In this document: positions 1-64,000 of the stretch, piece after piece
How the letters are laid out: each line of letters starts with the position of its first letter
Numbering within the stretch: the stretch's first letter is position 1
DNA from: Planctomycetales bacterium
GTDB taxonomy: Bacteria; Planctomycetota; Planctomycetia; Isosphaerales; Isosphaeraceae
NCBI GenBank assembly: GCA_027451885.1
Contig: DAIDHX010000218.1
Span: 1-64,000, forward strand
Direction: 5' to 3'
Length of the DNA stretch: 64,000 bases
Translations under genes and position numbers: made by a program
The notes under the pieces: generated by a model
What the model was told of the DNA's origin: nothing
Database searches by the model: none
What the model saw: only the letters and a program-made list of their open reading frames with translations

Positions 1-285
1 GCGCGATCGAACTCGCGAGGAATCGATCAAGGGCCGGGCTGGCCCGCGGAGAATGGGAGTGGTACGCGGAAAATGGGTGTCTTATTCCAGCCGATCCCTT
101 ATTCCAGCCGATCCCGGTGCGTGATCGCTCTCGTTCAGGAGTCACGACACCTGCTGATGATCAGCGCGCGATCGAACTCGCGAGGAATCGATCAAGGGCC
201 GGGCTGGACCGTGGAGAATGGGACTGGTACACGGAAAATGGGTGTCTTGTTCCAGCCAGCGGAAAATGGGTGTCTTGTTCCAGCC
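1..285 (+). repeat. Composite repeat block 1 (two 92-bp cores)
   Basis: Two copies of a 92-bp core (1-92 and 166-257) are separated by a 73-bp spacer and followed by a 28-bp partial repeat of the core's end (258-285). The same composite recurs at 1642-1926 and, with a shorter spacer, at 4946-5214. The core starts GCGCGATCGAACTCGCGAGG and ends GTGTCTTGTTCCAGCC. Inside it the 8-bp palindrome CTCGCGAG lies within the inverted arms GATCGA and TCGATC. Several reading frames stay open across it, but no start or ribosome site supports a protein. The block touches the window edge, so it may extend further left. Confidence 0.85.
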
Positions 286-441
286 CGTCTTGTTATCGCT
301 GGAAGGCGATGCCCGATGAGATTCTGGAGAAGGTATGCAAGGCCAGGCACGTACTGGATAATACCCCAACAACCTGAATCGCTACACTAGCACATTCAAT
401 TCGCGCTCTCAGGCCCTCTCAATGTTTCGGACGGAAGGAAC

Positions 442-471
442 TTGATTTCGATTTGCCACGTTGCCTATAAA
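442..471 (+). promoter_or_regulatory. Candidate sigma70-type promoter for the 536 gene
   Basis: TTGATT (442-447) and TATAAA (466-471) are separated by 18 bp and lie about 65 bp before the ATG at 536. It is the only such pair seen upstream of this gene. Confidence 0.45.
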
Positions 472-535
472 AAGGCTAGCATCCTCCCGGCGTTCAAATT
501 GACGTCGACTTCGCACTCATCAGAAGGAGCAACTC

Positions 536-925
536 ATGACCTACGGCGACGATGCGGTGAACCTTGAAGTGGAGCTTCCGCACAACACGCCGATCCAAGT
601 CGATGTGTTTGTCAGGGCCGCTTGGCAGCAACAGGCTGTTATCTCGGTCGATGGCCAGACTCCCCACATCGAGTTCATCGGACATTATGCCGATACTGCC
701 GAGTCCAAGAAGATTGGGCACGCCACCATCCCTGCGGGGGAGCACAAGGTCTTGGTTAGTGTTTATCACATGAAGCACAACCTTCAACCTTGGAGACCGA
801 ACGGTATCTTCCGCCCCTACCCTGTGAACGGAATGAGCAGAGTCATCCTGACGACGTATGATGATCGGGACCAGCCGTTCAGCGCGGCTCGTGATAAGAA
901 CTGCGAAGTCCACTTCTCGTGGTAG
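536..925 (+). CDS. Small protein of unknown function, 129 aa
   Basis: No family is recognised. A strong ribosome site (AGAAGGAG, 522-529) precedes the ATG, so the start is well supported. The protein has no signal peptide or membrane segment. Its alternating hydrophobic and polar pattern, with many V, I, H and Y residues, suggests a beta-sandwich. It ends in the short strand-like stretch CEVHFSW. A lectin-like or other ligand-binding fold is possible but unproved. It lies between repeat blocks 1 and 2 together with the 81-aa gene at 1088, and the two may form one cargo module. An antisense ORF over 494-913 has no ribosome site and is taken as a shadow. Confidence 0.7.
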   Translation: MTYGDDAVNLEVELPHNTPIQVDVFVRAAWQQQAVISVDGQTPHIEFIGHYADTAESKKIGHATIPAGEHKVLVSVYHMKHNLQPWRPNGIFRPYPVNGMSRVILTTYDDRDQPFSAARDKNCEVHFSW

Positions 926-1087
926 CTACCCGGTCTGTGGATTCCTGCGTTTCTTCTCGATCGCGGGACGAAGGAGGAACGCATTCCCAGATCACCCGCT
1001 TCAAACTAAGGCGGCATACTGTCCGCTCCCCGACGATAAGTACGCGGGAGGTATCAGATCCTTACCAGAGATGAGGTTCGATCAAAG

Positions 1088-1333
1088 ATGGCGACGACAA
1101 TCACGGTGACCTTCCACCACTCGAACACGCTCTTCGCGGAGCACTGGATTGTGAAGGACGAAGCGACCGGCGCGATAGTCATTGACAAGGAATTTAATCC
1201 GGACGAATCCGTCGTCGTTCAGATTCAGGCTCCGGGAGACAGATACGGCGACGCTTACTACCGCCGCGCGGCGAATTCCAACTGGGAACATAAGTCGTTG
1301 ATCGAAAACGGCGACACGGTCGACATGTTCTGA
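1088..1333 (+). CDS. Small protein of unknown function, 81 aa
   Basis: No family is recognised. A weak GATGAGG-like ribosome site lies about 10 bp before the ATG. The sequence is rich in beta-formers, starts with an amphipathic strand (TITVTFHHS) and has no signal peptide or membrane helix. Like its neighbour at 536 it looks like a compact cytoplasmic beta protein, although no alignment between the two is evident by eye. A 160-bp gap with no clear promoter separates them, so co-transcription is an inference. The gene ends about 50 bp before repeat block 2. Confidence 0.6.
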   Translation: MATTITVTFHHSNTLFAEHWIVKDEATGAIVIDKEFNPDESVVVQIQAPGDRYGDAYYRRAANSNWEHKSLIENGDTVDMF

Positions 1334-1386
1334 GCCCATTCAAGAATGGTTCGCGCGTGACCAAATCTTCTGTGCTGATCGAGGGT

Positions 1387-1926
1387 GGAACAAGGCTGGA
1401 ACAAGACATCCTTCTCAATTCCTTGGTTGTCTACTTCTGCCTTCTTTGGTGGGCGATGCGAGCACGAAAGGCAGAAGCAGAAGGCAGAAGCAGAAGCAGA
1501 AGGCAGAAGCAGACACCCAGGAACAGGAGTCACGACGCCTGCTGAGAAAGGCCAGCAGAAATCAAAAGGCAGAAGCAGACACCCAGAAAGGCAGAAGAAG
1601 ACACGCAGGAACAGGAGTCACGACACCTGCTGATGATCAGCGCGCGATCGAACTCGCGAGGAATCGATCAAGGGCCGGGCTGGACCGCGAAGAATGGGAC
1701 TGGTACACGGAAAATGGGTGTCTTGTTCCAGCCGATCCCTTATTCCAGCCGATCCCGGTGCGTGATCGCTCTCGTTCAGGAGTCGCGACACCTGCTGATG
1801 ATCAGCGCGCGATCGAACTCGCGAGGAATCGATCAAGGGCCGGGCTGGACCGCGGAGAATGGGACTGGTACACGGAACATGGGTGTCTTGTTCCAGCCAG
1901 CGGAAAATGGGTGTCTTGTTCCAGCC
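1387..1926. repeat. Composite repeat block 2, with an inverted partial copy at its left end
   Basis: The right part (1642-1926) has the same composite as block 1: cores 1642-1733 and 1807-1898, a 73-bp spacer and a 28-bp tail. The left part differs. 1387-1450 is the reverse complement of sequence found in direct orientation in block 3: it contains GGCTGGAACAAGACA (the core end inverted) and CTCAATTCCTTGG (the inverse of 4877-4889). A purine-rich array and AGGAACAGGAGTCACGAC motifs fill the middle. The block looks like two element ends meeting head to head, and it directly precedes the Mrr-like scrap and the DUF262 gene. Confidence 0.8.
1466..1517. repeat. Short purine-rich tandem array (GGCAGAAGCAGA type)
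   Basis: Imperfect tandem units of GGCAGAAGCAGA and GAAGCA lie inside repeat block 2. Related GGCAGAAG motifs recur at about 1570-1600, 4690 and 4890. The array could vary in copy number between strains. Confidence 0.6.
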
Positions 1927-1964
1927 CGCCCAGCCCGCCGTCCCACCGAGCATGTGATTCAGCG

Positions 1965-2090
1965 ATGCCGATCCCCGATCTACAGTCTATTATGCTACCC
2001 TTACTCGAATACCTCCGCGATCGCCAGGAGCGACGTACGCGGCCGATGACTGAGCTGCTTGACAAAGAATGCGAGGAATCCAATGCCTGA
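1965..2090 (+). pseudogene. N-terminal remnant of an Mrr-type restriction protein
   Basis: The 41 codons begin MPIPDLQSIMLPLLEYL, which closely matches how Mrr-family restriction endonucleases start their winged-helix N-terminal domain. After about 30 residues the likeness ends and the frame stops at 2090. The usual domain is about 85 residues and is followed by a nuclease domain, so both are missing. The stop overlaps the first codons of the DUF262 gene in another frame. It could be a leftover of a replaced restriction gene or a small expressed leader. No nuclease residues remain. Confidence 0.55.
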
Positions 2091-3315
2091 TCCCGAACTC
2101 GGTGATAATCAACCCACCGGCACGCTATCCGAAGAAGAGGTGGAGACATGGTTTGATGACGAAGCCCAAGAGGAGTCCTCCAGCGCTGTTATCCCAGCTC
2201 CCATTTCGGAAGATTCCATTGAGCAAAAATATGCGGATGGCCAACTGCGTATCGTCCGCAGCTCACACGACTTCACTTTGCATTTCTTACGCGACTCGCT
2301 CAAAGATTCCAACTATATTAATATTTCTCCTGGTTACCAACGCCGCGATCGCTGGGACAGGACACGCCGCTCTTTGCTTATCGAGTCGTTTCTCATGAAT
2401 ATTCCTGTTCCTCCTATATTTTTGTATGAGAATCAATACAACCAGTATGAAGTTATGGATGGCCGCCAACGGTTGGAAACCATCCGCGACTTCCTGGACA
2501 ACAAATTCCCGCTAAGCGGGCTTGAGTTTTGGACTGAACTTCGGGGCCGCCGTTTCTCCGATCTCGGTCCGACGCTTCAAAAGGGACTGCTCCGCCGATC
2601 GATTTCTGCCATCGTGCTCCTAGCAGAAACGTCCCGTCCAGATCAGTCATCCGTGGACGTCAGAATGGTTCTCTTCCGCCGCTTGAATACCGGAGGAGCA
2701 AGGCTCAACCCACAGGAGCTGCGCAATGCTCTTTATCCCGGCCTTTTCAATGATATGATCGCGGATTTGGCCCGAGATCCCACCTTCACGACCGTATGGC
2801 GCATACCGCCCAAAACTCAGGGCGAGAAAATACAGCCGCCAGCCGCCCTTCTTAAGAACCCCCTCTTCAAGACCATGGCGGATTGCGAGCTTGTTCTCCG
2901 TTTTTTTGCCATTCATGAAACCATTTCCCTAAATTTGAGGGGTTCTCTATCCAAATTATTAGACCAGTGCATGAAGCGTCACCAGGATGATACTTCGCAG
3001 GACATCGATCGTCGCAAGACCCTATTTAGATATAGTTTAAAATCACTTCACGATGTGTTTGGCGAATCCACGTTCACGTTGCCATCGACAGAACGGTTAA
3101 GCAGGCCGCTTTACGACGCGCTGATGGTAGCGACCAGTTTACGCCAAGGCGCCGAACTGTCTCCCCACAAGGATGCCATCAAGGACCGGCTGAATGATGC
3201 CCTACGCAACGAGGAATCATATGATATTCTGATCGGACGTGGAAACACCGTCGATGCGATCAAGGCGCGAGTAAGGAAGGCCGAAGGAATCCTGTTCGGA
3301 CACGGAGATTCATAA
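2083..3315 (+). CDS. DUF262 (ParB/GmrS-like) domain protein
   Basis: DUF262 proteins carry a ParB-like fold that binds and hydrolyses nucleotides, and they act in restriction and abortive-infection systems such as GmrSD. Two family hallmarks are present: DGRQRL at residues 126-131 and LFRRLNTGG at 197-205, preceded by a YQRR motif. The protein has 410 aa and lacks the C-terminal HNH (DUF1524) domain of full GmrSD enzymes. The ATG at 2083 is chosen because GAGGAA lies 6-7 bp upstream; a TTG at 2059 would add eight residues. Base composition is visibly more AT-rich than the rest of the window. It is followed after one base by the HEPN gene, so the two form an operon. Confidence 0.85.
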   Translation: MPDPELGDNQPTGTLSEEEVETWFDDEAQEESSSAVIPAPISEDSIEQKYADGQLRIVRSSHDFTLHFLRDSLKDSNYINISPGYQRRDRWDRTRRSLLIESFLMNIPVPPIFLYENQYNQYEVMDGRQRLETIRDFLDNKFPLSGLEFWTELRGRRFSDLGPTLQKGLLRRSISAIVLLAETSRPDQSSVDVRMVLFRRLNTGGARLNPQELRNALYPGLFNDMIADLARDPTFTTVWRIPPKTQGEKIQPPAALLKNPLFKTMADCELVLRFFAIHETISLNLRGSLSKLLDQCMKRHQDDTSQDIDRRKTLFRYSLKSLHDVFGESTFTLPSTERLSRPLYDALMVATSLRQGAELSPHKDAIKDRLNDALRNEESYDILIGRGNTVDAIKARVRKAEGILFGHGDS

Positions 3316-3316
3316 G

Positions 3317-4213
3317 GTGACGATCCTTCTTAATGAGTTCAAATCCGACCTCGGCCGTATCCGGCGACTGATCGATGCCCTCGAACTCTTACGCGGCTTT
3401 CCTGCTCATACGGCCCCTAATCCGTCAACTGATCCCTTTATCGAGCATGCGGTCAAAGTTCATGGGTCAACTCTAAACTGCCACGCTGATATTGTAGTTC
3501 TCTCCGGCACAGCCATTCTCTACATGGCTGGAAGATTCGAGCATTATATACGCACAGTATTTGAGGAATTATGTGACTCAGTGGCTAAGAGATGTAATTC
3601 CTACGACAGTCTTCCGAGGGTGATGCGAACCAGCCTGATTTCCATGACTGCTGAGGTTATGAAAACCCCTCGCAAGTATGGCCACGCCGATAAAGGCGTT
3701 GAAGCGTTCATTAAAACCTTAGCACTCAATTTGACTGATCGATCCAAACTGGAATCCATAAATTCGGAATGCCTATCTATCACATATGATAATATGCGGC
3801 CAGATACGCTCGAAGAACTGTTTAAACGCATAGGTGCTGAGAGGATTTGGGAAAGAGTTGGGGCACAAGCCACAGTCCAAGCGTATTACCAGACGGCCGA
3901 CCCAGGTCAAGCAAAGAACAAGGCAACCAGCGATCTCAATAAATTCATGGATATTCGGAACCGCATTGCCCACCCTTCGCATGACGTCACATGGCCCGAT
4001 GCAGATACGGTAATAAAATATATGGATTTTTTAGAGATTATATCCGACGCAATTTTGCAGGTATCCAAGGTTTTCGAGGTATCTCACCCACCGCCGTCGC
4101 CATCTCCAACAGCCACGCCGTCTCCGTCAGTGACCCCTCCTCCGGACACAGCCGCCTCCCTGGCGCCTTCCACGCCGCGGAATGATGAATCGCTCTCCCA
4201 AGTTCCGCCATAA
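3317..4213 (+). CDS. HEPN-domain nuclease-like protein (MAE_28990 or RiboL-PSP type)
   Basis: The alpha-helical protein of 298 aa carries RNRIAH at residues 214-219, the R-x4-H motif (RNxxxH subtype) of HEPN ribonucleases. HEPN proteins of the MAE_28990 and RiboL-PSP types are known neighbours of DUF262 genes in prokaryotic conflict systems, which matches the arrangement here. The likely role is RNA cleavage when triggered, with the DUF262 protein as partner or regulator; this is inference. It starts at GTG one base after the upstream stop, with GGAG 9-10 bp before. An odd feature is a Pro/Ser/Thr-rich tail from about residue 255 to the end, probably disordered. It is AT-rich relative to its surroundings. 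Confidence 0.75.
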   Translation: MTILLNEFKSDLGRIRRLIDALELLRGFPAHTAPNPSTDPFIEHAVKVHGSTLNCHADIVVLSGTAILYMAGRFEHYIRTVFEELCDSVAKRCNSYDSLPRVMRTSLISMTAEVMKTPRKYGHADKGVEAFIKTLALNLTDRSKLESINSECLSITYDNMRPDTLEELFKRIGAERIWERVGAQATVQAYYQTADPGQAKNKATSDLNKFMDIRNRIAHPSHDVTWPDADTVIKYMDFLEIISDAILQVSKVFEVSHPPPSPSPTATPSPSVTPPPDTAASLAPSTPRNDESLSQVPP

Positions 4214-4446
4214 TCCTGTAAACACACGCACATCCGGACGAGTTTCCCTCCCATGCCTCCAAACGCCAAGCAGCCACCACCTGCACCATCCAAGGTCATG
4301 AAGGTGTACGCAAGGATATTTACTGGATTACCTCGACTTTCACCCCAACATCGGCCTTAGCAGCCTGTTGAAATTTCCCCCCCATCGCCTTTCACGGTAT
4401 CATCCTGCGGCCGACCGATTGGAGCCAGCATCGTGAGGATCTGAAA

Positions 4447-4690
4447 ATGGCGATGGGCAAGCGGCGACGCGAGACTCAGGAGCAGCTCTTCATCGCGACC
4501 GATCGTCTCCCTATGGCGGCCGGTCATCCCTTTTACCAGCGGCTCAACCAGTTGCTGGCCGAGGCCGGGTTCGACACCTGGCTCGAGAATCGCTGCCGAC
4601 AATATTACGCGGCTGAAGGCTCGGTCGGGCGACCGTCGATCCCACCCGGCGTGTACTTCCGCATGCTCCTCGTCGGGTACTTCGAGAGAA
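4447..4690 (+). pseudogene. Transposase fragment (DUF772-type N-terminus) interrupted by repeat block 3
   Basis: About 81 codons start MAMGKRRRETQEQLF and run to GRPSIPPGVYFRMLLVGYFE, the conserved N-terminal helical region (DUF772) of IS5/IS1182-like transposases. The match stops exactly after GYFE, where the purine-rich start of repeat block 3 begins (GAAAGGCAGAAGAAG). No catalytic DDE region appears downstream, so the 3' part was lost or lies elsewhere. The sequence just upstream (from about 4365) may hold the left end of the insertion sequence, but no terminal inverted repeat was identified. It is non-functional as it stands. Confidence 0.8.
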
Positions 4691-5214
4691 AGGCAGAAGA
4701 AGACACGCAGGAACAGGAGTCACGACACCTGCTGATGATCAGCGCGCGATCGAACTCGCGAGGAATCGATCAAGGGCCGGGCTGGACCGCGGGGAATGGG
4801 ACTGGTACACGGAAAATGGGTGTCTTATTCTGGCTTTGTTCTCCAAAGAAGGCAGAGGTAAAGGCAGAAGTAGACACCCAAGGAATTGAGAAAGGCAGAA
4901 GAAGACACGCAGGAACAGGAGTCACGACACCCGCTGAGGATCAGCGCGCGATCGAACTCGCGAGGAATCGATCAAGGGCCGGGCTGGACCGCGGAGAATG
5001 GGAGTGGTACGCGGAAAATGGGTGTCTTATTCCAGCCGATCCCGGTGCGTGATCGCTCTCGTTCAGGAGTCACGACACCCGCTGAGGATCAGCGCGCGAT
5101 CGAGCTCGCGAGGAATCGATCAAGGGCCGGGCTGGACCGCGGGGAATGGGACTGGTACACGGAAAATGGGTGTCTTGTTCCAGCCTTCCGGAAAATGGGT
5201 GTCTTGTTCCAGCC
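4691..5214 (+). repeat. Composite repeat block 3 (three cores)
   Basis: Cores lie at 4744-4835 (diverging after 4830), 4946-5037 and 5094-5185. The last two are separated by 56 bp, 17 bp shorter than in blocks 1 and 2, because a GATCCCTTATTCCAGCC duplication is missing. A 29-bp tail (5186-5214) repeats the core end. A direct copy of the sequence that is inverted at 1409-1450 lies at about 4851-4890. It interrupts the transposase gene on its left and ends about 60 bp before the convergent DUF3037 gene. Confidence 0.85.
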
Positions 5215-5271
5215 CGGGCTGATCTGAGGACGAAAGTCTTATGGCAAGGTCAAGGCAACGGACGTCAGGGA

Positions 5272-6093
5272 TTAGACTCCGACCTTATCGAGATCCTTGC
5301 CTTGAACCCGGATCTCGTGGATCAGCTCGTCCACTTCGTTGGTGGCGTAAAGCCTGGCCCGCCCTTGTTGAAGGATTCGCTTGACATCCTCCCGGACCTC
5401 ATTCTCGTTCGTTCGGAACTGCCCTACGACGACGAGTTCCAGGTCGCCGAGCTCGCTGTCGGGATGCTCGTAAAGGGCAAGTCCTTCGATTGCATGGGAG
5501 CTTGCCGTCTTACGTATCTGATCCGGATCCCTTGCCTGGAAACTGACCGGCTGGATCAGATTGAAGCGACCGTTCTGGTATCCGAAGGGGACTTCGATCT
5601 CACGCCTGAGGCTCGGAACGTTAATCTCGATATCCTGCTTCAACTTGGAACCCAGATCTGCCTTAAGTAGCTGTTCGGAAAGACGCTTCCGGAAACCCTT
5701 GACGGCTAGTGGTCGCTTACCTTGCCCCACGACCTCCTCGAATAGTTCATCAAGGTCCTTCAAGGGTTCCCGAACCGTGAACGGACGAGGCGATGTTAAC
5801 TGGATGTTGTTGCCACGGCGTTGAGCGAAGGCAATTAGGTCTTCCACGTTACGGAAGTCCCTGCCCTCGATTTCGAGTCGTTCCTTGATCCCGTGTTTGT
5901 AGGAGTTGACCCTGGACCAGTCAAAGGCATCCTTGCCGAAGAACCGCTGAATCCGGGAATTATCCCTCGCGATGCGAACTTCCAGAAAGTTAAGCTCGGG
6001 GCAGAACAGGACGACCCCGATGTTCGCCGCCTCAAGACGGGAAGGGTCGGGACAGAATTGAATCAGAGCGTAGTAACCCTTTGTGGGTTTCAT
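5272..6093 (-). CDS. DUF3037 domain protein
   Basis: The 273-aa protein begins MKPTKGYYALIQFCPDPSR, followed by GVVLFCPE, the typical opening of the DUF3037 family. Its biochemical role is not known. DUF3037 genes are commonly next to HipA-like kinase genes, and here the start overlaps the kinase stop by four bases (ATGA), which implies translational coupling. It may be the kinase's substrate, adaptor or antitoxin; which one cannot be decided from sequence. No signal peptide or membrane segment is seen. The gene runs towards repeat block 3. Confidence 0.8.
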   Translation of the reverse strand: MKPTKGYYALIQFCPDPSRLEAANIGVVLFCPELNFLEVRIARDNSRIQRFFGKDAFDWSRVNSYKHGIKERLEIEGRDFRNVEDLIAFAQRRGNNIQLTSPRPFTVREPLKDLDELFEEVVGQGKRPLAVKGFRKRLSEQLLKADLGSKLKQDIEINVPSLRREIEVPFGYQNGRFNLIQPVSFQARDPDQIRKTASSHAIEGLALYEHPDSELGDLELVVVGQFRTNENEVREDVKRILQQGRARLYATNEVDELIHEIRVQGKDLDKVGV

Positions 6094-6932
6094 AAGTTGG
6101 ACTCCGTCTCGTCCGTGAGACCGACAGGCTTGTTAGCTGGGCAGAGCTTATTCATTATAAAAGCGGATAGGAAGGAGGCTCTAGAGGCGAGAAACTGGAC
6201 GAGGGCTTCCCGGGTCGGCTGGTCCACATCCCATTCTTGGGGAAGGGCTTGCGTCAGAAGCTCCGCGTCCTGCTTTGTGAACGACCCGAGTTTCTGGGCA
6301 GCCTGGACGACGATCTGGCAGTTCACCCAAGGCTGGAACTCGGGGAATAACCCGTAGATCTTGTCGTCTCTAACTCGGTCAATGGAATTCAGCCTTGGGG
6401 TCAGAGGCCTGCCGCAGGTGAAGCAGTGTGAGTGGTCCATGGCACGGAGGAGGAGGTTGCCAGGGGGGGCATCCTCGCTAAGGTAGATGTTATTGCGATT
6501 GATCCGATTGCCATCGGGTGAGTGCCGGTCACAGTTCAGGGTCCAGGTGTCGAACACCACCAGGCGGGTAATATCGTCAGGGTTCGACAGTTGCGCAAGT
6601 TGGCGTTCCGTACCACTCCACACGTCTCCGGGATCGTACTTCGTGATGAATGCGGGTCCGGGTTCGACTTCACCGTCCTCGAAGAACGTGAGGCCATACG
6701 CGGCGTCGACACGGATCGTCTCGTACTCGAAGGTAGGAAGACCGAACCAATCTGCCAGGCGAGTGCCCACGAGATCGCACACCAGTACGTGGGGCCCTTC
6801 CGGGTTTCCCATAGCCTTGAGGTAGGCCGAGCCTTGATCCGTTTGTACTCTGATGGCCATTGTTCCTGTTTTAAGGGCTACTTCCTGCCTTCGGATGTGG
6901 GTGGGACGCCAATGTCCCTCGCGGTAGTTCAT
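6090..6932 (-). CDS. HipA-like protein kinase
   Basis: The 280-aa protein resembles the compact HipA-like kinase family (HipA_2 type) rather than full-length HipA of about 440 aa. Visible landmarks are a strand with a candidate ATP-binding lysine (AYLKAMGN), the catalytic-loop-like segment WTLNCDRH, and a metal-binding MDHSHCF stretch in place of DFG. HipA kinases phosphorylate proteins such as glutamyl-tRNA synthetase and slow growth; the target here is unknown. It is the first gene of a two-gene unit with DUF3037. No HipB-type DNA-binding antitoxin is encoded nearby. Confidence 0.75.
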   Translation of the reverse strand: MNYREGHWRPTHIRRQEVALKTGTMAIRVQTDQGSAYLKAMGNPEGPHVLVCDLVGTRLADWFGLPTFEYETIRVDAAYGLTFFEDGEVEPGPAFITKYDPGDVWSGTERQLAQLSNPDDITRLVVFDTWTLNCDRHSPDGNRINRNNIYLSEDAPPGNLLLRAMDHSHCFTCGRPLTPRLNSIDRVRDDKIYGLFPEFQPWVNCQIVVQAAQKLGSFTKQDAELLTQALPQEWDVDQPTREALVQFLASRASFLSAFIMNKLCPANKPVGLTDETESNL

Positions 6933-7262
6933 GAAAACTGCCCTCGGAAAGTCTCGTTGGTAAATGCTTGAGAGACGATGGGTCTTCTTGACTTACCTCG
7001 ACCCTCAGACTCTCGTCCAATAGTTCATCCACCAGGTTCTGCCTCAGATGAGTCTGAGCGATGTCGTTCTGTCGTGGCTAAACCCTGGAGATAGGTCATT
7101 GCCGCTCTCGTATCTCTCAACAGAACGAGCGCGCGAGCCGATCCGATCCCCCCGTGCCGGCAGCGCAGGGATACCGGCCAGAGCGGTCGGGGCGCGTGGT
7201 CCCTCGGATCTGGCTGCACGGTTCCGTGGAGGAGGTTGGGTTGGGTGAAAGCGGTCGGCGCG
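6933..7262. other. Intergenic gap, nothing recognised
   Basis: About 330 bp lie between the start of the HipA-like gene and the 3' end of the phosphatase gene. The part next to 6932 should hold the kinase promoter, but no clear -35/-10 pair was seen. Short ORFs here have no ribosome site. Confidence 0.5.
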
Positions 7263-8021
7263 TCAGGCCACGGGTCGTGCGTCCGAGGGCGCCACGACCT
7301 CGCTCAGCCGCGCGAGCGACCAGCCCGCGGCGTCGAAGTGTAGCTCGCTCAGGGAGACGAACTCGATCGCGATGCGGTCGAAGTCGGCGTGGGTGAAGCG
7401 ATCCAGGAGCGAGATCAACGCCACGCGAATCACCACGCCGTGGGCGATCACGATCACGGTTTCACCTTGATGTCGGCCGGCGATGGCATTGAGGACCGGG
7501 GTGACGCGGCGGGCAACATCGGCGAAGGATTCGCCCCCCTGGTGCGAGTATTCAAGATCCCCCTCGAGCCAGCGTGCGCGTGATTCGGCGTAAGTTGCCC
7601 AGCCTTCCGCTCGGGTTGCGCCACTGAGCGGACCGATCTTGCGCTCGTGGAGGGCGGGCTCAAGGGCATGCCGCAAGCCGCAGCGCTGGGCCACAAGCTC
7701 CGCCGTGCGAACAGCGCGGAGCATGGCCGAGGAATAGACCACGCTCGCTCCCTCGCGGCTGAGCCGATCGCCCAGAATCTCAGCCTGGCGCTCGCCCCAG
7801 GCGCTCAGGCCGACGTTTGACTCTGCGCCGTGGAAACGCTCGGGTGCGGCGGTTTCCGCGTGCCGAGCGATCAGTAAACGCGTCCGCGCGGCGCCCGCTT
7901 CACTTGATGAAGGATTTCGCTCGCCATTCACTTCCATGGCTTCGGCTCTCGACCCTGTCTTGCTCATTTTGTCCGGATTGCTCAAGATGATGCGCCTCTT
8001 CGTGTTCGGGGACCCGTCCAT
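7263..8021 (-). CDS. Histidine phosphatase family protein (phosphoglycerate-mutase-like)
   Basis: The RHAET motif supplies the phospho-accepting histidine and AHGVVIR the second catalytic histidine of the histidine phosphatase (branch 1) superfamily. Members include phosphoglycerate mutase and alpha-ribazole or small-metabolite phosphatases; the substrate cannot be told here. The first 40 or so residues are not family-like, so translation may begin at the internal Met (residue 19, about 7967) rather than at 8021. It is transcribed divergently from the kinase gene at 8114. Confidence 0.8.
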   Translation of the reverse strand: MDGSPNTKRRIILSNPDKMSKTGSRAEAMEVNGERNPSSSEAGAARTRLLIARHAETAAPERFHGAESNVGLSAWGERQAEILGDRLSREGASVVYSSAMLRAVRTAELVAQRCGLRHALEPALHERKIGPLSGATRAEGWATYAESRARWLEGDLEYSHQGGESFADVARRVTPVLNAIAGRHQGETVIVIAHGVVIRVALISLLDRFTHADFDRIAIEFVSLSELHFDAAGWSLARLSEVVAPSDARPVA

Positions 8022-8113
8022 GTCTTCGCTGAATCTCCATTCGACTCTATAGAATGGTAGGCGACCAGCGGGAGGGGTCGCTGCTCAGACTCGCGCTCGG
8101 AGTTTTTTTGACC

Positions 8114-8710
8114 ATGGCGGATCGTAGACGCTATCGCTCGATCATCTTGTTTGGAATGCCAGGCAGCGGCAAGGGAACGCAGGGCGCTGTGCTGGGCCAG
8201 CTTCCGGACCTGGTGCATATCTCGATGGGCGACATCTTCCGCAAGATTCCCCGCACAGGGCGATTCGGCCAGGAGATCGAGCAGTATACCTCGCAGGGCC
8301 TGATGGTACCGGACGAGCTTACGGTGCGCATCTTCGAACGTCATCTGACGATTCTCGAGATGCAGGAACTGCTGATTCCGGAGCAGCATACGCTGATCCT
8401 GGACGGCATGCCGCGCAATTATGCCCAGGCTGAGCGGCTCGATGCCTCGATCGACGTGGTGCAGATTTTTCATCTCAAGATTACGGACACGGTCAAGGCG
8501 GTGGAACGGCTGCGGGCGCGTGCGTTGCGTGAAAACCGGCTCGACGATATGAGCGACGAGGTGATCAACCGCCGGCTGCGAACCTATTATGATGAGACGT
8601 TCAAGACGCTCAGCTTTTACCCCAAGGACATTGTCTACGACGTTGAAGCAGGCCGCCGGATGATCGACGTGCTCTGCTCGATTGCGAATCGGCTTGCCGC
8701 TCTCCCCTAG
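8114..8710 (+). CDS. Adenylate-kinase-like nucleoside monophosphate kinase
   Basis: The P-loop GMPGSGKGT is at residues 14-22, followed by the NMP-binding SMGDIFR and the DGMPRN motif, all in adenylate kinase order. The length of 198 aa and the short segment between REN and DET indicate the small-lid form without a zinc-binding LID. It would transfer phosphate from ATP to AMP or a related NMP in the cytoplasm. The ATG at 8114 is chosen because the P-loop then sits at the normal distance from the N-terminus; an upstream GTG-type extension to 8054 is less likely. It may be an extra paralogue rather than the main adk, which usually lies beside secY. Confidence 0.8.
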   Translation: MADRRRYRSIILFGMPGSGKGTQGAVLGQLPDLVHISMGDIFRKIPRTGRFGQEIEQYTSQGLMVPDELTVRIFERHLTILEMQELLIPEQHTLILDGMPRNYAQAERLDASIDVVQIFHLKITDTVKAVERLRARALRENRLDDMSDEVINRRLRTYYDETFKTLSFYPKDIVYDVEAGRRMIDVLCSIANRLAALP

Positions 8711-8759
8711 GCCAGCCGGTCGCCGACCGACCGCAATCTTCATCACCACGAGGCGCTCC

Positions 8760-10955
8760 ATGAAGGAATCGTCCGCCCCGGCCGGCCGCGAAACGGCCGC
8801 CTTTCAGCCTTACATTCCCACCGATCAAGCCCCGCATGAGCTGACGTGGTCGGCGGTGATCCTGGGCTCGCTGCTCGGGATCGTGTTTGGGGCATCGTCG
8901 CTTTACCTGTTTCTGAAGGTGGGGATGACGGTTTCGGCATCGATCCCGGTGGCCGTGCTGGCGATCACGATCTTCCGCGGGCTGTCGCGTGCGTTTGGCC
9001 TCAGGCGTTCGACGATTCTCGAGAACAACGTGACGCAGACGGCGGGTTCGGCGGGAGAATCGATCGCGTTTGGCGTGGGCGCGGCGATGCCAGCGCTCAT
9101 GCTTCTGGGGTATGACCTGGAATGGTCGCGGGTAATGCTTGTGGCGGTGCTGGGGGGGCTTCTGGGCGTGCTGATGATGATCCCGCTGCGGCGTGCGTTC
9201 ATCGTCAAGCAGCACGGCATCTTGCCCTATCCCGAGGGGACGGCGTGCGCGAAGGTTCTGATCGTGGGTGAACAGGGGGGCTCGAACGCGCGGACGGTGT
9301 TCACGGGCTTTGGGATCGGGTTCGTCTACCAGATCATGATGCAGTCGCTGCGGCTGTGGTCGGGCGAATGGTCGCGGGCGATCACGAGCATTCAGGGTTA
9401 CAAGAAGGCGGCGGTTTCGCTCGAGCCCTCGCCTGCGCTTCTGGGGGTGGGGTACATCATCGGGCCGCGGATCGCCTCGGTGATGGTCGCGGGGGGTATT
9501 ACCACCGCCCTGCTCTTCATTCCGATGATCGCGTACTTTGGCGACCAGATTCCGGGCGTGTTGCCGCCGGGCCAGGCGCCCATCTCAGCGCTTGGTCCTG
9601 GGGCGATCAGCAGCCAGTACACGCGCTACATCGGCGCGGGGGCCGTGGCGATGGGCGGGATCCTGAGCATGCTCAACGCCATGCCGCTCATCCTTTCGTC
9701 GATCGCCGGCGTCGCGCGTGATTTAGGGCGGAGCAAGGCCGATGGCCATACAACCGATCGCACCGATCACGACTTGCCGATCGCGATCGTGCTGCTGGGC
9801 TCGCTGGGGCTGGTGGTTGCCGTCGCGCTTTCGTCGCTGATCCCGACGAGCTTGCCTGGGCGGCTCATCGGCGGCGGGCTGGTGGTTCTCTTCGGTGCAC
9901 TCTTTGTGACGGTGAGCTCGCGGATCACGGGGGTGATCGGGTCGACCTCGAACCCGATCAGCGGCATGACGATCGCGACGTTGCTGCTGACGTGCCTGAT
10001 CTTCGTGGTGCTGGGCTGGATGGGTCCCGAGTACCGCGTCACCGCCCTTTCGATCGCGGGGGTGGTGTGTATTGCGTCGTCGAACGGCGGCACGACCTCG
10101 CAGGATTTGAAGACGGGCTTCCTGGTGGGCGCAACGCCCTGGAAGCAGCAGGTGGCGATTCTGGTGGGGGCGCTTACGTCCGCGGTGATGATGGGGGGCA
10201 CGCTGCTGCTCATCAACTGGGCGTATACCACGACGAGCCGGGATCCCGCGGAGCTGCCGCGGATCGCTGCGCCCGCCGCCGAGATCAAGGGCGAGGACGT
10301 GGGGAGCGACGGCAAGACCTATCGCGTGTGGTGGGTGATCAACCCGCGCCCGGGGGTGCAGCCGGGGAAGTATCTGGTTGACGACGCGGGCAAGGCGGTC
10401 GAGCTGATTGACTACGGCATTGGCGGCCGGCTTACGAAAACGACTTCGGGCTCGAAGATCGAGAAATTCAACCCGCCGCAGCCGCGCCTGTTCGCGACGC
10501 TCATCGAGGGGATCATGGCGCGGGAGCTGCCGTGGGGGCTGGTGATCCTGGGGGCGGTGCTGGCGATTGTGATGCAGCTTTGCGGCGTCTCCGCCCTGGC
10601 CTTCGCGGTGGGCGTTTATCTGCCGCTGGCAACGACCATGCCGATCTTCATCGGCGGGGCGCTTCGGGGGCTTGTCGATCGCGTGCGCAGGTTCACACCG
10701 GAGGAATCCGACACGAGCGCGGGGACCCTGATGTCCACGGGGCTGATCGCGGGGGGCTCGCTCGCGGGGATCATTGGCGCGTTTGTCATCGCCGTCGACG
10801 GGGTGAACAGGGCGCTCAATTTCTCGAAGAAGGTGGGCGAGGACCAGTTCGAGTATCAGATCCCGGCGATCGCGGCGTTTGGCGTCTTGACCCTGGCGCT
10901 CGCGGTGCAGGCTCTTGCCGGCAAGCGAGGCGAACAGGAGCCCCAAAAAGGCTGA
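8760..10955 (+). CDS. OPT family oligopeptide transporter
   Basis: The 731-aa integral membrane protein has about 14-16 hydrophobic helices and the N-terminal OPT feature ELTWSAVILGSLLGIVFGA. The family moves peptides or metal-chelator complexes with protons. Segments such as NNVTQTAGSAGES and ILPYPEGTACA are characteristic of bacterial OPT proteins. A hydrophilic insertion of about 100 residues (around 500-600) is a cytoplasmic or periplasmic loop. The ATG at 8760 follows a purine-containing GAGG six bases upstream. It is 50 bp downstream of the kinase gene and may be co-transcribed. Confidence 0.9.
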   Translation: MKESSAPAGRETAAFQPYIPTDQAPHELTWSAVILGSLLGIVFGASSLYLFLKVGMTVSASIPVAVLAITIFRGLSRAFGLRRSTILENNVTQTAGSAGESIAFGVGAAMPALMLLGYDLEWSRVMLVAVLGGLLGVLMMIPLRRAFIVKQHGILPYPEGTACAKVLIVGEQGGSNARTVFTGFGIGFVYQIMMQSLRLWSGEWSRAITSIQGYKKAAVSLEPSPALLGVGYIIGPRIASVMVAGGITTALLFIPMIAYFGDQIPGVLPPGQAPISALGPGAISSQYTRYIGAGAVAMGGILSMLNAMPLILSSIAGVARDLGRSKADGHTTDRTDHDLPIAIVLLGSLGLVVAVALSSLIPTSLPGRLIGGGLVVLFGALFVTVSSRITGVIGSTSNPISGMTIATLLLTCLIFVVLGWMGPEYRVTALSIAGVVCIASSNGGTTSQDLKTGFLVGATPWKQQVAILVGALTSAVMMGGTLLLINWAYTTTSRDPAELPRIAAPAAEIKGEDVGSDGKTYRVWWVINPRPGVQPGKYLVDDAGKAVELIDYGIGGRLTKTTSGSKIEKFNPPQPRLFATLIEGIMARELPWGLVILGAVLAIVMQLCGVSALAFAVGVYLPLATTMPIFIGGALRGLVDRVRRFTPEESDTSAGTLMSTGLIAGGSLAGIIGAFVIAVDGVNRALNFSKKVGEDQFEYQIPAIAAFGVLTLALAVQALAGKRGEQEPQKG

Positions 10956-11002
10956 CAAACGCAGCCAGCACGTGGTCGCGGCAATTGCGAGATCACCGCG
11001 GC

Positions 11003-13345
11003 CTACGACCCCGCGCCCGGGGGCGCGACCGCCGGCAGCCTGGCGAAGAGCTCGCCGAGCTCGGATTCATACTGCTTGTAGCGCCCGACCGATTTTGTGT
11101 AAACGGGCTGGCGCACCTGTGTGAGGCTGGCGGTGCGCACGTGCCGTTGGGTGCGATGAAAGTCGAGACAGCGGGGCGACCACTCGAGCCCGCAAAAATC
11201 GACCAGGCGGCGGGCGACCGGCTCGAGGTTGGCGACGGAGTCCTCGTAATCGACCTCGAGGATCGCGCCCGGGCAGACCTGAAGCCAGTGCTCCATGAAA
11301 CGTCTGTATTGCTGAAATCGGGAAGCGATGTGATCAACGTCGCTCGCCCAGTACATGCCGCGGAAGTCGGTGATCCAGCACGAGACCGCGACGTCGCGGA
11401 GGTCGCGCCTGCAGTGAATGAACGAGGCCCTGGGGAAAAGCGTGGCTAGCAGACCAATGAACATATAGTTGTCTGGCATCTTGTCGGTGATGCGTGCGGC
11501 GGGCTGGGGCGAGATCATTTGCATGGCGTCCAGATGGGCCCGTGCCGCGCGCTCGATCGCATCGCGATCCAGCCGGGTCACGGCCTCGAACGGATCGGCA
11601 TTGAGGCCGATCAGCTCCGGCAAGCCCTCGAAGGTATCACGGCTTTGGCGGAGCTCCCCCGCGCCATGAACCTGGGGATGGCTGGCGAGGATTTGCTCGA
11701 TCAGGGTTGTGCCCGAGCGTGGCAGGCCGAAGATAAAGATCGGCTTGCGCGTATCCAGGCCCATCCCGCGTGTGCGGTCGAGGAAGTCACGGTCGAAGGT
11801 GGCGATCATGCGGGCGGTAAAGCTGGCGTGGTCGTCGGGGTCGAAGGTCCTGCGTGAGCGTTTGAGCTCGAGGGTAATTGCGTTGGCCTGGCGCAGGAGT
11901 GGGGCAGCGCGGGAGAATTCACCGCGGGCGTCGTACACATGGGCGAGGGCGAAGAGTAATCGGCCCAGGGCTTCGCTGCTCTCCGCGCCCTGTTCGATCC
12001 AGGTTTCGAGCGCGTGGACGTCGTCCTGTGGGAGCTTGCCGCGCAGGAGTGTGCCCAGCCGCGCGTAAGGCAGAGTGAATCGCGGGTTGAGCGTGATGGC
12101 CTTGCGATACTCGGCCTCGGCCAGATCGAGCTTGCCGGCTTCTTCGTAGTATCCGCCCAGGTAATTGTGGACAGCGGGGGAGTGGGGTGCGAGGGTTTCG
12201 GCCGCCTGATACTGTCGCAGCGCGAGCACGCCGCGCCCGGATTCCTGGAGCGCCCAGCCCAGTGACAGATGGGTATCCACGCGCGGGGGGTTGGAGAGTG
12301 CGAGCGCCTGTTCGAGGCAGCGCGCGGCTTCGGTGAATTCTTCGCGCTCGAGCAAGAGCTCGCCCAGCTTTTCGAGGATGAAGTCGTTGTCTGGGGCGAG
12401 CTCAGCCGCCTTGCGCAGCCAGGGGAGCGCCTCGGCGTACTGGCCTTCGCGGACGAGCGTGACGCCGATCTGCGCGTGGGACATGGCCAGCCTGGGGTCG
12501 AGCTGGATTGCCTCAAGATACGCGCTGCGGGCGTCAACGTAGCGTTCCAGATCGCGGAGTGCATTTCCCAGGTTATGCCGCATCACGGCGGACGCAGGCT
12601 CGCGCCGCGCAGCCTCCTCGCAATGCGGGAGCGCCTCGGCCGGCCGCTTGAGATCCAGCAGCATCTGCCCTAGATTCGTCCGCGCAGGGGCGTAATTCGG
12701 GTCAAGCTCCACAGCTTTACGCACGTGCGCAAGCCCTTCCTCGACCCGGCCCAGCCCGCGGAGCACGTTGCCCAGGTTGTTCTGCGCGGCGGGCATACTG
12801 GGGTCGAGCTCGATCGCGCGTTTGAGATGCCCGATCGCCTCCTCGGCGCGGCCGATCCTGGACAGCGAGAGCCCCAGGTTGCAAAGTGCTTCGGGATAGT
12901 TGGGCCGGAGCGCAAGCGCAGTGCGGCAACTTCCGACTGCCTTCTCATATTCGCCGATGGTGCGATAGACCTCCGCCAGATTGGCGTGATAGCCAGGTGC
13001 GTTCGGGCGCAGGGCGACCGAGCGCGAAACCAGCGCAATCGCTTTTTGCTGGTCTCCCTGCTGATGATGAACCACGCCCAGGAGGTGCATCGCCTCGGCG
13101 TTTTCCGGGTCGAGCTCGAGTACGCGTTCGTAGAGCGCCGCCGCGCGTGCCAGGTGGCCCGCCTGATGAAGCTCAACCGCCGATCGCAGGGTGTTCTGAA
13201 TCAAGTCAATGCCTCGCGATTCGCCCCGCTCGGGGCTGCATGGCGTTCCCCAATTCGCACGAATCCCTTCACCATAACGCCGCCGCGAAGACAGGGCGAG
13301 TGCTTGGCTCGCACGCTCGGGGCGACTATCCTCAAGCGGCCCCAC
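11003..13345 (-). CDS. TPR-repeat sulfotransferase
   Basis: The N-terminal two thirds consist of about 12 tetratricopeptide repeats with A-x-x-x-Y and DP turns. The C-terminal part (from about residue 490) is a sulfotransferase: IFIFGLPRSGTTLIEQIL is the 5'-phosphosulfate loop binding PAPS, and a later RDLRDVAVS segment fits the 3'-phosphate-binding region. It would sulfate a carbohydrate or protein; the substrate is unknown. TPR-sulfotransferases of this length are common in planctomycetes. The GTG at 13345 opens the frame, but the first 45 or so residues are not TPR-like, so a start near 13195 (TTG) is possible. It is convergent with the OPT gene and divergent from 13396. Confidence 0.85.
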   Translation of the reverse strand: MGPLEDSRPERASQALALSSRRRYGEGIRANWGTPCSPERGESRGIDLIQNTLRSAVELHQAGHLARAAALYERVLELDPENAEAMHLLGVVHHQQGDQQKAIALVSRSVALRPNAPGYHANLAEVYRTIGEYEKAVGSCRTALALRPNYPEALCNLGLSLSRIGRAEEAIGHLKRAIELDPSMPAAQNNLGNVLRGLGRVEEGLAHVRKAVELDPNYAPARTNLGQMLLDLKRPAEALPHCEEAARREPASAVMRHNLGNALRDLERYVDARSAYLEAIQLDPRLAMSHAQIGVTLVREGQYAEALPWLRKAAELAPDNDFILEKLGELLLEREEFTEAARCLEQALALSNPPRVDTHLSLGWALQESGRGVLALRQYQAAETLAPHSPAVHNYLGGYYEEAGKLDLAEAEYRKAITLNPRFTLPYARLGTLLRGKLPQDDVHALETWIEQGAESSEALGRLLFALAHVYDARGEFSRAAPLLRQANAITLELKRSRRTFDPDDHASFTARMIATFDRDFLDRTRGMGLDTRKPIFIFGLPRSGTTLIEQILASHPQVHGAGELRQSRDTFEGLPELIGLNADPFEAVTRLDRDAIERAARAHLDAMQMISPQPAARITDKMPDNYMFIGLLATLFPRASFIHCRRDLRDVAVSCWITDFRGMYWASDVDHIASRFQQYRRFMEHWLQVCPGAILEVDYEDSVANLEPVARRLVDFCGLEWSPRCLDFHRTQRHVRTASLTQVRQPVYTKSVGRYKQYESELGELFARLPAVAPPGAGS

Positions 13346-13395
13346 GGATCTGTGTGGGCGATTGAGTCGGATCGTCTTGCTTGAGGTGAGATGCC

Positions 13396-14742
13396 ATGCG
13401 AAAGCGTCCGTCGCGCAGACGGTTTCTTGAGCTCACGGCGGCTGCGGCGGCCGCTCCGGGCGCAGGGCTGCCAGCGCCCGGCACAAGAGACCAAACGCCC
13501 CGGCTCAAGATCGCCGCGCTCGCGTCCGTTTATCATTATCTCTCGCACGCGTATCACATTGTCGGCCGCTTCTGGGACGGGTTCGAGCTGTATGACGGCA
13601 AGGGGCTTCACCGCCCGGACTTTGAGATCGCGAGCCTGTATGTCGAGCAAACGCCTGAGACGGATCTCGGCCGTGCCAAAGCGAAACGGCAGGGCATCGA
13701 CCTGAGCCCCACGATCGCTGATGCGCTCACGCTGGGCACTGGCAAGCTTGCGGTCGACGCCGTGCTGCTCATCGCCGAGCATGGCGACTACCCAATGAAC
13801 GACAAGCTTCAGAAACTTTACCCGCGCGGGCGATTCTTTCGCGAGGTCCTGAAGGTGTTCGAGAGTTCCAGGCGAGCCGCGCCGGTGTTCCTGGACAAAC
13901 ATCTCTCGTACGACCGTGCCGAGGCCCAGGCGATGGTCGACGCTGCGCGGAAGCTTTCGGTGCCGTTCATGGCGGGTTCGAGCTTGCCGGTGACCTGGCG
14001 GCTGCCGCAGCTTGAAATCCCGCCTGGCTGCGCGATGAAGGAGGTGCTCGTCGCCTCCCGCGGCGATCTCGAGATCTTCGGCTTCCATGCGCTCGAGACG
14101 CTCCAGTGCATGGCCGAAAGACGCGACCGCAAGGGCAAGCCGCAGGGAGTCGCGGCCGTGACCTTTCTCGAAGGGGACGCCGTCTGGCGCGCGGCTGACC
14201 AGGGAGTCTGGTCGTGGGAGCTGCTCGAGCACGCGCTTGGCCGCAGCCACACGCGCAACCCCGGCGACATCCGCCAGAACGTGCTCGATTTTCATCCCCC
14301 CGCGCCCGCCGGCAAGGACCGGCAAACTCGCCTGCGTGGGCCATGGGCGTTCGTGGTCGAATATGTGGACGGCCTGCGCGCGACGGTGCTCACGCTCAAT
14401 GGCCACGTCGACGACACCACCGTGGCGGTGCGGCTCGCCGATGGGTCTGGTCCCGATCGCTTCGTATCGACGCTGATGTATCTGCCTGCTCCGCCGGGCG
14501 CATGCTTCTTCAATCCGCTTGTGCTTCGGATCGAGGATTTCTTTCGGACGCGCAAGGCCCCTTACCCGGTCGAGCGCACCCTGCTCACCGGCGGTATTCT
14601 GGATGTTGCGCTCGAAAGCCGCGTGCGGAGCTCCGAGCGGATCGCCACGCCGGAGCTTGCGGGCATCGACTACAATCCGCCCGCGGACTCGGGATTCATC
14701 CGCTCGCCGATCGCGAGCGTGGCGGCCAACCGCGTTCCCTGA
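13396..14742 (+). CDS. Tat-exported protein of unknown function, planctomycete-conserved
   Basis: The 448-aa protein starts MRKRPSRRRFLELTAAAAAA, a twin-arginine signal ending near PGAGLPAPG. The mature part begins LKIAALASVYHYLSHAYH and includes FLDKHLSY and AGSSLPVTWR, which I recall as features of an uncharacterised planctomycete family. The N-terminal region has the look of a Rossmann-like beta-alpha fold, loosely like Gfo/Idh/MocA oxidoreductases, but no GxGxxG motif is present. It is probably periplasmic. A good ribosome site (GAGGTGA) precedes the ATG. Confidence 0.7.
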   Translation: MRKRPSRRRFLELTAAAAAAPGAGLPAPGTRDQTPRLKIAALASVYHYLSHAYHIVGRFWDGFELYDGKGLHRPDFEIASLYVEQTPETDLGRAKAKRQGIDLSPTIADALTLGTGKLAVDAVLLIAEHGDYPMNDKLQKLYPRGRFFREVLKVFESSRRAAPVFLDKHLSYDRAEAQAMVDAARKLSVPFMAGSSLPVTWRLPQLEIPPGCAMKEVLVASRGDLEIFGFHALETLQCMAERRDRKGKPQGVAAVTFLEGDAVWRAADQGVWSWELLEHALGRSHTRNPGDIRQNVLDFHPPAPAGKDRQTRLRGPWAFVVEYVDGLRATVLTLNGHVDDTTVAVRLADGSGPDRFVSTLMYLPAPPGACFFNPLVLRIEDFFRTRKAPYPVERTLLTGGILDVALESRVRSSERIATPELAGIDYNPPADSGFIRSPIASVAANRVP

Positions 14743-14769
14743 GGCGGAACAGCGCGAATTCGCTGGACC

Positions 14770-15477
14770 TCAATCGCGCCTCAGCGTGGCGGCCGGCTCG
14801 AGCGTGCGCCTGTCCTCCTCGCCTGGCTTCGTGGTCCGGAGTTTGCCCTGGTAAGCATCGCGGAGCAGCTCGACGGCTTCGTTATCGGTGACCTCGCGGA
14901 AGTCCGTGTAGAACTGGCCGACGGCCCAGAACGATTCGATATCGATCAGGGCGACGACCTCGTCGCAGTGCTCGCGGACTTCCTGGATGCGTTCATGCGA
15001 GCCGACGGGCACAGCCACGATGAGCTCGAAGGGCCTGTCGCCACGGACTGCGTCAAGGGCGGCGATCATGGTAGCGCCTGTGGCGATGCCGTCATCGGTT
15101 ACGATCACCGATCGCCCTTCGATTTTGGCTCTGGGCCGAACGGCTCGGAACAGGGATCTGCGGCGCGAGATTTCACGAAGCTGGTAGGCGCACTCCTGAG
15201 CAAGGTACTCGTTGTCGATTTCGAGCGCCCTGATCGCGGCCTGGTTCATGTGGACGTGGCCGTCTTCGCCGACGGCGCCGATGGCTGCTTCAGGCTGGTA
15301 CGGCGCTCGCAACTTGCGCGAAAGCACAACGTCAAGGTCGGCGTTCAGCGCCTGCGCCAGCACCGCTCCTGTCACCACCCCGCCGCGTGGGATGGCCAGC
15401 ACCAGCGGATCGCGAAACGGGCGGTGTTCCAACCGTCTCGCCAGAATCCGCGCAGCGTCTTCACGATTGCGAAACAT
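14770..15477 (-). CDS. Phosphoribosyltransferase family protein
   Basis: VIVTDDGIATGATM is the PRPP-binding loop of type I phosphoribosyltransferases, and IPRGGVVTGAVLA is the N-terminal strand-loop of the stress-linked subfamily. The substrate base is not evident. The ATG at 15477 has an AAGGAGAT ribosome site. It has 235 aa and is the last gene of the minus-strand operon that also encodes PRPP synthetase and an alpha/beta hydrolase. Related phosphoribosyltransferase and hydrolase domains occur together, sometimes fused, in dormancy regulons of actinobacteria, which suggests a salvage or stress role here. Confidence 0.85.
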   Translation of the reverse strand: MFRNREDAARILARRLEHRPFRDPLVLAIPRGGVVTGAVLAQALNADLDVVLSRKLRAPYQPEAAIGAVGEDGHVHMNQAAIRALEIDNEYLAQECAYQLREISRRRSLFRAVRPRAKIEGRSVIVTDDGIATGATMIAALDAVRGDRPFELIVAVPVGSHERIQEVREHCDEVVALIDIESFWAVGQFYTDFREVTDNEAVELLRDAYQGKLRTTKPGEEDRRTLEPAATLRRD

Positions 15478-15545
15478 GGCATGATCTCCTTGAGTGGCCC
15501 ACCGGTGCGAGACCTTCCAACGCGTCTGCGATTCATCGAAACCGC

Positions 15546-16220
15546 TCAACGAAGCGGGCATGCAACCCCGGATCGAGGCAGATACGCCAGGAACCAGTCG
15601 CGGGCCAGTCGAGCCACTTCTTCAAGCGCTCCGGGCTCGGGAAAGAGATGCGTCGCGCCCTGGATGACTTCCAGCTTCCTGGGACAAACCAGCAGCGCCA
15701 GGGCTCCGCGGTTGAGCGAAAGGACCTCGCGATCCTGGGAACCGACGATGAGGAGCGTGGGAGCGGCGACCGCGGGCAGCTCTTCCCAGGCCAGGTCCGG
15801 CCGGCCGCCGCGCGACACCACCGCGCGGACATCGGTGCGATTCCAGGCCGCGGCCACGAGCGCGGCAGCGGCCCCCGTGCTGGCGCCAAAAACGCCCAGG
15901 CCAAGTTGTGCGGTTTCGCGCTCGCGCCTGAGCCAATCCGCCGCAGCCTGAACACGCCTGGCCAGCAGGGGGATATCAAAGACATTCCTGCGGTCGAGCT
16001 CCTCATCTTCCTCGAGCAAATCGATGAGCAAGGTGGCAAGCCCGGCGTCGCGAAGCACGCCTGAGACATAGCGATTGCGCGGACTCATGCGGCCGCTGCC
16101 GCTTCCATGCGCGAAGACCACCACACCCTCGGGGGCGGTGGGCAACGACAACGTGCCGCGAAGCACGCGGGTACCGACTGGGATCTCGATCTCGCGCTCG
16201 CTGATGGTATCAGAAATCAT
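15546..16220 (-). CDS. Alpha/beta hydrolase, dienelactone hydrolase-like
   Basis: The 224-aa protein has a classic compact hydrolase core: VVFAHGSGSGR forms the oxyanion region, GASTGAA supplies the nucleophilic serine, LLIVGSQDREV the aspartate loop and GATHLFPEPG the histidine. Family members cleave esters or lactones; the substrate is unknown. It starts three bases after the end of the PRPP synthetase gene, so it is co-transcribed. No signal peptide is present and it should be cytoplasmic. Confidence 0.85.
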   Translation of the reverse strand: MISDTISEREIEIPVGTRVLRGTLSLPTAPEGVVVFAHGSGSGRMSPRNRYVSGVLRDAGLATLLIDLLEEDEELDRRNVFDIPLLARRVQAAADWLRRERETAQLGLGVFGASTGAAAALVAAAWNRTDVRAVVSRGGRPDLAWEELPAVAAPTLLIVGSQDREVLSLNRGALALLVCPRKLEVIQGATHLFPEPGALEEVARLARDWFLAYLPRSGVACPLR

Positions 16221-16223
16221 GGC

Positions 16224-17252
16224 TTACCTCCGCCCGCTGGCCTCGAGCGGCGTTAGATGCCGCGCGGGGGCCGACTGCAAGTAAGACGCCAGTCCACCGG
16301 CGTGGCTTTCGGGGACATGGTGATAGAGCTCGCTCAAGGAACCACCCGAGAGCGTCTCGCGAATCGCTGCGGCAATCACCGGCGCGATGCTCACGGTCCA
16401 GAGCCGGCGATCGGTCGTGAGGGGGCGGACCGAATCGGTCACGATCACCTCGCGAATTGCCTCGTGCGCGAGCACGCGCCAGGCGTCGCCGACGAACAAT
16501 CCGTGGGTCGCCGCAACCAGGATTTCCGGCCTGGCGCCGGCGGCCAGAAGCGCGTCAACCGCGCGGGCGATGGTGCCGCCGGTGGAGATCATGTCGTCGA
16601 TGATCAGGCAGGGCCGATCGCTGACGTTGCCCACCAGGTCGGTCACGATCGTGTCGCTGCCGCTCACCCTGCGCTTGTGCACGATCGCCACCGGGCAACC
16701 CAGGCGCTGGGCGTAATCCGCGGCCATGGCCACGCGGCCGTTATCCGGCGAAACGACCACCGTCCCCTCGGGCAAGCGATCGCGCAAGGCATGCACAATC
16801 GTGGGCACGGCCGTCAAGGTATCCACCGGGATGCGAAAGAAGCCCTCGATCTGAGACGCATGCAGATCAACCGTGATCAACTGGTCGATACCGGCGGACT
16901 CAACAAGCTGTGCCACAAGGCTGGCCGTGATTGGCTCGCGCCTTCCGCGCCTCTTGTCGGCCCGCGCATAGCCGCAATACGGCACCACCGCCGTAATTCG
17001 CGCGGCAGCCGAACGCCGGCACGCATCCGCCAGGATCAATAGCTCCATCAGATTGTCGTTCACAGGCGGCGACGTCGAGTGGACAAGCACCACCTCACGC
17101 CCGCGCACAGGCTCGTCCAGGCATACCTGAACCTCGCCGTCCGGGAAACGAGCGACCGTCCTGGGCGCAACCTGAATGCCCAGCTCGGCCGCGGCCGCGT
17201 CGGCGAGACCGGGAATCGACGTTCCAGCAATCAGCACAGGATCCGGGATCAT
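16224..17252 (-). CDS. prs: Ribose-phosphate pyrophosphokinase
   Basis: It makes PRPP from ribose 5-phosphate and ATP. The ATP-binding region (ARFPDGEVQV), the VPYCGYARADK flexible-loop region and the PRPP loop CLIIDDMISTGGT are all present. The length of 342 aa is slightly above the usual 310-320, with extra residues at the C-terminus. An AAGGAGGT-type ribosome site precedes the ATG. A dedicated copy inside a stress-type operon suggests it supplies PRPP to the neighbouring phosphoribosyltransferase; it may not be the only prs of the genome. Confidence 0.9.
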   Translation of the reverse strand: MIPDPVLIAGTSIPGLADAAAAELGIQVAPRTVARFPDGEVQVCLDEPVRGREVVLVHSTSPPVNDNLMELLILADACRRSAAARITAVVPYCGYARADKRRGRREPITASLVAQLVESAGIDQLITVDLHASQIEGFFRIPVDTLTAVPTIVHALRDRLPEGTVVVSPDNGRVAMAADYAQRLGCPVAIVHKRRVSGSDTIVTDLVGNVSDRPCLIIDDMISTGGTIARAVDALLAAGARPEILVAATHGLFVGDAWRVLAHEAIREVIVTDSVRPLTTDRRLWTVSIAPVIAAAIRETLSGGSLSELYHHVPESHAGGLASYLQSAPARHLTPLEASGRR

Positions 17253-17312
17253 GGACCACCTCCTTGCTGAGTTCGGTCCTTCGACACGAATCGACGTCAG
17301 TTCATCTGTTCA

Positions 17313-17510
17313 TTACCTTGCGATCTCGCCCTGAATCCGCCGCTTGAGCTCGCTCAGTTCGGAAACCACCAGTGAGAACTGGTTCTCGCCGGGCAGCCGC
17401 CCAGCAACCTGCTCGACCCGAGTCACCAGCTTTTCGATCTCCTTCGCCTCCAGATGGAGCACTTCGATCAGCGATTCGACGATCTCGGCAAGCCGTTCGT
17501 TGGATACCAT
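17313..17510 (-). CDS. Small coiled-coil protein, 65 aa
   Basis: No family is recognised. The sequence has heptad-like leucine and valine spacing through most of its length (LAEIVESLIEVLHLEAKEI), predicting a helical coiled coil. A GAGGTGCG ribosome site stands before the ATG. It lies between the CBS and prs genes with short gaps on both sides, so it is a genuine operon member. It may be an oligomerisation partner of a neighbouring protein. Confidence 0.65.
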   Translation of the reverse strand: MVSNERLAEIVESLIEVLHLEAKEIEKLVTRVEQVAGRLPGENQFSLVVSELSELKRRIQGEIAR

Positions 17511-17543
17511 GGCGCACCTCGTTCCGCGGGATCGGCGGCAGGT

Positions 17544-18023
17544 TCAGGATTCTCGGCGGTTGCGTAAGACGCCCGCGGGATAGCGTCTGCGCTCGCCCGC
17601 GCGCACGGGTGTTTCCTTTTCAACGATTGTGCCAAGCTCGAAGAATTCCTCCGAAAGCAGGCTCAGGATGTCGTCGAGACTGATGAGCCCGACGAGCTCA
17701 CCGTCGAGCCTTGTAACGGGCAGCCGGCGAAAGCCACCGGACCGCATCTGATTGAGCGCGGACTCGATTGGAGCGTTTTCGCTGATGGTTGTTGGGTTCC
17801 AGGTCATGACTTCGCGAACACGGGTGTCGCGGGGATTCTTGCCCGGCGCCAGGACGCGCAAGGCGAGATCACGATCGGTGAGGATCCCGATCGGCCTGCG
17901 CACGATGTTCAGAACAACCAGGGTGCCCACGTTGCGTTCAAGCATTCGCTGGGCCGCCGCCTGAACAGATTCCTCAAGATCGGCAAGATCCACGCAGCGG
18001 GTGCAGAGCCGACCGACGGACAT
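17544..18023 (-). CDS. Tandem CBS-domain protein
   Basis: The 159-aa protein consists of two CBS domains, recognised by VGTLVVLN...IGILTDRDLALRVL and FRRLPVTRLDGELVGLISLDDIL. Paired CBS domains bind AMP, ATP or related nucleotides and act as energy sensors. No enzyme domain is attached, so it probably regulates another protein or works alone as a sensor. The ribosome site GAGGAGGT is near-perfect. It lies 37 bp downstream of the HPF-fusion gene. Confidence 0.9.
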   Translation of the reverse strand: MSVGRLCTRCVDLADLEESVQAAAQRMLERNVGTLVVLNIVRRPIGILTDRDLALRVLAPGKNPRDTRVREVMTWNPTTISENAPIESALNQMRSGGFRRLPVTRLDGELVGLISLDDILSLLSEEFFELGTIVEKETPVRAGERRRYPAGVLRNRRES

Positions 18024-18060
18024 GGCACACCTCCTCGAGAAAAAGAACCAGGATTCGACC

Positions 18061-18696
18061 TCAAAGCCGGCTGTGCCTGCCGACCTTGTGGACGGTCGTC
18101 GCTTGCGGACCGTCTACGCCCAGAGTCTCGGTGAAGCTCACCTCGCTACCGACTTCGAGGTTAAGAAACTCACCGTTGGCAACCGCGTTGCCGTGAAAAT
18201 AGAGCTCGCGCCCGTCCGGGGTTTTGAGGAAGCCGTATCCTTTTTCGGGCAGGAGCCTGAAGACGCGTGCGTGCGGCTGCGGCTCCCTGGCCTTCACCGC
18301 GCCGCGGCGGATGCGGATGTAATCCTCGAGCTGCCGCCGCGCTTCATCGAATGCACCATGGATCGCCACGTCAAGATCGCGATGGTCACCGTGGCGGCCA
18401 GAGTCGCTCGTGACCGAGATACGCATGCCGGGCACATCCAGCTCGATGCGAACTTCGTACGAGTTCCCATCGCGGTGATGGCGGTGAGGAATCGCCACGA
18501 CCACGCGGCAGCCCTGGAGCCGCCGGGTGAGATCACGGAGCCGATCCACGTGCTCGCGGATCTTCGTCTCAACGTCTCCCACCGGTTTGATGTTACGAAA
18601 CGTGATCTGAGGCTCTTGCATCATCCGTGGAATCCACCGGGTTTGGGTCCGCCTGGCATCCGCCTTCAGCAGGCCCATGATGGGTAAGTTTTTCAT
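18061..18696 (-). CDS. HPF/RaiA-like ribosome hibernation factor fused to a cold-shock domain
   Basis: Residues about 27-130 resemble the HPF/RaiA fold, which binds the small ribosomal subunit and stops translation (ITFRNIKP, a beta-alpha-beta pattern, VAIHGAFDEARRQLEDY). Residues about 150-211 form a cold-shock-like domain with GYGFLKTPDGRELYFH replacing the usual KGFGFI and DVFVH motifs. The combination would place an RNA-binding module on a ribosome silencer. The ATG at 18696 has GGAGG nine bases upstream; the frame is open further to 18717. It has 211 aa. It follows the fructose bisphosphatase gene after 84 bp. Confidence 0.8.
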   Translation of the reverse strand: MKNLPIMGLLKADARRTQTRWIPRMMQEPQITFRNIKPVGDVETKIREHVDRLRDLTRRLQGCRVVVAIPHRHHRDGNSYEVRIELDVPGMRISVTSDSGRHGDHRDLDVAIHGAFDEARRQLEDYIRIRRGAVKAREPQPHARVFRLLPEKGYGFLKTPDGRELYFHGNAVANGEFLNLEVGSEVSFTETLGVDGPQATTVHKVGRHSRL

Positions 18697-18780
18697 GAGA
18701 ATTGCCTCCGCGAGCAAGCCGTGCTTCCCCGCGCAGGTGTGCGCCTGGAAGTCGCGGACAACCCGCGATTGGTGCTTGTT

Positions 18781-19911
18781 CTAGACGCCCACAAGCTCAT
18801 TCGCCCCCTTCTCCGCACGAACCTTGAATCGCCGGTCCAGCTTCTCGAGCAAGTTGGTAATGCCGCCGTATTCCAGCTCGCTGAATGGAAGCATCGCCGC
18901 GCCCGAGAAACCTTGCCGCCTGATCTCCATCGCCTTGGTCGCAGCGCGGTCGCGCACGGTATCCCAGAAGGGGTGGGCGAACATATCGACAGGCTCGGTG
19001 AATCGGCCGTTATGCACGCAGAATCCCAGGCAGCTCACGATCGGTGGACCGTCGAAATAGCTGCACCCGGTCCCGGAGACGACTGGCATGAACGGCCCCA
19101 CATGGCTGCCACGCATGTACCCGTTTACAAACGGGGCCACACTGTAAGGCGCAAGCACCTCGCCCGAAGCCGGGAAGTTTTTCTGGGTGCGTACGAGTAA
19201 GACCGGGTCGTCCTTACCGGTGTAACGTCCAGCGATGTTGTGCAGCCGGGTTGTGCTGGCCGCAACCGCTTGCTCGCCGTCGTGGCGCGCGAAGATCGCC
19301 TCAACCACATAGCGATCGTTGTCGCGCAGGAGCGCAGCCAGGTTGTAGAGATCCTCCGGCAGCTCGAGGTCGATGACACGATCTCCCTCGGTGTAGCCCA
19401 CGTCCATGATGCGGAAGCGGAAACCCTTTGTGAGCTCAGGGCTCAGGAGCAGGCCGGCGGTGTTCATGGGGTCGGCGAAGGCCATGTAGAGCGGCAGGTT
19501 ATACGCGCCTGGCTCCGTCTTGTCGGCCATGAACATGAGAAACGGTTCGTTGGGCCGCTCGTCGAATTCGAGCTCGGCGACCGCGGGACCCATGCCCTTC
19601 ACGTTGCCGCTGAAGGCGTCGACGAGCAGATCCTGCCCCGCGCCATAGAGCCCCTGGGCCTTGGCAGTGAGCGCTCCATCCTTGAAGGCTTCCCAGGCCA
19701 TTCGATGCACATCCACGTGCCCGGGGCCCTTGTCGTGGGCCATGAGAATCGCAATATCGTCGCCGGTGGAGGTGATGTAATAGTCCGAAAGCAGCGAGGT
19801 CATTGCGTCCTCGACGTGCTCGCGAATGGTCCCGAGCAGCTTCTTGCTTGGGGCGACGTGCCCTCCAATACTCCCCACGTCGGCCTTGATGATGCTGAGC
19901 GTCGTCTTCAT
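18781..19911 (-). CDS. Fructose 1,6-bisphosphate aldolase/phosphatase (archaeal type)
   Basis: The 376-aa protein matches the bifunctional gluconeogenic enzyme that condenses triose phosphates and removes the 1-phosphate. Landmarks are MKTTLSIIKADVGSIGGH at the N-terminus (metal-binding Asp and His), the repeated DD and DK metal ligands, and GPFMPV. It would feed fructose 6-phosphate into the pentose route and, through PRPP synthetase in the same operon, into PRPP. The ATG overlaps the stop of a 43-codon upstream ORF by four bases (ATGA). An AGGGGGA ribosome site also lies directly upstream, inside the small ORF. Confidence 0.9.
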   Translation of the reverse strand: MKTTLSIIKADVGSIGGHVAPSKKLLGTIREHVEDAMTSLLSDYYITSTGDDIAILMAHDKGPGHVDVHRMAWEAFKDGALTAKAQGLYGAGQDLLVDAFSGNVKGMGPAVAELEFDERPNEPFLMFMADKTEPGAYNLPLYMAFADPMNTAGLLLSPELTKGFRFRIMDVGYTEGDRVIDLELPEDLYNLAALLRDNDRYVVEAIFARHDGEQAVAASTTRLHNIAGRYTGKDDPVLLVRTQKNFPASGEVLAPYSVAPFVNGYMRGSHVGPFMPVVSGTGCSYFDGPPIVSCLGFCVHNGRFTEPVDMFAHPFWDTVRDRAATKAMEIRRQGFSGAAMLPFSELEYGGITNLLEKLDRRFKVRAEKGANELVGV

Positions 19912-20039
19912 CGCATCCCCCTTGTTTCGGCTCGATGACTCCGCGGTGTGACCGGCGCTTGCCGGCGCCCGGCGCCAGCATGCGCCGTGACGAGCGACCG
20001 ATTCACCGTGATCGGATAGCCATATGATTGCGTGTTCAT
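19908..20039 (-). CDS. Upstream small ORF coupled to the FBPase gene, 43 aa
   Basis: An ATG at 20039 is preceded by AAGGAGAT at the ideal distance of seven bases. The 43-codon frame (starts MNTQSYGYPITVNR) ends in ATGA, overlapping the FBPase start, which predicts translational coupling. The peptide resembles nothing I recognise and lacks a signal or membrane segment; its second half is rich in Arg and Ala. It may be a leader peptide controlling the operon rather than a working protein. Confidence 0.5.
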   Translation of the reverse strand: MNTQSYGYPITVNRSLVTAHAGAGRRQAPVTPRSHRAETRGMR

Positions 20040-20163
20040 CACGGCGATCTCCTTGAGAACTCCAGGCAGGGACAGGACCCGGGGTGGATTCTCGGCTGCG
20101 GCGTGCTTGACCGCGTGCAGGATCGCCCGACATGAGCGAGAAGTGAGGCGAACTCGGCGCAAC

Positions 20164-20203
20164 AAAAAAGCCCCATCCTTGCGAATCTTCGCAAAGCGGG
20201 GCT
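20164..20203 (-). terminator. Intrinsic terminator or attenuator in the operon leader
   Basis: Read on the minus strand, arms AGCCCC and GGGGCT enclose an inner hairpin (TTGCGA/TCGCAA) and are followed by a run of six U. It lies only about 45 bp downstream of the promoter at 20250-20279 and before any gene, so it acts either as an attenuator of the FBPase operon or as the end of a very short RNA. Confidence 0.7.
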
Positions 20204-20249
20204 GTCATAGCCGAGCGGCTGTCGCCCATCAAGAGCAACAACAATCTCA

Positions 20250-20279
20250 GTTATAAAGGGCCGAACCGCAATCTGTCAA
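20250..20279 (-). promoter_or_regulatory. Sigma70-type promoter of the minus-strand stress operon
   Basis: On the minus strand a perfect TTGACA (20279-20274) is followed after 18 bp by TATAAC (20255-20250). It points towards the terminator hairpin, the small ORF and the FBPase gene. Confidence 0.7.
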
Positions 20280-20413
20280 GGGTCCAAAGAACACGGGTGT
20301 GGATTGGAGAAAGCTGCACTCTCTTGTTCGCGAGGGGATTTCCGCGAATGATGAACTGATCACCCAGCTCACAAGCGGTCGTTGCGAGGCTTTTTGCTGC
20401 GGGAACACGTTCC

Positions 20414-20875
20414 ATGAGCAATCACGGCAGGACTTTCCTGGACATTGAGCGCACGCTGGACGACGCGTTCGAGAAGCTGATCTATCGGCGCTGGTCGATC
20501 CCTGGGCCTTCGGGCTGGATCCCCCGCGTCGACCTGCACGAGACCGCGGATGCGTTCATCGTCGAGGTGGACCTCCCTGGCATTCCGCCCGAATGCGTGG
20601 AAATCCGCGCGGCGGAGCGCGGGCTCACGATCACCGGGACGCGTCCCCTCTCGGAGTACGCCGGGCTGCTGCTCAGCCATCGCGAGCGAGAGAGCGGCGC
20701 CTTCCGGCGGGCGCTTGTGCTGCCCCGCGCAATCGCGCCTGAGCGTGCGCGAGCCGAGTATCACCACGGCACCTTTCTGATCCGTCTCCTGAAGAAGGCC
20801 CCCGCCGATCCTGAGCACGCCAGCGCACCACCTCTGAACCAGCCCGAGTGCCTGATCCGTATCACCCTGCCCTGA
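20414..20875 (+). CDS. Hsp20/alpha-crystallin small heat-shock protein
   Basis: The 153-aa protein has an alpha-crystallin domain: WIPRVDLHETADAFIVEVDLPGI opens it, GLTITGTRP is the central strand and FRRALVLPRAI the conserved A-x-x-x-x-GVL-like end, here with changes. Such chaperones hold unfolded proteins in the cytoplasm. The C-terminal tail includes an I-x-I-like IRI motif used for oligomer assembly. It is divergent from the FBPase operon and 51 bp upstream of a Lon-like protease, with which it is likely co-transcribed. No CIRCE operator was seen. Confidence 0.9.
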   Translation: MSNHGRTFLDIERTLDDAFEKLIYRRWSIPGPSGWIPRVDLHETADAFIVEVDLPGIPPECVEIRAAERGLTITGTRPLSEYAGLLLSHRERESGAFRRALVLPRAIAPERARAEYHHGTFLIRLLKKAPADPEHASAPPLNQPECLIRITLP

Positions 20876-20926
20876 TCCGCTCCGCACTGCCTTGCGTTTC
20901 CCTTTTCCTCACCACGGGGCGCTGCG

Positions 20927-23401
20927 ATGAACAGCAGTTCGTCCGATCCTCGAGCTCTCCCACCTGATGCGCTTGGTCCAACAATCGAGCCGCGCACGCT
21001 CGGATTCGCTACCACGGAGAGCCTTGAGCCGCTGCACGAGGTGATCGGGCAGGAACGCGCCCTGGCCGCGCTTGAGCTTGGCCTCTCGATCCGCCAGGGA
21101 GGCTATAACATTTACGCTTCGGGAGTCAGCGGCATCGACAAGAAAGGTCTGCTGCGGCGGTTGCTCGAAGCGCGCGCCCGCGGCGAGCCAACCCCCGACG
21201 ACTGGGTCTACGTGTACAACTTTGTCGAACCCGATTGCCCGCTCGCCTTGCGCCTGCCCGGCGGACACGGCAGCCAGCTCAAACAGGCGCTTGAGAGAAT
21301 CCTGGATCGGCTCCACCACGACTTACCCGAAGCGCTCAAGGCCAAGGACTTTTCCGCGGAGCGCGACCGCCTGGGCCGAACGTTCGGCAAGCGGGGCGAG
21401 CAGCTCTTTACCGAGCTCCAGGATCATGCCAGGAACCTGGGCCTGAGTGTCCAGCGGCAGCCGAACGGCATGCTCAACATCGTGCCGATCAAGGACGGCC
21501 GGGCCATGACGCCCGAGGAATTCGAGCAGCTTGACGAGGCCGCTCGTGCCGAGCTCCAGCGCCGCCAGGAAGAGCTGGGCGAGCACATCGTGCGGGTGAT
21601 CGCCGGCCAGCAAGAGCTCATGCGCGAGCTGCACTCGGCCGTCGAGGAAATCGTCCGTGGGTTCGCCAGACGCATTCTCGACCCCTCATTCGCCCAGACA
21701 AAGCATGACTTTCCCTCCGAGCCCGTCAACGCCTGGCTCGACGCCGTCCGCGAGCATCTGATCAAAAACCTGGACCGGCTCAATGATCAACAGCCCCAGG
21801 CCGAAAACGCACCCGTGCGGGCGGAACATCGCGACCGCTGGCTCGAATGCCGGGTCAACGTGGTGGCAGACCATGCGCGGACAACCGGTGCGCCTCTGCT
21901 TCTGGAACTTGCTCCCAGCTACAAGAACCTGTTCGGCACAATCGAGCACGATGTCAATTTGCTCGGCCGCGTCACCACTGACTTCACACGCGTCAAGGCC
22001 GGCAGCCTGCTCCGCGCCAGCGGCGGGTACCTGATCATCGACATGGAGGACGCGCTCACCGAAGCGCTCGTGTGGAAGCAGCTCAAGAGGGTGCTGCGCT
22101 CCGGGCTCTTGCTCACGGAAGCCTACGATCCGCTCTCGCTGTTCACAGCAGGCTCGTTGCGACCGAACCCGATCCCCATCGACACCAAGGTCGTCGCGGT
22201 CGGCTCCCCCGAGCTTTTTTTCCTGCTCCAGGAAGCCGACCACGACTTCGCTGAGCTGTTCAAGGTGCACGCCGACTTCGGCGCGGAGACAACGCGTGAT
22301 GAAAAATCCCACTCCGAATACGCCCGCTTCATCGCCCGCCAGGTGCACGATGAGCGGCTGCGGCACTTCGACGCGCCCGCCGTGGCCGAGATCATCCGCT
22401 TCGGCGCACGCCGCGCGGAGCACCGCAACAAGCTCTCGGTCGACCTCGACGCCGTGGCCGACCTGGTGCGCGAGGCAGACCATCACGCACGAGTCGAACA
22501 GGCCCCGCTCGTGCGCGAGAACCACGTCCGCCAGGCGCTCGACCACCGTATCTACCGCCGCGAACGGATCGCCGCTCGGATTCGCGAGCTCATCCTCGAA
22601 GGCATGTTACGTGTCGCTCTCGAGGGCCGGATCGTCGGCCAGTTGAACGGCCTGCCCGTGCTCTACGTGGGAGATCAGGGCTTCGGCTGGCCCAGCCGCA
22701 TCACCGCATCCGTGGGCGTCGGCCATGAAGGCGTGCTCAACATCGACCGCGAAGCCAGACTCACCGGCAAAATCTTCGATAAGGGCATGCTTATCCTTGA
22801 AGGATATCTACGGCATCGATATGCCGCCAATCACCCCCTCGCCCTCTCGGCCAGCATCACGTTCGAGCAGTCCTATGGCTGGGTGGAAGGCGATAGCGCA
22901 AGCTCGGCCGAGCTCTACTGCCTTCTGAGTGCTCTGGCGGGAACGCCGCTGCGGCAAGACGTGGCCGTGACCGGCTCCGTCGACCAGCATGGGCGCGTGC
23001 AGGTCGTGGGCGCAATCAATGAGAAAGTCGAGGGATTCTTCGATGTCTGCCGCCTGAAGGGGCTCTCGGGCAGCCAGGGCGTATGCATACCTCGTGGCAA
23101 CATGGCGAACCTGGTCCTGCGGCATGATGTTGTGCAGGCCGTGGCGGCTGGGCTCTTTCACGTCTGGGCGGTCGACACCATCGACGAGGGAATCGAGCTC
23201 CTCACCGGGATATCCGCCGGCGACCTCGAAACTCATGAGACGTTCCACTACCGAGTGGAGACCCGCTTGCAGGAAATCCTCTCCAGAATCGAGCGCGAAC
23301 CTCCCCGGGGAACAATTGTACGCGCAATCACCACTACCTCTTCATCCGAGCATCCTTCCACGCCCCCGCGCTTGCCCGGCGACGAGGCTGAAAAACTGTG
23401 A
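20927..23401 (+). CDS. Lon-like ATP-dependent protease (AAA_32/Lon_C type)
   Basis: The 824-aa protein combines an N-terminal AAA-related region with a C-terminal Lon protease domain. The catalytic dyad is S657 in EGDSASSAEL and K700 in GAINEKVEGF; the 43-residue spacing equals that of E. coli Lon. The Walker A position reads GVSGIDKKG (residues 66-74) and lacks the usual glycine before the lysine and a Thr/Ser after it, so ATP use may be altered. A GGYLIIDMEDAL segment is at the Walker B position. It lies downstream of hsp20, which fits protein quality control. Confidence 0.85.
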   Translation: MNSSSSDPRALPPDALGPTIEPRTLGFATTESLEPLHEVIGQERALAALELGLSIRQGGYNIYASGVSGIDKKGLLRRLLEARARGEPTPDDWVYVYNFVEPDCPLALRLPGGHGSQLKQALERILDRLHHDLPEALKAKDFSAERDRLGRTFGKRGEQLFTELQDHARNLGLSVQRQPNGMLNIVPIKDGRAMTPEEFEQLDEAARAELQRRQEELGEHIVRVIAGQQELMRELHSAVEEIVRGFARRILDPSFAQTKHDFPSEPVNAWLDAVREHLIKNLDRLNDQQPQAENAPVRAEHRDRWLECRVNVVADHARTTGAPLLLELAPSYKNLFGTIEHDVNLLGRVTTDFTRVKAGSLLRASGGYLIIDMEDALTEALVWKQLKRVLRSGLLLTEAYDPLSLFTAGSLRPNPIPIDTKVVAVGSPELFFLLQEADHDFAELFKVHADFGAETTRDEKSHSEYARFIARQVHDERLRHFDAPAVAEIIRFGARRAEHRNKLSVDLDAVADLVREADHHARVEQAPLVRENHVRQALDHRIYRRERIAARIRELILEGMLRVALEGRIVGQLNGLPVLYVGDQGFGWPSRITASVGVGHEGVLNIDREARLTGKIFDKGMLILEGYLRHRYAANHPLALSASITFEQSYGWVEGDSASSAELYCLLSALAGTPLRQDVAVTGSVDQHGRVQVVGAINEKVEGFFDVCRLKGLSGSQGVCIPRGNMANLVLRHDVVQAVAAGLFHVWAVDTIDEGIELLTGISAGDLETHETFHYRVETRLQEILSRIEREPPRGTIVRAITTTSSSEHPSTPPRLPGDEAEKL

Positions 23402-23773
23402 AATCCGTCCCGGAATCAAACCCAGACACGCGAATCCGCCGAACTCGTGCTCGCTTGAGGTCGTAGAAAGGGTGGAGAGAGGGAAAAAGGAAGCGGACGC
23501 CAGGGATGGGTGTCCAGAAAGGCCGGGTTCCGAAATTGCGATCATTGGGACCTGGGATCCGAGACAGGGTCTCGGAGAGATCTGAGGCAACCGAGCGAAA
23601 GGATGGCGACCGGGAGCTGTACGGCAGGGGTTGCTGCCGGGCGACCAGACATGAACGCGGAACTTGCCCTGCTTTCCCGCGAGGATTGGAAGCAAGGCGA
23701 GGCGCCCAACCGCGGTGACCGACGCTCACGAGCAGGGCGACGCTCATGCCGATTTGCGGACAGCAACCAGCCA
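23402..23773. other. 3' region of the protease gene, no ORF
   Basis: About 370 bp without a supported gene. It holds a perfect 8-bp inverted repeat (TCCGAGAC, loop AGG, GTCTCGGA; 23558-23576) that could form a hairpin. It is followed by a strong terminator, so the transcript may have a long structured tail or a separate small RNA may be made here. Confidence 0.4.
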
Positions 23774-23808
23774 GAGCCCGCCTCCACAGGGAGGCGGGCT
23801 CATTTTTT
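23774..23808 (+). terminator. Strong intrinsic terminator
   Basis: A perfect 12-bp stem (GAGCCCGCCTCC/GGAGGCGGGCTC, 23774-23801) with a four-base loop is followed by six T. It points rightwards and lies between the protease gene and the convergent HNH gene. Confidence 0.85.
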
Positions 23809-23818
23809 GCGCTGAATC

Positions 23819-24421
23819 TCAGGGATTGGTCTCGAGCGGCACGTTCCAGTAAGCATCCGAAAGGAATCGCGACCAGCTTGCGATCCTGTGCCCCGTGGCG
23901 TCGTAAAGCGGCTTCCAGGACGGTCGAATCGGCGTCTTACGCAACTTCATTCCCGCCTGATCGGGTGTGCGATTGGCCTTGCGCGCGTTGCACGGCACAC
24001 ACGCCAGGGCGCAGTTTTCCCAGGTGGTTTGGCCCCCCTGCGAGCGTGGCACAACGTGATCGATCGTTAGCTCCTCAGTACCGGGCTGGCAGCCGCAATA
24101 CTGGCAAGTCGAATGATCGCGCTTGAACAGGTTGCGACGGCTGAATGTCACCGTTTGGTAGCGCGCACGATCATGGCGCGTGAGCGCGAGAACCTCGGGA
24201 ACGCGCAGACGAAATCGAACGGTGCGTATGAAGGGCTCGCCATCGCGGGGCGCGAGCTTCGACCAGTCAGCCCAGGTATAAAGCTGAAAATCATCAGGAT
24301 CGACCACGCACGCCGCCTCGTTCCACACCATCACCAGCGCCCGGGCGACGGGCGCAACGTGAACGGGGTTCCAATGACGATTCAGGACGAGCGTCGGTCG
24401 TTGCAGAACGCAGGCACTCAT
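23819..24421 (-). CDS. HNH endonuclease family protein
   Basis: The 200-aa protein holds an HNH core with zinc-binding cysteine pairs: CQYC, then TIDHVVPRSQGG with the catalytic histidine, the asparagine in WENC, and CVPCNARK. It belongs to the group starting VLNRHWNPVHV, which is common and single-copy in many genomes and probably has a housekeeping or repair role rather than defence. The ATG at 24421 is chosen because the family begins close to VLQRPTLVLN; the frame stays open to 24511. Confidence 0.85.
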   Translation of the reverse strand: MSACVLQRPTLVLNRHWNPVHVAPVARALVMVWNEAACVVDPDDFQLYTWADWSKLAPRDGEPFIRTVRFRLRVPEVLALTRHDRARYQTVTFSRRNLFKRDHSTCQYCGCQPGTEELTIDHVVPRSQGGQTTWENCALACVPCNARKANRTPDQAGMKLRKTPIRPSWKPLYDATGHRIASWSRFLSDAYWNVPLETNP

Positions 24422-24620
24422 AAGAATCGACCTCGGGAAGCTCGCGAAGGCGCGCAACGCCACGATCCCCTGGCCGGAGAGCGGCCGCCTCCGTCGAAGC
24501 ATCTTAACCAACTGTGCGAGCGTTATGCCAGCGCCGGTTTGCCCTGGTAAAGTAACTGGGGTTTCCGGCGGGTCCGGCCCGCCCTGTCACAGAGCCGAAC
24601 CGACCCGGAGAAAACTCACG

Positions 24621-25874
24621 ATGCGTGCAGAGGTCATTGCGATTGGCACCGAGCTCACAAGCGGCCAGTCTCTCGATACAAACAGCCGCTGGATCTCGGC
24701 GGAACTCGCGGGCCTCGGCCTCACGACCGCGTTTCACACCACGCTCGGGGACGTGCTTGACGATCACGTCGCCGCCTTCCAGACCGCGGCCGCCCGCGCA
24801 GGGTTCGTGATCACCTCCGGCGGCCTGGGACCAACCCAGGACGACCTGGTCCGCGAAGCACTTGCCCTCGCCGCCGCCGTGCCCTTGATCGAGAGCGCAG
24901 AGTGCCTGGAGGCCATCCAGGCGCTCTTCGTCCGCCGGTCACGTCCCATGCCCGAGCGAAACCGCGTGCAGGCGCTGATCCCAGAAGGCGCAGAGCCCCT
25001 GCCCAACCGCACAGGCACTGCCCCTGGTATCTGGATGAAGCTGGGCTCAAGCACCATTGCCTGCCTGCCGGGCGTTCCCAGCGAAATGAAGATCATGTTC
25101 CACGAGCAGGTTGTGCCCCGGCTGCGCGCCCTGGGACTCGCAAGCGGCACCACCTTCATTCGCAAGATTAACCTTTTCGGCAAGGGGGAGTCGGAGATCG
25201 AGGCCCAGGCGCTCGACCTGACAGCGCGTGGGCGCGAGCCCGAGGTCGGGATCACCGCGTCGGAGGCGACCATTAGCTTTCGGATCGCCGCGCGGGGCGA
25301 AACTCCAGCCGAGGCAGAAAAGGCAGCCGGGGAAACCGCTCGCATCATTCTGGATCGCTTCGGGGACCTGGTGATCGGCGAGGGAGATGTCGACGTCCCC
25401 CAGTCCGTGCTCGTTGCGCTTCAGTCGCGGAACAAAACAATCGCCACCGCGGAGTCGTGCACCGGGGGCCTGATGTCGGCCATGCTCACCTCCATTCCCG
25501 GCTCGAGCCGATCATTCCTGGGGGGCGTGGTGAGTTACTCAAACGAGGCCAAGACCGCGTTTCTGGGCGTGCCCCGGGATCTGATCGCCCAGCATGGCGC
25601 TGTCTCGCCCGAGGTCGCCGCCGCCATGGCGCAGGGCGCGCGCGAACACTTCGGCGTCGACATTGCCGTGAGCACCACCGGAATCGCCGGCCCCGATGGC
25701 GGCTCGGAAACCAAGCCCGTCGGGCTCGTTTATCTCGGGCTCGCGGACGCCAGCGGCGTCAAAACGAGAAAGCTCGAGCTTGGACCCGACAGCCCCCGCG
25801 ACGTCATCCAGCGCCGCGCAGCCAAGCAGGCGCTCAACTGGGCCCGGCTCATCGTCTCCGGGGAACCAGGCTGA
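24621..25874 (+). CDS. cinA: CinA family protein (NMN amidohydrolase / ADP-ribose pyrophosphatase type)
   Basis: The 417-aa protein has both CinA parts. The N-terminal domain of the MoaB/MogA fold begins MRAEVIAIGTEL and includes the SGGLGPTQDD motif. The C-terminal PncC-like deamidase domain shows TAESCTGG and GIAGPDGG. CinA recycles NMN in the pyridine nucleotide cycle. The ATG at 24621 is the natural family start; a GGAG lies 11-12 bp before it. It is divergent from the HNH gene. Confidence 0.9.
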   Translation: MRAEVIAIGTELTSGQSLDTNSRWISAELAGLGLTTAFHTTLGDVLDDHVAAFQTAAARAGFVITSGGLGPTQDDLVREALALAAAVPLIESAECLEAIQALFVRRSRPMPERNRVQALIPEGAEPLPNRTGTAPGIWMKLGSSTIACLPGVPSEMKIMFHEQVVPRLRALGLASGTTFIRKINLFGKGESEIEAQALDLTARGREPEVGITASEATISFRIAARGETPAEAEKAAGETARIILDRFGDLVIGEGDVDVPQSVLVALQSRNKTIATAESCTGGLMSAMLTSIPGSSRSFLGGVVSYSNEAKTAFLGVPRDLIAQHGAVSPEVAAAMAQGAREHFGVDIAVSTTGIAGPDGGSETKPVGLVYLGLADASGVKTRKLELGPDSPRDVIQRRAAKQALNWARLIVSGEPG

Positions 25875-26426
25875 GCACCCGGGCGCCCGCAATCCCCCTT
25901 TGACCACGCGAACAGAGACACCGCGGCGTTGTCTGAACAATCACCCCCTTCCACCCTCGCGGAAGGAGACCTCTCCCACCCGGCCTCTTGAATCAGGCGT
26001 GTTCAGCTCGAAAAATTTCGCAAGGAAGGGACTTCGAAATCCAGGGGCGAATCGTGGCCCGTATTCCTTCAACTGGGCAGCCGACAATTCGCTCAGGCAA
26101 TTATCGGAAGCATGCACGGGAAGATGTGTTATAAAGAGCCAAATGCGGTGCGAAAACAAGCTCAGGCCGTACGATTCTACGTAAACCATCGACTCAAAAG
26201 ACTGGTCTTGCTCCACGGTTGCTGTCTGATCCAGAGGTAAGGACCGAATCATAGAGTAGGAGCACAAAGGGCAGGAAGCGAGACGAGTCGCGGCCTAATA
26301 AGCCACTTGATGAGCTCACTGCTCGGCTACATTACATCGAAGGCGCACGTCACGTATTTGACAAAGAAAACAACGGATTGCCCAGGCGCCTTGCCGATCC
26401 CTGTCCATCAACCTCGGGCCCCGAAA
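25875..26426. other. Intergenic stretch before the AAA/TOPRIM pair, nothing recognised
   Basis: About 550 bp, visibly more AT-rich than CinA. It must contain the promoter of the downstream pair, but no convincing -35/-10 was found. A 108-codon frame on the minus strand (25941-26267) has no ribosome site or family likeness. The change in composition at about 25930 may mark the edge of a transferred segment. Confidence 0.4.
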
Positions 26427-27545
26427 ATGATCAAGAACGTACACCTGGACGGCTACCGGAGCTTCGACAGCTACCAACTTTCCGACCTATCGCGTGTGAA
26501 TCTCCTGGTTGGCTTGAACAACTCTGGCAAGACAAGCCTGCTCGAATCCATCCACCTACTCGCTTGTAACGGCGACTTTCGCGTTTTCACTCGAATCGCG
26601 TGGCAGCGCGGTGAGATCGCTTTCGAGGTCGACCAGGAGGACGCAAGGTGGTCAGGCTATCCAGATATGTCCCACTTCTTTTACGGACATGCGTTCGCGG
26701 CCGGTTCTGAGTTCAAGATCAGATCCGAAAACGGGACTGGAGGCATTTGCGTACGGGTGCTAGATCCGTTGGAGGTGCCAGAGAAGCAGCGTCCTCCCGT
26801 ATTCGGAGACCGCTTCCCGCGTTTCAATCTCGGCTTGATGGTGGAGCGCATCGACAGCGGGGATCAATCCGGTGAAAATCAAACAATTCTGCCGGCTACC
26901 GGTGACGGTCTGATACCGCTCGACATCCCTGGCCGTTATCGCCGGATGACGCGGGGCGGTGACGGCAATGCTCCGGTCCAGTTTATCGCAACGGATTCGC
27001 TCGATCGGGCGTCCATGAGCGAGATGTGGGACCGTGTCATCACGGAGGGCCGTGAAAAGGCCGTGGTGAACGCCCTGCGCATCATCGAGCCGAAGCTGAC
27101 CAACATCGCCTTCCTCACGAGCGACAGAGCCCTTCGCCAGGAGCCTCGAGGGGGAATCGTTGTAGGATGCGAGGGCAGCCAGCGACGGTACCCCCTCGGC
27201 AGCTACGGAGAAGGAATGCGGCGGCTGTTCGCCCTGGCGCTTTCGCTCACCCAGGCGAGCGGCGGGCTTCTACTCGTTGACGAAATCGATACTGGGCTCC
27301 ATTACTCGGTGCTGGAAGATGTTTGGCACCTGGTGGTGCAGTCCGCGATCGACAACAACGTGCAGGTCTTCGTCACAACCCATAGTCTGGATTGCATTCG
27401 CGCACTTGCAAATCTCTGCGTGCGTCATCCTGACCTTGGAGATGAGGTATCCCTCCAAAAGATCGACCGCGAATTACGGGAGTCGGTCGCCCTGAACGCG
27501 GAACGGATTGTGATCGCGGCCGAGCAAGACATCGAGGTTCGTTGA
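26427..27545 (+). CDS. AAA ATPase (AAA_15/OLD-like), candidate defence protein
   Basis: The 372-aa ABC-type ATPase carries Walker A GLNNSGKT at residues 29-36, the opening MIKNVHLDGYRSF typical of RecF/OLD-like ATPases, SYGEGMRRLFALAL as a signature-like region, and Walker B LLLVDEIDTGLH followed by VTTHSLDC. It lacks the TOPRIM nuclease domain found at the end of OLD proteins; that function appears to be in the next gene, whose start overlaps its stop by one base. Split ATPase/TOPRIM pairs are known in anti-phage systems such as PARIS. Initiation at 26427 is chosen from the family start. Confidence 0.8.
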   Translation: MIKNVHLDGYRSFDSYQLSDLSRVNLLVGLNNSGKTSLLESIHLLACNGDFRVFTRIAWQRGEIAFEVDQEDARWSGYPDMSHFFYGHAFAAGSEFKIRSENGTGGICVRVLDPLEVPEKQRPPVFGDRFPRFNLGLMVERIDSGDQSGENQTILPATGDGLIPLDIPGRYRRMTRGGDGNAPVQFIATDSLDRASMSEMWDRVITEGREKAVVNALRIIEPKLTNIAFLTSDRALRQEPRGGIVVGCEGSQRRYPLGSYGEGMRRLFALALSLTQASGGLLLVDEIDTGLHYSVLEDVWHLVVQSAIDNNVQVFVTTHSLDCIRALANLCVRHPDLGDEVSLQKIDRELRESVALNAERIVIAAEQDIEVR

Positions 27546-28240
27546 TGGCCGAGAAACGCCCCAAACTCATCGTTGAAGGGAAGGACGATCGGCACACTGT
27601 AATTCATTTCCTGATTCGAAATGGGTTCCCTTACAGCAAAGGCGCCCTGAGTCTCTCGCCCAGCTATCTCCCCGAAGTGATCGAGGCTGAAGGGGTAGAG
27701 AATCTCATCGTCAGTATCGAAACTCGGATCATGACGAGTGCGGCCCAGATTGTTGGATTCGTGCTCGACGCCGACGCTTCCGCGGCGGATCGGTGGAAGG
27801 AAGTACGCCATAAACTCGAAGCGGTGCGTGTCGCGGATCTTCCGATTCAAGTCCCGTCCAACGGCTTCATCGGACGGTCGGAGCAGTACAGGACGATCGT
27901 CGGCGTCTGGATCATGCCCAACAATCAAGACCCAGGCGCGATCGAGGACTTCCTGAAAACACTCATTCCCGAGGCAGACGCCCTGCTCGACCATGCGATC
28001 CATTCAACCCAAGACGCGAGAGCGAAGGGAGCAAGATTTCCTGATGCTCAACTCGAAAAGGCAACCCTTCACACGTGGTTAGCATGGCAAGAGGAACCCG
28101 GCTTGACATACGGCCTTGCGATGAGGGCAAGGTATTTCCAACATGACAGGTCCCAGGGGGCGAGCTTTGTGAACTGGGTTCGATCGCTCTACAAGATCCA
28201 GGATCTTTCTTCACAGACAACGAGCGCGGAAACGGGTTGA
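27545..28240 (+). CDS. DUF3226-like TOPRIM protein
   Basis: The 231-aa protein begins with LIVEGKDDRH, giving the TOPRIM glutamate at residue 11, and has VLDADAS with aspartates 75 and 77. These match the metal-binding residues of TOPRIM nucleases and the DUF3226 family. With the AAA ATPase encoded immediately upstream it would rebuild an OLD-type nuclease from two chains. The trigger and target are unknown. The ATG at 27545 uses the last base of the upstream TGA. Confidence 0.75.
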   Translation: MAEKRPKLIVEGKDDRHTVIHFLIRNGFPYSKGALSLSPSYLPEVIEAEGVENLIVSIETRIMTSAAQIVGFVLDADASAADRWKEVRHKLEAVRVADLPIQVPSNGFIGRSEQYRTIVGVWIMPNNQDPGAIEDFLKTLIPEADALLDHAIHSTQDARAKGARFPDAQLEKATLHTWLAWQEEPGLTYGLAMRARYFQHDRSQGASFVNWVRSLYKIQDLSSQTTSAETG

Positions 28241-28321
28241 TGCACGCGGGTTCTCGTGATAACGGGTCCGAGTCAAGGACGAGTCAGCGATGAGCCAGCC
28301 GCGCATGGAGATTGACAAGCC

Positions 28322-28771
28322 ATGTGCCTTACGCTGACGATTCGAGCGCCGGAGGGGAGCCGAGAGATGCTCACCGCCGCGGTGAACGCGCTCCCGCCGA
28401 GCGCTTTGCGTGACTGGCTGACGATCCGCCGGCCGGCTCGTTTGCGGCTGCCGTGGTCGCGGGCAAGGCCCCCGCAGGCGGGGATTTCCTGCCTTTGTCC
28501 GCTCCTGAGCGAGAGCGCCTGCTGGGACGCAGCAACCTGGGCCATGAACGCTCCGGCCTGCGAGTCCCTGGCCGAGCTGCTCGAGCCCCTCGCGCGTGCG
28601 CTGCCGGGCGCGGAGGTCGAGGTCCTCTGGATCGGCGACGCTCCAGCCACCGAACAGTCTGTCACCGCCGCGGAGCTTGGAACCCTGGCACGAACAAGCG
28701 CGCTGGGCACACACACCCGCTATCGGATCGTCTCGGAGACCGCGGGGGGCGGGCCTGATTCACACAGCTAG
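28322..28771 (+). CDS. Hypothetical protein, 149 aa
   Basis: No family is recognised. The frame begins MCLTLTIRAPEG, has high-GC codon use like the flanking chromosome, and has no signal peptide or helix. The ribosome site is weak. Its 3' end overlaps that of the convergent membrane-protein gene by four bases, a pattern typical of genuine packed genes. Confidence 0.5.
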   Translation: MCLTLTIRAPEGSREMLTAAVNALPPSALRDWLTIRRPARLRLPWSRARPPQAGISCLCPLLSESACWDAATWAMNAPACESLAELLEPLARALPGAEVEVLWIGDAPATEQSVTAAELGTLARTSALGTHTRYRIVSETAGGGPDSHS

Positions 28772-29550
28772 CCCGCTCCAGGCGACTTCCAGTCTGCCCA
28801 GACCTTCGCGGTTGGCTCATGGGCCGACCGGATAAAACGCGCGACTTCGTCGATGAGCGGATCGCGTTCGTGCGGCCTGGCATCAAGCGCCTTGCGCATG
28901 CGCGCGGCAAGCTGGCCCACGGCGTCTGGCCGCTCGGCCTGATCGTCGAGAGCTTTCCGGGCGGTTTCGTCGGGGGGATAGACCGCTGCTCGGCAAAAAA
29001 GCCCGATCACCGCGATCATGGGGTCGGGGTTCTGTGAGAGGTCATTGAGCGACTCGCGCGGGATCGAGTATCCCCGCGCCACGCCGCGGGCCACATTGAC
29101 CGCGAGTGCAAGGCGCAGCCAGCTTGGCCAGCCTTCGCTTTTCGCCACTGCCAGGCCGAAGGCCCGCGGGTCCGCCGCGGCGAGCTCGATGGTCACCCCC
29201 TCGGCAAGCGCCAGCCGGGCCACGTCGGGCAACGTGCGGTCGAGGCTCATCTCGAAGCGCTGGGCGTCTTCCAGGCCAGGAGAATGCGCAACCCGGATCG
29301 CCGCCGCAATCCGCTCCTGCTCGGGCCGGCCTGTATCATAGAGAATGTAAACGTCTCGCAATTCACTCCGCCTGGCGTAGACCCCGTGGCCAAACCAGGC
29401 GAGAAGCCCCACCACGACCGCCAACCCGCCGATCCCCAGGTAAAACAGCCCGCCATACTTCTCTCGCTGGCTCAGCGGGGGCTCGGCGGGAGGCTGGTTG
29501 AGGATCGGCAGCGTGGGAAACCGGATCGGTGACTCGCCGTTGCTTTGCAT
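28768..29550 (-). CDS. Single-pass membrane protein of unknown function
   Basis: The 260-aa protein has a proline-rich N-terminus, one transmembrane helix at about residues 32-55 (GLFYLGIGGLAVVVGLLAWF) and a mostly helical soluble C-terminal domain of 200 residues. The domain is not recognised. It is probably anchored in the inner membrane. The gene follows the radical SAM gene after 36 bp on the same strand and may be in its operon. Confidence 0.65.
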   Translation of the reverse strand: MQSNGESPIRFPTLPILNQPPAEPPLSQREKYGGLFYLGIGGLAVVVGLLAWFGHGVYARRSELRDVYILYDTGRPEQERIAAAIRVAHSPGLEDAQRFEMSLDRTLPDVARLALAEGVTIELAAADPRAFGLAVAKSEGWPSWLRLALAVNVARGVARGYSIPRESLNDLSQNPDPMIAVIGLFCRAAVYPPDETARKALDDQAERPDAVGQLAARMRKALDARPHERDPLIDEVARFIRSAHEPTAKVWADWKSPGAG

Positions 29551-29586
29551 GAGCTGGGTTTCGGGATGCCTGGCCGGGCCGCGTCC

Positions 29587-31146
29587 TTAGAACGAATTCA
29601 CAAGCGGCGACTGACGCGAGGAAACGTCCTTCGCCAGGCGGAACGCGTGATAATGCATCGCCATGTGGAACAGATAGAAGAGCACAAGACCTGGCCGGCG
29701 ATGCACCTTCAAGAACCGCCAGAGCCGCTTGCGATATTCCTTGCGCAGAGGCTTGAAGGGCACGCGCGTGCTGAGCCGGAAGAACAGCCCAACCGCCTGG
29801 AAGAAGAGCACGATCTGCCCGGGAATCATCCTGGGGTGCTTGAGCCAGTTCTCGACCTTCATGATGCCGATTTCAAAGTTGGGGTCGAGGAACAGGGCAT
29901 CGGTTCGTTCGAAGTAGGACTCGGGCGAATAAAGCTGGTTCAGGACGCGAAAGTACCCGTCGCGGAGCTCTTCCTGGCTCATTTGCAAGGGAATGACGTT
30001 GGTGCCGAACTCGCACGGGTCTGAGTAATCAAGCCGGCCGTCGGCGGCGAGGCGGTCGTAGAGCGGCGTTTTGGGAATCGCGGCAAGCATGCCGTTCATC
30101 GAGAAGGCGATCCGGGAGCTCTGGATGAACTCGATCTGGCGGTCGAAGATCGTGGGATCGTCGTTGTCGAACCCCACGATCATGCCGCACCAGACTTCCA
30201 TGCCGGCTTCCTGGATGCGCTTGACCTTCTCGAGCAGCGTGCCCCCTTTGCGGACGTTCTGATATTTTTTGGCCTCGCGGAGCGAATCCTCGTCGGGGCT
30301 CTCGATGCCGACGAATGTGGCCACGAAGTTCGCCCGCGTCATGAGCTCCATGAGCTCGGGATCGTCGGCCAGGTCGATCGAGGCCTCGGTGAAGAAACTC
30401 AAGGGATAGTTGTGCTTCTTCTGCCAGGCGACGATCTCGCGGAGAACTTCCTTGATGACCTTTTTGTTGCCAATCAGGTTATCGTCGACGATGAAGACGA
30501 TGCGCATGCCTGACTTGAGGATCGCCTCGAGCTCGGCGATGACCTGCCTGCAGGTCTTGACGCGGGGTCTGCGCCCGAAGGTCACGATGATGTCGCAGAA
30601 TTCGCACTGGAAGGGGCAACCGCGGGAAAACTGCAAGCTGCCGAAGCCGTAACGTTCCATCTTGAGCAGGTCGAACCGGGGGGTCGGCACGGTGCTCATG
30701 TCGGTTTTTTCGATTTGCTCGTAGCGAAGCTGGTGCAGCCCCTGCCGCCATTCGTTCAGGAAGCGGGGCCAGGTTTCCTCGGCTTCGCCCACGAAGATCA
30801 CGTCGACCAGGTCGCCAAAATAATCTTCCTGAACGGTGATCCAGGGCCCCCCCACGGCGACGAAGCATCCTCTTCGTTTGAGCTCGGAGAGGATTTCTCG
30901 CATCCGGAAGCGCTGAACGCTCATTCCGGTGACGCCCACGATGTCGGCGCGGGCGCAGCGCTCCCAGTCGATGGGCTCGACATTCTCATCGATGATGGTC
31001 ACCGAGTGCTCCGCCGGCGTCAAGGCGGCGAGCAGCGGCAGGCATGCGACGGGAAGATTGGCTTGTTTGCCTGCGAACGAGAGGGCGTGCTCCATGCCCC
31101 AGTACGAGATTTCGAACCGAGGATTGATCAGCACGATATCGGCCAT
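29587..31146 (-). CDS. B12-binding radical SAM protein (DUF4070 type, HpnP-related)
   Basis: The 519-aa enzyme has an N-terminal cobalamin-binding-type domain (IVLINPRFEISYWG, VGVTGMSVQR) and a radical SAM core with cysteines C177, C181 and C184 in CPFQCEFC. The C-terminal region with SPESYFERTDALFLD fits the DUF4070 extension. Overall it resembles hopanoid C-2 methylase (HpnP) and relatives that methylate unreactive carbons, but the substrate cannot be assigned and no hopanoid genes are nearby. MADIVLINP is chosen as the start since the family begins there; the frame stays open to 31230. Confidence 0.8.
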   Translation of the reverse strand: MADIVLINPRFEISYWGMEHALSFAGKQANLPVACLPLLAALTPAEHSVTIIDENVEPIDWERCARADIVGVTGMSVQRFRMREILSELKRRGCFVAVGGPWITVQEDYFGDLVDVIFVGEAEETWPRFLNEWRQGLHQLRYEQIEKTDMSTVPTPRFDLLKMERYGFGSLQFSRGCPFQCEFCDIIVTFGRRPRVKTCRQVIAELEAILKSGMRIVFIVDDNLIGNKKVIKEVLREIVAWQKKHNYPLSFFTEASIDLADDPELMELMTRANFVATFVGIESPDEDSLREAKKYQNVRKGGTLLEKVKRIQEAGMEVWCGMIVGFDNDDPTIFDRQIEFIQSSRIAFSMNGMLAAIPKTPLYDRLAADGRLDYSDPCEFGTNVIPLQMSQEELRDGYFRVLNQLYSPESYFERTDALFLDPNFEIGIMKVENWLKHPRMIPGQIVLFFQAVGLFFRLSTRVPFKPLRKEYRKRLWRFLKVHRRPGLVLFYLFHMAMHYHAFRLAKDVSSRQSPLVNSF

Positions 31147-31374
31147 GAGTGCCGCCGTCCTTATTTCATTCGCCTGGGAAGTCGCTCCGCGAGGAATCTT
31201 GACAGTCCGATCCTGGTATCCATCTTCCAAGCAAAGATATCATGGCCGTATGAAGGAACGGACGGCAAGACCGCATCCCGCGGATCGAAAATGGTCACGC
31301 GGCCGTAAAACAGAGACGAACCGCGGAAAGTCACTCGTCTCACGATCGGCACTGGAGCCTGGGAGGCTTGAACG

Positions 31375-32490
31375 ATGATCCAGAGAGTTTGGACCCTTCC
31401 GGTTTCCTGGCAGTCGGCGTTGGTGTTGATTTTGGTGGTTTTCAGCACGCGAGGTGCGGCGGATACGATCACGACGGTGGCCGGCACCGGCCAGCCGGGC
31501 GCGGGGGAAATGAACAAGCTCGCGCTCAAATCGGCGCTGAACCAGCCTTTTGACGTCGCGGTTGGCAGCCATGGCGAGCTTTTCATCGCTGACACCTTCA
31601 ATCACCGTGTGGTGCGTGTGAACCCTCGCTCGGGCACGGTCTCGCTCGTGGCGGGATCGGGGGAGCCTGGCTTTTCGGGCGACGGCGGGCCTGCCGTGAA
31701 GGCCAGTCTGCACGAGCCCTACGGCCTTGCACTCGACAGCAGTGACAATCTTTACATTGTGGACCGGCTCAACCGCCGCGTGCGCAGGGTTGCACACGGC
31801 AGTGGAACAATCACCACCGTGGCGGGCTCGGGCGCGGGTGATTCATCGGGCGATGGCGGTCCCGCGGTGAATGCCGGCATTGTTGAACCGAATGGTGTCG
31901 CGGTGTCGGAATCGGGCCAGGAGCTTTACATCGCTGACGTCGGCGGTTGCCGCGTCAGGCGCGTGGATCTGACGACGGGGCGAATCTCCACGCTCGCCGG
32001 TACCGGGGTCTGCAAGCACGAGGGTGACGGCGGACTTGCCCGGGATGCTGCGCTCGCGGGTCCGAGAGCGGTTGAGGTCGGGCCGGGCGGCTCGATCTAC
32101 ATCCTCGAACGCGAGGGGAATCGCCTGCGCCTTGTCGACGCCGAGGCCGGACTGATCACCACCATCGCCGGCACAGGCGCCAAAGGTGCACGAGGCGACG
32201 GCGGGCCGGCTCTCAGGGCCGAGTTCAACGGCCCCAAGGAAATGGCCATCACCCGCTCGGGCGATATCCTGATCGTTGACACCGAGAATCATGCCATCCG
32301 CCGCATCGATCACCGCAGCCGGATCGTGACGCGTGTCGCGGGGTTTGGTCAGGCGGGGGGCAGCGGCGACCGCGGCCCAGCCATCGAGGCGCTCCTGAAC
32401 CGCCCACACGGCGTGGCCGTTGCTCCCGATGGCACAATCTACATCGGCGACACGAACAACAACCGCGTGCGCAAGGTCACGCCCCGTTGA
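31375..32490 (+). CDS. Secreted NHL-repeat beta-propeller protein
   Basis: After a signal peptide (about 29 residues, ending near TRGAAD) the 371-aa protein consists of six NHL-type units with the repeated pattern TVAGTG...GDGGPA...NxPxGVAV...IADxxNxRVRRV. NHL propellers bind proteins or ligands outside the cytoplasm, and such proteins are abundant in planctomycetes. No membrane anchor or extra domain is present. It is followed after five bases by an esterase gene, so they may be co-transcribed. Confidence 0.85.
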   Translation: MIQRVWTLPVSWQSALVLILVVFSTRGAADTITTVAGTGQPGAGEMNKLALKSALNQPFDVAVGSHGELFIADTFNHRVVRVNPRSGTVSLVAGSGEPGFSGDGGPAVKASLHEPYGLALDSSDNLYIVDRLNRRVRRVAHGSGTITTVAGSGAGDSSGDGGPAVNAGIVEPNGVAVSESGQELYIADVGGCRVRRVDLTTGRISTLAGTGVCKHEGDGGLARDAALAGPRAVEVGPGGSIYILEREGNRLRLVDAEAGLITTIAGTGAKGARGDGGPALRAEFNGPKEMAITRSGDILIVDTENHAIRRIDHRSRIVTRVAGFGQAGGSGDRGPAIEALLNRPHGVAVAPDGTIYIGDTNNNRVRKVTPR

Positions 32491-32495
32491 CTGCC

Positions 32496-33524
32496 ATGGC
32501 CAATCCCGGTATCCAGCCTCGAAACCCCTTGTCCTCTGACCCACCCTCGTTTGCGCCCCACCCGTGGCTTGCCAATCCGCACGCGCAGACGGTTGTAGGC
32601 CGCTTCCTGGGATTGCCCGCCTCACCCCCCTCGACCACCGCGATCGTCCCGCTTGAAGACGGCGACCGGCTGCTGGTTTACGACTCAGTACCCCCCAGGT
32701 GGAGCGACGGGCGCCCGGCCGCCGTGCTGATCCACGGCCTGGCTGGCTGCGCCCAGGCAACCTACGTGGTCCGACTCGCACGCAGGCTGCTTGCGCTTGG
32801 CATCCGCGTGGTGCGTATGAACCTGAGAAACGCCGGCGAAGGTTTTGGCCTGGCGGTTGGGGTCTATCACGCCGGGCGCGACGACGACGTGCGTGCGGTT
32901 GTCGATTGGCTGGCCGAGCGCGCGCCCGCAGCGCCGATCGCCGTCGTGGGGTTTTCGCTGGGAGCGAGCATCGCTCTCAAACTGGCCGCCGAGCTGCAAA
33001 CGCGACCTAGCCCCGCGATCGACGCCGTGCTCGCGGCTAACCCGCCGCTCGAACTATCCGCATGTGCAATCCAGATCGCACGGCCGGAGAACCGGGTCTA
33101 CGACCGTAGCTTCGTGCGCTGGCTCAAGGCCGCCACGGTGCGCCTGCACGACCGGTTTCCCGAGCTAGGATCGGTGGATCTGAGCCCGGTCAGATCGGTT
33201 CGAGATTTCGACGATCACTACACCGCGCCTCGCAACGGCTTTGCATCCGCCGAGCACTACTACACAGCCTGCAGCGCAGGGCCGCGGCTGGGCGAGATCA
33301 CCGCCCCCACTCTCATCGTCCACGCCGCCGACGATCCGTTCATCCCGGTCTCACCGTTCCTGCGAGAGCTCAACTCAGGCCCGGTCGAGGTCGACCTCGC
33401 CACCCATGGCGGCCATCTTGGCTACATCAGCCGAGAGCCCTGGCTCGGTGACAGACGCTGGCTCGAGGCCAGGCTCGCCCACTGGCTCGCCAGACGCTGG
33501 GGACTGGCCGCCAGAAAGCCCTGA
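32496..33524 (+). CDS. YheT-family alpha/beta hydrolase
   Basis: The 342-aa protein matches the YheT/EMB8 esterase group: FAPHPWLANPHAQTV near the N-terminus, LIHGLAGCAQATYV, the nucleophile elbow GFSLGAS, and the late HAADDPFIP and THGGHLGY loops holding the Asp and His. It is a cytoplasmic carboxylesterase of unknown substrate. The ATG at 32496 is used; an in-frame TTG overlaps the upstream stop. Confidence 0.85.
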   Translation: MANPGIQPRNPLSSDPPSFAPHPWLANPHAQTVVGRFLGLPASPPSTTAIVPLEDGDRLLVYDSVPPRWSDGRPAAVLIHGLAGCAQATYVVRLARRLLALGIRVVRMNLRNAGEGFGLAVGVYHAGRDDDVRAVVDWLAERAPAAPIAVVGFSLGASIALKLAAELQTRPSPAIDAVLAANPPLELSACAIQIARPENRVYDRSFVRWLKAATVRLHDRFPELGSVDLSPVRSVRDFDDHYTAPRNGFASAEHYYTACSAGPRLGEITAPTLIVHAADDPFIPVSPFLRELNSGPVEVDLATHGGHLGYISREPWLGDRRWLEARLAHWLARRWGLAARKP

Positions 33525-33573
33525 TGCCGATTCACCCACGCCTCACGCCAGCCAGTAAGCCCCGACTCGCCTA

Positions 33574-34185
33574 TCAATGCCGATGCTTGCGCGGAATCTC
33601 GCCACGGAGGAACGAGGAAAGCTCCTCGGGATCTTCCAGGTTGAGCTTGATCGGGAACCACTCCCCGGTCGACTCATCCAGGATCGCGGCCTCGGTCTTG
33701 CCGCGAAGATCCATGCGGGGATCGCACCAGATCAGGCGATCGTCCTCATTGGTAAAGCCGTGGCCGTCCCACTGGCCAATGCCCCCTACCGCGTCCCGAA
33801 GCGCAGCCCGCACCGCGTAGACCGCGTCCTCCGCCTGGGGCTGGTTCACAATTGCCTCGGGATAGATCCGAAGCGCATAAATGGCGCGGATCGTTTCAAG
33901 ATATTCCGCGAGCCAGCGGCTGGCCGCGGGTGGCCCACCTGCCTCCAGGCTGTCGATGAACTCAGCAACCTCCTCAGCGCCTAACGTATTAGGGCCGACG
34001 GGATTGCGCTCGATCGTCGTCCACACGTTTTGGAGGTTGCCGTATTCCGGGCCGATGGCGAGGTAGTTGCCCAGGAGGCCGGGATGGTCAACCGACCAGA
34101 TGGAAACGGTCGGTACCGCGCGTTGCAAAGACGCGAGGGGAATATCCCGATCGTTGATCGTGAGCAGGCGAAGGTAGTCACCCAT
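33574..34185 (-). CDS. Hypothetical protein, 203 aa
   Basis: No family is recognised. The protein is acidic, has no signal or membrane segment, and contains QPQAEDAVYAVRAALR and WDGHGFTNEDDRL stretches that suggest a soluble alpha/beta domain. Its ATG overlaps the end of the MFS gene by eight bases, which implies coupled translation with the transporter. Confidence 0.65.
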   Translation of the reverse strand: MGDYLRLLTINDRDIPLASLQRAVPTVSIWSVDHPGLLGNYLAIGPEYGNLQNVWTTIERNPVGPNTLGAEEVAEFIDSLEAGGPPAASRWLAEYLETIRAIYALRIYPEAIVNQPQAEDAVYAVRAALRDAVGGIGQWDGHGFTNEDDRLIWCDPRMDLRGKTEAAILDESTGEWFPIKLNLEDPEELSSFLRGEIPRKHRH

Positions 34186-35482
34186 CGGCCGATTCCGCCA
34201 ACAGACGTCCTCCGCGAGCTACTGGACCTCGAGAGGATTCGAGCGAGGGAGCGTGGTCGACGGCGGACGCGCCTGCCCAGTTCTTTCCCGAAACTGGCGC
34301 CCAAAAGCCTCGCAAAAAATACACTAGCAACGCCCCGTCGATCACGCAAGGGATAAGGAACACAAGAACATCATTCGGGTCAAGATGGTTCGCGATTTCA
34401 CCTGCGCCCACATTGCCCAGGAAAGCTCCGACACCTGAGGTACACACAAGCAGAAGCGCCTGGGCGCTTGCACGCAGGTGTTGGCTCGCGCGGCTATCGA
34501 TGAAGATCTGGCCGCCCACGGTGAAGCATGCGATGCCTGGCCCATGGAGCACGGTTCCGGCCACGGCAAGCCAGAGGGGAGGGCCAAGTGCGAGCATGAG
34601 AAATCGGATAAACCAGCATCCGATGCCGAGGACAAGGACACCCTTGATACCCAGGCGGCGAATGAGGAAGGGCAAGATGGCCAGGGCGGCGACTTCACCG
34701 ATCTGGCCGAGCGTCATGACGGTTGAGGTCCAGGCGCGAGGCAGGCCGCGTGCTTCGAGAAAGCCTGGCATGACCTGGAACATCACGGGAACGGTGAGGT
34801 AGACGCCGAAGGAGGTGACCAGGAAGACGGCGACGTCGCGATTGCGAGCCAGGGCGAGGCTTTCGGCGAAGGCGCCGGCTTGCCTGGCGCCGACGGCGAG
34901 CGGCGGTGTTCGGGGGAGCGTGAGCGAATAGAGGGAAGTGGCCGCCGCGCAGGCAGCCGCCAGTCCGATCGCGGGATACGCGCCTGCGCCCACCTGGGCA
35001 ACCCCCAGCCAGACGATCAGGGCCGATGCGATCCAGCCGCCGGCCATCCAGCCGATCGTGCCCCAGAGCCGTACACGGCCGTACTCGCCCGCGGGGTCGC
35101 GCAGGTTGCGCATCACGAGCGTACCGCTCACGCTGTAGCCAGGGCCCATGAGCGACCAGACGCCCACGAACAGGAGGAAAATCCCAGTCGCGCTTGTAAC
35201 CCATCCCAGCGCCGCGGCCAGAAGCAAAAGTGAGCCCAGGCCGTAGGCGACGACGAGCAGTCGGTCGGCGGTCATGAGGCGGTCGACGAGCTGGCCCATG
35301 CCGAGCGGCACGGCCGCGGATCCGATGGCGAGCGTGGCGAAGATCCAGCCCCGGGCGCGGCCGGAGATTCCCAGGTCGGCAAGGTGAACCGCCAGCAAGG
35401 CCCAGAACGAGCCTTGAACCGCGTAGAGGATCGCGAGCAAGAGCGAGAGCCTCCAGCGGCCTTTGGTGACCGCGGGATTCAT
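34178..35482 (-). CDS. MFS transporter (nucleoside:H+ symporter-like)
   Basis: The 434-aa carrier has 12 predicted helices. The segment RNLRDPAGEYGRVRLWGTIGWMAGGW between helices 4 and 5 is characteristic of the NupG/LacY-like MFS subgroup that moves nucleosides or small aromatic acids with protons. The ATG at 35482 places the first helix at the usual position; a frame extension to 35854 is proline- and arginine-rich and not coding-like. It is 40 bp downstream of the AsmA-like gene on the same strand. Confidence 0.85.
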   Translation of the reverse strand: MNPAVTKGRWRLSLLLAILYAVQGSFWALLAVHLADLGISGRARGWIFATLAIGSAAVPLGMGQLVDRLMTADRLLVVAYGLGSLLLLAAALGWVTSATGIFLLFVGVWSLMGPGYSVSGTLVMRNLRDPAGEYGRVRLWGTIGWMAGGWIASALIVWLGVAQVGAGAYPAIGLAAACAAATSLYSLTLPRTPPLAVGARQAGAFAESLALARNRDVAVFLVTSFGVYLTVPVMFQVMPGFLEARGLPRAWTSTVMTLGQIGEVAALAILPFLIRRLGIKGVLVLGIGCWFIRFLMLALGPPLWLAVAGTVLHGPGIACFTVGGQIFIDSRASQHLRASAQALLLVCTSGVGAFLGNVGAGEIANHLDPNDVLVFLIPCVIDGALLVYFLRGFWAPVSGKNWAGASAVDHAPSLESSRGPVARGGRLLAESADG

Positions 35483-35522
35483 CGCGTGCTCCGGATGAGA
35501 AGCTCGGATGCGGGGCTGGGCG

Positions 35523-37958
35523 TCATGCGTCGGGGTCTCCGTCCGTGGGGTCGTTGGAGTCGTTCGCGGCCTTGGCACGGGCCTTGCGTTCGGCTTTCTT
35601 CTCGAGCCGTTCCTGCTTGCGGGCTTCGCGCATGGCCCTGCGCTCGGCCTGAGTCCGCGGCACGGCGGTCCTGGGCGTGGGCGGCCGTGGCGCAGGTGGC
35701 CTGGGCGTGCTGCGCTTCCCAGCCTCCTCGCCGGGTGGGGGCGGATCAGCCATGGGCGGGCGTGCCGCGCGGCGGCGGAACAGACCCTCAAACGGATTCG
35801 CCGGCAGACCGTCGAGCAATCGATCGAGCCCGCCGAGCCCGATCGCTGCCCCATTCTGGAGCAGGTCGATCCCGAACGACTTCAAGCGCTCGGCAAGCGC
35901 GCTGCCATCAATCCGCGGCTTATCCAGCGTTCCCTTGATCGGCAAGGTCAGCGTGCCCGCCAGCGGACCCGCGCCCCCTTCCTTGCGCCCAAGCGTCAGG
36001 CTCGCTTGCAGGTCGAGCGTGCGATCAAAGCCCACCGTCCCTTCGAATCCCAGGGCGGCAGCGTCTCCCACCGGGATCTTGAGCCCGCGCTGAATGACCT
36101 TGCCTCCAGCGATCTCAAAATCGACCTGATCGCGGAGCACGAGCAACGGCTTCGGCTGCGCGCCGAGCAGCGCGAACAACTCGCTGGCGAGTGGGCCGGG
36201 CAGAAATTTGAGATCGTCGAAGAGCACATCGCCGGTGACGTCGGGCGCCTTCGCCGTGCGATCACCCAGCGGGAACGTGGCGTGCTTGAGCTTCACCGAG
36301 ACCTTGCCGTCGACGCGCGTGGCCCCTTCGAGCACGGGCGCGACGAAGGCGAGCACCCGGTGCGAGACGACCTCGTCGACCGCGGCGTTCTCAAGATAGG
36401 ACGCCTGGTCGAGCCGCAGCACAAAAGCGCCGGCCTCGTTGCGCTCGATCCGGGGCTCGAGATGCAGCCGGCCGCCGTTCAGGCGTGCGTCGATCGGATT
36501 CACCGCGGCCTTGCCTTGCTCGAGCTTCCCGGAAAGATCGACCGACGACAGCCGCATACCGAAGACGTCGAGCGCATCGATCGCCAGCCCGGCCTCGCCG
36601 GAAAGGCCCGCGAGCAGAGTTTCGGGCGTGGTCCCCTCGATCGTTCCCTTGAGCCGCCAGCCGCGCGCGTGGCCCGCGATCCGCGCGCCCGGCTCAATCT
36701 CAGCGGCCATCCTGCGCGAAAGCGCGGCGTAGTCGGGCGTGATCGTGCCCTGGAAGTCGAGCGCGGGTTTCGACGCGTGCTCGAGACTGCCCGCGGCCGT
36801 TGCCGCCAGGTTGAGAGCTTGAATCGCACAGGACGCCAGCTCAAGTCGCTTATTGCCGGCGTGATAGACCCCGCTCGCGACCACATCGACCGGGCCGGCG
36901 GACGCGGCATCTCCGCTCAGTGCGCGTGAGTGCACATCCACTTCGAACGGCCAGGCGTTGCTCTTGCGGTGGAGTGCTCCCTTGCCGTCGATGGCGATTT
37001 TGGGCCCAGATGCGCTGGGATCGGCCTGGAGCGAAAAATCGAGACTGGCCCCTGCCTCGTCGAGCTTGCCCTCGGCCTGGCCGCTCAGGCGGCCGGCGGG
37101 TACCGAAACGAGCAGCCCATCGGCCTTGAACGCGCCGTCGCTGGCGTTGAATAAACACTTGAGGCCATAAGCAGGCGGATTCTGGACTTCACGGCCACGC
37201 GCGTTCAAGTCGGTCTCGATCCGCCAGCGTCCCGAGACCAGCGCTGCGTCGAGTTTACCGCTGAGATCGACGGGAAGATCCTCCAGGGGCCAGCCCGCGG
37301 GCGCGACCTTGAGACTGAGATCATGCCGCCCCCGGGCGTCGACCTGTGTTCGCGACCGTTCGCCCGAGATCGCGAGCCTGCCCGAGCTCTTCCGATCGAG
37401 CAGCTTGAGATCCCAGGTCACAGGCGAAGCCCCCTGCCCCAGATCGAGGACCACATTCGCCTCGTCCGCATGAAACGGCCGCGGCAAGGAAGCGTCGCGA
37501 AACTGGAGCTCGGCCTTCTTGACCACGATTGTGAGCCGCCACGTGGGACGGTCGCTGACGAACGGGCGGAGCGTCTCATAAAGGTCGACCGAGCCGTCAG
37601 CCGCGCGTTCGATATCGAGCTTGCCATATTCGAACTCAAAGACCGCCGGCGGCCTGCGCCCGAGCAGAATGTCAATGAGCGTCCAGGAGAGCGTGGCTTC
37701 CACGCCGTCCACCACGGCGTCCCCTTGCGCGTCGTAGAGAATGAAGTGATCGATCCGTGTCGGCTCGGTCCAGCTCAGGTCGAGATGGTCGAGCCAGAGA
37801 CCCGACGGGGCGAGCATTAAATTGGCACGCCGCACGACCTCTTGCTCCACGGGCAAGAACGCGATCAGCTTCGGGAGCATGAAGCCCAGCCCAAGCAGCC
37901 CAATGAAGAGTGCCACGCCCAGCCAGGCCAACCCGCGTTTCCATCGAGATTTCGCCAT
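35523..37958 (-). CDS. AsmA/TamB-like envelope protein
   Basis: The 811-aa protein has an N-terminal membrane helix (WLGVALFIGLLGLGFMLPKLI) followed by a long beta-rich region with the strand pattern of AsmA-like proteins, which span or act between the two membranes in lipid or outer-membrane homeostasis. A central part contains LNGGRLHLEPRIERN, like the AsmA C-terminal domain. An unusual C-terminal tail of about 80 residues is rich in Pro, Arg, Lys and Glu and probably disordered. The ATG at 37958 has GGAG upstream; an ATG at 37970 is also possible, and the further open frame is not coding-like. Confidence 0.7.
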   Translation of the reverse strand: MAKSRWKRGLAWLGVALFIGLLGLGFMLPKLIAFLPVEQEVVRRANLMLAPSGLWLDHLDLSWTEPTRIDHFILYDAQGDAVVDGVEATLSWTLIDILLGRRPPAVFEFEYGKLDIERAADGSVDLYETLRPFVSDRPTWRLTIVVKKAELQFRDASLPRPFHADEANVVLDLGQGASPVTWDLKLLDRKSSGRLAISGERSRTQVDARGRHDLSLKVAPAGWPLEDLPVDLSGKLDAALVSGRWRIETDLNARGREVQNPPAYGLKCLFNASDGAFKADGLLVSVPAGRLSGQAEGKLDEAGASLDFSLQADPSASGPKIAIDGKGALHRKSNAWPFEVDVHSRALSGDAASAGPVDVVASGVYHAGNKRLELASCAIQALNLAATAAGSLEHASKPALDFQGTITPDYAALSRRMAAEIEPGARIAGHARGWRLKGTIEGTTPETLLAGLSGEAGLAIDALDVFGMRLSSVDLSGKLEQGKAAVNPIDARLNGGRLHLEPRIERNEAGAFVLRLDQASYLENAAVDEVVSHRVLAFVAPVLEGATRVDGKVSVKLKHATFPLGDRTAKAPDVTGDVLFDDLKFLPGPLASELFALLGAQPKPLLVLRDQVDFEIAGGKVIQRGLKIPVGDAAALGFEGTVGFDRTLDLQASLTLGRKEGGAGPLAGTLTLPIKGTLDKPRIDGSALAERLKSFGIDLLQNGAAIGLGGLDRLLDGLPANPFEGLFRRRAARPPMADPPPPGEEAGKRSTPRPPAPRPPTPRTAVPRTQAERRAMREARKQERLEKKAERKARAKAANDSNDPTDGDPDA

Positions 37959-38191
37959 CAGGCTCCGCATCCTGGGGTATGCGAGGAAACGACCGCCCAC
38001 GCCGCCGCAAGAGCAATTCGTTCCGCGGGGGAGAATCTTGTCCTCCCAGGGTAACCGATCCGCCCTGCGAGATTCAGGCCAATTGTGGCGTTGATCCACG
38101 CGTCGGTCCGTTGTTGAACACGCCTCACACCTATGTGACAGTACGAACGCGAAGAATTCGTGAGGGCTGCGAACCGGGAGACGAGGGGACG

Positions 38192-39658
38192 ATGAACCAG
38201 GGATCGGAATCGAGTGCAGCCACCGGCTCGGCGGGAACGACCGCCCCGCGCTGGGCGTGGCTGGTGTGCTGGCTGATGTTCGCGGCGACCTCGCTGAACT
38301 ACATGGACCGGCAGACGGTTTCGCTCGTGCGTCCCCAGCTTCGTGAGGCGTTCCACATCCAGACGGACGCCGAGTTCGGCTGGGTGCTCTCGGCATTCAT
38401 CATGATTTACGCGCTCTTCCAGGCGCCGGCGGGGTATCTGGTCGACCGGTTTGACCTGGGGCGTTGCTATGCGTTCGCGGTGGCGTTCTGGTCACTGGCG
38501 GCCGTGGCCACGGCGTTTGCTCCATCGCTCGGTTTTCTGATCGTGTGCCGGGCGCTGCTGGGTGTGGGGGAGTCGTTCAACTGGCCGTGTGCGTTGCGCG
38601 TGACGGGCCGTGTCTTGCCGCCGTCCGCGCGCGGGCTCGGCAACGGCATCTTCAACTCGGGCGCGGCCGTTGGCGCTGTGTTGACGCCGCTGGTGGTAAC
38701 GTATCTGGTCACCGCCTACAACTGGCGTGCGGCGTTTCTGGCGGTGGGCGTCCTCGGCTTTGTGTGGGTCGTCGTCTGGCTGTTCGCGATCCAGGGACCG
38801 CGCCGTGGCGATCTTGCCCGCCGCGAAGAGCCTCTCTTCCGGATTGAAACCAGCACGCAGCCTGTTGCCCTTCACCTGTACGCGGCGTACTTCGTGGTCG
38901 GGCTGCTCGCCCTGGTGTCCGCAATCTCCGCTCTATGGTTCGGAATGGTCGCGCTTTGGCTGGCCGTCGCCGTGCTCGTTCTGGGGCCGCCACTCGCCGC
39001 GCTCGGGTCGCCCCACGATCCCCGGCTGGCGCCCTGGGCACGTAGCCTCGCGGTCATCGCAAGGCTACGTTCGTTCTGGCTGGTCGCGCTTGCCTCGGTC
39101 TCCATCAACCTGTGCTGGCACTTCCTCATCAACTGGGTTCCCTCGTTCCTCAATGCCGATCGCGGATTCGATTACCAGTCGAGCAACTACCTCAGCATGA
39201 TCCCGTTTCTGGCAGCGGATCTGGGCAACCTGGGTGGAGGCTGGCTCTCGCGCCAGCTCTCACGGCACGGGTCGGCCACAATGCGCGGCCGGTTCCTGAT
39301 CCTGGTCCTCGGCACCCTGCTCGCCACCGCTGGCCCCTGGGTTGGTCTTGTACAGAACCAGTCCGCGGTAATCGTGCTCGTTGCGCTCATGGCCGCGGGC
39401 ACGGCCGCCTTCATGGCAGTGTACTTCGCCTTCGCCCAGGAAGTCTCAATCGCCCATGCGGGGCTTGTTGTCGGCTACCTGGGGGCGATCGGAAACCTGG
39501 CCGTCGCTGGCTTTCAACCCCTCGCGGGACATGTAAAGGATGTCACCGGATCCTTCGCGCCGGTGTTCGTGCTCGTCGGGCTCTTGCCCATCGTTGCGCT
39601 CGCTGCACTCGCCGGGTCGCACTGGCTCGGAGACACCCGCTCGCGGGCGCAAGCGTAA
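38192..39658 (+). CDS. MFS transporter (ACS/hexuronate-type)
   Basis: The 488-aa protein has 12 helices and the MFS signature YLVDRFDLGRCYA between helices 2 and 3. LNYMDRQTVSLVRPQLREAF and GESFNWPCALRVTGR are features of the anion:cation symporter group that takes up sugar acids such as galacturonate or hexuronates. The exact substrate is unknown. A GAGGGGAC ribosome site precedes the ATG. A TCACA-N4-TGTGA palindrome lies 55-70 bp upstream and might be an operator. Confidence 0.85.
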   Translation: MNQGSESSAATGSAGTTAPRWAWLVCWLMFAATSLNYMDRQTVSLVRPQLREAFHIQTDAEFGWVLSAFIMIYALFQAPAGYLVDRFDLGRCYAFAVAFWSLAAVATAFAPSLGFLIVCRALLGVGESFNWPCALRVTGRVLPPSARGLGNGIFNSGAAVGAVLTPLVVTYLVTAYNWRAAFLAVGVLGFVWVVVWLFAIQGPRRGDLARREEPLFRIETSTQPVALHLYAAYFVVGLLALVSAISALWFGMVALWLAVAVLVLGPPLAALGSPHDPRLAPWARSLAVIARLRSFWLVALASVSINLCWHFLINWVPSFLNADRGFDYQSSNYLSMIPFLAADLGNLGGGWLSRQLSRHGSATMRGRFLILVLGTLLATAGPWVGLVQNQSAVIVLVALMAAGTAAFMAVYFAFAQEVSIAHAGLVVGYLGAIGNLAVAGFQPLAGHVKDVTGSFAPVFVLVGLLPIVALAALAGSHWLGDTRSRAQA

Positions 39659-39686
39659 GAAGGCTCACGCCCGGCTCGATCGCCTT

Positions 39687-39929
39687 TCAGTCCCGCCCTT
39701 GCACCGTGAGCGGCACAATCATGCCCATGATCACGATGACAAGCGCAGCCACCGAGGACATCAGGACGCCCATCAGCACTTCCCAGGGCGTCCGCGCCAC
39801 GCGTGTGACCGCCCCAATCGCAATCACCATGAGGATCGGCCCCGCGGCGAAGCAGATCCACTGCGCAACCCGCGCAGCGGTCCATTCAGACATGATCCGC
39901 AACCCCACCAGCCGCCGAACGACAGACAT
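39687..39929 (-). CDS. Small two-helix membrane protein, 80 aa
   Basis: Two hydrophobic helices (about residues 20-42 and 50-75) make up most of the protein; no family is recognised. It is convergent with the MFS gene, 28 bp from its end. The ribosome site is moderate, and a start at the internal Met (39893) would keep both helices. Confidence 0.55.
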   Translation of the reverse strand: MSVVRRLVGLRIMSEWTAARVAQWICFAAGPILMVIAIGAVTRVARTPWEVLMGVLMSSVAALVIVIMGMIVPLTVQGRD

Positions 39930-40198
39930 GGGAATCTCGCCCTCGAGTGATCGGGAAGTCGTCTGGAACTAGACTGTCATGACAAATGTAACAGGCACAG
40001 CACAGCCAGTCAACGTCCCAGCCTGGGGAGCCGGATCGCCGTGAATTTAGAGGGACTGGGCAAGGCTGTAAAAGCCAGCGGATTGAACTGGACGAGCGGG
40101 AGGATTTGTGACAGGATCCGCGAACATTTCTCGACATCCTCTCAGGTGCACGCGGGCGACAGATGTTGGATTCGACCCATGGAAGGGCGGGCAAAACC

Positions 40199-40447
40199 AT
40201 GCGCAAGGCGATTCCCTGGCTGATGTCGGGATGGATCCTGGCGGCGGGGGCAGGCTGCGAACATAACCGCTGGGGCGTGCGGAAGGATGATCCATCGTCC
40301 CAGCAAGAGGAGAGCGACTCGACATCGAAGGTGATCGGCGGGGATGGCGACACGAGCGGCAAGAGCATCTTGAAGGGGACGCGCAGGTCGGGGGGCTGGA
40401 GCTCCGAAGCGCGCGATATTGAGCGCGACCTGGGCGTGGGATCGTGA
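40199..40447 (+). CDS. Small lipoprotein, 82 aa
   Basis: A short signal (MRKAIPWLMSGWILAAGAGC) ends in a lipobox with cysteine at residue 20, so the mature protein of about 60 residues is lipid-anchored. The rest is polar, rich in Ser, Asp and Gly, and probably unstructured. No ribosome site of note is seen. It directly precedes the YraN-type gene. Confidence 0.6.
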   Translation: MRKAIPWLMSGWILAAGAGCEHNRWGVRKDDPSSQQEESDSTSKVIGGDGDTSGKSILKGTRRSGGWSSEARDIERDLGVGS

Positions 40448-40478
40448 TCGCGGCCGTCTCGCGTGCTACGATCGCGGC

Positions 40479-40862
40479 ATGGATGCTCAGGTACGCGCAT
40501 TCTGGAACCGGCTGCTGGGCGATCGCGGCGAGCGAGCGGCGATCCAGTTCCTTGCGCGTAAGGGTATACGTTTAATCAAGCGTGGATTTCGCGTGCGCGA
40601 GGGGGAGATCGACCTGATCGCGCGTGATGGCGACACATTGGTATTTGTGGAAGTGAAGTCGCGCCTGACGGGCTCGCCCGCGGAGGCTGTGGACCTGGAA
40701 AAGCAGCGTAGGGTTTGCCGGGCCGCGCTTAGGTTCTTGAGACGCGAGCGCCTGCTCGGAGTGCGCTGCCGGTTTGATGTGGTGGCGGTGGTCTGGCCCG
40801 GCGCTCGCGGCCAGCCCCGGGTTGAACACTTCCCAGCCGCGTTCGAATTCGCCGCCGACTAG
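40479..40862 (+). CDS. YraN/UPF0102 family endonuclease-like protein
   Basis: The 127-aa protein shows the family landmarks GERAAIQFLARKGIRLIKRGFRV, EGEIDLIARDGDTLVFVEVKSR and RFDVVAV. The E-x-D...EVK arrangement is a PD-(D/E)XK-type nuclease core like archaeal Holliday junction resolvases. The cellular role of the family is not settled. Its end overlaps the convergent oxidoreductase gene by four bases. Confidence 0.9.
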   Translation: MDAQVRAFWNRLLGDRGERAAIQFLARKGIRLIKRGFRVREGEIDLIARDGDTLVFVEVKSRLTGSPAEAVDLEKQRRVCRAALRFLRRERLLGVRCRFDVVAVVWPGARGQPRVEHFPAAFEFAAD

Positions 40863-41863
40863 CCGCTGATCGAAGCCAGGAGCCGGTCGAGCGCGTGCAT
40901 CTGCGCCAGGCCATCCTCGGCTGGATCGACGAGCGCGCCCGCCGCGACCGAAGCCGCGAAGGCGTCGACCATGGCGGAGTACTGATTCACCGGCTCGAAC
41001 GTGAGCGTCTCGGTCTGTGCGCCCGTGTTGGAGAGATACGCCTCGGACGCGTACCGAGCAACATGCGCAACAGCAGGAGCATTCTGCGGCGGTAGGTATG
41101 CGTCAGGCACCTCGATTGTGCCTCGGTCGCCAACAAGCTGGTAACGGCAGCAAAACGGCTGCTCGAACGAGCAATCGATCGCGGCCAGGATACCGCCGGG
41201 GAATTCCAGGCTGGCGACGACCGACAGGTCGACGCCGGTGTGGCCGACGTGCGCGGTCGCGAAGGCCCGCAGCGGCTCCGACCCCGCGAACAGCCGCGCG
41301 GTACTCACGCCGTAACAGCCCACGTCCCAGAGCGCACCACCGCCGCGCTTGGGATCAAGCCGCCAGTCGTCCCCTTCCATCGTGAACGAGAACGAGGCCC
41401 GAATCAGCCGAAGCTTGCCGATCGCGCCTGAGTCCAGAAGCGAACGCACCGCCAGCGTGCGCGGTTGGTGCCGCCACATGAAGGCTTCCATCAGGATCAC
41501 GCCGCGGCTCCGGCAATGCTCCACCATTCGCCCGGCCTCGGGTGCGTCCAGGGCGAGCGGCTTCTCGCACAGAACATGCTTGCCGCGGTCGGCCGCGCGG
41601 AGCACCCACTCCAGATGCAGCTCGTTCGGCAGCGGAATGTACACGGCGTCGATCGCGGGATCGTCGACGAGCGCTTCGTAAGAGCCAAGCGGCCGCGGGA
41701 TCGCGAACTCGCGAGCCCACTGGTCCGCGACTGTTTGCTCCCGGCTGGCAATCGCGTCGAGCGACCCCGATCTTGATCCGCGAATGCCTGGAATCAGCCC
41801 TCTGCGCGAAATCCGCGCACAGCCCATGATTCCCCAACGCAGCGGTTTCGTGTCCATTCGCAT
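40859..41863 (-). CDS. Gfo/Idh/MocA family oxidoreductase
   Basis: The 334-aa protein has an N-terminal Rossmann fold (LRWGIMGCARISRRGLIPGI), the EKPLALD motif whose lysine is catalytic, and the conserved C-terminal GGGALWDVGCYGVSTAR segment. Such enzymes oxidise or reduce sugars and inositols with NAD(P). No substrate can be assigned, but it is divergent from a sugar ABC importer, which suits a sugar-catabolic role. An AAGGGGGG ribosome site lies before the start. Confidence 0.9.
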   Translation of the reverse strand: MRMDTKPLRWGIMGCARISRRGLIPGIRGSRSGSLDAIASREQTVADQWAREFAIPRPLGSYEALVDDPAIDAVYIPLPNELHLEWVLRAADRGKHVLCEKPLALDAPEAGRMVEHCRSRGVILMEAFMWRHQPRTLAVRSLLDSGAIGKLRLIRASFSFTMEGDDWRLDPKRGGGALWDVGCYGVSTARLFAGSEPLRAFATAHVGHTGVDLSVVASLEFPGGILAAIDCSFEQPFCCRYQLVGDRGTIEVPDAYLPPQNAPAVAHVARYASEAYLSNTGAQTETLTFEPVNQYSAMVDAFAASVAAGALVDPAEDGLAQMHALDRLLASISG

Positions 41864-41965
41864 CCCCCCCTTGAGCTTCGCAAGTGTTCAACTTACCCCG
41901 CGCGGAGCGGCATCACAACCGGGCGATCCCGCCGAGTGACAAGCACGGTTTGCCTGGCCGTCGGC

Positions 41966-41995
41966 TTGACTCATGCCTTTGCAGGCTCCTACGAT
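41966..41995 (+). promoter_or_regulatory. Candidate promoter of the sugar ABC importer operon
   Basis: TTGACT (41966-41971) and TACGAT (41990-41995) are spaced by 18 bp and end about 46 bp before the binding-protein ATG, in the gap between divergent genes. Confidence 0.5.
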
Positions 41996-42041
41996 CACAC
42001 TTCTCTCACACAGGCTTGTCAGAGCGAGCGAGGTACGCATC

Positions 42042-43118
42042 ATGTCGGCTGCCACAAGGCCAGGCGCGCGGGCCGCGGTTTTCAGGCTGTTCTTGAGCAT
42101 GGCATGGCTGTGCCTGCTGGTGGCTGGCTGCGGCGAGCCGGGCCCGGCGGGCAGCCCCGCAGCCACATCCTCCGCCGCCCGCTCGGTGGTGCTCGTCGGC
42201 TTCGATTCGAGCGAGCCGCTCGTCGATGCGCTCGGCAAGGGCAAGATCCAGGGGCTCGTGGTTCAGAATCCGATCGCCATGGGTGAGACCGCGGTCAAAA
42301 CAATGGTCGCGCACCTGGAAGGCAAGAAGGTCGAGACGCAGATTTCGACCGGGGAGACGGTTGTCACGCCCCAGAACATGAAGGATCCTGCGATCGACCG
42401 CCTGATTCACCCGCCGCAGCTTGAAAACAGCGGCGGCGCCAGCCTTTCGGGCGCCCGGGCCAAGAAGTGGCGCGTGATGGTGATCCCCAAGGGCACAACC
42501 CACGAATTCTGGAAGTCGATCCACGCCGGTGCGCAGAAGGCGGCGGACGAGCTGGGCAGCGTCGAGGTCGTCTGGCAGGGTCCGCAGAAGGAAGACGACC
42601 GGGTGCAGCAGATCCAGCTTGTGCAAAGCGCGATCGCGGCCGGAGTCGACGGCATCATCCTGGCGCCGCTGGACGCCAGGGCGCTTGTGGACCCGGTGGA
42701 AAGCGCGGTCGCCAAGGGGGTTCCCGTACTGATCTTCGACTCCGCGCTCGAGTCCAACAGGATCGTGAGCTACGTGGCCACCAACAACTACAACGGCGGA
42801 GCCCTGGCCGCGCGCAGACTGGGCGAGGTGCTCAAGGGCAAGGGAAACGTGATCCTGCTTCGCTATGCGGTCGGCTCCGAAAGCACGGAACAGCGCGAGA
42901 AGGGATTCACCGACACACTCTCGAAGGAGTTTCCGCAGATCAAGCTGATCTCCGACAGCGAATACGCCGGGCCGACCTCCGACACCGCCCAGCAGAAGGC
43001 GCAGAGCCTGGTCACGCTCCACAGCAGTGGAGTCGATGGCATCTTCTGCCCCAACGAGTCGAGCACCGACGGCATGCTCCGCGCGCTCGAGTCCGCGGGG
43101 ATGATCAGCAGCAAGTAG
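42042..43118 (+). CDS. Sugar ABC substrate-binding lipoprotein with circularly permuted order
   Basis: The 358-aa protein is a lipoprotein (lipobox ending at Cys30, LLVAGC) of the RbsB-like periplasmic binding family. Its parts are in permuted order. Residues about 48-127 (VVLVGFDSSEPL, GLVVQNP, VKTMVAHLEGKKVE, VTPQN) correspond to the segment that ends normal family members. A 13-residue Gly/Ser linker follows (about 128-140). Residues 141-358, beginning WRVMVIPKGTTHEFWKS, correspond to the normal beginning and stop at MLRALESAGMISSK, where homologues continue into VGFD. The sugar-contact Asp55 (GFD) and Gln75 are kept. A conserved reading frame and an intact importer downstream argue against decay. 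The ligand is probably a sugar. Confidence 0.85.
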   Translation: MSAATRPGARAAVFRLFLSMAWLCLLVAGCGEPGPAGSPAATSSAARSVVLVGFDSSEPLVDALGKGKIQGLVVQNPIAMGETAVKTMVAHLEGKKVETQISTGETVVTPQNMKDPAIDRLIHPPQLENSGGASLSGARAKKWRVMVIPKGTTHEFWKSIHAGAQKAADELGSVEVVWQGPQKEDDRVQQIQLVQSAIAAGVDGIILAPLDARALVDPVESAVAKGVPVLIFDSALESNRIVSYVATNNYNGGALAARRLGEVLKGKGNVILLRYAVGSESTEQREKGFTDTLSKEFPQIKLISDSEYAGPTSDTAQQKAQSLVTLHSSGVDGIFCPNESSTDGMLRALESAGMISSK

Positions 43119-43154
43119 CGCCTTCTGGCCGGACACGAGAGAAAGGCACGGCCC

Positions 43155-44636
43155 ATGCGGCTTGAGATGCGCGATGTATCGAAGTCGTTCGGCCCGACCC
43201 GGGCGCTCGAGGGCGTGTCGCTGGCCGTCGATGGAGGCGAGATCCGGGCCTTGATCGGAGAAAACGGCGCGGGCAAGAGCACGCTCATGAAGATCCTGAG
43301 CGGGGCGATCCGGCCGGATACGGGCACAATCACCCTCGACGGCGAACCCTTCGCGCCCAGCGGCCCGCGCCAGGCCCGCGACCGCGGCGTCGCCATGATC
43401 TACCAGGAAATCGCGCTCGCGCCTGATCTCACGGTCGAGGCGAACATCATGCTCGGCCGCGAGCTCTCCACATACGGCCTGGTGCGCGGACGCGCGCATC
43501 GCCGTATCGTGCGTGAGACGCTCGAATTGCTCGACCACCCCGACATCCATCCGGCGATCAAGGTGCGCTCGCTCTCCATCGGCGCCCAGCAGCTTGTGGA
43601 GATCGCCCGCGCGCTCACCGCGAACGCCCGGGTGCTCGTGCTCGACGAGCCCACAAGCTCGCTCACCGGGCGCGACGCCGAGCGGCTGTTCCAGCTCGTC
43701 GAGCGGTTGCGAGACCGCGGCATGGCCATCGTTTACATCAGCCATTTCCTCGAGGAATCGCGGCGGATCGCCCAGACTTTCACCGTGCTCCGCGACGGCA
43801 AGAACGCGGCGGATGGCCTGCTTGCCCAAACGAGCGAAGAGGCGATCATCGCGGCGATGGTTGGGCGCGACCTGAACGAGCTGTTCCCACAGGTGCCAAG
43901 GACGATCGGCGAGCCCATTCTCGATCTCCGCGACGTGGCTCTGCATCCGGAGTCTCAAAGCGGGCTGGTGCTCCACCGCGGCGAGGTCGTGGGGCTGGCC
44001 GGGCTCGTGGGCGCGGGCCGAACAAGCCTGCTGCGCGCGATCTATGGCCTTGATCCCGTGCGCACCGGCGTGGTGCGGGTGGCCGGCTATCCCGCCAGGA
44101 ACGCCGGCCCGGCCGAGCGCATCCGCCAGGGAGTGGGCTTTGCCAGCGAGGATCGCAAGACCGAGGGCCTTGCGCTTTCGCGCTCGATCGAGGACAACAT
44201 CACCCTCTCCGCGCTCGACCGGCACTCCCAGCGCGGATTCCTGCGCCTGGGCCAACGCAGGGCCGAGGCGGCCGAGCTCATGCGCAAGCTCGCCGTCAAG
44301 GCGCGTGGCCCGCGGGAACGGGTCGGCAACCTCTCCGGCGGCAACCAGCAGAAGGTCGCGCTCGCACGCCTGCTCCACCAGCACGCTCATGTGTTCCTGC
44401 TCGACGAACCCACCCGCGGCATCGATGTGGGCTCCAAGGCCGAAATCTACCGCATGATCGGCGAGCAGGCCGCCCAGGGCGCGGCGATCCTGATCGCCAG
44501 CTCGTACCTGCCCGAACTCTTCGGCGTCTGCGACCGCATCGCCGTGATGTCCCGCGGCCGAATCTTCCCCGCCCGGCCCACGCACGAATGGACCGAGCAC
44601 AAGGTCATGGAGCTGGCCACCCAGCTTTCGAGCTGA
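43155..44636 (+). CDS. Sugar ABC transporter ATP-binding protein (RbsA/MglA type)
   Basis: The 493-aa protein has two ABC domains. The first has Walker A GENGAGKS, the Q-loop YQE, signature LSIGAQQ and Walker B VLVLDEPTSSL. The second has a variant Walker A (GLVGAGRTSLL), signature LSGGNQQK and VFLLDEPTRGID. This tandem form with a degenerate second P-loop is usual in the carbohydrate uptake transporter 2 family. It energises the permease encoded next. It follows the binding-protein gene after 36 bp. Confidence 0.95.
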   Translation: MRLEMRDVSKSFGPTRALEGVSLAVDGGEIRALIGENGAGKSTLMKILSGAIRPDTGTITLDGEPFAPSGPRQARDRGVAMIYQEIALAPDLTVEANIMLGRELSTYGLVRGRAHRRIVRETLELLDHPDIHPAIKVRSLSIGAQQLVEIARALTANARVLVLDEPTSSLTGRDAERLFQLVERLRDRGMAIVYISHFLEESRRIAQTFTVLRDGKNAADGLLAQTSEEAIIAAMVGRDLNELFPQVPRTIGEPILDLRDVALHPESQSGLVLHRGEVVGLAGLVGAGRTSLLRAIYGLDPVRTGVVRVAGYPARNAGPAERIRQGVGFASEDRKTEGLALSRSIEDNITLSALDRHSQRGFLRLGQRRAEAAELMRKLAVKARGPRERVGNLSGGNQQKVALARLLHQHAHVFLLDEPTRGIDVGSKAEIYRMIGEQAAQGAAILIASSYLPELFGVCDRIAVMSRGRIFPARPTHEWTEHKVMELATQLSS

Positions 44637-44757
44637 CAAAACAGGCACCAGGAGCGGGTTGCCGCCCGCTCCCGCGTCGCATATCCTCGGGCAAACGCCG
44701 CGCCCGCGTTCCGATGTCACGACAACGCGGCAGCCATTTCTCCGCCAGGGGGTACGC

Positions 44758-45804
44758 GTGACAGGTTCCGAAGCAAAGCTGCCAGCGCAAGCCGCGCTCC
44801 GCGGGACTCTGGGCTGGGTCTGGACCGTGCTTGGCCCATTCCTCGGCCTGATTCTCATCACGGGTTTGTTTGCGTATCTCACGCGCGAGACGGGCTCCTT
44901 TCTCACACTGTACAACTGGCGGATCATCGCGGTGCAAACCGTGGTGGTCGGAGTGGCCGCGCTGGGAATGACGCTCATCATGATCTCAGGTGCCATTGAT
45001 CTTTCGGTCGGTTCCACGATCGCGCTCGTGACGGTGGTCGTGGCGCTGATCGTCAAGCGACTCGACCCGGCCATGCCGCTGGCTCTGAAGGGGGGCTTTG
45101 CGCTTGCGCTCGCGATGTGCTCGGGCGTGCTCCTGGGTGGGGTCTGCGGCGCCATCAACGGCGCGCTCACGGCAGGGCTTAAGGTGGTGCCCTTCATCAT
45201 CACCCTGGGCAGCTACAAGGTCTATCGCGGACTGGCCAAGTGGCTCTCATCAAGCACCACGGTTTACGTGCCCTCCGACGCCAAGGCATGGTGGTTCTCC
45301 AGGATTCTCGCCGCCGAGCCCGAACCGCGCTGGCTGCTGGTCGCCCCCGGAGTCTGGGTACTCGCTCTGCTCGCGCTCGTGCTCGCCATCGTGCTCCGGC
45401 AAAGCGTCTTCGGCCGGTACATCTACGCTGTGGGGTCAAACGAGGCCACGGCCAGGCTCTGCGGCGTCAGCGTGCCCCGGGTGCGGGTGTGGGTCTATGC
45501 AATCGCAGGACTGGCGACCGGGCTCGCCGGCGTGCTCCAGTTCGCCTACCTGAGCGCGACCGGCGATTCCACCACGGCCGACGGGCTCGAGCTCCAGGTC
45601 ATCGCCGCCGTGGTCATCGGCGGCGGCAGCCTGAGCGGCGGCGAAGGCAGCGTGCTGGGAACACTCATCGGATGCTTGATCATGTCTGTGCTCAATAATG
45701 GCTGCGTCCACGCCCGGATTCCAAACCCCGCCCAGGACGTTATCATTGGAGTGATCATCGTCGCCGCCGTCACGCTCGACCGCATTCGCCGCGGCAGCCG
45801 TTAG
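44758..45804 (+). CDS. Sugar ABC transporter permease (RbsC type)
   Basis: The 348-aa protein has 8-10 helices and family motifs GMTLIMISGAIDLSVGS, GLKVVPFIITLG and AVGSNEATARLCGV, the last with the EAA-like contact to the ATPase. GTG at 44758 is preceded by AGGGGG and fits the usual N-terminus; the frame is open upstream but not family-like. It completes the importer encoded at 42042-45804. Confidence 0.9.
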   Translation: MTGSEAKLPAQAALRGTLGWVWTVLGPFLGLILITGLFAYLTRETGSFLTLYNWRIIAVQTVVVGVAALGMTLIMISGAIDLSVGSTIALVTVVVALIVKRLDPAMPLALKGGFALALAMCSGVLLGGVCGAINGALTAGLKVVPFIITLGSYKVYRGLAKWLSSSTTVYVPSDAKAWWFSRILAAEPEPRWLLVAPGVWVLALLALVLAIVLRQSVFGRYIYAVGSNEATARLCGVSVPRVRVWVYAIAGLATGLAGVLQFAYLSATGDSTTADGLELQVIAAVVIGGGSLSGGEGSVLGTLIGCLIMSVLNNGCVHARIPNPAQDVIIGVIIVAAVTLDRIRRGSR

Positions 45805-45814
45805 GAGCCACGCC

Positions 45815-46582
45815 ATGCCCTGGGGCACTGTACCGCTCGCACTGCTTGTTAGCCTTTGCGCGTTTCTCGCGACTGGAGCCGCTCAAGTGGAGGACTCAAT
45901 GCCCAAGCCGCCGCCTCCAGGACCACCCCCCAGGCCCACGATCTCCGTGAGCGGGCATGGGGAGATCTCCACCCGGCCCGACATCGTGGAGATCACCCTC
46001 GGCGTCCACACCCGGGCCGACACAGCCCTGGTCGCCGCCCGGCAAAATGGCGAAGTCATGAATCGCATCCTCTCTGTGTGCAAGGAGCGGGGAATTGCCG
46101 AAAAGGACGTCCAAACCGCACGCCTGAACGTCTCACCCCAGTACAACCAACCGACTCCAGGCTCAAATGCTGAATATATCCCCAGGGTGGTCGGGTATAC
46201 CGTCGACAACCAGGTCCGCGTGATTCTGCGCAAGCTGGACTCGATCGCCGAGGTTCTCGACGCCGTGATGAACGCAGGCGCCAACCAGGTCTCGGGCATC
46301 GCCTTCCGCGTGGAACAACCGGAAAAGCTCAGCGATGAAGCCCGCAAACGCGCCATGGCTGACGCCAAACGCAAGGCCACGATCCTGGCGGGCGAGGCCG
46401 GTGTGATCCTCGGCCATCCCCGTTCGATCGTCGAGCATGACGACCGGCCGATCATGGGCGGACCCATGTTCCGCACGAATGCCATGATGGCCGCTCCCGC
46501 TCCCGCGCTCCCCGTCGCCCCCGGAGAGGAAAAGCTTTCCGTCTCGGTCTCCGTCGTCTATGAGCTCGTGATTCCGAAGTAA
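45815..46582 (+). CDS. SIMPL (DUF541) domain exported protein
   Basis: A signal peptide (about 23 residues, to ATGAAQ) precedes a proline-rich spacer and a SIMPL domain: ISVSGHGEISTRPDIVEITLGV is the family opening and ARKRAMADAKRKATILAG the conserved helix. SIMPL proteins are periplasmic and of uncertain function, sometimes linked to oxidative stress. The ribosome site AGGAG spans the stop of the permease gene, so it is probably the operon's last gene. It has 255 aa. Confidence 0.85.
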   Translation: MPWGTVPLALLVSLCAFLATGAAQVEDSMPKPPPPGPPPRPTISVSGHGEISTRPDIVEITLGVHTRADTALVAARQNGEVMNRILSVCKERGIAEKDVQTARLNVSPQYNQPTPGSNAEYIPRVVGYTVDNQVRVILRKLDSIAEVLDAVMNAGANQVSGIAFRVEQPEKLSDEARKRAMADAKRKATILAGEAGVILGHPRSIVEHDDRPIMGGPMFRTNAMMAAPAPALPVAPGEEKLSVSVSVVYELVIPK

Positions 46583-46615
46583 ATCGTGTCGGACGCGCGC
46601 AACGCCAACCTTCAA

Positions 46616-46644
46616 TTGACACCTTTCCATGCCGCAACTACCAT
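46616..46644 (+). promoter_or_regulatory. Candidate promoter upstream of the polysaccharide genes
   Basis: A perfect TTGACA (46616-46621) with TACCAT (46639-46644) after 17 bp lies in the 310-bp gap between the SIMPL and flippase genes. The leader to the ATG at 46895 would be about 245 nt; nothing else was recognised in the gap. Confidence 0.5.
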
Positions 46645-46894
46645 GCGGCCAGACGGTTCGCATGCTCCGAACGCGCGGAAATCGCGTGCCTCCGAAGCCC
46701 GCGGACCGCGTGCACCTTACACAAGTTGACGCTCTGAAGGGTGTCACTGTGTTCAATTTGGCGTCTTTCGAGACCAACGAGCCGAAGTAAAGTTGTAAAG
46801 AGAGGCGAACCGACTAATCTAGGTAGGTTGCAGGCGAGCAGGTAAGTTCGCTGTTATTAACCATGGATCGCCAGCACAAGGAAGTGCGCCCCGC

Positions 46895-48412
46895 ATGGCC
46901 AGCACAATTGACGTCCGGCCTCGCCGAATCCGGGAGGTCCGTCCGAGCGCCCGGCACGCGTGTCCGGGCCGGCGGGCGGCCGATGTGCCTGCGGGACGAC
47001 GTATCGCCTCCAACTTCGCCTGTTTGAGCTCGGCCGAGTTTGTCTCGCGGACGACCTCGGTGATCGTGACGCTCACCCTGGCCCGCCGGCTTGGCGTGGA
47101 AGGGTATGGGCGAATCGAGTTCGCTTTCAACGTGGTTTTCTGGCTCGTGCTGCTCATGCGGGATTCGCACGACCTGATCGTGACCCGCGAGCTTTCGCGC
47201 CATCCGCGGCTGGTGCGCCCGCTGGTCGACCAGGTCATGGCGTACAAGGCGCTTCTGGCTCTCATCCTGTTCTCGGTGCTCACGCTGATCGGTTCGCTGA
47301 CGCTCTCCGCGCGGTCGGACTGGCTGATCCTGGTGCTGTACGGCACGATGCTGTTCACGACCGCGACGGGGGTGGATTACGTCTTCCGCGGCACGGAGCG
47401 CATGGGGCTCGTGGCGATCTCGCTTTGCCTGCGGGTGGCGATTTACGCGATCGGCGTGCTGCTCACGGTCAAGGACGCGAGCCGCATCACCTGGGTTCCG
47501 ATGTGGCTTGCGCTCGGGGAGGCCAGCGGGATCGCGCTTGTCTGGTGGTTCTATCTTAGGCACTATCGCGTGCCTCGGCCCCGGTTGTCGCCGCGTTTCC
47601 TGATGATCATGATTCGCCGCGGGCGCACGGTGTGTGCGATCCAGCTCTCGCAGACGGTGATCAACTCCGCCGACCTGCTCGTGGTCGGTCTGCTTTCCAC
47701 CTGGAGCGAGGTGGGGCTCTATGGCGCGCCGCACCGGATGGTGACGGCGATCCTGACCTTCGGGGTCATCTTGCAGCAGGCCGCGTTCCCCACGCTGGCG
47801 AGGCTCTGGCGCCAGAAGGCCGAGGCCGGGCGCGAGGCCCTCGATTCGCTCGTCGAGGTGCTCATGACTGGGCTTGTGCCCGTGGCCGTAGGCTGTACGA
47901 TCCTGGCCGATCCCCTTGTGCATCTGATCTTGCCGCGGGATTACGCGGGTTCGGGATTTTTGCTCTCGATTGGAATCTGGCGGGCGCCCTTGCTGATCCT
48001 GGCTTACCTCTACCAGACGACTCTGATCGCTCTCAATCGAGAGGCGGTGGGAGTGCGTACACTGGTCTTTGGCGCGGTTGGCATCGGCCCGTTGATCATG
48101 ACGCTGCGGCTGTGGCTGGGACTGCCGGGCGCTGCCTTTGGCGTGATTGTGGTGGGCCTGGGATTGGTTGCGGCGGGTTATGCCACGCTGGCGAGGGAAG
48201 GCCGGGCGCCGGCGTGGCATCATCACCTGGGCCGGCCGCTCGTGGCGGCGGCGGCCATGGCGCCTGTGTGCCTCTTGCTCGAGCACGTGCACGTGCTCGC
48301 GGCGGTGGCCGGCGGCGCGTGTACTTACATCGTGGTCTGGCTTTCGATTGGCGGGATGGGGCACACGCGGCTCTGGAAGAGCACGCTCGTCCCCGCGCAC
48401 CGCAAGGCGTAA
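46895..48412 (+). CDS. Polysaccharide flippase (Wzx-like)
   Basis: The 505-aa membrane protein has about 12-14 helices. ASNFACLSSAEFVSRTTSVIVTL and LARRLGVEGYGRIEFAF are the usual opening of polysaccharide-export (MOP superfamily) proteins, and GLYGAPHRMV the mid-protein motif. It would flip lipid-linked oligosaccharides across the inner membrane. The first 45 residues are arginine-rich and longer than usual. It leads a group with a glycosyltransferase and a YfhO-like protein. Confidence 0.85.
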   Translation: MASTIDVRPRRIREVRPSARHACPGRRAADVPAGRRIASNFACLSSAEFVSRTTSVIVTLTLARRLGVEGYGRIEFAFNVVFWLVLLMRDSHDLIVTRELSRHPRLVRPLVDQVMAYKALLALILFSVLTLIGSLTLSARSDWLILVLYGTMLFTTATGVDYVFRGTERMGLVAISLCLRVAIYAIGVLLTVKDASRITWVPMWLALGEASGIALVWWFYLRHYRVPRPRLSPRFLMIMIRRGRTVCAIQLSQTVINSADLLVVGLLSTWSEVGLYGAPHRMVTAILTFGVILQQAAFPTLARLWRQKAEAGREALDSLVEVLMTGLVPVAVGCTILADPLVHLILPRDYAGSGFLLSIGIWRAPLLILAYLYQTTLIALNREAVGVRTLVFGAVGIGPLIMTLRLWLGLPGAAFGVIVVGLGLVAAGYATLAREGRAPAWHHHLGRPLVAAAAMAPVCLLLEHVHVLAAVAGGACTYIVVWLSIGGMGHTRLWKSTLVPAHRKA

Positions 48413-48460
48413 ACAGCCAGGGCCAGGGCATCGACGCGGCGCGCGGCAAGGAGGTCGCCC

Positions 48461-49756
48461 GTGAAGATCAGGATGATCACCACTTTCTTCGGCCCCCACA
48501 GCTTCGGCGGCGACGCGGCTTACGTCGAGCGCCTGAGCCAGGCGCTTCTGCGCAGGGGGCATGAGGTCCACGTTCATTACTGCGTTGATGCGTTCAACGC
48601 CGTCCGCGGCGATCAGAAGCCGCGCGAATATCAAGCTCCCGAGGGACTTGAGATTCATCCGCTCAAGAGCCCGTTCGGAGTTCTGTCGCCGATTCTCACG
48701 CAGGCGACCGGCAAGCCGTGGCTCAAGACGGGGGGTCTGCGCGAGGCGCTCGACGATCCCGCAACCGATCTCTTCCACTTCCACAACATCTCGCTCGTGG
48801 GCGGGCCGGGCGTGCTCGAGCTGGGGTCGAATCACCATGCACCCCGGATCATGACCGCGCACGAGTACTGGCTCTTCTGCCCAATGCACCTTTTGTGGAA
48901 GAACGGCGAGCGCGCGTGCGACGCCCCCCAATGCCTGCGTTGCATGCTCCGCGACCACAAGCCGCCGCAGCTCTGGCGTGGCACCTCGGCGGTCCCGCGC
49001 GGGCTCTCGAGGCTCAGCACCTTGCTCTTTCCCAGCGCGCACGCCCTGGAGGAGCACCGCAAACGTGGACTCGGCCGCCATGTGCCGCTGGTGCACCTGC
49101 CGCTCTTCTTGCCCGATGGATGGGCCGCGGCCCCCAGGCGCTCGAGCGAGGAGCCAGAAGCCCGCCCCTATCTCGCCGCGGCCGGGCGCCTGGTCGCGAT
49201 GAAGGGCTTTCAGCGCGTCATACCGCTCATGAAGTATCTGCCGGAGGCCGATCTGCGGATCGCCGGCGGCGGGCCTTATGAAAACGAGCTCCGCAAGCTG
49301 GCCGAAGGGTTGACCAACGTCCACTTCGAGGGCCTCTTGCCCGGCCATCGCCTGGCGCGGTTGTTCCGGGGCGCGCGCGGGGTGGTGGTGCCCTCGCTGT
49401 TTCCCGAGATCTTCGGCTACGTGGTGCTGGAAGCGTTCGCGGCCGGCACGCCCGTGGTTGTGCACGAAGGGGGGGGTGCGCTCCAGGAAACCGGCATCCA
49501 AAGCGGCGGCGGGCTCGGCTACACCAGCGACGTTGAGCTGCTCACCGCCATGCGCAGGCTGGTGCATGACGACCGCCTCCGCGCCCAGCTTGCCGCGCGC
49601 GGGCGGCAGACGCTGGAAACGGCCTGGTCCGAGGACACACATCTCGAGGCCTACATGCAGATCGCCACCCAGGGCCGGGCGGATCGTGGGCTCAGCACGC
49701 TCGCCGGTCCGCACGCCTGGCGCAGGGCCGCGCAGCGACGCGCAGTGCCTGACTAG
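48461..49756 (+). CDS. Glycosyltransferase family 4 protein
   Basis: The 431-aa protein has the GT-B fold. Its N-terminal half begins MKIRMITTFFGPHSFGG. The C-terminal half has AAGRLVAMKGF and the E-x7-E type donor-binding region FPEIFGYVVLEAFAAGTPVV. A cysteine-rich insert (CPMHLLWK...CDAPQCLRCML) appears in related GT4 enzymes of exopolysaccharide clusters. It starts at GTG with a perfect AAGGAGGT ribosome site. It probably works with the flippase and YfhO-like protein on surface glycans. Confidence 0.9.
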   Translation: MKIRMITTFFGPHSFGGDAAYVERLSQALLRRGHEVHVHYCVDAFNAVRGDQKPREYQAPEGLEIHPLKSPFGVLSPILTQATGKPWLKTGGLREALDDPATDLFHFHNISLVGGPGVLELGSNHHAPRIMTAHEYWLFCPMHLLWKNGERACDAPQCLRCMLRDHKPPQLWRGTSAVPRGLSRLSTLLFPSAHALEEHRKRGLGRHVPLVHLPLFLPDGWAAAPRRSSEEPEARPYLAAAGRLVAMKGFQRVIPLMKYLPEADLRIAGGGPYENELRKLAEGLTNVHFEGLLPGHRLARLFRGARGVVVPSLFPEIFGYVVLEAFAAGTPVVVHEGGGALQETGIQSGGGLGYTSDVELLTAMRRLVHDDRLRAQLAARGRQTLETAWSEDTHLEAYMQIATQGRADRGLSTLAGPHAWRRAAQRRAVPD

Positions 49757-49794
49757 ATCCCACGCGCGCTGCGCTCGCACCCGGAGCCCCCATC

Positions 49795-52434
49795 GTGTTA
49801 CGCAACTCATATTACAACCTCTTGATATTCGCAGCGCTCGCGATCGCGCTGGGGCTGGCGTTCGGCCGGCTCACACACGCGCCTCGCGGGCTCACGGTCG
49901 ACGCCGAGCGCACCCATGTCGACCGCGCGGATCGATCCCACGCCCGGCCGCCGGGCAACGATCTCACCTTCCTGTTCCTGCCGCATCATCTCGCGATCGC
50001 CGAGCACATCGCCCGCCATGGCCGGCCCCCGCTCTGGGACGACCGCGGCTTTTGCGGCCGGCCGCTCGTGGGCAACCCGCAGGCAGGGCTCTTCTATCCC
50101 CCTGTCTGGCTCGTCTGGATCACAAAGGCGCCCTGGTTGTTCGGCTGGATCACGCTTACCCACCTGCTCGCGGCCGGGCTCGGGATGTATCGGCTGGCGA
50201 GAGCCATGCACACTTCGAGGACCGCCGCGGTGGTCGCGGGCCTGGTCTATGAGCTGTCGCCGCTCTCGATCGCGCATGTGGCCGAGGGGCATTTGCCCCA
50301 CATCTGGTCCGCGGCGTATTACCCGTGGGCGTTCTGGGCGCTCATTCGTGCGCTCCGCGGCGAGAACGGAGCCTACCCCGTACTCGCGCTTGTGATCGCG
50401 CTTTCGTTCCTGCCGGGGCATCCCCAGGAATGGCTTCTCCTGGTGCTCGCGGTCACGGCGTGGATTGGCGTGGACGCGGCCGGGCGCATGCTGGCGCGTC
50501 AGGGCGTGCCTGGGCGTCCGCTCGCCGCGGCCGGCGCGGTTGGGCTTTCGCTCGCGCTCGTTGCGCTCGACCTCGCGCCCCAGGCGGCCACGCTGCCGGT
50601 TCTGCGCCAGGATCACACTTCGAAAGATGCTGTGGTGCCTACGCACTATTCGCTCCATCCCCGGAACTTGCTCCAGCTTCTCGAGCCTACCGCGCTCGGC
50701 GGCCCGACCGATTACTTCGGCGGTGATAATTACTGGGAGACGGTCTACTCGATCGGGCTCGCGCCCCTGTCCCTTGCTCTCTTCGCAATGCTCTTTCACT
50801 CGGATCGCACCCGTATGCGGCCCTGGCTGCTGTTGCTCATCATCGCGACGTGGTTCGCGTGCGGCCGCGCGGCGGGGCTCGAGCCGCTCGCCAAGCTTCT
50901 GATCCCGGGCATGAGCTTCCTGCGCGCGCCCGGCCGAGCCCTGTTCCTGGCCCACCTGGCCGCCGCCTTGCTCGCCGGAATCGGCCTCGACACGCTCGCT
51001 GCCTGCGCGGAGACTCGCGCCTGGCAACGATGGGCTCGCGCCCTACCCGCACTCGCGCTTGGAACCTTGCTTCTCCTGGGAGCCACGGTCCTCGTTGGTA
51101 AGATGACACACGCGCCCCTGCCCTCACCACTCGAGGCGCGACTCACCGAGCTCGATCGCCTGCGCCTTGCCGGCGAACGGCTCTGCCTCGAACCTCGCGT
51201 CTGGCTCGTCACGCTCTCGCTCGCCTTCCTTTTTGGTCTGGGTGCTCGGCTGCGATCGCGCCCGGCCAGGCGCATCATTGCCGCTTGCGTGGGACTCACA
51301 GGCGCGTGCGAGCTGGCCGCGAGCGCCTACCAGGTTCTGCCGCATTCCGACGCGCTCCACTGGCTCGCCCTCCAGCCCGGCGATCACGCGATCCAGGCAG
51401 CGCTTGCTCCGGGCCCCCCTCGCCCACGCGTCAAGGCGCGCGACGCCGTGTTCACCGATCTGAACGCGGTCTTGCTCGGCGTCGAAAAGACAAACCTCGC
51501 CGATTGGTTCCAGCTCGAGGATTCGAGCCTGCTCGAGGAGCCGATCTACGAGGTCGCGGGGCGTGAGCGACCCTTCGAGAAGACCTTGCCGATGTACGAC
51601 GCGGTGGCCCTGTTTCGCTCCGAGATCCGGCAGGCCGTGCTTGACCGGATGGCGGTCGCCGCGCTCGTCTCGGACCGACCCGAGCCAGGCTGCCCCTGGC
51701 CCGTGGCGAAGCTCCCAGGCGCCCTTCGATCCCCCTTTCTCTACACCAATCCCACGGCCTTGCCGCGGGCGTACGTGGTCCCCCGCGCGGAGGTCGCGAT
51801 CGACTCCACGGCGGGCATTCTGGCTCGCTTCCGCACGCTCGATCCCAGAACCGCGGCGATCCTGGACCACGACCCGCTCGCAGGGCTCGATCCCCGGCAT
51901 CGAGCCACGTTCCACGCCGCCTCGTGGCTGCCCATGGCCAGCGACCGGGTGCGGCTCGAGATCGAGACCGATGCGCCCGCGCTGCTGGTGATCGCCGACG
52001 CCTTCGCTCCGGGCTGGCAGGCGCGGGTGGACGGTAAGCCCGCCCGGATCCACCGCGGCAATCTGGCCCAGCGCGTGCTGGTGATCCCAGGCGCGGGGCG
52101 GCACCTGGTCGAGATGGCATACTGGCCGCCGGGGTTCACGCTTGGCCTCTGGGTTTCGGGTATTGCATGGTGCGTTCTGGGAGTCTGGTGGTTGTCGACA
52201 AGGCGGGCGTGGACAGTTGGCGCGGCCTGCTCAGCGCATCGGAATCGGCTCGGCCACGGCCTCCATCGCATCGGTCGAGGCAACCGGGGCCAGGGCGCGC
52301 GGGAGCTTGATCGTGAACCGGCTGCCGCGCCCGGGCTCGCTCTCGGCGACCAGGTCGCCTCCCATCACCCGCGCGATCCGCTGGGCCACGGCCAGGCCCA
52401 GCCCCACGCCCGGCAGCCCTTGCTTCCGCGCTGA
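49795..52434 (+). CDS. YfhO-family membrane protein
   Basis: The 879-aa protein has about 12 membrane helices in its first 500 residues and a C-terminal extracytoplasmic region with LVIADAFAPGWQARVDG, a YfhO hallmark, followed by a final helix (GLWVSGIAWCVLGVWWL). YfhO proteins are GT-C-like and help to glycosylate lipoteichoic acid or other surface polymers in Firmicutes; the acceptor here is unknown. It starts at GTG. An oddity is that no stop follows the last helix: the frame runs about 75 residues further, antisense to the end of the histidine kinase gene, and this tail is Arg/His/Gly-rich and not family-like. Confidence 0.8.
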   Translation: MLRNSYYNLLIFAALAIALGLAFGRLTHAPRGLTVDAERTHVDRADRSHARPPGNDLTFLFLPHHLAIAEHIARHGRPPLWDDRGFCGRPLVGNPQAGLFYPPVWLVWITKAPWLFGWITLTHLLAAGLGMYRLARAMHTSRTAAVVAGLVYELSPLSIAHVAEGHLPHIWSAAYYPWAFWALIRALRGENGAYPVLALVIALSFLPGHPQEWLLLVLAVTAWIGVDAAGRMLARQGVPGRPLAAAGAVGLSLALVALDLAPQAATLPVLRQDHTSKDAVVPTHYSLHPRNLLQLLEPTALGGPTDYFGGDNYWETVYSIGLAPLSLALFAMLFHSDRTRMRPWLLLLIIATWFACGRAAGLEPLAKLLIPGMSFLRAPGRALFLAHLAAALLAGIGLDTLAACAETRAWQRWARALPALALGTLLLLGATVLVGKMTHAPLPSPLEARLTELDRLRLAGERLCLEPRVWLVTLSLAFLFGLGARLRSRPARRIIAACVGLTGACELAASAYQVLPHSDALHWLALQPGDHAIQAALAPGPPRPRVKARDAVFTDLNAVLLGVEKTNLADWFQLEDSSLLEEPIYEVAGRERPFEKTLPMYDAVALFRSEIRQAVLDRMAVAALVSDRPEPGCPWPVAKLPGALRSPFLYTNPTALPRAYVVPRAEVAIDSTAGILARFRTLDPRTAAILDHDPLAGLDPRHRATFHAASWLPMASDRVRLEIETDAPALLVIADAFAPGWQARVDGKPARIHRGNLAQRVLVIPGAGRHLVEMAYWPPGFTLGLWVSGIAWCVLGVWWLSTRRAWTVGAACSAHRNRLGHGLHRIGRGNRGQGARELDREPAAAPGLALGDQVASHHPRDPLGHGQAQPHARQPLLPR

Positions 52435-53754
52435 TTCCGAGCGGAAGAATGGGTCGTAAACGCGGCCCAGATCCGCCGCGGAGATCCCCTGCCCTCGATC
52501 TCGCACGGCGAGCTCAACCTCGCGCTCCGCCGCCTCCACGGTGATCTCCACCGGCGTCCCAGCCTGGCTGTACTTGACGGCGTTCTCAATCAGGTTGTCG
52601 ACCAACTGGCAAAAGAGAGCGGGATGCACCGCAACGTGAACCGGCTCAGCGGGAACATGAAGCACGAGATCGCTGCCGCGTTCGCGCTTGATCCAGTCCT
52701 CGAGCTGCGTCTGGAGCCAACCGCCAAGCTCGAGCGATTCGAGCGCGGGGCGGGCGGATTCGGCATCGGCGCGCGCCAGGAAGAGCAGCGCCTCGACGAT
52801 GCGCCAGAGCCGCACTGCGTCGCCACGAAGCTGGTCGAGAATGCGCTCGTGTTCGGCAACGGTTCGAGACCTGCGCCGGGCAACATCGACAGTCGCGATC
52901 AGGCCGGCCAGCGGCGTGCGAAGCTGGTGCGATGCCTGACCCGCGAACTGCTGCTGCCGCTCGAGCGCTTCGTGCAGCCGGTCGAGTACCGAGTTGAACT
53001 CGGCCGCGAATTGCTCGAGCTCGTCCCCCGTCCCCGGGCTGGGCAAGCGTAGCGCACGATCGTTGACCGGCATCGTACGCGCGATCTCGGCCATTTGCTG
53101 GATGGGAGCAAGTGCCCTGCGCCCAAACCGCCGGCCCGTCGCCGCCGCGCCGACCCAGAGCAAGGTCGAGATCGCCGCGAGCGCCACGAAGAGCATGCTG
53201 CGATTCGATTCCAGAGGCACGCGCGAACGCCAGACCGTGAGCAAGGGCGGAATCCGCGGCGGTCCCCCCCGCCCGCGAAATCCCCGGCCAACGCTCGACT
53301 CACGCGGCTCGTGCTCATCCCGTCTTCCCGCCGCCCGCCCGGGATCGTTCTCCTCGCGCCTTGGCGGCGACAGCCCCCGATTCAACCCCTGCCACAGCCT
53401 GCGCATCGCGTCGGGCCCACGCGTCATCACGCGATAGCGCACGCCGTCGTCCCCCATCATGTCGAAGACCGTTTCCTTCTGGGCAAGCGCCCGCTCAATC
53501 GAAAACGGCGGCCGAGACCAGCCCTCCGCCCAGCCGCCGGCCCGCTTCGGCTCCGGTCCCAGAAGCGCCCAACCCACCCGCGCATCATCGGCGGACTTGC
53601 CAGGCGCAAGCCGGTCCACCGCGGCCTTGAGCTCGCCGTCGAACTCCTTCTGGAGCCAGACGCTCCCAAGCGCATAGAGACTCGCCGAAAAGCCCCCGAG
53701 CGCCACCGCGAGCGCCAGCAAGAAAAAGACGGAGAACCGCCCGACCAGAGTCAT
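52231..53754 (-). CDS. Sensor histidine kinase
   Basis: The 507-aa sensor has two membrane helices (about residues 8-30 and 188-208) that enclose a periplasmic domain rich in Arg and Gly, then a HAMP-like linker, a dimerisation domain with phospho-accepting H276 in ASHQLRTPL, and a catalytic domain with N-box LIENAVKYS, DRGQGIS and GVGLGLAVAQRIA. The start overlaps the response regulator stop by four bases (ATGA). The signal is unknown. Its 3' end overlaps the YfhO-like gene by 204 bp in antisense. Confidence 0.9.
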   Translation of the reverse strand: MTLVGRFSVFFLLALAVALGGFSASLYALGSVWLQKEFDGELKAAVDRLAPGKSADDARVGWALLGPEPKRAGGWAEGWSRPPFSIERALAQKETVFDMMGDDGVRYRVMTRGPDAMRRLWQGLNRGLSPPRREENDPGRAAGRRDEHEPRESSVGRGFRGRGGPPRIPPLLTVWRSRVPLESNRSMLFVALAAISTLLWVGAAATGRRFGRRALAPIQQMAEIARTMPVNDRALRLPSPGTGDELEQFAAEFNSVLDRLHEALERQQQFAGQASHQLRTPLAGLIATVDVARRRSRTVAEHERILDQLRGDAVRLWRIVEALLFLARADAESARPALESLELGGWLQTQLEDWIKRERGSDLVLHVPAEPVHVAVHPALFCQLVDNLIENAVKYSQAGTPVEITVEAAEREVELAVRDRGQGISAADLGRVYDPFFRSESARKQGLPGVGLGLAVAQRIARVMGGDLVAESEPGRGSRFTIKLPRALAPVASTDAMEAVAEPIPMR

Positions 53755-54461
53755 GATCGCCCCTCCGAGGATACCGGGGGATCGCCAAACTGGTAGCCGC
53801 GCCCACGCACCGTGTGGATCACCCGCTCGCCCCGCGCCTCGAGCTTGCGCCTGAGCTCCTTGATATGCACGTCCAGCGTGTTCGACACGAAATCGTATTC
53901 CTCGCCCCAGACCTCGCCATAGATCCGCGCCCGCGACAGCACTTCCCCCTTGTGCCGCAGAAAGAAGATCAAGAGGCTGAGCTCCTTGGTCGTCAGGTCG
54001 AGCGGCCTGTCGACGCGAAACGCCCGCCGCGAGACCACGTCGACCCGTAGATCACCGAACGCCAGCGCGAGCTCCTCGTTCGCCTTCCGCCTCCGCACCA
54101 GCGCCCGCACGCGGGCGAGCAGCTCATCAAAAGCGAACGGCTTGCACAGATAATCATCCGCCCCCGCGTCGAGCCCGGCCACGCGATCGCCCACGGCGTC
54201 CCGGGCCGTCAGAAAGAGCACGGGCGTGTCCCGACCCTGGCGGCGATGCTCCTCGAGCACCGCCAGCCCGTCCTGCCCAGGCAGCCACCAGTCCAGAATC
54301 GCCAGGTCCCAGTTCTGGTCGCGCAGCAGCTTCTCGGCCGCGTTGCCGTCCCCCGCGTGCACGACCGCGTAACCTTCATCCAGCAGTCCCGACGTGATCG
54401 AAAGCGCCAGGCTTTCGTCGTCCTCGACCACCAGGATCCGACTCGCAGGCTCGATCGCCAT
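53751..54461 (-). CDS. OmpR-family response regulator
   Basis: The N-terminal receiver domain has the acidic pair in VVEDDES, the phospho-accepting aspartate in AILDWWLPG, and the T and K positions FLTAR and CKPFAF. The C-terminal domain is a winged helix with LTTKELSLLIFFLRHKGEVLS and TVRGRGYQF, as in OmpR/PhoB regulators. It has 236 aa from the ATG at 54461. It is translationally coupled to the kinase, with which it forms a two-component system. Its targets are not evident. Confidence 0.95.
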   Translation of the reverse strand: MAIEPASRILVVEDDESLALSITSGLLDEGYAVVHAGDGNAAEKLLRDQNWDLAILDWWLPGQDGLAVLEEHRRQGRDTPVLFLTARDAVGDRVAGLDAGADDYLCKPFAFDELLARVRALVRRRKANEELALAFGDLRVDVVSRRAFRVDRPLDLTTKELSLLIFFLRHKGEVLSRARIYGEVWGEEYDFVSNTLDVHIKELRRKLEARGERVIHTVRGRGYQFGDPPVSSEGRS

Positions 54462-54696
54462 CGCTCGCCTCGCCATTCGCTTCGAAGGACGCCCGCATCC
54501 GCTTCATCATATCCCGGTTGAAGCTCATGCGAGCAGCCAGGATCAGACAGGTGAAGAAAAACTCATGACCCAGGGGGCTACTCAAGGCGCGCGGTTGGCG
54601 CAACAATCCGTGTGGTCCAGGATCGAGCGCGAGGCGAGCGGCCTCACGCAAGGCCAGGAGCGCCACGTCTCTTTCATCCTCACTGGGAGATCGCAC

Positions 54697-55362
54697 ATGG
54701 ATATTCTGGTCTCACGCTCGACGCGCCGGACGTTCCTGGGAGCACTTGCCGCAAGCGCATCGGTCTTTCAGGTTCGAGGCGCCTTCGCCGATGAGCTCGA
54801 GCGCACCCCCCGAATGACCGAGGGCCCGTTCTATCCCCGCAAGCTGCCGCTCGACACCGACAACGACCTGCTCCGTATCAACGACGCCGCAACCCCCGCG
54901 CTCGGCGAGGTGACCCACCTCGGCGGGCGCATCCTCGACGCCAAGGGAGACCCAATCCGAAACGCGATCGTCGAAATCTGGCAGGTCGACAACACCGGGC
55001 GCTACCTCGAGCAAAAGAACCGGGGCGATGACGGCTACGACGCGGGCTTCCAGGGCTATGGCCGGTTTCTTACCGGTTCCTCGGGAGAGTATTACTTCCG
55101 CACCATCAAGCCAGTCGTCTACCCTGGCCGCCAGGCGCCTCACATTCATTTCGGCGTCACACTCCCCAGGGAAGAAACCTGGACAACACAGTGCTTCATC
55201 AAGGGGCACCCGGGCAACGCACGCGACGGCATCTTTCGCGAACTGCGCACCAGGCGCGAGCGCGAGCTGGTTCAGATTGACTTTTCGCCCATCAAGGACT
55301 CCCGCGCGGGCGAGCTCGCCGCCAGGTTTGACATCGTTATGGGGCACACTCCGAAGGATTGA
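54697..55362 (+). CDS. Tat-exported intradiol ring-cleavage dioxygenase
   Basis: The 221-aa protein starts with a Tat-type signal (STRRTFLGALAASAS). The mature part has MTEGPFYPRKLP, LGGRILDAKGDPI and NAIVEIWQVDNTG, the core of protocatechuate 3,4-dioxygenase beta-like proteins. The non-haem iron ligands are expected as a tyrosine in NTGRYLEQ, a tyrosine in VVYPGR, and the two histidines in APHIHF. It would open catechol-like rings, but exported members of this group are poorly characterised. A GGGAGA ribosome site supports the ATG at 54697. Confidence 0.85.
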   Translation: MDILVSRSTRRTFLGALAASASVFQVRGAFADELERTPRMTEGPFYPRKLPLDTDNDLLRINDAATPALGEVTHLGGRILDAKGDPIRNAIVEIWQVDNTGRYLEQKNRGDDGYDAGFQGYGRFLTGSSGEYYFRTIKPVVYPGRQAPHIHFGVTLPREETWTTQCFIKGHPGNARDGIFRELRTRRERELVQIDFSPIKDSRAGELAARFDIVMGHTPKD

Positions 55363-57282
55363 AGCCGCCCGTGCAACCCCTCTCGAAGCACACCGCGGTC
55401 GACAAGAGACGCCACAACCACGCCCCCTCCGCTCACACAGGGTGAGAGGGGCCGCGCCCGCACGCGAACGGCCACCCGGCCTGTCCCGGACGCGGGCAGA
55501 CTTGCGGAGAGACCATTGCCGTGGACGACCCGCGGGCGCCAACCGCGGGCCGCCGACACAAACCGCCCAGTTGTCAAGGAACGCGTTCAGGGACGATTCC
55601 CCCCATCTGTTCTCTTGAGACCCTTGCGGGCCTCGTCATGCTCTCGTCAGTCGATCAACGGCACCATCTCGGAACGATGCGGCTGGTGCCAGAAGGCGCA
55701 CGATTTTTGGCTTCGTTTCGGCGCGTTGGCTTCGCTCCGCGCGGGCGCAATGGGTTCGGTTCGCAGTCGACTTTTCTCGTTTGATTGCTTCACGTTGTGG
55801 CGCGCCTTGGTTCGATTTTGCGCCGCGGTGGGTTCGCTCTGCGCGAGCGCGGTGGGTTCGCTCTGCCAGAGCGCGGTGGGTTCGGTCCGCGCAGGCGCCT
55901 TGGGCTCGGTCTGCGCGAGCGCGGTGGCTTCGGTTTGCGCGAGCGCGGCGGCTTCGGTCCGCGCGGGTGAAGCCTGGTGATCGATCACGTCATCCGACCG
56001 CGGACCCTGTATAACCGCGCATAACATGCGAATTCTCGAATTCCTCATTCGCGGAGCGCATGGGCGATTCGGACCCGAGATGGTTCGCGGGTGTGGGCGC
56101 TTCAGTGCGTGATTACAGGTGGCGTCGATGTGTCTGGGCGACGATGTTTGAGCGCGCGTGACGGACTCGGATATCGCTGAGATGCGTCCTTCAAGCAGTA
56201 AGACGAACGAGGACTCGGGCCGCCTTCCCGGTTCTTCCCAACATCAACTTAACGCACAAGAGCCTGACCTGAGAAACATTGGCCCAGATTCCGGCCTGGC
56301 TGGATCTGCCTGCGCTGGGCGTGAGGGTTGGCATGAAGATCGCGGCTCACGCGGCCCAGGGGGGCGGGCAGCGCCAACTCATCGCGACCATGTGTGGCCT
56401 TGTACTCCTTTTTTGTACTCCTTTTGTACTCCCCTCACCGAGGCACTTTGTGTCCTTCTAAACCACTAGACACTCTATGTCCTTGTAACCCACCCTACTA
56501 TTACCTACTATTACTCGCCCTACTCATTGTCGTCGATGACGAGACGAGCCGCCGGGCCTGGTCCGACATCGTCCACCTGGCCAGAACTCACCTCGCCGTG
56601 GTAGGACAGGCGGAATCCACTTGACGTCGCGTCGTGCTCGTAAAGGTCGTGCCCAGCCTGCGATCAGGACGACATCGGGGCCTCGCACCGCCTGTCACTG
56701 TCCCGATTCCCCACATCCTCCCCGCCACACTCCGGGAAGCCCCCCGATGCGCCTTCCCGGCGTGTTCCATGGCGTCCGACACCATCCTCCAAACGCGGGC
56801 CGTGGACGCAATCCGCAGAGCACTCGGTCCCGCATCAACGGATTCGTTGAATCTTTGATGGATTCTCACAAGTTCCTTGACTACCAGCACCACACCTATT
56901 AAGAATCGTTCACAGAGTTGCGATGCGGCTCCCAGCCAAACCCGTAGATCGGCATGGCTCAAATTCCAGAGATTTGGTGATATGAGCAGCCTCCAGCCTC
57001 CAGGCGCCGGTTCCCAGCCTCATCGTCGCGAGAGCTGCGCGTGTCCGTTGAGCCTCTCGAATCCCTCCAGATGTAACGTGGTGGTCCAGTCCGGCTTGAT
57101 CTCGGCCGGCACACCCACTTCCAGTCGCTCGGCAACCCACACGTTCAGGTTTAGTGTCGGCCCTCAGGGTCGTATCAGATGTGGATACCCCGCAAGACCG
57201 ATAATCAGCCATTTGAGCGGCAACCGAGCAAGACCGATCCATGTCCCTGTCGACTCTTCCTTCGCACGTTGAGGAGTTCATG
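55363..57282. other. Gene-poor stretch of 1.9 kb
   Basis: No gene here is convincing. It contains the 24-bp tandem array at 55825-55968 with degenerate relatives from 55723, three TGTACTCC units with T-runs (56401-56432), a duplicated CTACTATTAC (about 56490-56515), and a GAATTC-TC-GAATTC palindrome (56030-56043). Composition around 56390-56530 is clearly more AT-rich. Several frames of 80-130 codons are open but lack ribosome sites. It may be decayed DNA or hold an unrecognised RNA. Confidence 0.5.
55825..55968. repeat. 24-bp tandem repeat, six units
   Basis: Six consecutive 24-bp units (consensus near GCGGTGGGTTCGGTCTGCGC plus GAGC) give an 8-residue period in both strands: AVGSLCAS on the plus and SEPTALAQ-like on the minus strand. 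Two degenerate units lie at 55723-55770. The minus frame (133 codons, 56048-55647) carries the repeat as Ala/Thr/Glu/Gln-rich units and may be a real low-complexity protein; evidence is insufficient to call it. Confidence 0.8.
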
Positions 57283-57558
57283 ATGCGTGCGTTGACTGCT
57301 GCGCGGCTAGAGATGATCGTCCTTGCGGTTTTGGTTGTAAATACACTCCATGGCGCGAGATTGGCCTGGGCCGGCGATGCACCGGTGAGTTGCAGCGTTG
57401 GCTTTCCTTACAGGGCTTGCACAGCCACCTGCGCGGCGGGTAGCACTCCTTGCTGTGCCGCCGGCGGTATCTCTAGCCAGTGCATTTGCTGCAAGCCAGC
57501 TACCCCAAATTGCAACACACTCAACATTCTTGGTGTCGCGACGGCCAAATGCAGTTAG
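57283..57558 (+). CDS. Secreted cysteine-rich small protein, 91 aa
   Basis: A signal peptide of about 34 residues (MIVLAVLVVNTLHG core, cleavage near RLAWAG) leaves a mature part of about 57 residues with ten cysteines, including two CC pairs. This implies a compact disulphide-bonded or metal-binding peptide. No family is recognised. GAGGAG stands six bases before the ATG at 57283. It precedes an anchored protein and a DUF1573 protein on the same strand. Roles as a toxin, structural or signalling peptide are all possible. Confidence 0.7.
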   Translation: MRALTAARLEMIVLAVLVVNTLHGARLAWAGDAPVSCSVGFPYRACTATCAAGSTPCCAAGGISSQCICCKPATPNCNTLNILGVATAKCS

Positions 57559-57808
57559 GTTGCCGGGGTCGCAGGACGCCGATGCGCCAAGTTGTTCTCT
57601 CTGACTGGTCGACCGGTCGCTGCTTTGCGTGGCTGTACGCGAAATCCGCCCCACGCGTGGGCGTGCCGCAATATCAACATAACCGCTCTCTGGGGGTGGG
57701 CAACTTCCGCAGTTCTCCCGGGATGAGCCGCGAGAATGCTGGAAATCGACTCACCCCTCGTAAGCATGGATTCTTCAAGGAAAGGCGAAGGAAAGGAGTT
57801 TCTTGCCG

Positions 57809-58699
57809 ATGTCTTTTCCATCGCGTCGGCGCGTGATTGTTTTGACTCTGATCAGCGTTCTCCTTGCGATTAATCTCTATTTCGGTTTCCACCGGGGAGG
57901 GTCTGACCCGATCGCTGACCAGGAACTCGCCGACCAGCGCACGAGAGACACATTACTCGAGCGCTGGGCCTCGGCCGCCGGCGTTCCGTTGAAGGATGGT
58001 CCCGAGCTTCTGCAAGCGATTCAACGCATTCCCACCAACGATTGCATGACGCTGACAACAGATGCCAGGCTGGTCGAACCCAGCGCCTTGCCCCCATCGT
58101 CCCATGACGATCTGATTCATGCGATTGGTCAGTTCCTCTTGTGTTATTCCTCGCAGGTTGCCGGGGATCCGAACTCGCTTTTCAATCTCATGTCGGCAAG
58201 AAAGGAGCAACTCCCGCGGGAGACGGTCGAGTTGTTGAGAACCTTAATGGTCAACGAAGGGGGGAAGTCGAGGGCAGAGCTTGCATCAAAAACCGCACCC
58301 GAGATTCTTGCAACATACCTCGGGCTAGTCCAATGCGAGCGACCGATGTCGGAGCTGCTTGTGGAGGAAAGCTGTCTGTCGATACGGGACGTCAAGCACC
58401 TCGCAACCGAAGGAAGCCAGGGAGGGTTTTCACGAGAAGATCATCGACTGTGGAACAACCAGGTCGGTTTGAGCAAACTTTCTCGGGCCGCTCGCACTGT
58501 GGAGCAGGAAGCCATGTCGAGGGGCAGCGTTTTGATGGCCCATGCCAGGCTGCTGGTCCGACATGACGCGGATCATTTCGCCATCTCGTTTCCTTATCAT
58601 CTGGAACTCTGGTACGACACAACGGAGAGAGCGTGGCATTTTCACTCTCTGGAGTACTTTCCGACTTCCACAAGTACGACCACGAGAATCATCTTTTAG
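57809..58699 (+). CDS. Signal-anchored protein of unknown function
   Basis: The 296-aa protein has one N-terminal membrane helix (VIVLTLISVLLAINLYFGF) and a soluble domain of about 270 residues that I do not recognise. It contains scattered cysteines and ends in LWYDTTERAWHFHSLEYFP, a beta-hairpin-like stretch. AAGGAG lies ten bases before the ATG at 57809. It is 58 bp upstream of the DUF1573 gene and probably in the same operon. Confidence 0.65.
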   Translation: MSFPSRRRVIVLTLISVLLAINLYFGFHRGGSDPIADQELADQRTRDTLLERWASAAGVPLKDGPELLQAIQRIPTNDCMTLTTDARLVEPSALPPSSHDDLIHAIGQFLLCYSSQVAGDPNSLFNLMSARKEQLPRETVELLRTLMVNEGGKSRAELASKTAPEILATYLGLVQCERPMSELLVEESCLSIRDVKHLATEGSQGGFSREDHRLWNNQVGLSKLSRAARTVEQEAMSRGSVLMAHARLLVRHDADHFAISFPYHLELWYDTTERAWHFHSLEYFPTSTSTTTRIIF

Positions 58700-58757
58700 G
58701 CAGGACCGTCGTACTTACTGCGAGAAAAGCGCGGACCATGGGGGGAGGTGGGTTCTA

Positions 58758-59873
58758 ATGGTCTCGGGCACATCACAGTCTGATCTGCCTGCCCCAGGTC
58801 ATGGTCCAGTCGCTGAAGCTGGGCGGCATCGCTTTGTCCCCGGCAAGGCTTCACTGATTCTCTACGGCTGCATGATCTTGCTCACTGCTTATACCGTACA
58901 GGATCCCGCGCGGTCCGCCTGGCGCATGGCTGTCGGACAGCTCAGGCGAATCGACGAGCGTTCCCTTGCGTTCGAGTCGTACGTCGTTGGGCTTGGACGC
59001 GTGCCACTCGATGTCATAAGTTCCCGGTCGATTTCGCTGACGAATATGTCACATTACACCCTGCATCTTGCTAAACCGCGGGGCGACTGTGGTTGCATCT
59101 CCCTTTCGCTGGACTCCGAGGTACTTCCGCCAGGCAAGGCGACTGTCTTGAGGGTCTCGGTTCGGGCACCATCAACCCCGCAGAAGTTCGCCAAGCATGT
59201 AACTATTCAGTGCCAGGAATCGAAGGAGCAATCCTGGGTACTGACACTCACAGGCGATGCGGAGGCCGACGTCTGGGCATCCCCGCCGAGGATCGAGATT
59301 GAATATGGCGGAGCTCAGCAACTGACCTCGCGCGTGGTCATTCACTCGAATCAGATGCTCCAACAGGTAGAGTCGGGCTCCCCACTCATCGTGCTCGAGG
59401 GGCAAGTCGACGCCGAACCCTCGGCGGGGAGGTTTACGAAGGTGGTCACGTTTCGACTCGACCAGGACAGAATGGACGCGGGAGGGGAGCGGAGAGGAGC
59501 TTCGTTTCTCCTCGTCAGGGCGAAATCAGGGTCCGCTCCGGTACTCGAGGTGCCTGTGCAATGGAGGCCGCGAGCCCCCCTCCTCTTCGTCCCTTCGACA
59601 CTCGAGATCAAGAGCGACTACGGTGATCCCATTCAGGTAAATGTGACCGTCTTTCTCCGCGATAGAACTCAGCCGTCCGAGAGTGTCCTGATCCAACCTC
59701 AGGTGCCATGGCTGAGCATTTCGGATCGAAAGAATTTTCCAGGTTCGATCACCCTCACTCTTACCATCTCACAAGATTCTGGTGCCAAGGATTTCGAAGG
59801 GGGTCTATTGACTCTCGAGACCAAGGAAGGTCGGATGGATTACAGATGCGTTCTGAAGCGTGCCAGGCAATGA
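58758..59873 (+). CDS. DUF1573-containing membrane-anchored protein
   Basis: The 371-aa protein has a membrane helix at about residues 30-50 ([15 protein letters not shown]) and an Ig-like DUF1573 domain with [22 protein letters not shown] followed by [16 protein letters not shown]1573 domains are abundant in planctomycetes and Bacteroidetes and resemble cell-surface beta-sandwich domains. A second beta-sandwich fills the C-terminal part. A GGGAGG ribosome site supports this start. Confidence 0.8.
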
Positions 59874-60133
59874 GTGCGGCAGGAGGCAGCCAGGCAGTCG
59901 CTCCCGCATGGTGCGCCGCGGCTCGGTCCAAGGACTTGAGGCCCTCGTCGCGGCCATGCGGAGTGACCACGCCCGCCTGGGCCGTGGATCCGGCGAGGAC
60001 TCGATCTGGTAAATCAAAACTCGCAAGCGCGACGGATCGATTCGAGATCCTTCAGCCCTGGCTTGGCGATGGAAGAGCCCCGTGTGATTGCGGCCTGGCA
60101 AGAAATCCCAGCGTTAGCTCAGGAGAATGCGTC

Positions 60134-61189
60134 ATGCATTCGAGCAGGAAGCTTCGCCCCTCGAGCACGGCATTCACGCTCATCGAGGTCCTGGCCACGA
60201 TCGCGATAATCGGATTGCTCGCGGGTCTTTTGCTTCCCGCCGTTCAATCCGCCCGAGAGTCCGCGCGGCGTGCGAGCTGCACCAATAATCTCAAACAAAT
60301 CGCACTCGCACAGGCGGAATACCATGATCGATCCGGGGTGTTCCCGCCTGGCACTCCCATGGCCTGGTACCCCGACGTCGGCTTCAAGGCCGGGCCCAGC
60401 ATTCTGGTCGCCGCTCTCAACGAAATCGGGGAGACCCCCCTATATAATAGCATCAATTTTAACCTGAATATCTACACATACTCCAATGCCACCGCACACA
60501 TGACGTCTGTCTCAGTCTTCCACTGCCCGAGCGATCCGGCTGCAAACCGGCTGACGATCTATCCTGGGCAATATCTGGACAATCCTCCGGGTACGTTCAT
60601 CCTCGCGCACACAAGTTACCTGGGATCGGCTGGGGTCTATTATCACCTTACCTATTCGCTCCCCCTGCTCGCGCAACTGACAGCCCAGGATGACGGCGTT
60701 TTCTTTGCGAACAGCCGAACGCGTTATGCCGACATCGTGGACGGCGCCAGTAATACTTTTCTGGTTGGCGAGCGGGCGTATGGGACGCTTGATTCCGCCT
60801 CGCGGCGGATCGAGGCCTGGTGGTTCGACGGATGGCTGGGCGACACGCTCTTCTGGACCTTTTATCCCTTGAACGTACGGCGGAGTCTCGTTTCGCCGAG
60901 GAGTCCCGGCGTGTATCCTTATTCTGACCCGATCCATTTCCTCCACGGGGGCTCCGCTGGGAGCTATCATCCTGGCGGCGCCAATTTTGGCTTTGCCGAC
61001 GGGTCGGTTCATTTCATCAAGGACACGGTCGCGAGCTGGCCGATGGACCCAGCGCGGGTCATGCCGTCGGGCGTGTTTGGCGATCTCGAACACCCGTACA
61101 CAACAACGCCTGGGACGCGTCTCGGGATCTACCAGGCGATGTCGACCCGAAACGGCGGTGAGATCGTGACGGACGCGGAGCGCCGTTAG
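60134..61189 (+). CDS. DUF1559 pilin-like protein (H-X9-DG type)
   Basis: The 351-aa protein has a type IV pilin-like N-terminus: [20 protein letters not shown] with the prepilin cleavage site before the phenylalanine-type FTLIE, then [20 protein letters not shown]. Near the C-terminus [16 protein letters not shown] is the H-X9-DG motif. DUF1559 proteins are found in large numbers in planctomycetes and are probably secreted by pilus-like machines. AGGAGA lies before the ATG. The 260-bp gap on its left holds nothing recognised. Confidence 0.9.
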
Positions 61190-61706
61190 CAGCCCAGTGT
61201 TTCCTTTCGCATGTTCCTTTCGCATGCTCGGCGGCGGCGTTCCTCGAGGATCGGACGCGCAGGAAGATGCCGTGGCGCAGGATCGAAGCGAGGCTGCACT
61301 GGCCGGGCGGCTGGATCCGCGAAGGCAAGGGGGCGCGGCCTGGCGTGGGGTGATCAAGCCGGCTGTCAGGGGCGCTTGAGCTCGAAGATGTCGCCTGCGC
61401 GGCAGTAGACATCGCTCCGGAGCCGGGCGAGCGGACGCTTGCCCGACGCGTTCACGACGAACTCGGGCACGGCCTCGAGCGATCTTCACTCAGGCACTCT
61501 TTCTCCTCCTGGCCTGAATTCTCCTGCTCGCGGCTGGTCCTTGAAGGAGCGATCGGACTCGTGTCTAATACGATAAGAAAGGTAGAAAAATGTCGCCGCG
61601 TGCGAGCCTCCTCCGCATCCGGTCATTTCCAATGGATCCAAACGCTCGTAAGAGCCAGGGCCCGAGCAATTCACGAAGGCTCAATTCGAATCCCAGGAGA
61701 ACCAAC
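61190..61706. other. Intergenic stretch with a possible gene remnant
   Basis: About 517 bp. On the minus strand 61479-61374 reads as a coding-like C-terminal tail (VPEFVVNASGKRPLARL to GDIFELKRP and a stop) with a stop in frame just upstream, so it may be the remnant of a lost gene. TTCCTTTCGCATG is duplicated at 61200-61226. A weak TTGAAG/TAATAC pair (61541 and 61566, spacing 19) may drive the next gene. Confidence 0.35.
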
Positions 61707-62870
61707 ATGCGTCGTTGCGCCGTCGTCGTGGCAATTCTGTCCTGCTCGCCATGGTTCACCGTCGGCGCCCGGGCGCAAGGCCGGTTCGACCTTGAAAATA
61801 ATACTCTCTCCCGGGCGATCGACTCCATTGTCGAGAATGTCGTGAAACTGGGGAAAAAAGAGCATTTTACGGAGCTCGCCGTCGGCCTCTTCAATGACAA
61901 CGTGAACCCGAATAACACGGCGGGCAGCGGCCTCAAGAAGGCCCTCATCGACGGATTACGAAAGGCGGGTTTCAAGGTCGTTGGTCGAGCCGGGGTAACA
62001 ATCAAGGGGGAATACTCGATCCTCGAGGGGCACAAAACGGTTGAAGGCACCGATCAGGTCTTCGCCGTCGCCAGGATTTCGTTCCAGTTGCTTCGCCAGG
62101 GCCAGGCGTTCTTCGACTCCGAGAGGGATCTCGCGCTTGCAAATCGTCCTTATGTGAGCAACCCTGAAGACGTCTCGAGGCTTGGCGGCTTGAACGCGAC
62201 GATCGATCCCACCAGGCCCGCCTCAGAAAACGCCCGCCGCATGATCCGGGGGGAAGATGGGACGCCCGAGATCGAGATCAAGGGAACGGTCTTCCGTCCC
62301 AGGGGATCTCCCTACGCACTCGAGATGCTGGTCGCAAAACGCGTCCCCCAGAAAACCCCAAAATCCGAGGACTACAAGCCGCGTGAGGTCACTCTGCGCG
62401 ACGGCCGACCGTTCCTGCGCGTCTCGCCCGGCGAAGTGATTGCGATCAAGATCATCAATCAATCCGATTACGATGCCGCGGTGAAAACCTTTATCGATGG
62501 CCTCAGTCTCTTCGCATTCTGCGAAGACAAACAGATCACAACCGATTTCGTGATTCAGAACAAACTCACACAGAGTCTCTGCCTCGGCTGGTTTCGCACC
62601 CGGGACAAGGCCGACGCGTTCCAGGTTGCCGAGCTCCCCTCCGACGACTCGGATGCGCCGCTTTTGAAAAACCCGTCGGAGATCGGGTCCATTACCGTCG
62701 CGTTTGCCGCCGCCTGGGAAAAGGACGAGGACCGCCCGCGGGACGAACCCTCGGGCCGAGCCGCGTCGCTTGAGATCCGTCAAGGACCTGCCGTCGATGT
62801 GGACTACACGCTTGTGAAACGCCATATCGGGGTGATTCGGTCGTCGATCACGATACGCTACGACCGCTAG
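61707..62870 (+). CDS. Exported protein of unknown function, partner of the caspase-like gene
   Basis: The 387-aa protein has a signal peptide (VVVAILSCSPWFTVGARAQ) and two soluble parts: an N-terminal alpha/beta region (LVNDNVNP-like, SGLKKALIDGLRKAGFKVVG) that suggests an FlgO/CsgG-like envelope fold, and a C-terminal beta region (GEVIAIKIINQSDYDAAVKTF). Neither is assigned with confidence. AGGAG precedes the ATG by eight bases. It is 72 bp upstream of the caspase/FGE gene and probably forms an operon with it. Confidence 0.65.
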   Translation: MRRCAVVVAILSCSPWFTVGARAQGRFDLENNTLSRAIDSIVENVVKLGKKEHFTELAVGLFNDNVNPNNTAGSGLKKALIDGLRKAGFKVVGRAGVTIKGEYSILEGHKTVEGTDQVFAVARISFQLLRQGQAFFDSERDLALANRPYVSNPEDVSRLGGLNATIDPTRPASENARRMIRGEDGTPEIEIKGTVFRPRGSPYALEMLVAKRVPQKTPKSEDYKPREVTLRDGRPFLRVSPGEVIAIKIINQSDYDAAVKTFIDGLSLFAFCEDKQITTDFVIQNKLTQSLCLGWFRTRDKADAFQVAELPSDDSDAPLLKNPSEIGSITVAFAAAWEKDEDRPRDEPSGRAASLEIRQGPAVDVDYTLVKRHIGVIRSSITIRYDR

Positions 62871-62942
62871 GCGGTCAGGGTCCCCTGCTCGATTCCCAGG
62901 TGCGTTCGTTCGGTCCGAGGCCACTGATTGAAGGTCGAGAAC

Positions 62943-64000
62943 ATGACCGTCTCACGGCGCTGGGTCTTCCGGTCGGCGATTCTTACCTTCCCCTTTTTTT
63001 TCGCCTCAGTCGCCCGAGCCGAGGGGGAGAAATATGCGTTTCTGGTGGGTGTCGGCAAATATCCGGAGGGAAGTGGTTTCGCCTCGCTGCCTTTCTCGGA
63101 GCGAGATGTCGAGCAGCTCGCTCGCGTGCTGGTTGCCTCGGGATACGATCGGTCGCTCGTGCGCGTCTTGACGCTCGGCCGTGGCGGTGACGATCCCAGG
63201 TATCTCCCCAACCTGAAAAACATTCGCCGCGAGATCGTCGCGCTCGCCCAAAAGTGCAAGCCGGAAGACAGCATTCTTGTCGCCTTTTCCGGCCACGGTC
63301 TCACCCGGCGTGTCGGTGGAAATGGCCCCGACGCCAGTAAGACGAGGGCCTATTTCTGTCCTGTCGACGGCGATCTTGCCGACACCGCGAGCCTGCTGCC
63401 GCTCGATGCCGTTTACTCATGCCTCGAGCGGAGTCCCGCTGGCGCCAGGATCTTGCTCGTGGACGCCTGTCGCAACGATCCCACGGAAGGACGCGCGGCG
63501 GTCATCCAGTTTCAGGCCACGCCGCCGCCCCCCTCGGTTGCCGCCCTCTTTTCCTGTTCCGATAACGAGATCGCATGGGATGCCGACGACCTGGGCGGCG
63601 GCCATGGCGTCTTCTTCCATTTCGTCATCGAGGGACTCAAGGGAGACGCCGACCAACTGGCGGGAAATCGCGACGGCGTGGTCAATCTCGTCGAACTCGT
63701 CGCTTACACGCAGGACAAGGTCCCGGAATACGTCGCAGCCCGGCGCGGCAGGCGGCAGATGCCCGTCTTGCAGGGAAACACCGGCCGCCTGAACCTGCTT
63801 GATGCTCGACGCGTCGCCGCTCCGCCCGCCATCGTGACGAGCGCTGGACAGATCAGGTTGCTTCGCATCCCCTCCGGCAGCTTCCTCATGGGCGCGCCTG
63901 ACTACGACCAGGGCTCCCCGCCCGATGCCAAACCACAACACGAGGTCCGCATCACCCGCGGATTCTTTCTCGGCGAAAGCGAAATCACCCAGGCCCAGTA
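62943..64000 (+). CDS. Exported caspase-like peptidase with C-terminal FGE-type domain (partial)
   Basis: The gene runs off the window; 352 codons are visible. A signal peptide (to about VARAEG) precedes a caspase (C14) domain with catalytic His118 in FSGHG and Cys176 in VDACRNDP. From about residue 300 the sequence IPSGSFLMGAPDYDQGSPPDAKPQHEV begins a formylglycine-generating-enzyme-type (SUMF1) domain, which continues past 64000. Caspase plus FGE-like fusions are known in planctomycetes and cyanobacteria and may act in protein processing or programmed death; substrates are not known. Confidence 0.85.
   Translation, partial: MTVSRRWVFRSAILTFPFFFASVARAEGEKYAFLVGVGKYPEGSGFASLPFSERDVEQLARVLVASGYDRSLVRVLTLGRGGDDPRYLPNLKNIRREIVALAQKCKPEDSILVAFSGHGLTRRVGGNGPDASKTRAYFCPVDGDLADTASLLPLDAVYSCLERSPAGARILLVDACRNDPTEGRAAVIQFQATPPPPSVAALFSCSDNEIAWDADDLGGGHGVFFHFVIEGLKGDADQLAGNRDGVVNLVELVAYTQDKVPEYVAARRGRRQMPVLQGNTGRLNLLDARRVAAPPAIVTSAGQIRLLRIPSGSFLMGAPDYDQGSPPDAKPQHEVRITRGFFLGESEITQAQ

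Follow-up and report, generated by a model that had tools for sequence, protein, structure and literature searches.

A circularly permuted Type I sugar-binding lipoprotein gene conserved across the Isosphaeraceae

Background

Can a sugar-binding lipoprotein whose two sequence blocks stand in the reverse of their usual order be a natural component of an ABC importer, or does such an arrangement betray a faulty assembly? The question is raised by a gene at positions 42042-43118 of the window, a stretch of 64,000 nucleotides from contig DAIDHX010000218.1 of a Planctomycetales bacterium of the family Isosphaeraceae. An initial annotation of this DNA proposed that the product is circularly permuted: the block that normally closes RbsB-like binding proteins would sit directly behind the lipoprotein signal, a Gly/Ser linker and the normal N-terminal block would follow, and the chain would end where homologues run into VGFD. 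It held the frame to be intact, the ligand residues to be kept, matching ATPase and permease genes to follow and the new termini to lie in the C-lobe. It also considered a natural permutation in a working importer unusual and, wary of an artefact, proposed a dot plot against RbsB, a structure prediction and a search in related Isosphaeraceae, naming homologues of the same genus in normal order as the result that would tell against it.

We report a computational analysis of this gene and its relatives. The product of 42042-43118 very probably captures the substrate for a sugar ABC importer of the CUT2/ribose type, as a lipoprotein with a naturally permuted chain that became fixed in the ancestor of the Isosphaeraceae. 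Other planctomycetes carry binding proteins of the same fold that are cut at different points, and these provide an opportunity to examine how often, where and perhaps by which route such permutations arise.

Chain order of the window protein

The open reading frame at 42042-43118 (forward strand) is intact, as first described, and encodes 358 amino acids from an ATG at 42042; a second in-frame ATG lies upstream, at 41973. Residues 1-30 (42042-42131) read as a signal peptide with the lipobox motif LLVAGC, in which Cys30 is the predicted lipidation site. A lipobox Cys after a hydrophobic stretch is present in 28/28 Isosphaeraceae orthologues, with a Gly next to the Cys in nearly all, and by this lipobox with its invariant Cys the permuted protein is classed as a bacterial lipoprotein, its lipidation being predicted. 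Residues 31-46 (42132-42179) form a tether linking the lipid anchor to the strand that now stands at the N-terminus; this tether varies in length, has relaxed dN and is predicted to be disordered (pLDDT <50). Next comes the C-block, C-terminal in normal binding proteins, which spans residues 47-127 (42180-42422) and reads VVLVGFD...VVQNP...VTPQN...IHPP. It is joined by 13 residues between the ancestral C- and N-termini (128-140; 42423-42461) to the N-block, the N-terminal and middle part of normal proteins, which here comes last (141-358; 42462-43115) and ends at the new C-terminus, GMISSK.

The Pfam profile PF13407 (Peripla_BP_4) matches this product twice and in swapped order, profile positions 204-258 at 42165-42329 and 2-208 at 42477-43109, with E values for the two pieces of 4e-52 and 6e-9, far beyond chance. 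Its score of 213 bits against a curated cut-off of 35.1 places the protein in the Type I/cluster B family; its chain, running from C-block to N-block, departs from the canonical N-block-first order. We therefore count the window protein as a permuted relative of the Type I/cluster B sugar-binding proteins (PF13407) that serve CUT2 importers and not as one of their canonical members. The proposed dot plot against Escherichia coli RbsB gave the expected two offset sets of diagonals, with residues 142-358 on RbsB 1-210 (offset +141 to +148) and residues 43-105 on RbsB 203-265 (offset -160), and alignments to proteins in the PDB (4rxt, 3ksm, 5dkv) return the same two swapped pieces. The cut falls at RbsB 207/208, a helix/strand boundary of the C-lobe between the helix GMLRALESAG and the strand VVLVGFD. 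The chain ends in GMLRALESAGMISSK, and it is there that normal-order orthologues continue into the GFD strand (for example GMLRALEEAGLAGKVVYLGFDSS in L134). The initial annotation was thus right about the block behind the signal, the chain end and the lobe that holds the new termini. Its Gly/Ser linker is indeed rich in these residues but is no free spacer, the 13 positions being nearly constant in length (almost gap-free in the 28 orthologues) and carrying ASLSGxKxKK, which is conserved in the family.

Type I binding proteins have two lobes that look alike, and the first block might on this account be a degenerate N-lobe, or an unrelated domain, in a protein whose C-terminus is merely missing. 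The block, however, shares 37-61% identity with the C-block of normal orthologues, matches Pfam positions 204-258, keeps the ligand-site residues F54, D55 and Q75 and completes the fold in the AlphaFold2 model. Its identity to the normal C-block, together with the offset diagonals of the dot plot, rules this illusion of pseudo-symmetry out, and we give it a negligible probability.

Conservation and selection within the family

Aligned end to end, 28/28 distinct full-length Isosphaeraceae orthologues, that of the window included, have the permuted order, with 52-77% identity over the mature chain. The carriers include Singulisphaera acidiphila DSM 18658 (complete genome, NC_019892.1, L041), Singulisphaera sp. 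GP187 (L040) and genomes of the same genus as the window; taxon names in this analysis follow record titles and the kinship labels of the genomes. Among the 45 Isosphaeraceae genomes searched, 29 have a match at E<=1e-40, none of which is in normal order. Outside the family, all of about 90 relatives have the N-block before the C-block except five proteins of a second permuted form (form B, below); these normal-order relatives come from Acidobacteriota, Verrucomicrobiota, Bacteroidota, Aminicenantes, other Planctomycetota and more.

These counts bear directly on the concern that a misassembly or local rearrangement in a metagenome-like assembly, here split into 316 contigs, had produced a false permuted gene. 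Against it, both junctions are the same in the 28 distinct orthologues, which come from same-genus genomes and a complete isolate genome among others, and the order recurs in single- or few-contig genomes (G014, G011, G028, G029). An assembly artefact is excluded because the identical order is found in independently sequenced genomes, and the chance that one lies behind the gene is close to nil. Same-genus homologues in normal order, which would have spoken against a permutation, did not appear; the two at 74-77% identity (L007, L008) are permuted too.

The permuted gene is under strong purifying selection in the Isosphaeraceae. In nine pairs dN/dS is 0.04-0.20, rough values, dS being high in several pairs; both blocks are constrained and clear relaxation is confined to the N-terminal tether.

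Some further loci deserve mention. A degenerate permuted copy with a broken frame and without a signal peptide, itself one of the 29 matches, lies at 4490-5341 of L120 (G025:C1:7786000-7796000); no ATPase or permease adjoins it, and the downstream flippase gene is kept. Isosphaeraceae-type permuted genes also occur in public metagenome-assembled genomes titled Bacillota or Candidatus Kuenenia (L039, L046, L047). The titles of L046 and L047 look wrong, because their protein is identical to that of genomes labelled with the same family. The window's own genome holds, at G000:C266:17650-18417 (L001), a normal-order PF13407 domain within an open frame of 684 amino acids, and many Isosphaeraceae have relatives of this frame of about 700 amino acids, possibly a fused or extended binding protein.

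Predicted fold and ligand site

An AlphaFold2 monomer model built from the 28 permuted sequences (pLDDT 89.3, pTM 0.86) gives a confident predicted fold, putatively the two-lobed Venus-flytrap, whose order of elements matches a permuted periplasmic binding protein. Disorder is predicted only in the tether (pLDDT <50 at mature residues 1-16), and the linker is partly to well ordered (pLDDT 69 at mature residues 101-110 and 95 at 111-120). In Foldseek searches with the model only about 210-220 of its 329 residues align to normal-order binding proteins (TMq about 0.55-0.60), a partial alignment that is expected because a sequential aligner meets a permuted chain; the alignment to the Rhodopirellula protein 5er3 covers 282 columns.

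The ligand site can be followed through the swap. The positions F15, F16, D89, R141, N190, F214, D215 and Q235, which form the sugar site of RbsB, correspond in the window protein to F156, W157, D233, R285, N338, F54, D55 and Q75. W157, D233, R285, D55 and Q75 are identical in forms A (the Isosphaeraceae type) and B and in normal relatives, as is F54 but for one form-B row, and F156, H154 and N338 are mostly kept across permuted and normal forms. The site residues are thus retained as first claimed, and the ligand is presumably a sugar.

A linker of 13 residues could permit domain swapping, with the first block filling in the C-lobe of a neighbouring molecule and not that of its own chain. Lipid-tethered binding proteins normally work as monomers. 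The confident monomer prediction, obtained from only 28 sequences and with an ordered linker end, argues against such a dimer, as does the finding that the permuted lipoprotein TpMglB-2 of Treponema pallidum was monomeric (PMC4990184), and we consider a swapped dimer highly unlikely.

Operon context

The permuted gene is followed on the forward strand by an RbsA-like ABC ATPase with two ABC domains (43155-44636; two PF00005 stretches, E 2e-54) and an RbsC-like permease of the BPD_transp_2 family (44659-45804; PF02653, E 3e-41) that is conserved downstream. A double-ABC-domain ATPase and a BPD_transp_2 permease alongside are the marks of a CUT2 importer operon, and both are present here. Both follow the permuted gene in 12/14 of the longer Isosphaeraceae loci.

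In one genome (G006; L184) the permuted gene stands apart from the transporter genes, and an ATPase of 67% identity lies on another contig. In another (G016; L185) the permease follows the permuted gene, and no orthologous ATPase was found. These two genomes without a linked complete transporter, and the degenerate copy in G025, might indicate that the permuted protein no longer takes part in transport and now serves as a lipoprotein for sensing or storage, or else is decaying. The operon in 12/14 longer loci, the low dN/dS and the conserved ligand site point the other way and make such a change of role unlikely. Function is nevertheless not established for all carriers, because the gene is unlinked in G006, has no orthologous ATPase in G016 and is degenerate in G025. 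For the window gene, we regard a transport function as the probable one.

Other cut points and the number of origins

Permuted relatives cut elsewhere were found in other planctomycetes. Form B, which has a second cut within the same orthologous subfamily as form A, was first met in two genomes (G328, G325) whose matches spanned the form-A junction and stopped at residue 267. Its five proteins belong to two other planctomycete families and lie on the forward strand at L131:3933-5093 and L132:3880-4902 and on the reverse strand at L147:1489-2586, L148:1495-2520 and L149:1441-2553; the three of these five that came to light after the first two belong to the family of G325, which also has normal-order relatives. 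The order of these proteins is signal, VILLRY...GFD/VFD...LLSPEQ, linker and KYRIAVIPKG...GGALAAKRLAE, with the cut before the VILLRYAVGSESTEQ strand at about RbsB 123/124. Form B resembles the window protein in its subfamily (about 50-54% identity), in a permutation within the C-lobe and, for most members, in its place behind a lipobox, but differs in its cut, at about RbsB 123/124 against 207/208, and in its independent origin. An ATPase and a permease follow it in L131, L132 and L187, and its model is of similar quality (pLDDT 87, pTM 0.84).

Form C is the type of 5er3. Its representative L118 aligns with 5er3 in one unswapped stretch of 318 residues (E 1e-98) but with the normal proteins 2h3h/2qvc in two swapped pieces, which places the cut near RbsB 152. 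About 22 of 298 genomes of the class carry form C (L116-L119, L159-L178), which belongs to another subfamily with normal-order relatives of its own, at about 50% identity per half. In a PF13407 survey of 44 genomes of the class form C appears as profile positions 150-258 before 6-156; only forms A and C, and no further cut points, were seen among the matches listed there, form B being rare.

Trees were built on de-permuted sequences, with 123 and with 60 rows. Form A is one clade in both (support 87/99 and 100/99.9), and the permutation has a single origin in the Isosphaeraceae and was fixed in their ancestor. That forms A and B share one origin is ruled out by the AU test, which rejects the two as a single clade (p-AU 0.0004), while a single origin of form B is compatible with the data (p 0.25). 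At least three permutation events are needed, because the cut points differ. All three planctomycete cuts lie in the C-lobe, before a beta-strand and right behind the lipoprotein signal. Judging from the parallel-strand architecture, the cut sites would lie on the C-lobe face away from the ligand cleft, like the ancestral N-terminus on the N-lobe.

A proposed route and its possible consequences

Permutation by duplication is the standard model for such rearrangements. By this most likely route, the binding-protein gene would have been duplicated in tandem upstream of the ATPase and permease genes and the copies fused head to tail; copy 1 would then have lost its front part and copy 2 its back part, leaving the signal and lipobox, the C-block, the linker and the N-block. 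Tandem normal-order genes do occur directly upstream of the same ATPase, in L050 (Ignavibacteria; 3534-4739 and 4758-5753) and L114 (Phycisphaerae; 3797-5056 and 5205-6368), and the first step that the route needs therefore occurs in this very gene. A search around the window locus for remnants of a second copy found none, so that the duplication route lacks support locally. Long frames with normal-order homologues in L054/L183, L179, L180 and L182 were examined as candidate fused tandem copies and set aside, as each holds only one binding-protein unit.

The folded product is predicted to be an ordinary two-lobed Venus-flytrap that would close on its sugar and dock on the permease. With both chain ends now on the C-lobe, the lipid anchor would pull on that lobe and not on the N-lobe. 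A broader reading may be entertained: that planctomycetes are a hot spot for permutation of Type I binding lipoproteins, in which at least three independent events shifted the anchor away from the N-lobe and onto the cleft-distal face of the C-lobe, and were selected because tethered binding proteins then dock or open better at the importer. We think this doubtful as it stands, and a bias towards the C-lobe cannot be proved with three events.

It is rare for a natural permutation to have clear normal-order orthologues of more than 50% identity together with an origin that can be placed and candidate intermediates of a duplication. Here a single fold has been cut in three different ways within a single phylum, and the genes stand in a working operon context. 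Two questions thereby become testable: by what steps a permutation comes about and is tolerated in living cells, and whether binding-protein-dependent transport is affected by which lobe bears the anchor. Designers of permuted biosensors based on such binding proteins may also take the natural cut sites as guides.

Comparison with known systems

Swapped Pfam pieces, phylogeny, selection, predicted structure and synteny agree on a circularly permuted sugar-binding lipoprotein, and the initial annotation stands on this main point. Its remark that a natural permutation would be unusual holds in part: the permutation is natural, and rare with relatives of this kind, but it has precedents in TpMglB-2 (2016, PMC4990184) and PDB 5er3.

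The first permuted Type I binding protein to be published was TpMglB-2 (Tp0684), the glucose-binding lipoprotein of T. pallidum; its crystal structure, reported in 2016, led to the proposed class 'Type Ic / Cluster Bc' (PMC4990184). That protein is cut in its N-lobe: the three strands with which the N-lobe of EcMglB begins have moved to the end, while the C-lobe strand order is unchanged. The authors raised anchoring of the tethered lipoprotein as a possible reason for the permutation (PMC4990184). The window protein, whose fold is predicted, is likewise a permuted Type I lipoprotein that keeps the ligand residues and the ABC operon, would keep the bilobed fold and has both termini in one lobe. 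It differs in its subfamily and phylum and in being cut in the C-lobe, at RbsB 207/208, with about 60 C-terminal residues moved to the front, and so shares with 'Type Ic / Cluster Bc' the permuted Type I topology but not the N-lobe cut with both termini there. The fourth inter-lobe crossover at the joined termini, also a mark of TpMglB-2, is to be expected from any joining of the ancestral termini.

The protein of PDB 5er3, a solute-binding protein of Rhodopirellula baltica released in 2015, is closer in being a planctomycete Type I protein with a C-lobe permutation. It belongs, however, to another subfamily (about 25% identity to the window protein), and its cut, near RbsB 152, precedes that of the window protein by one strand-helix-strand-helix stretch (profile 150-156 against 204-208). 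In the subscription-free literature searched, we found no paper on 5er3 or on permuted binding proteins of planctomycetes; 5er3 appears to be a deposited second case whose permutation is undescribed there.

E. coli RbsB and the normal-order orthologues (for example L051, L055 and L133) are of the same family and share the ligand residues and the ATPase and permease partners, the orthologues with up to 62% identity to the window protein over the N-block; they differ in their normal chain order and in having the anchor or N-terminus on the N-lobe. Set against these systems, what is new in the window protein is another cut, another subfamily and a family-wide clade with clear normal-order relatives.
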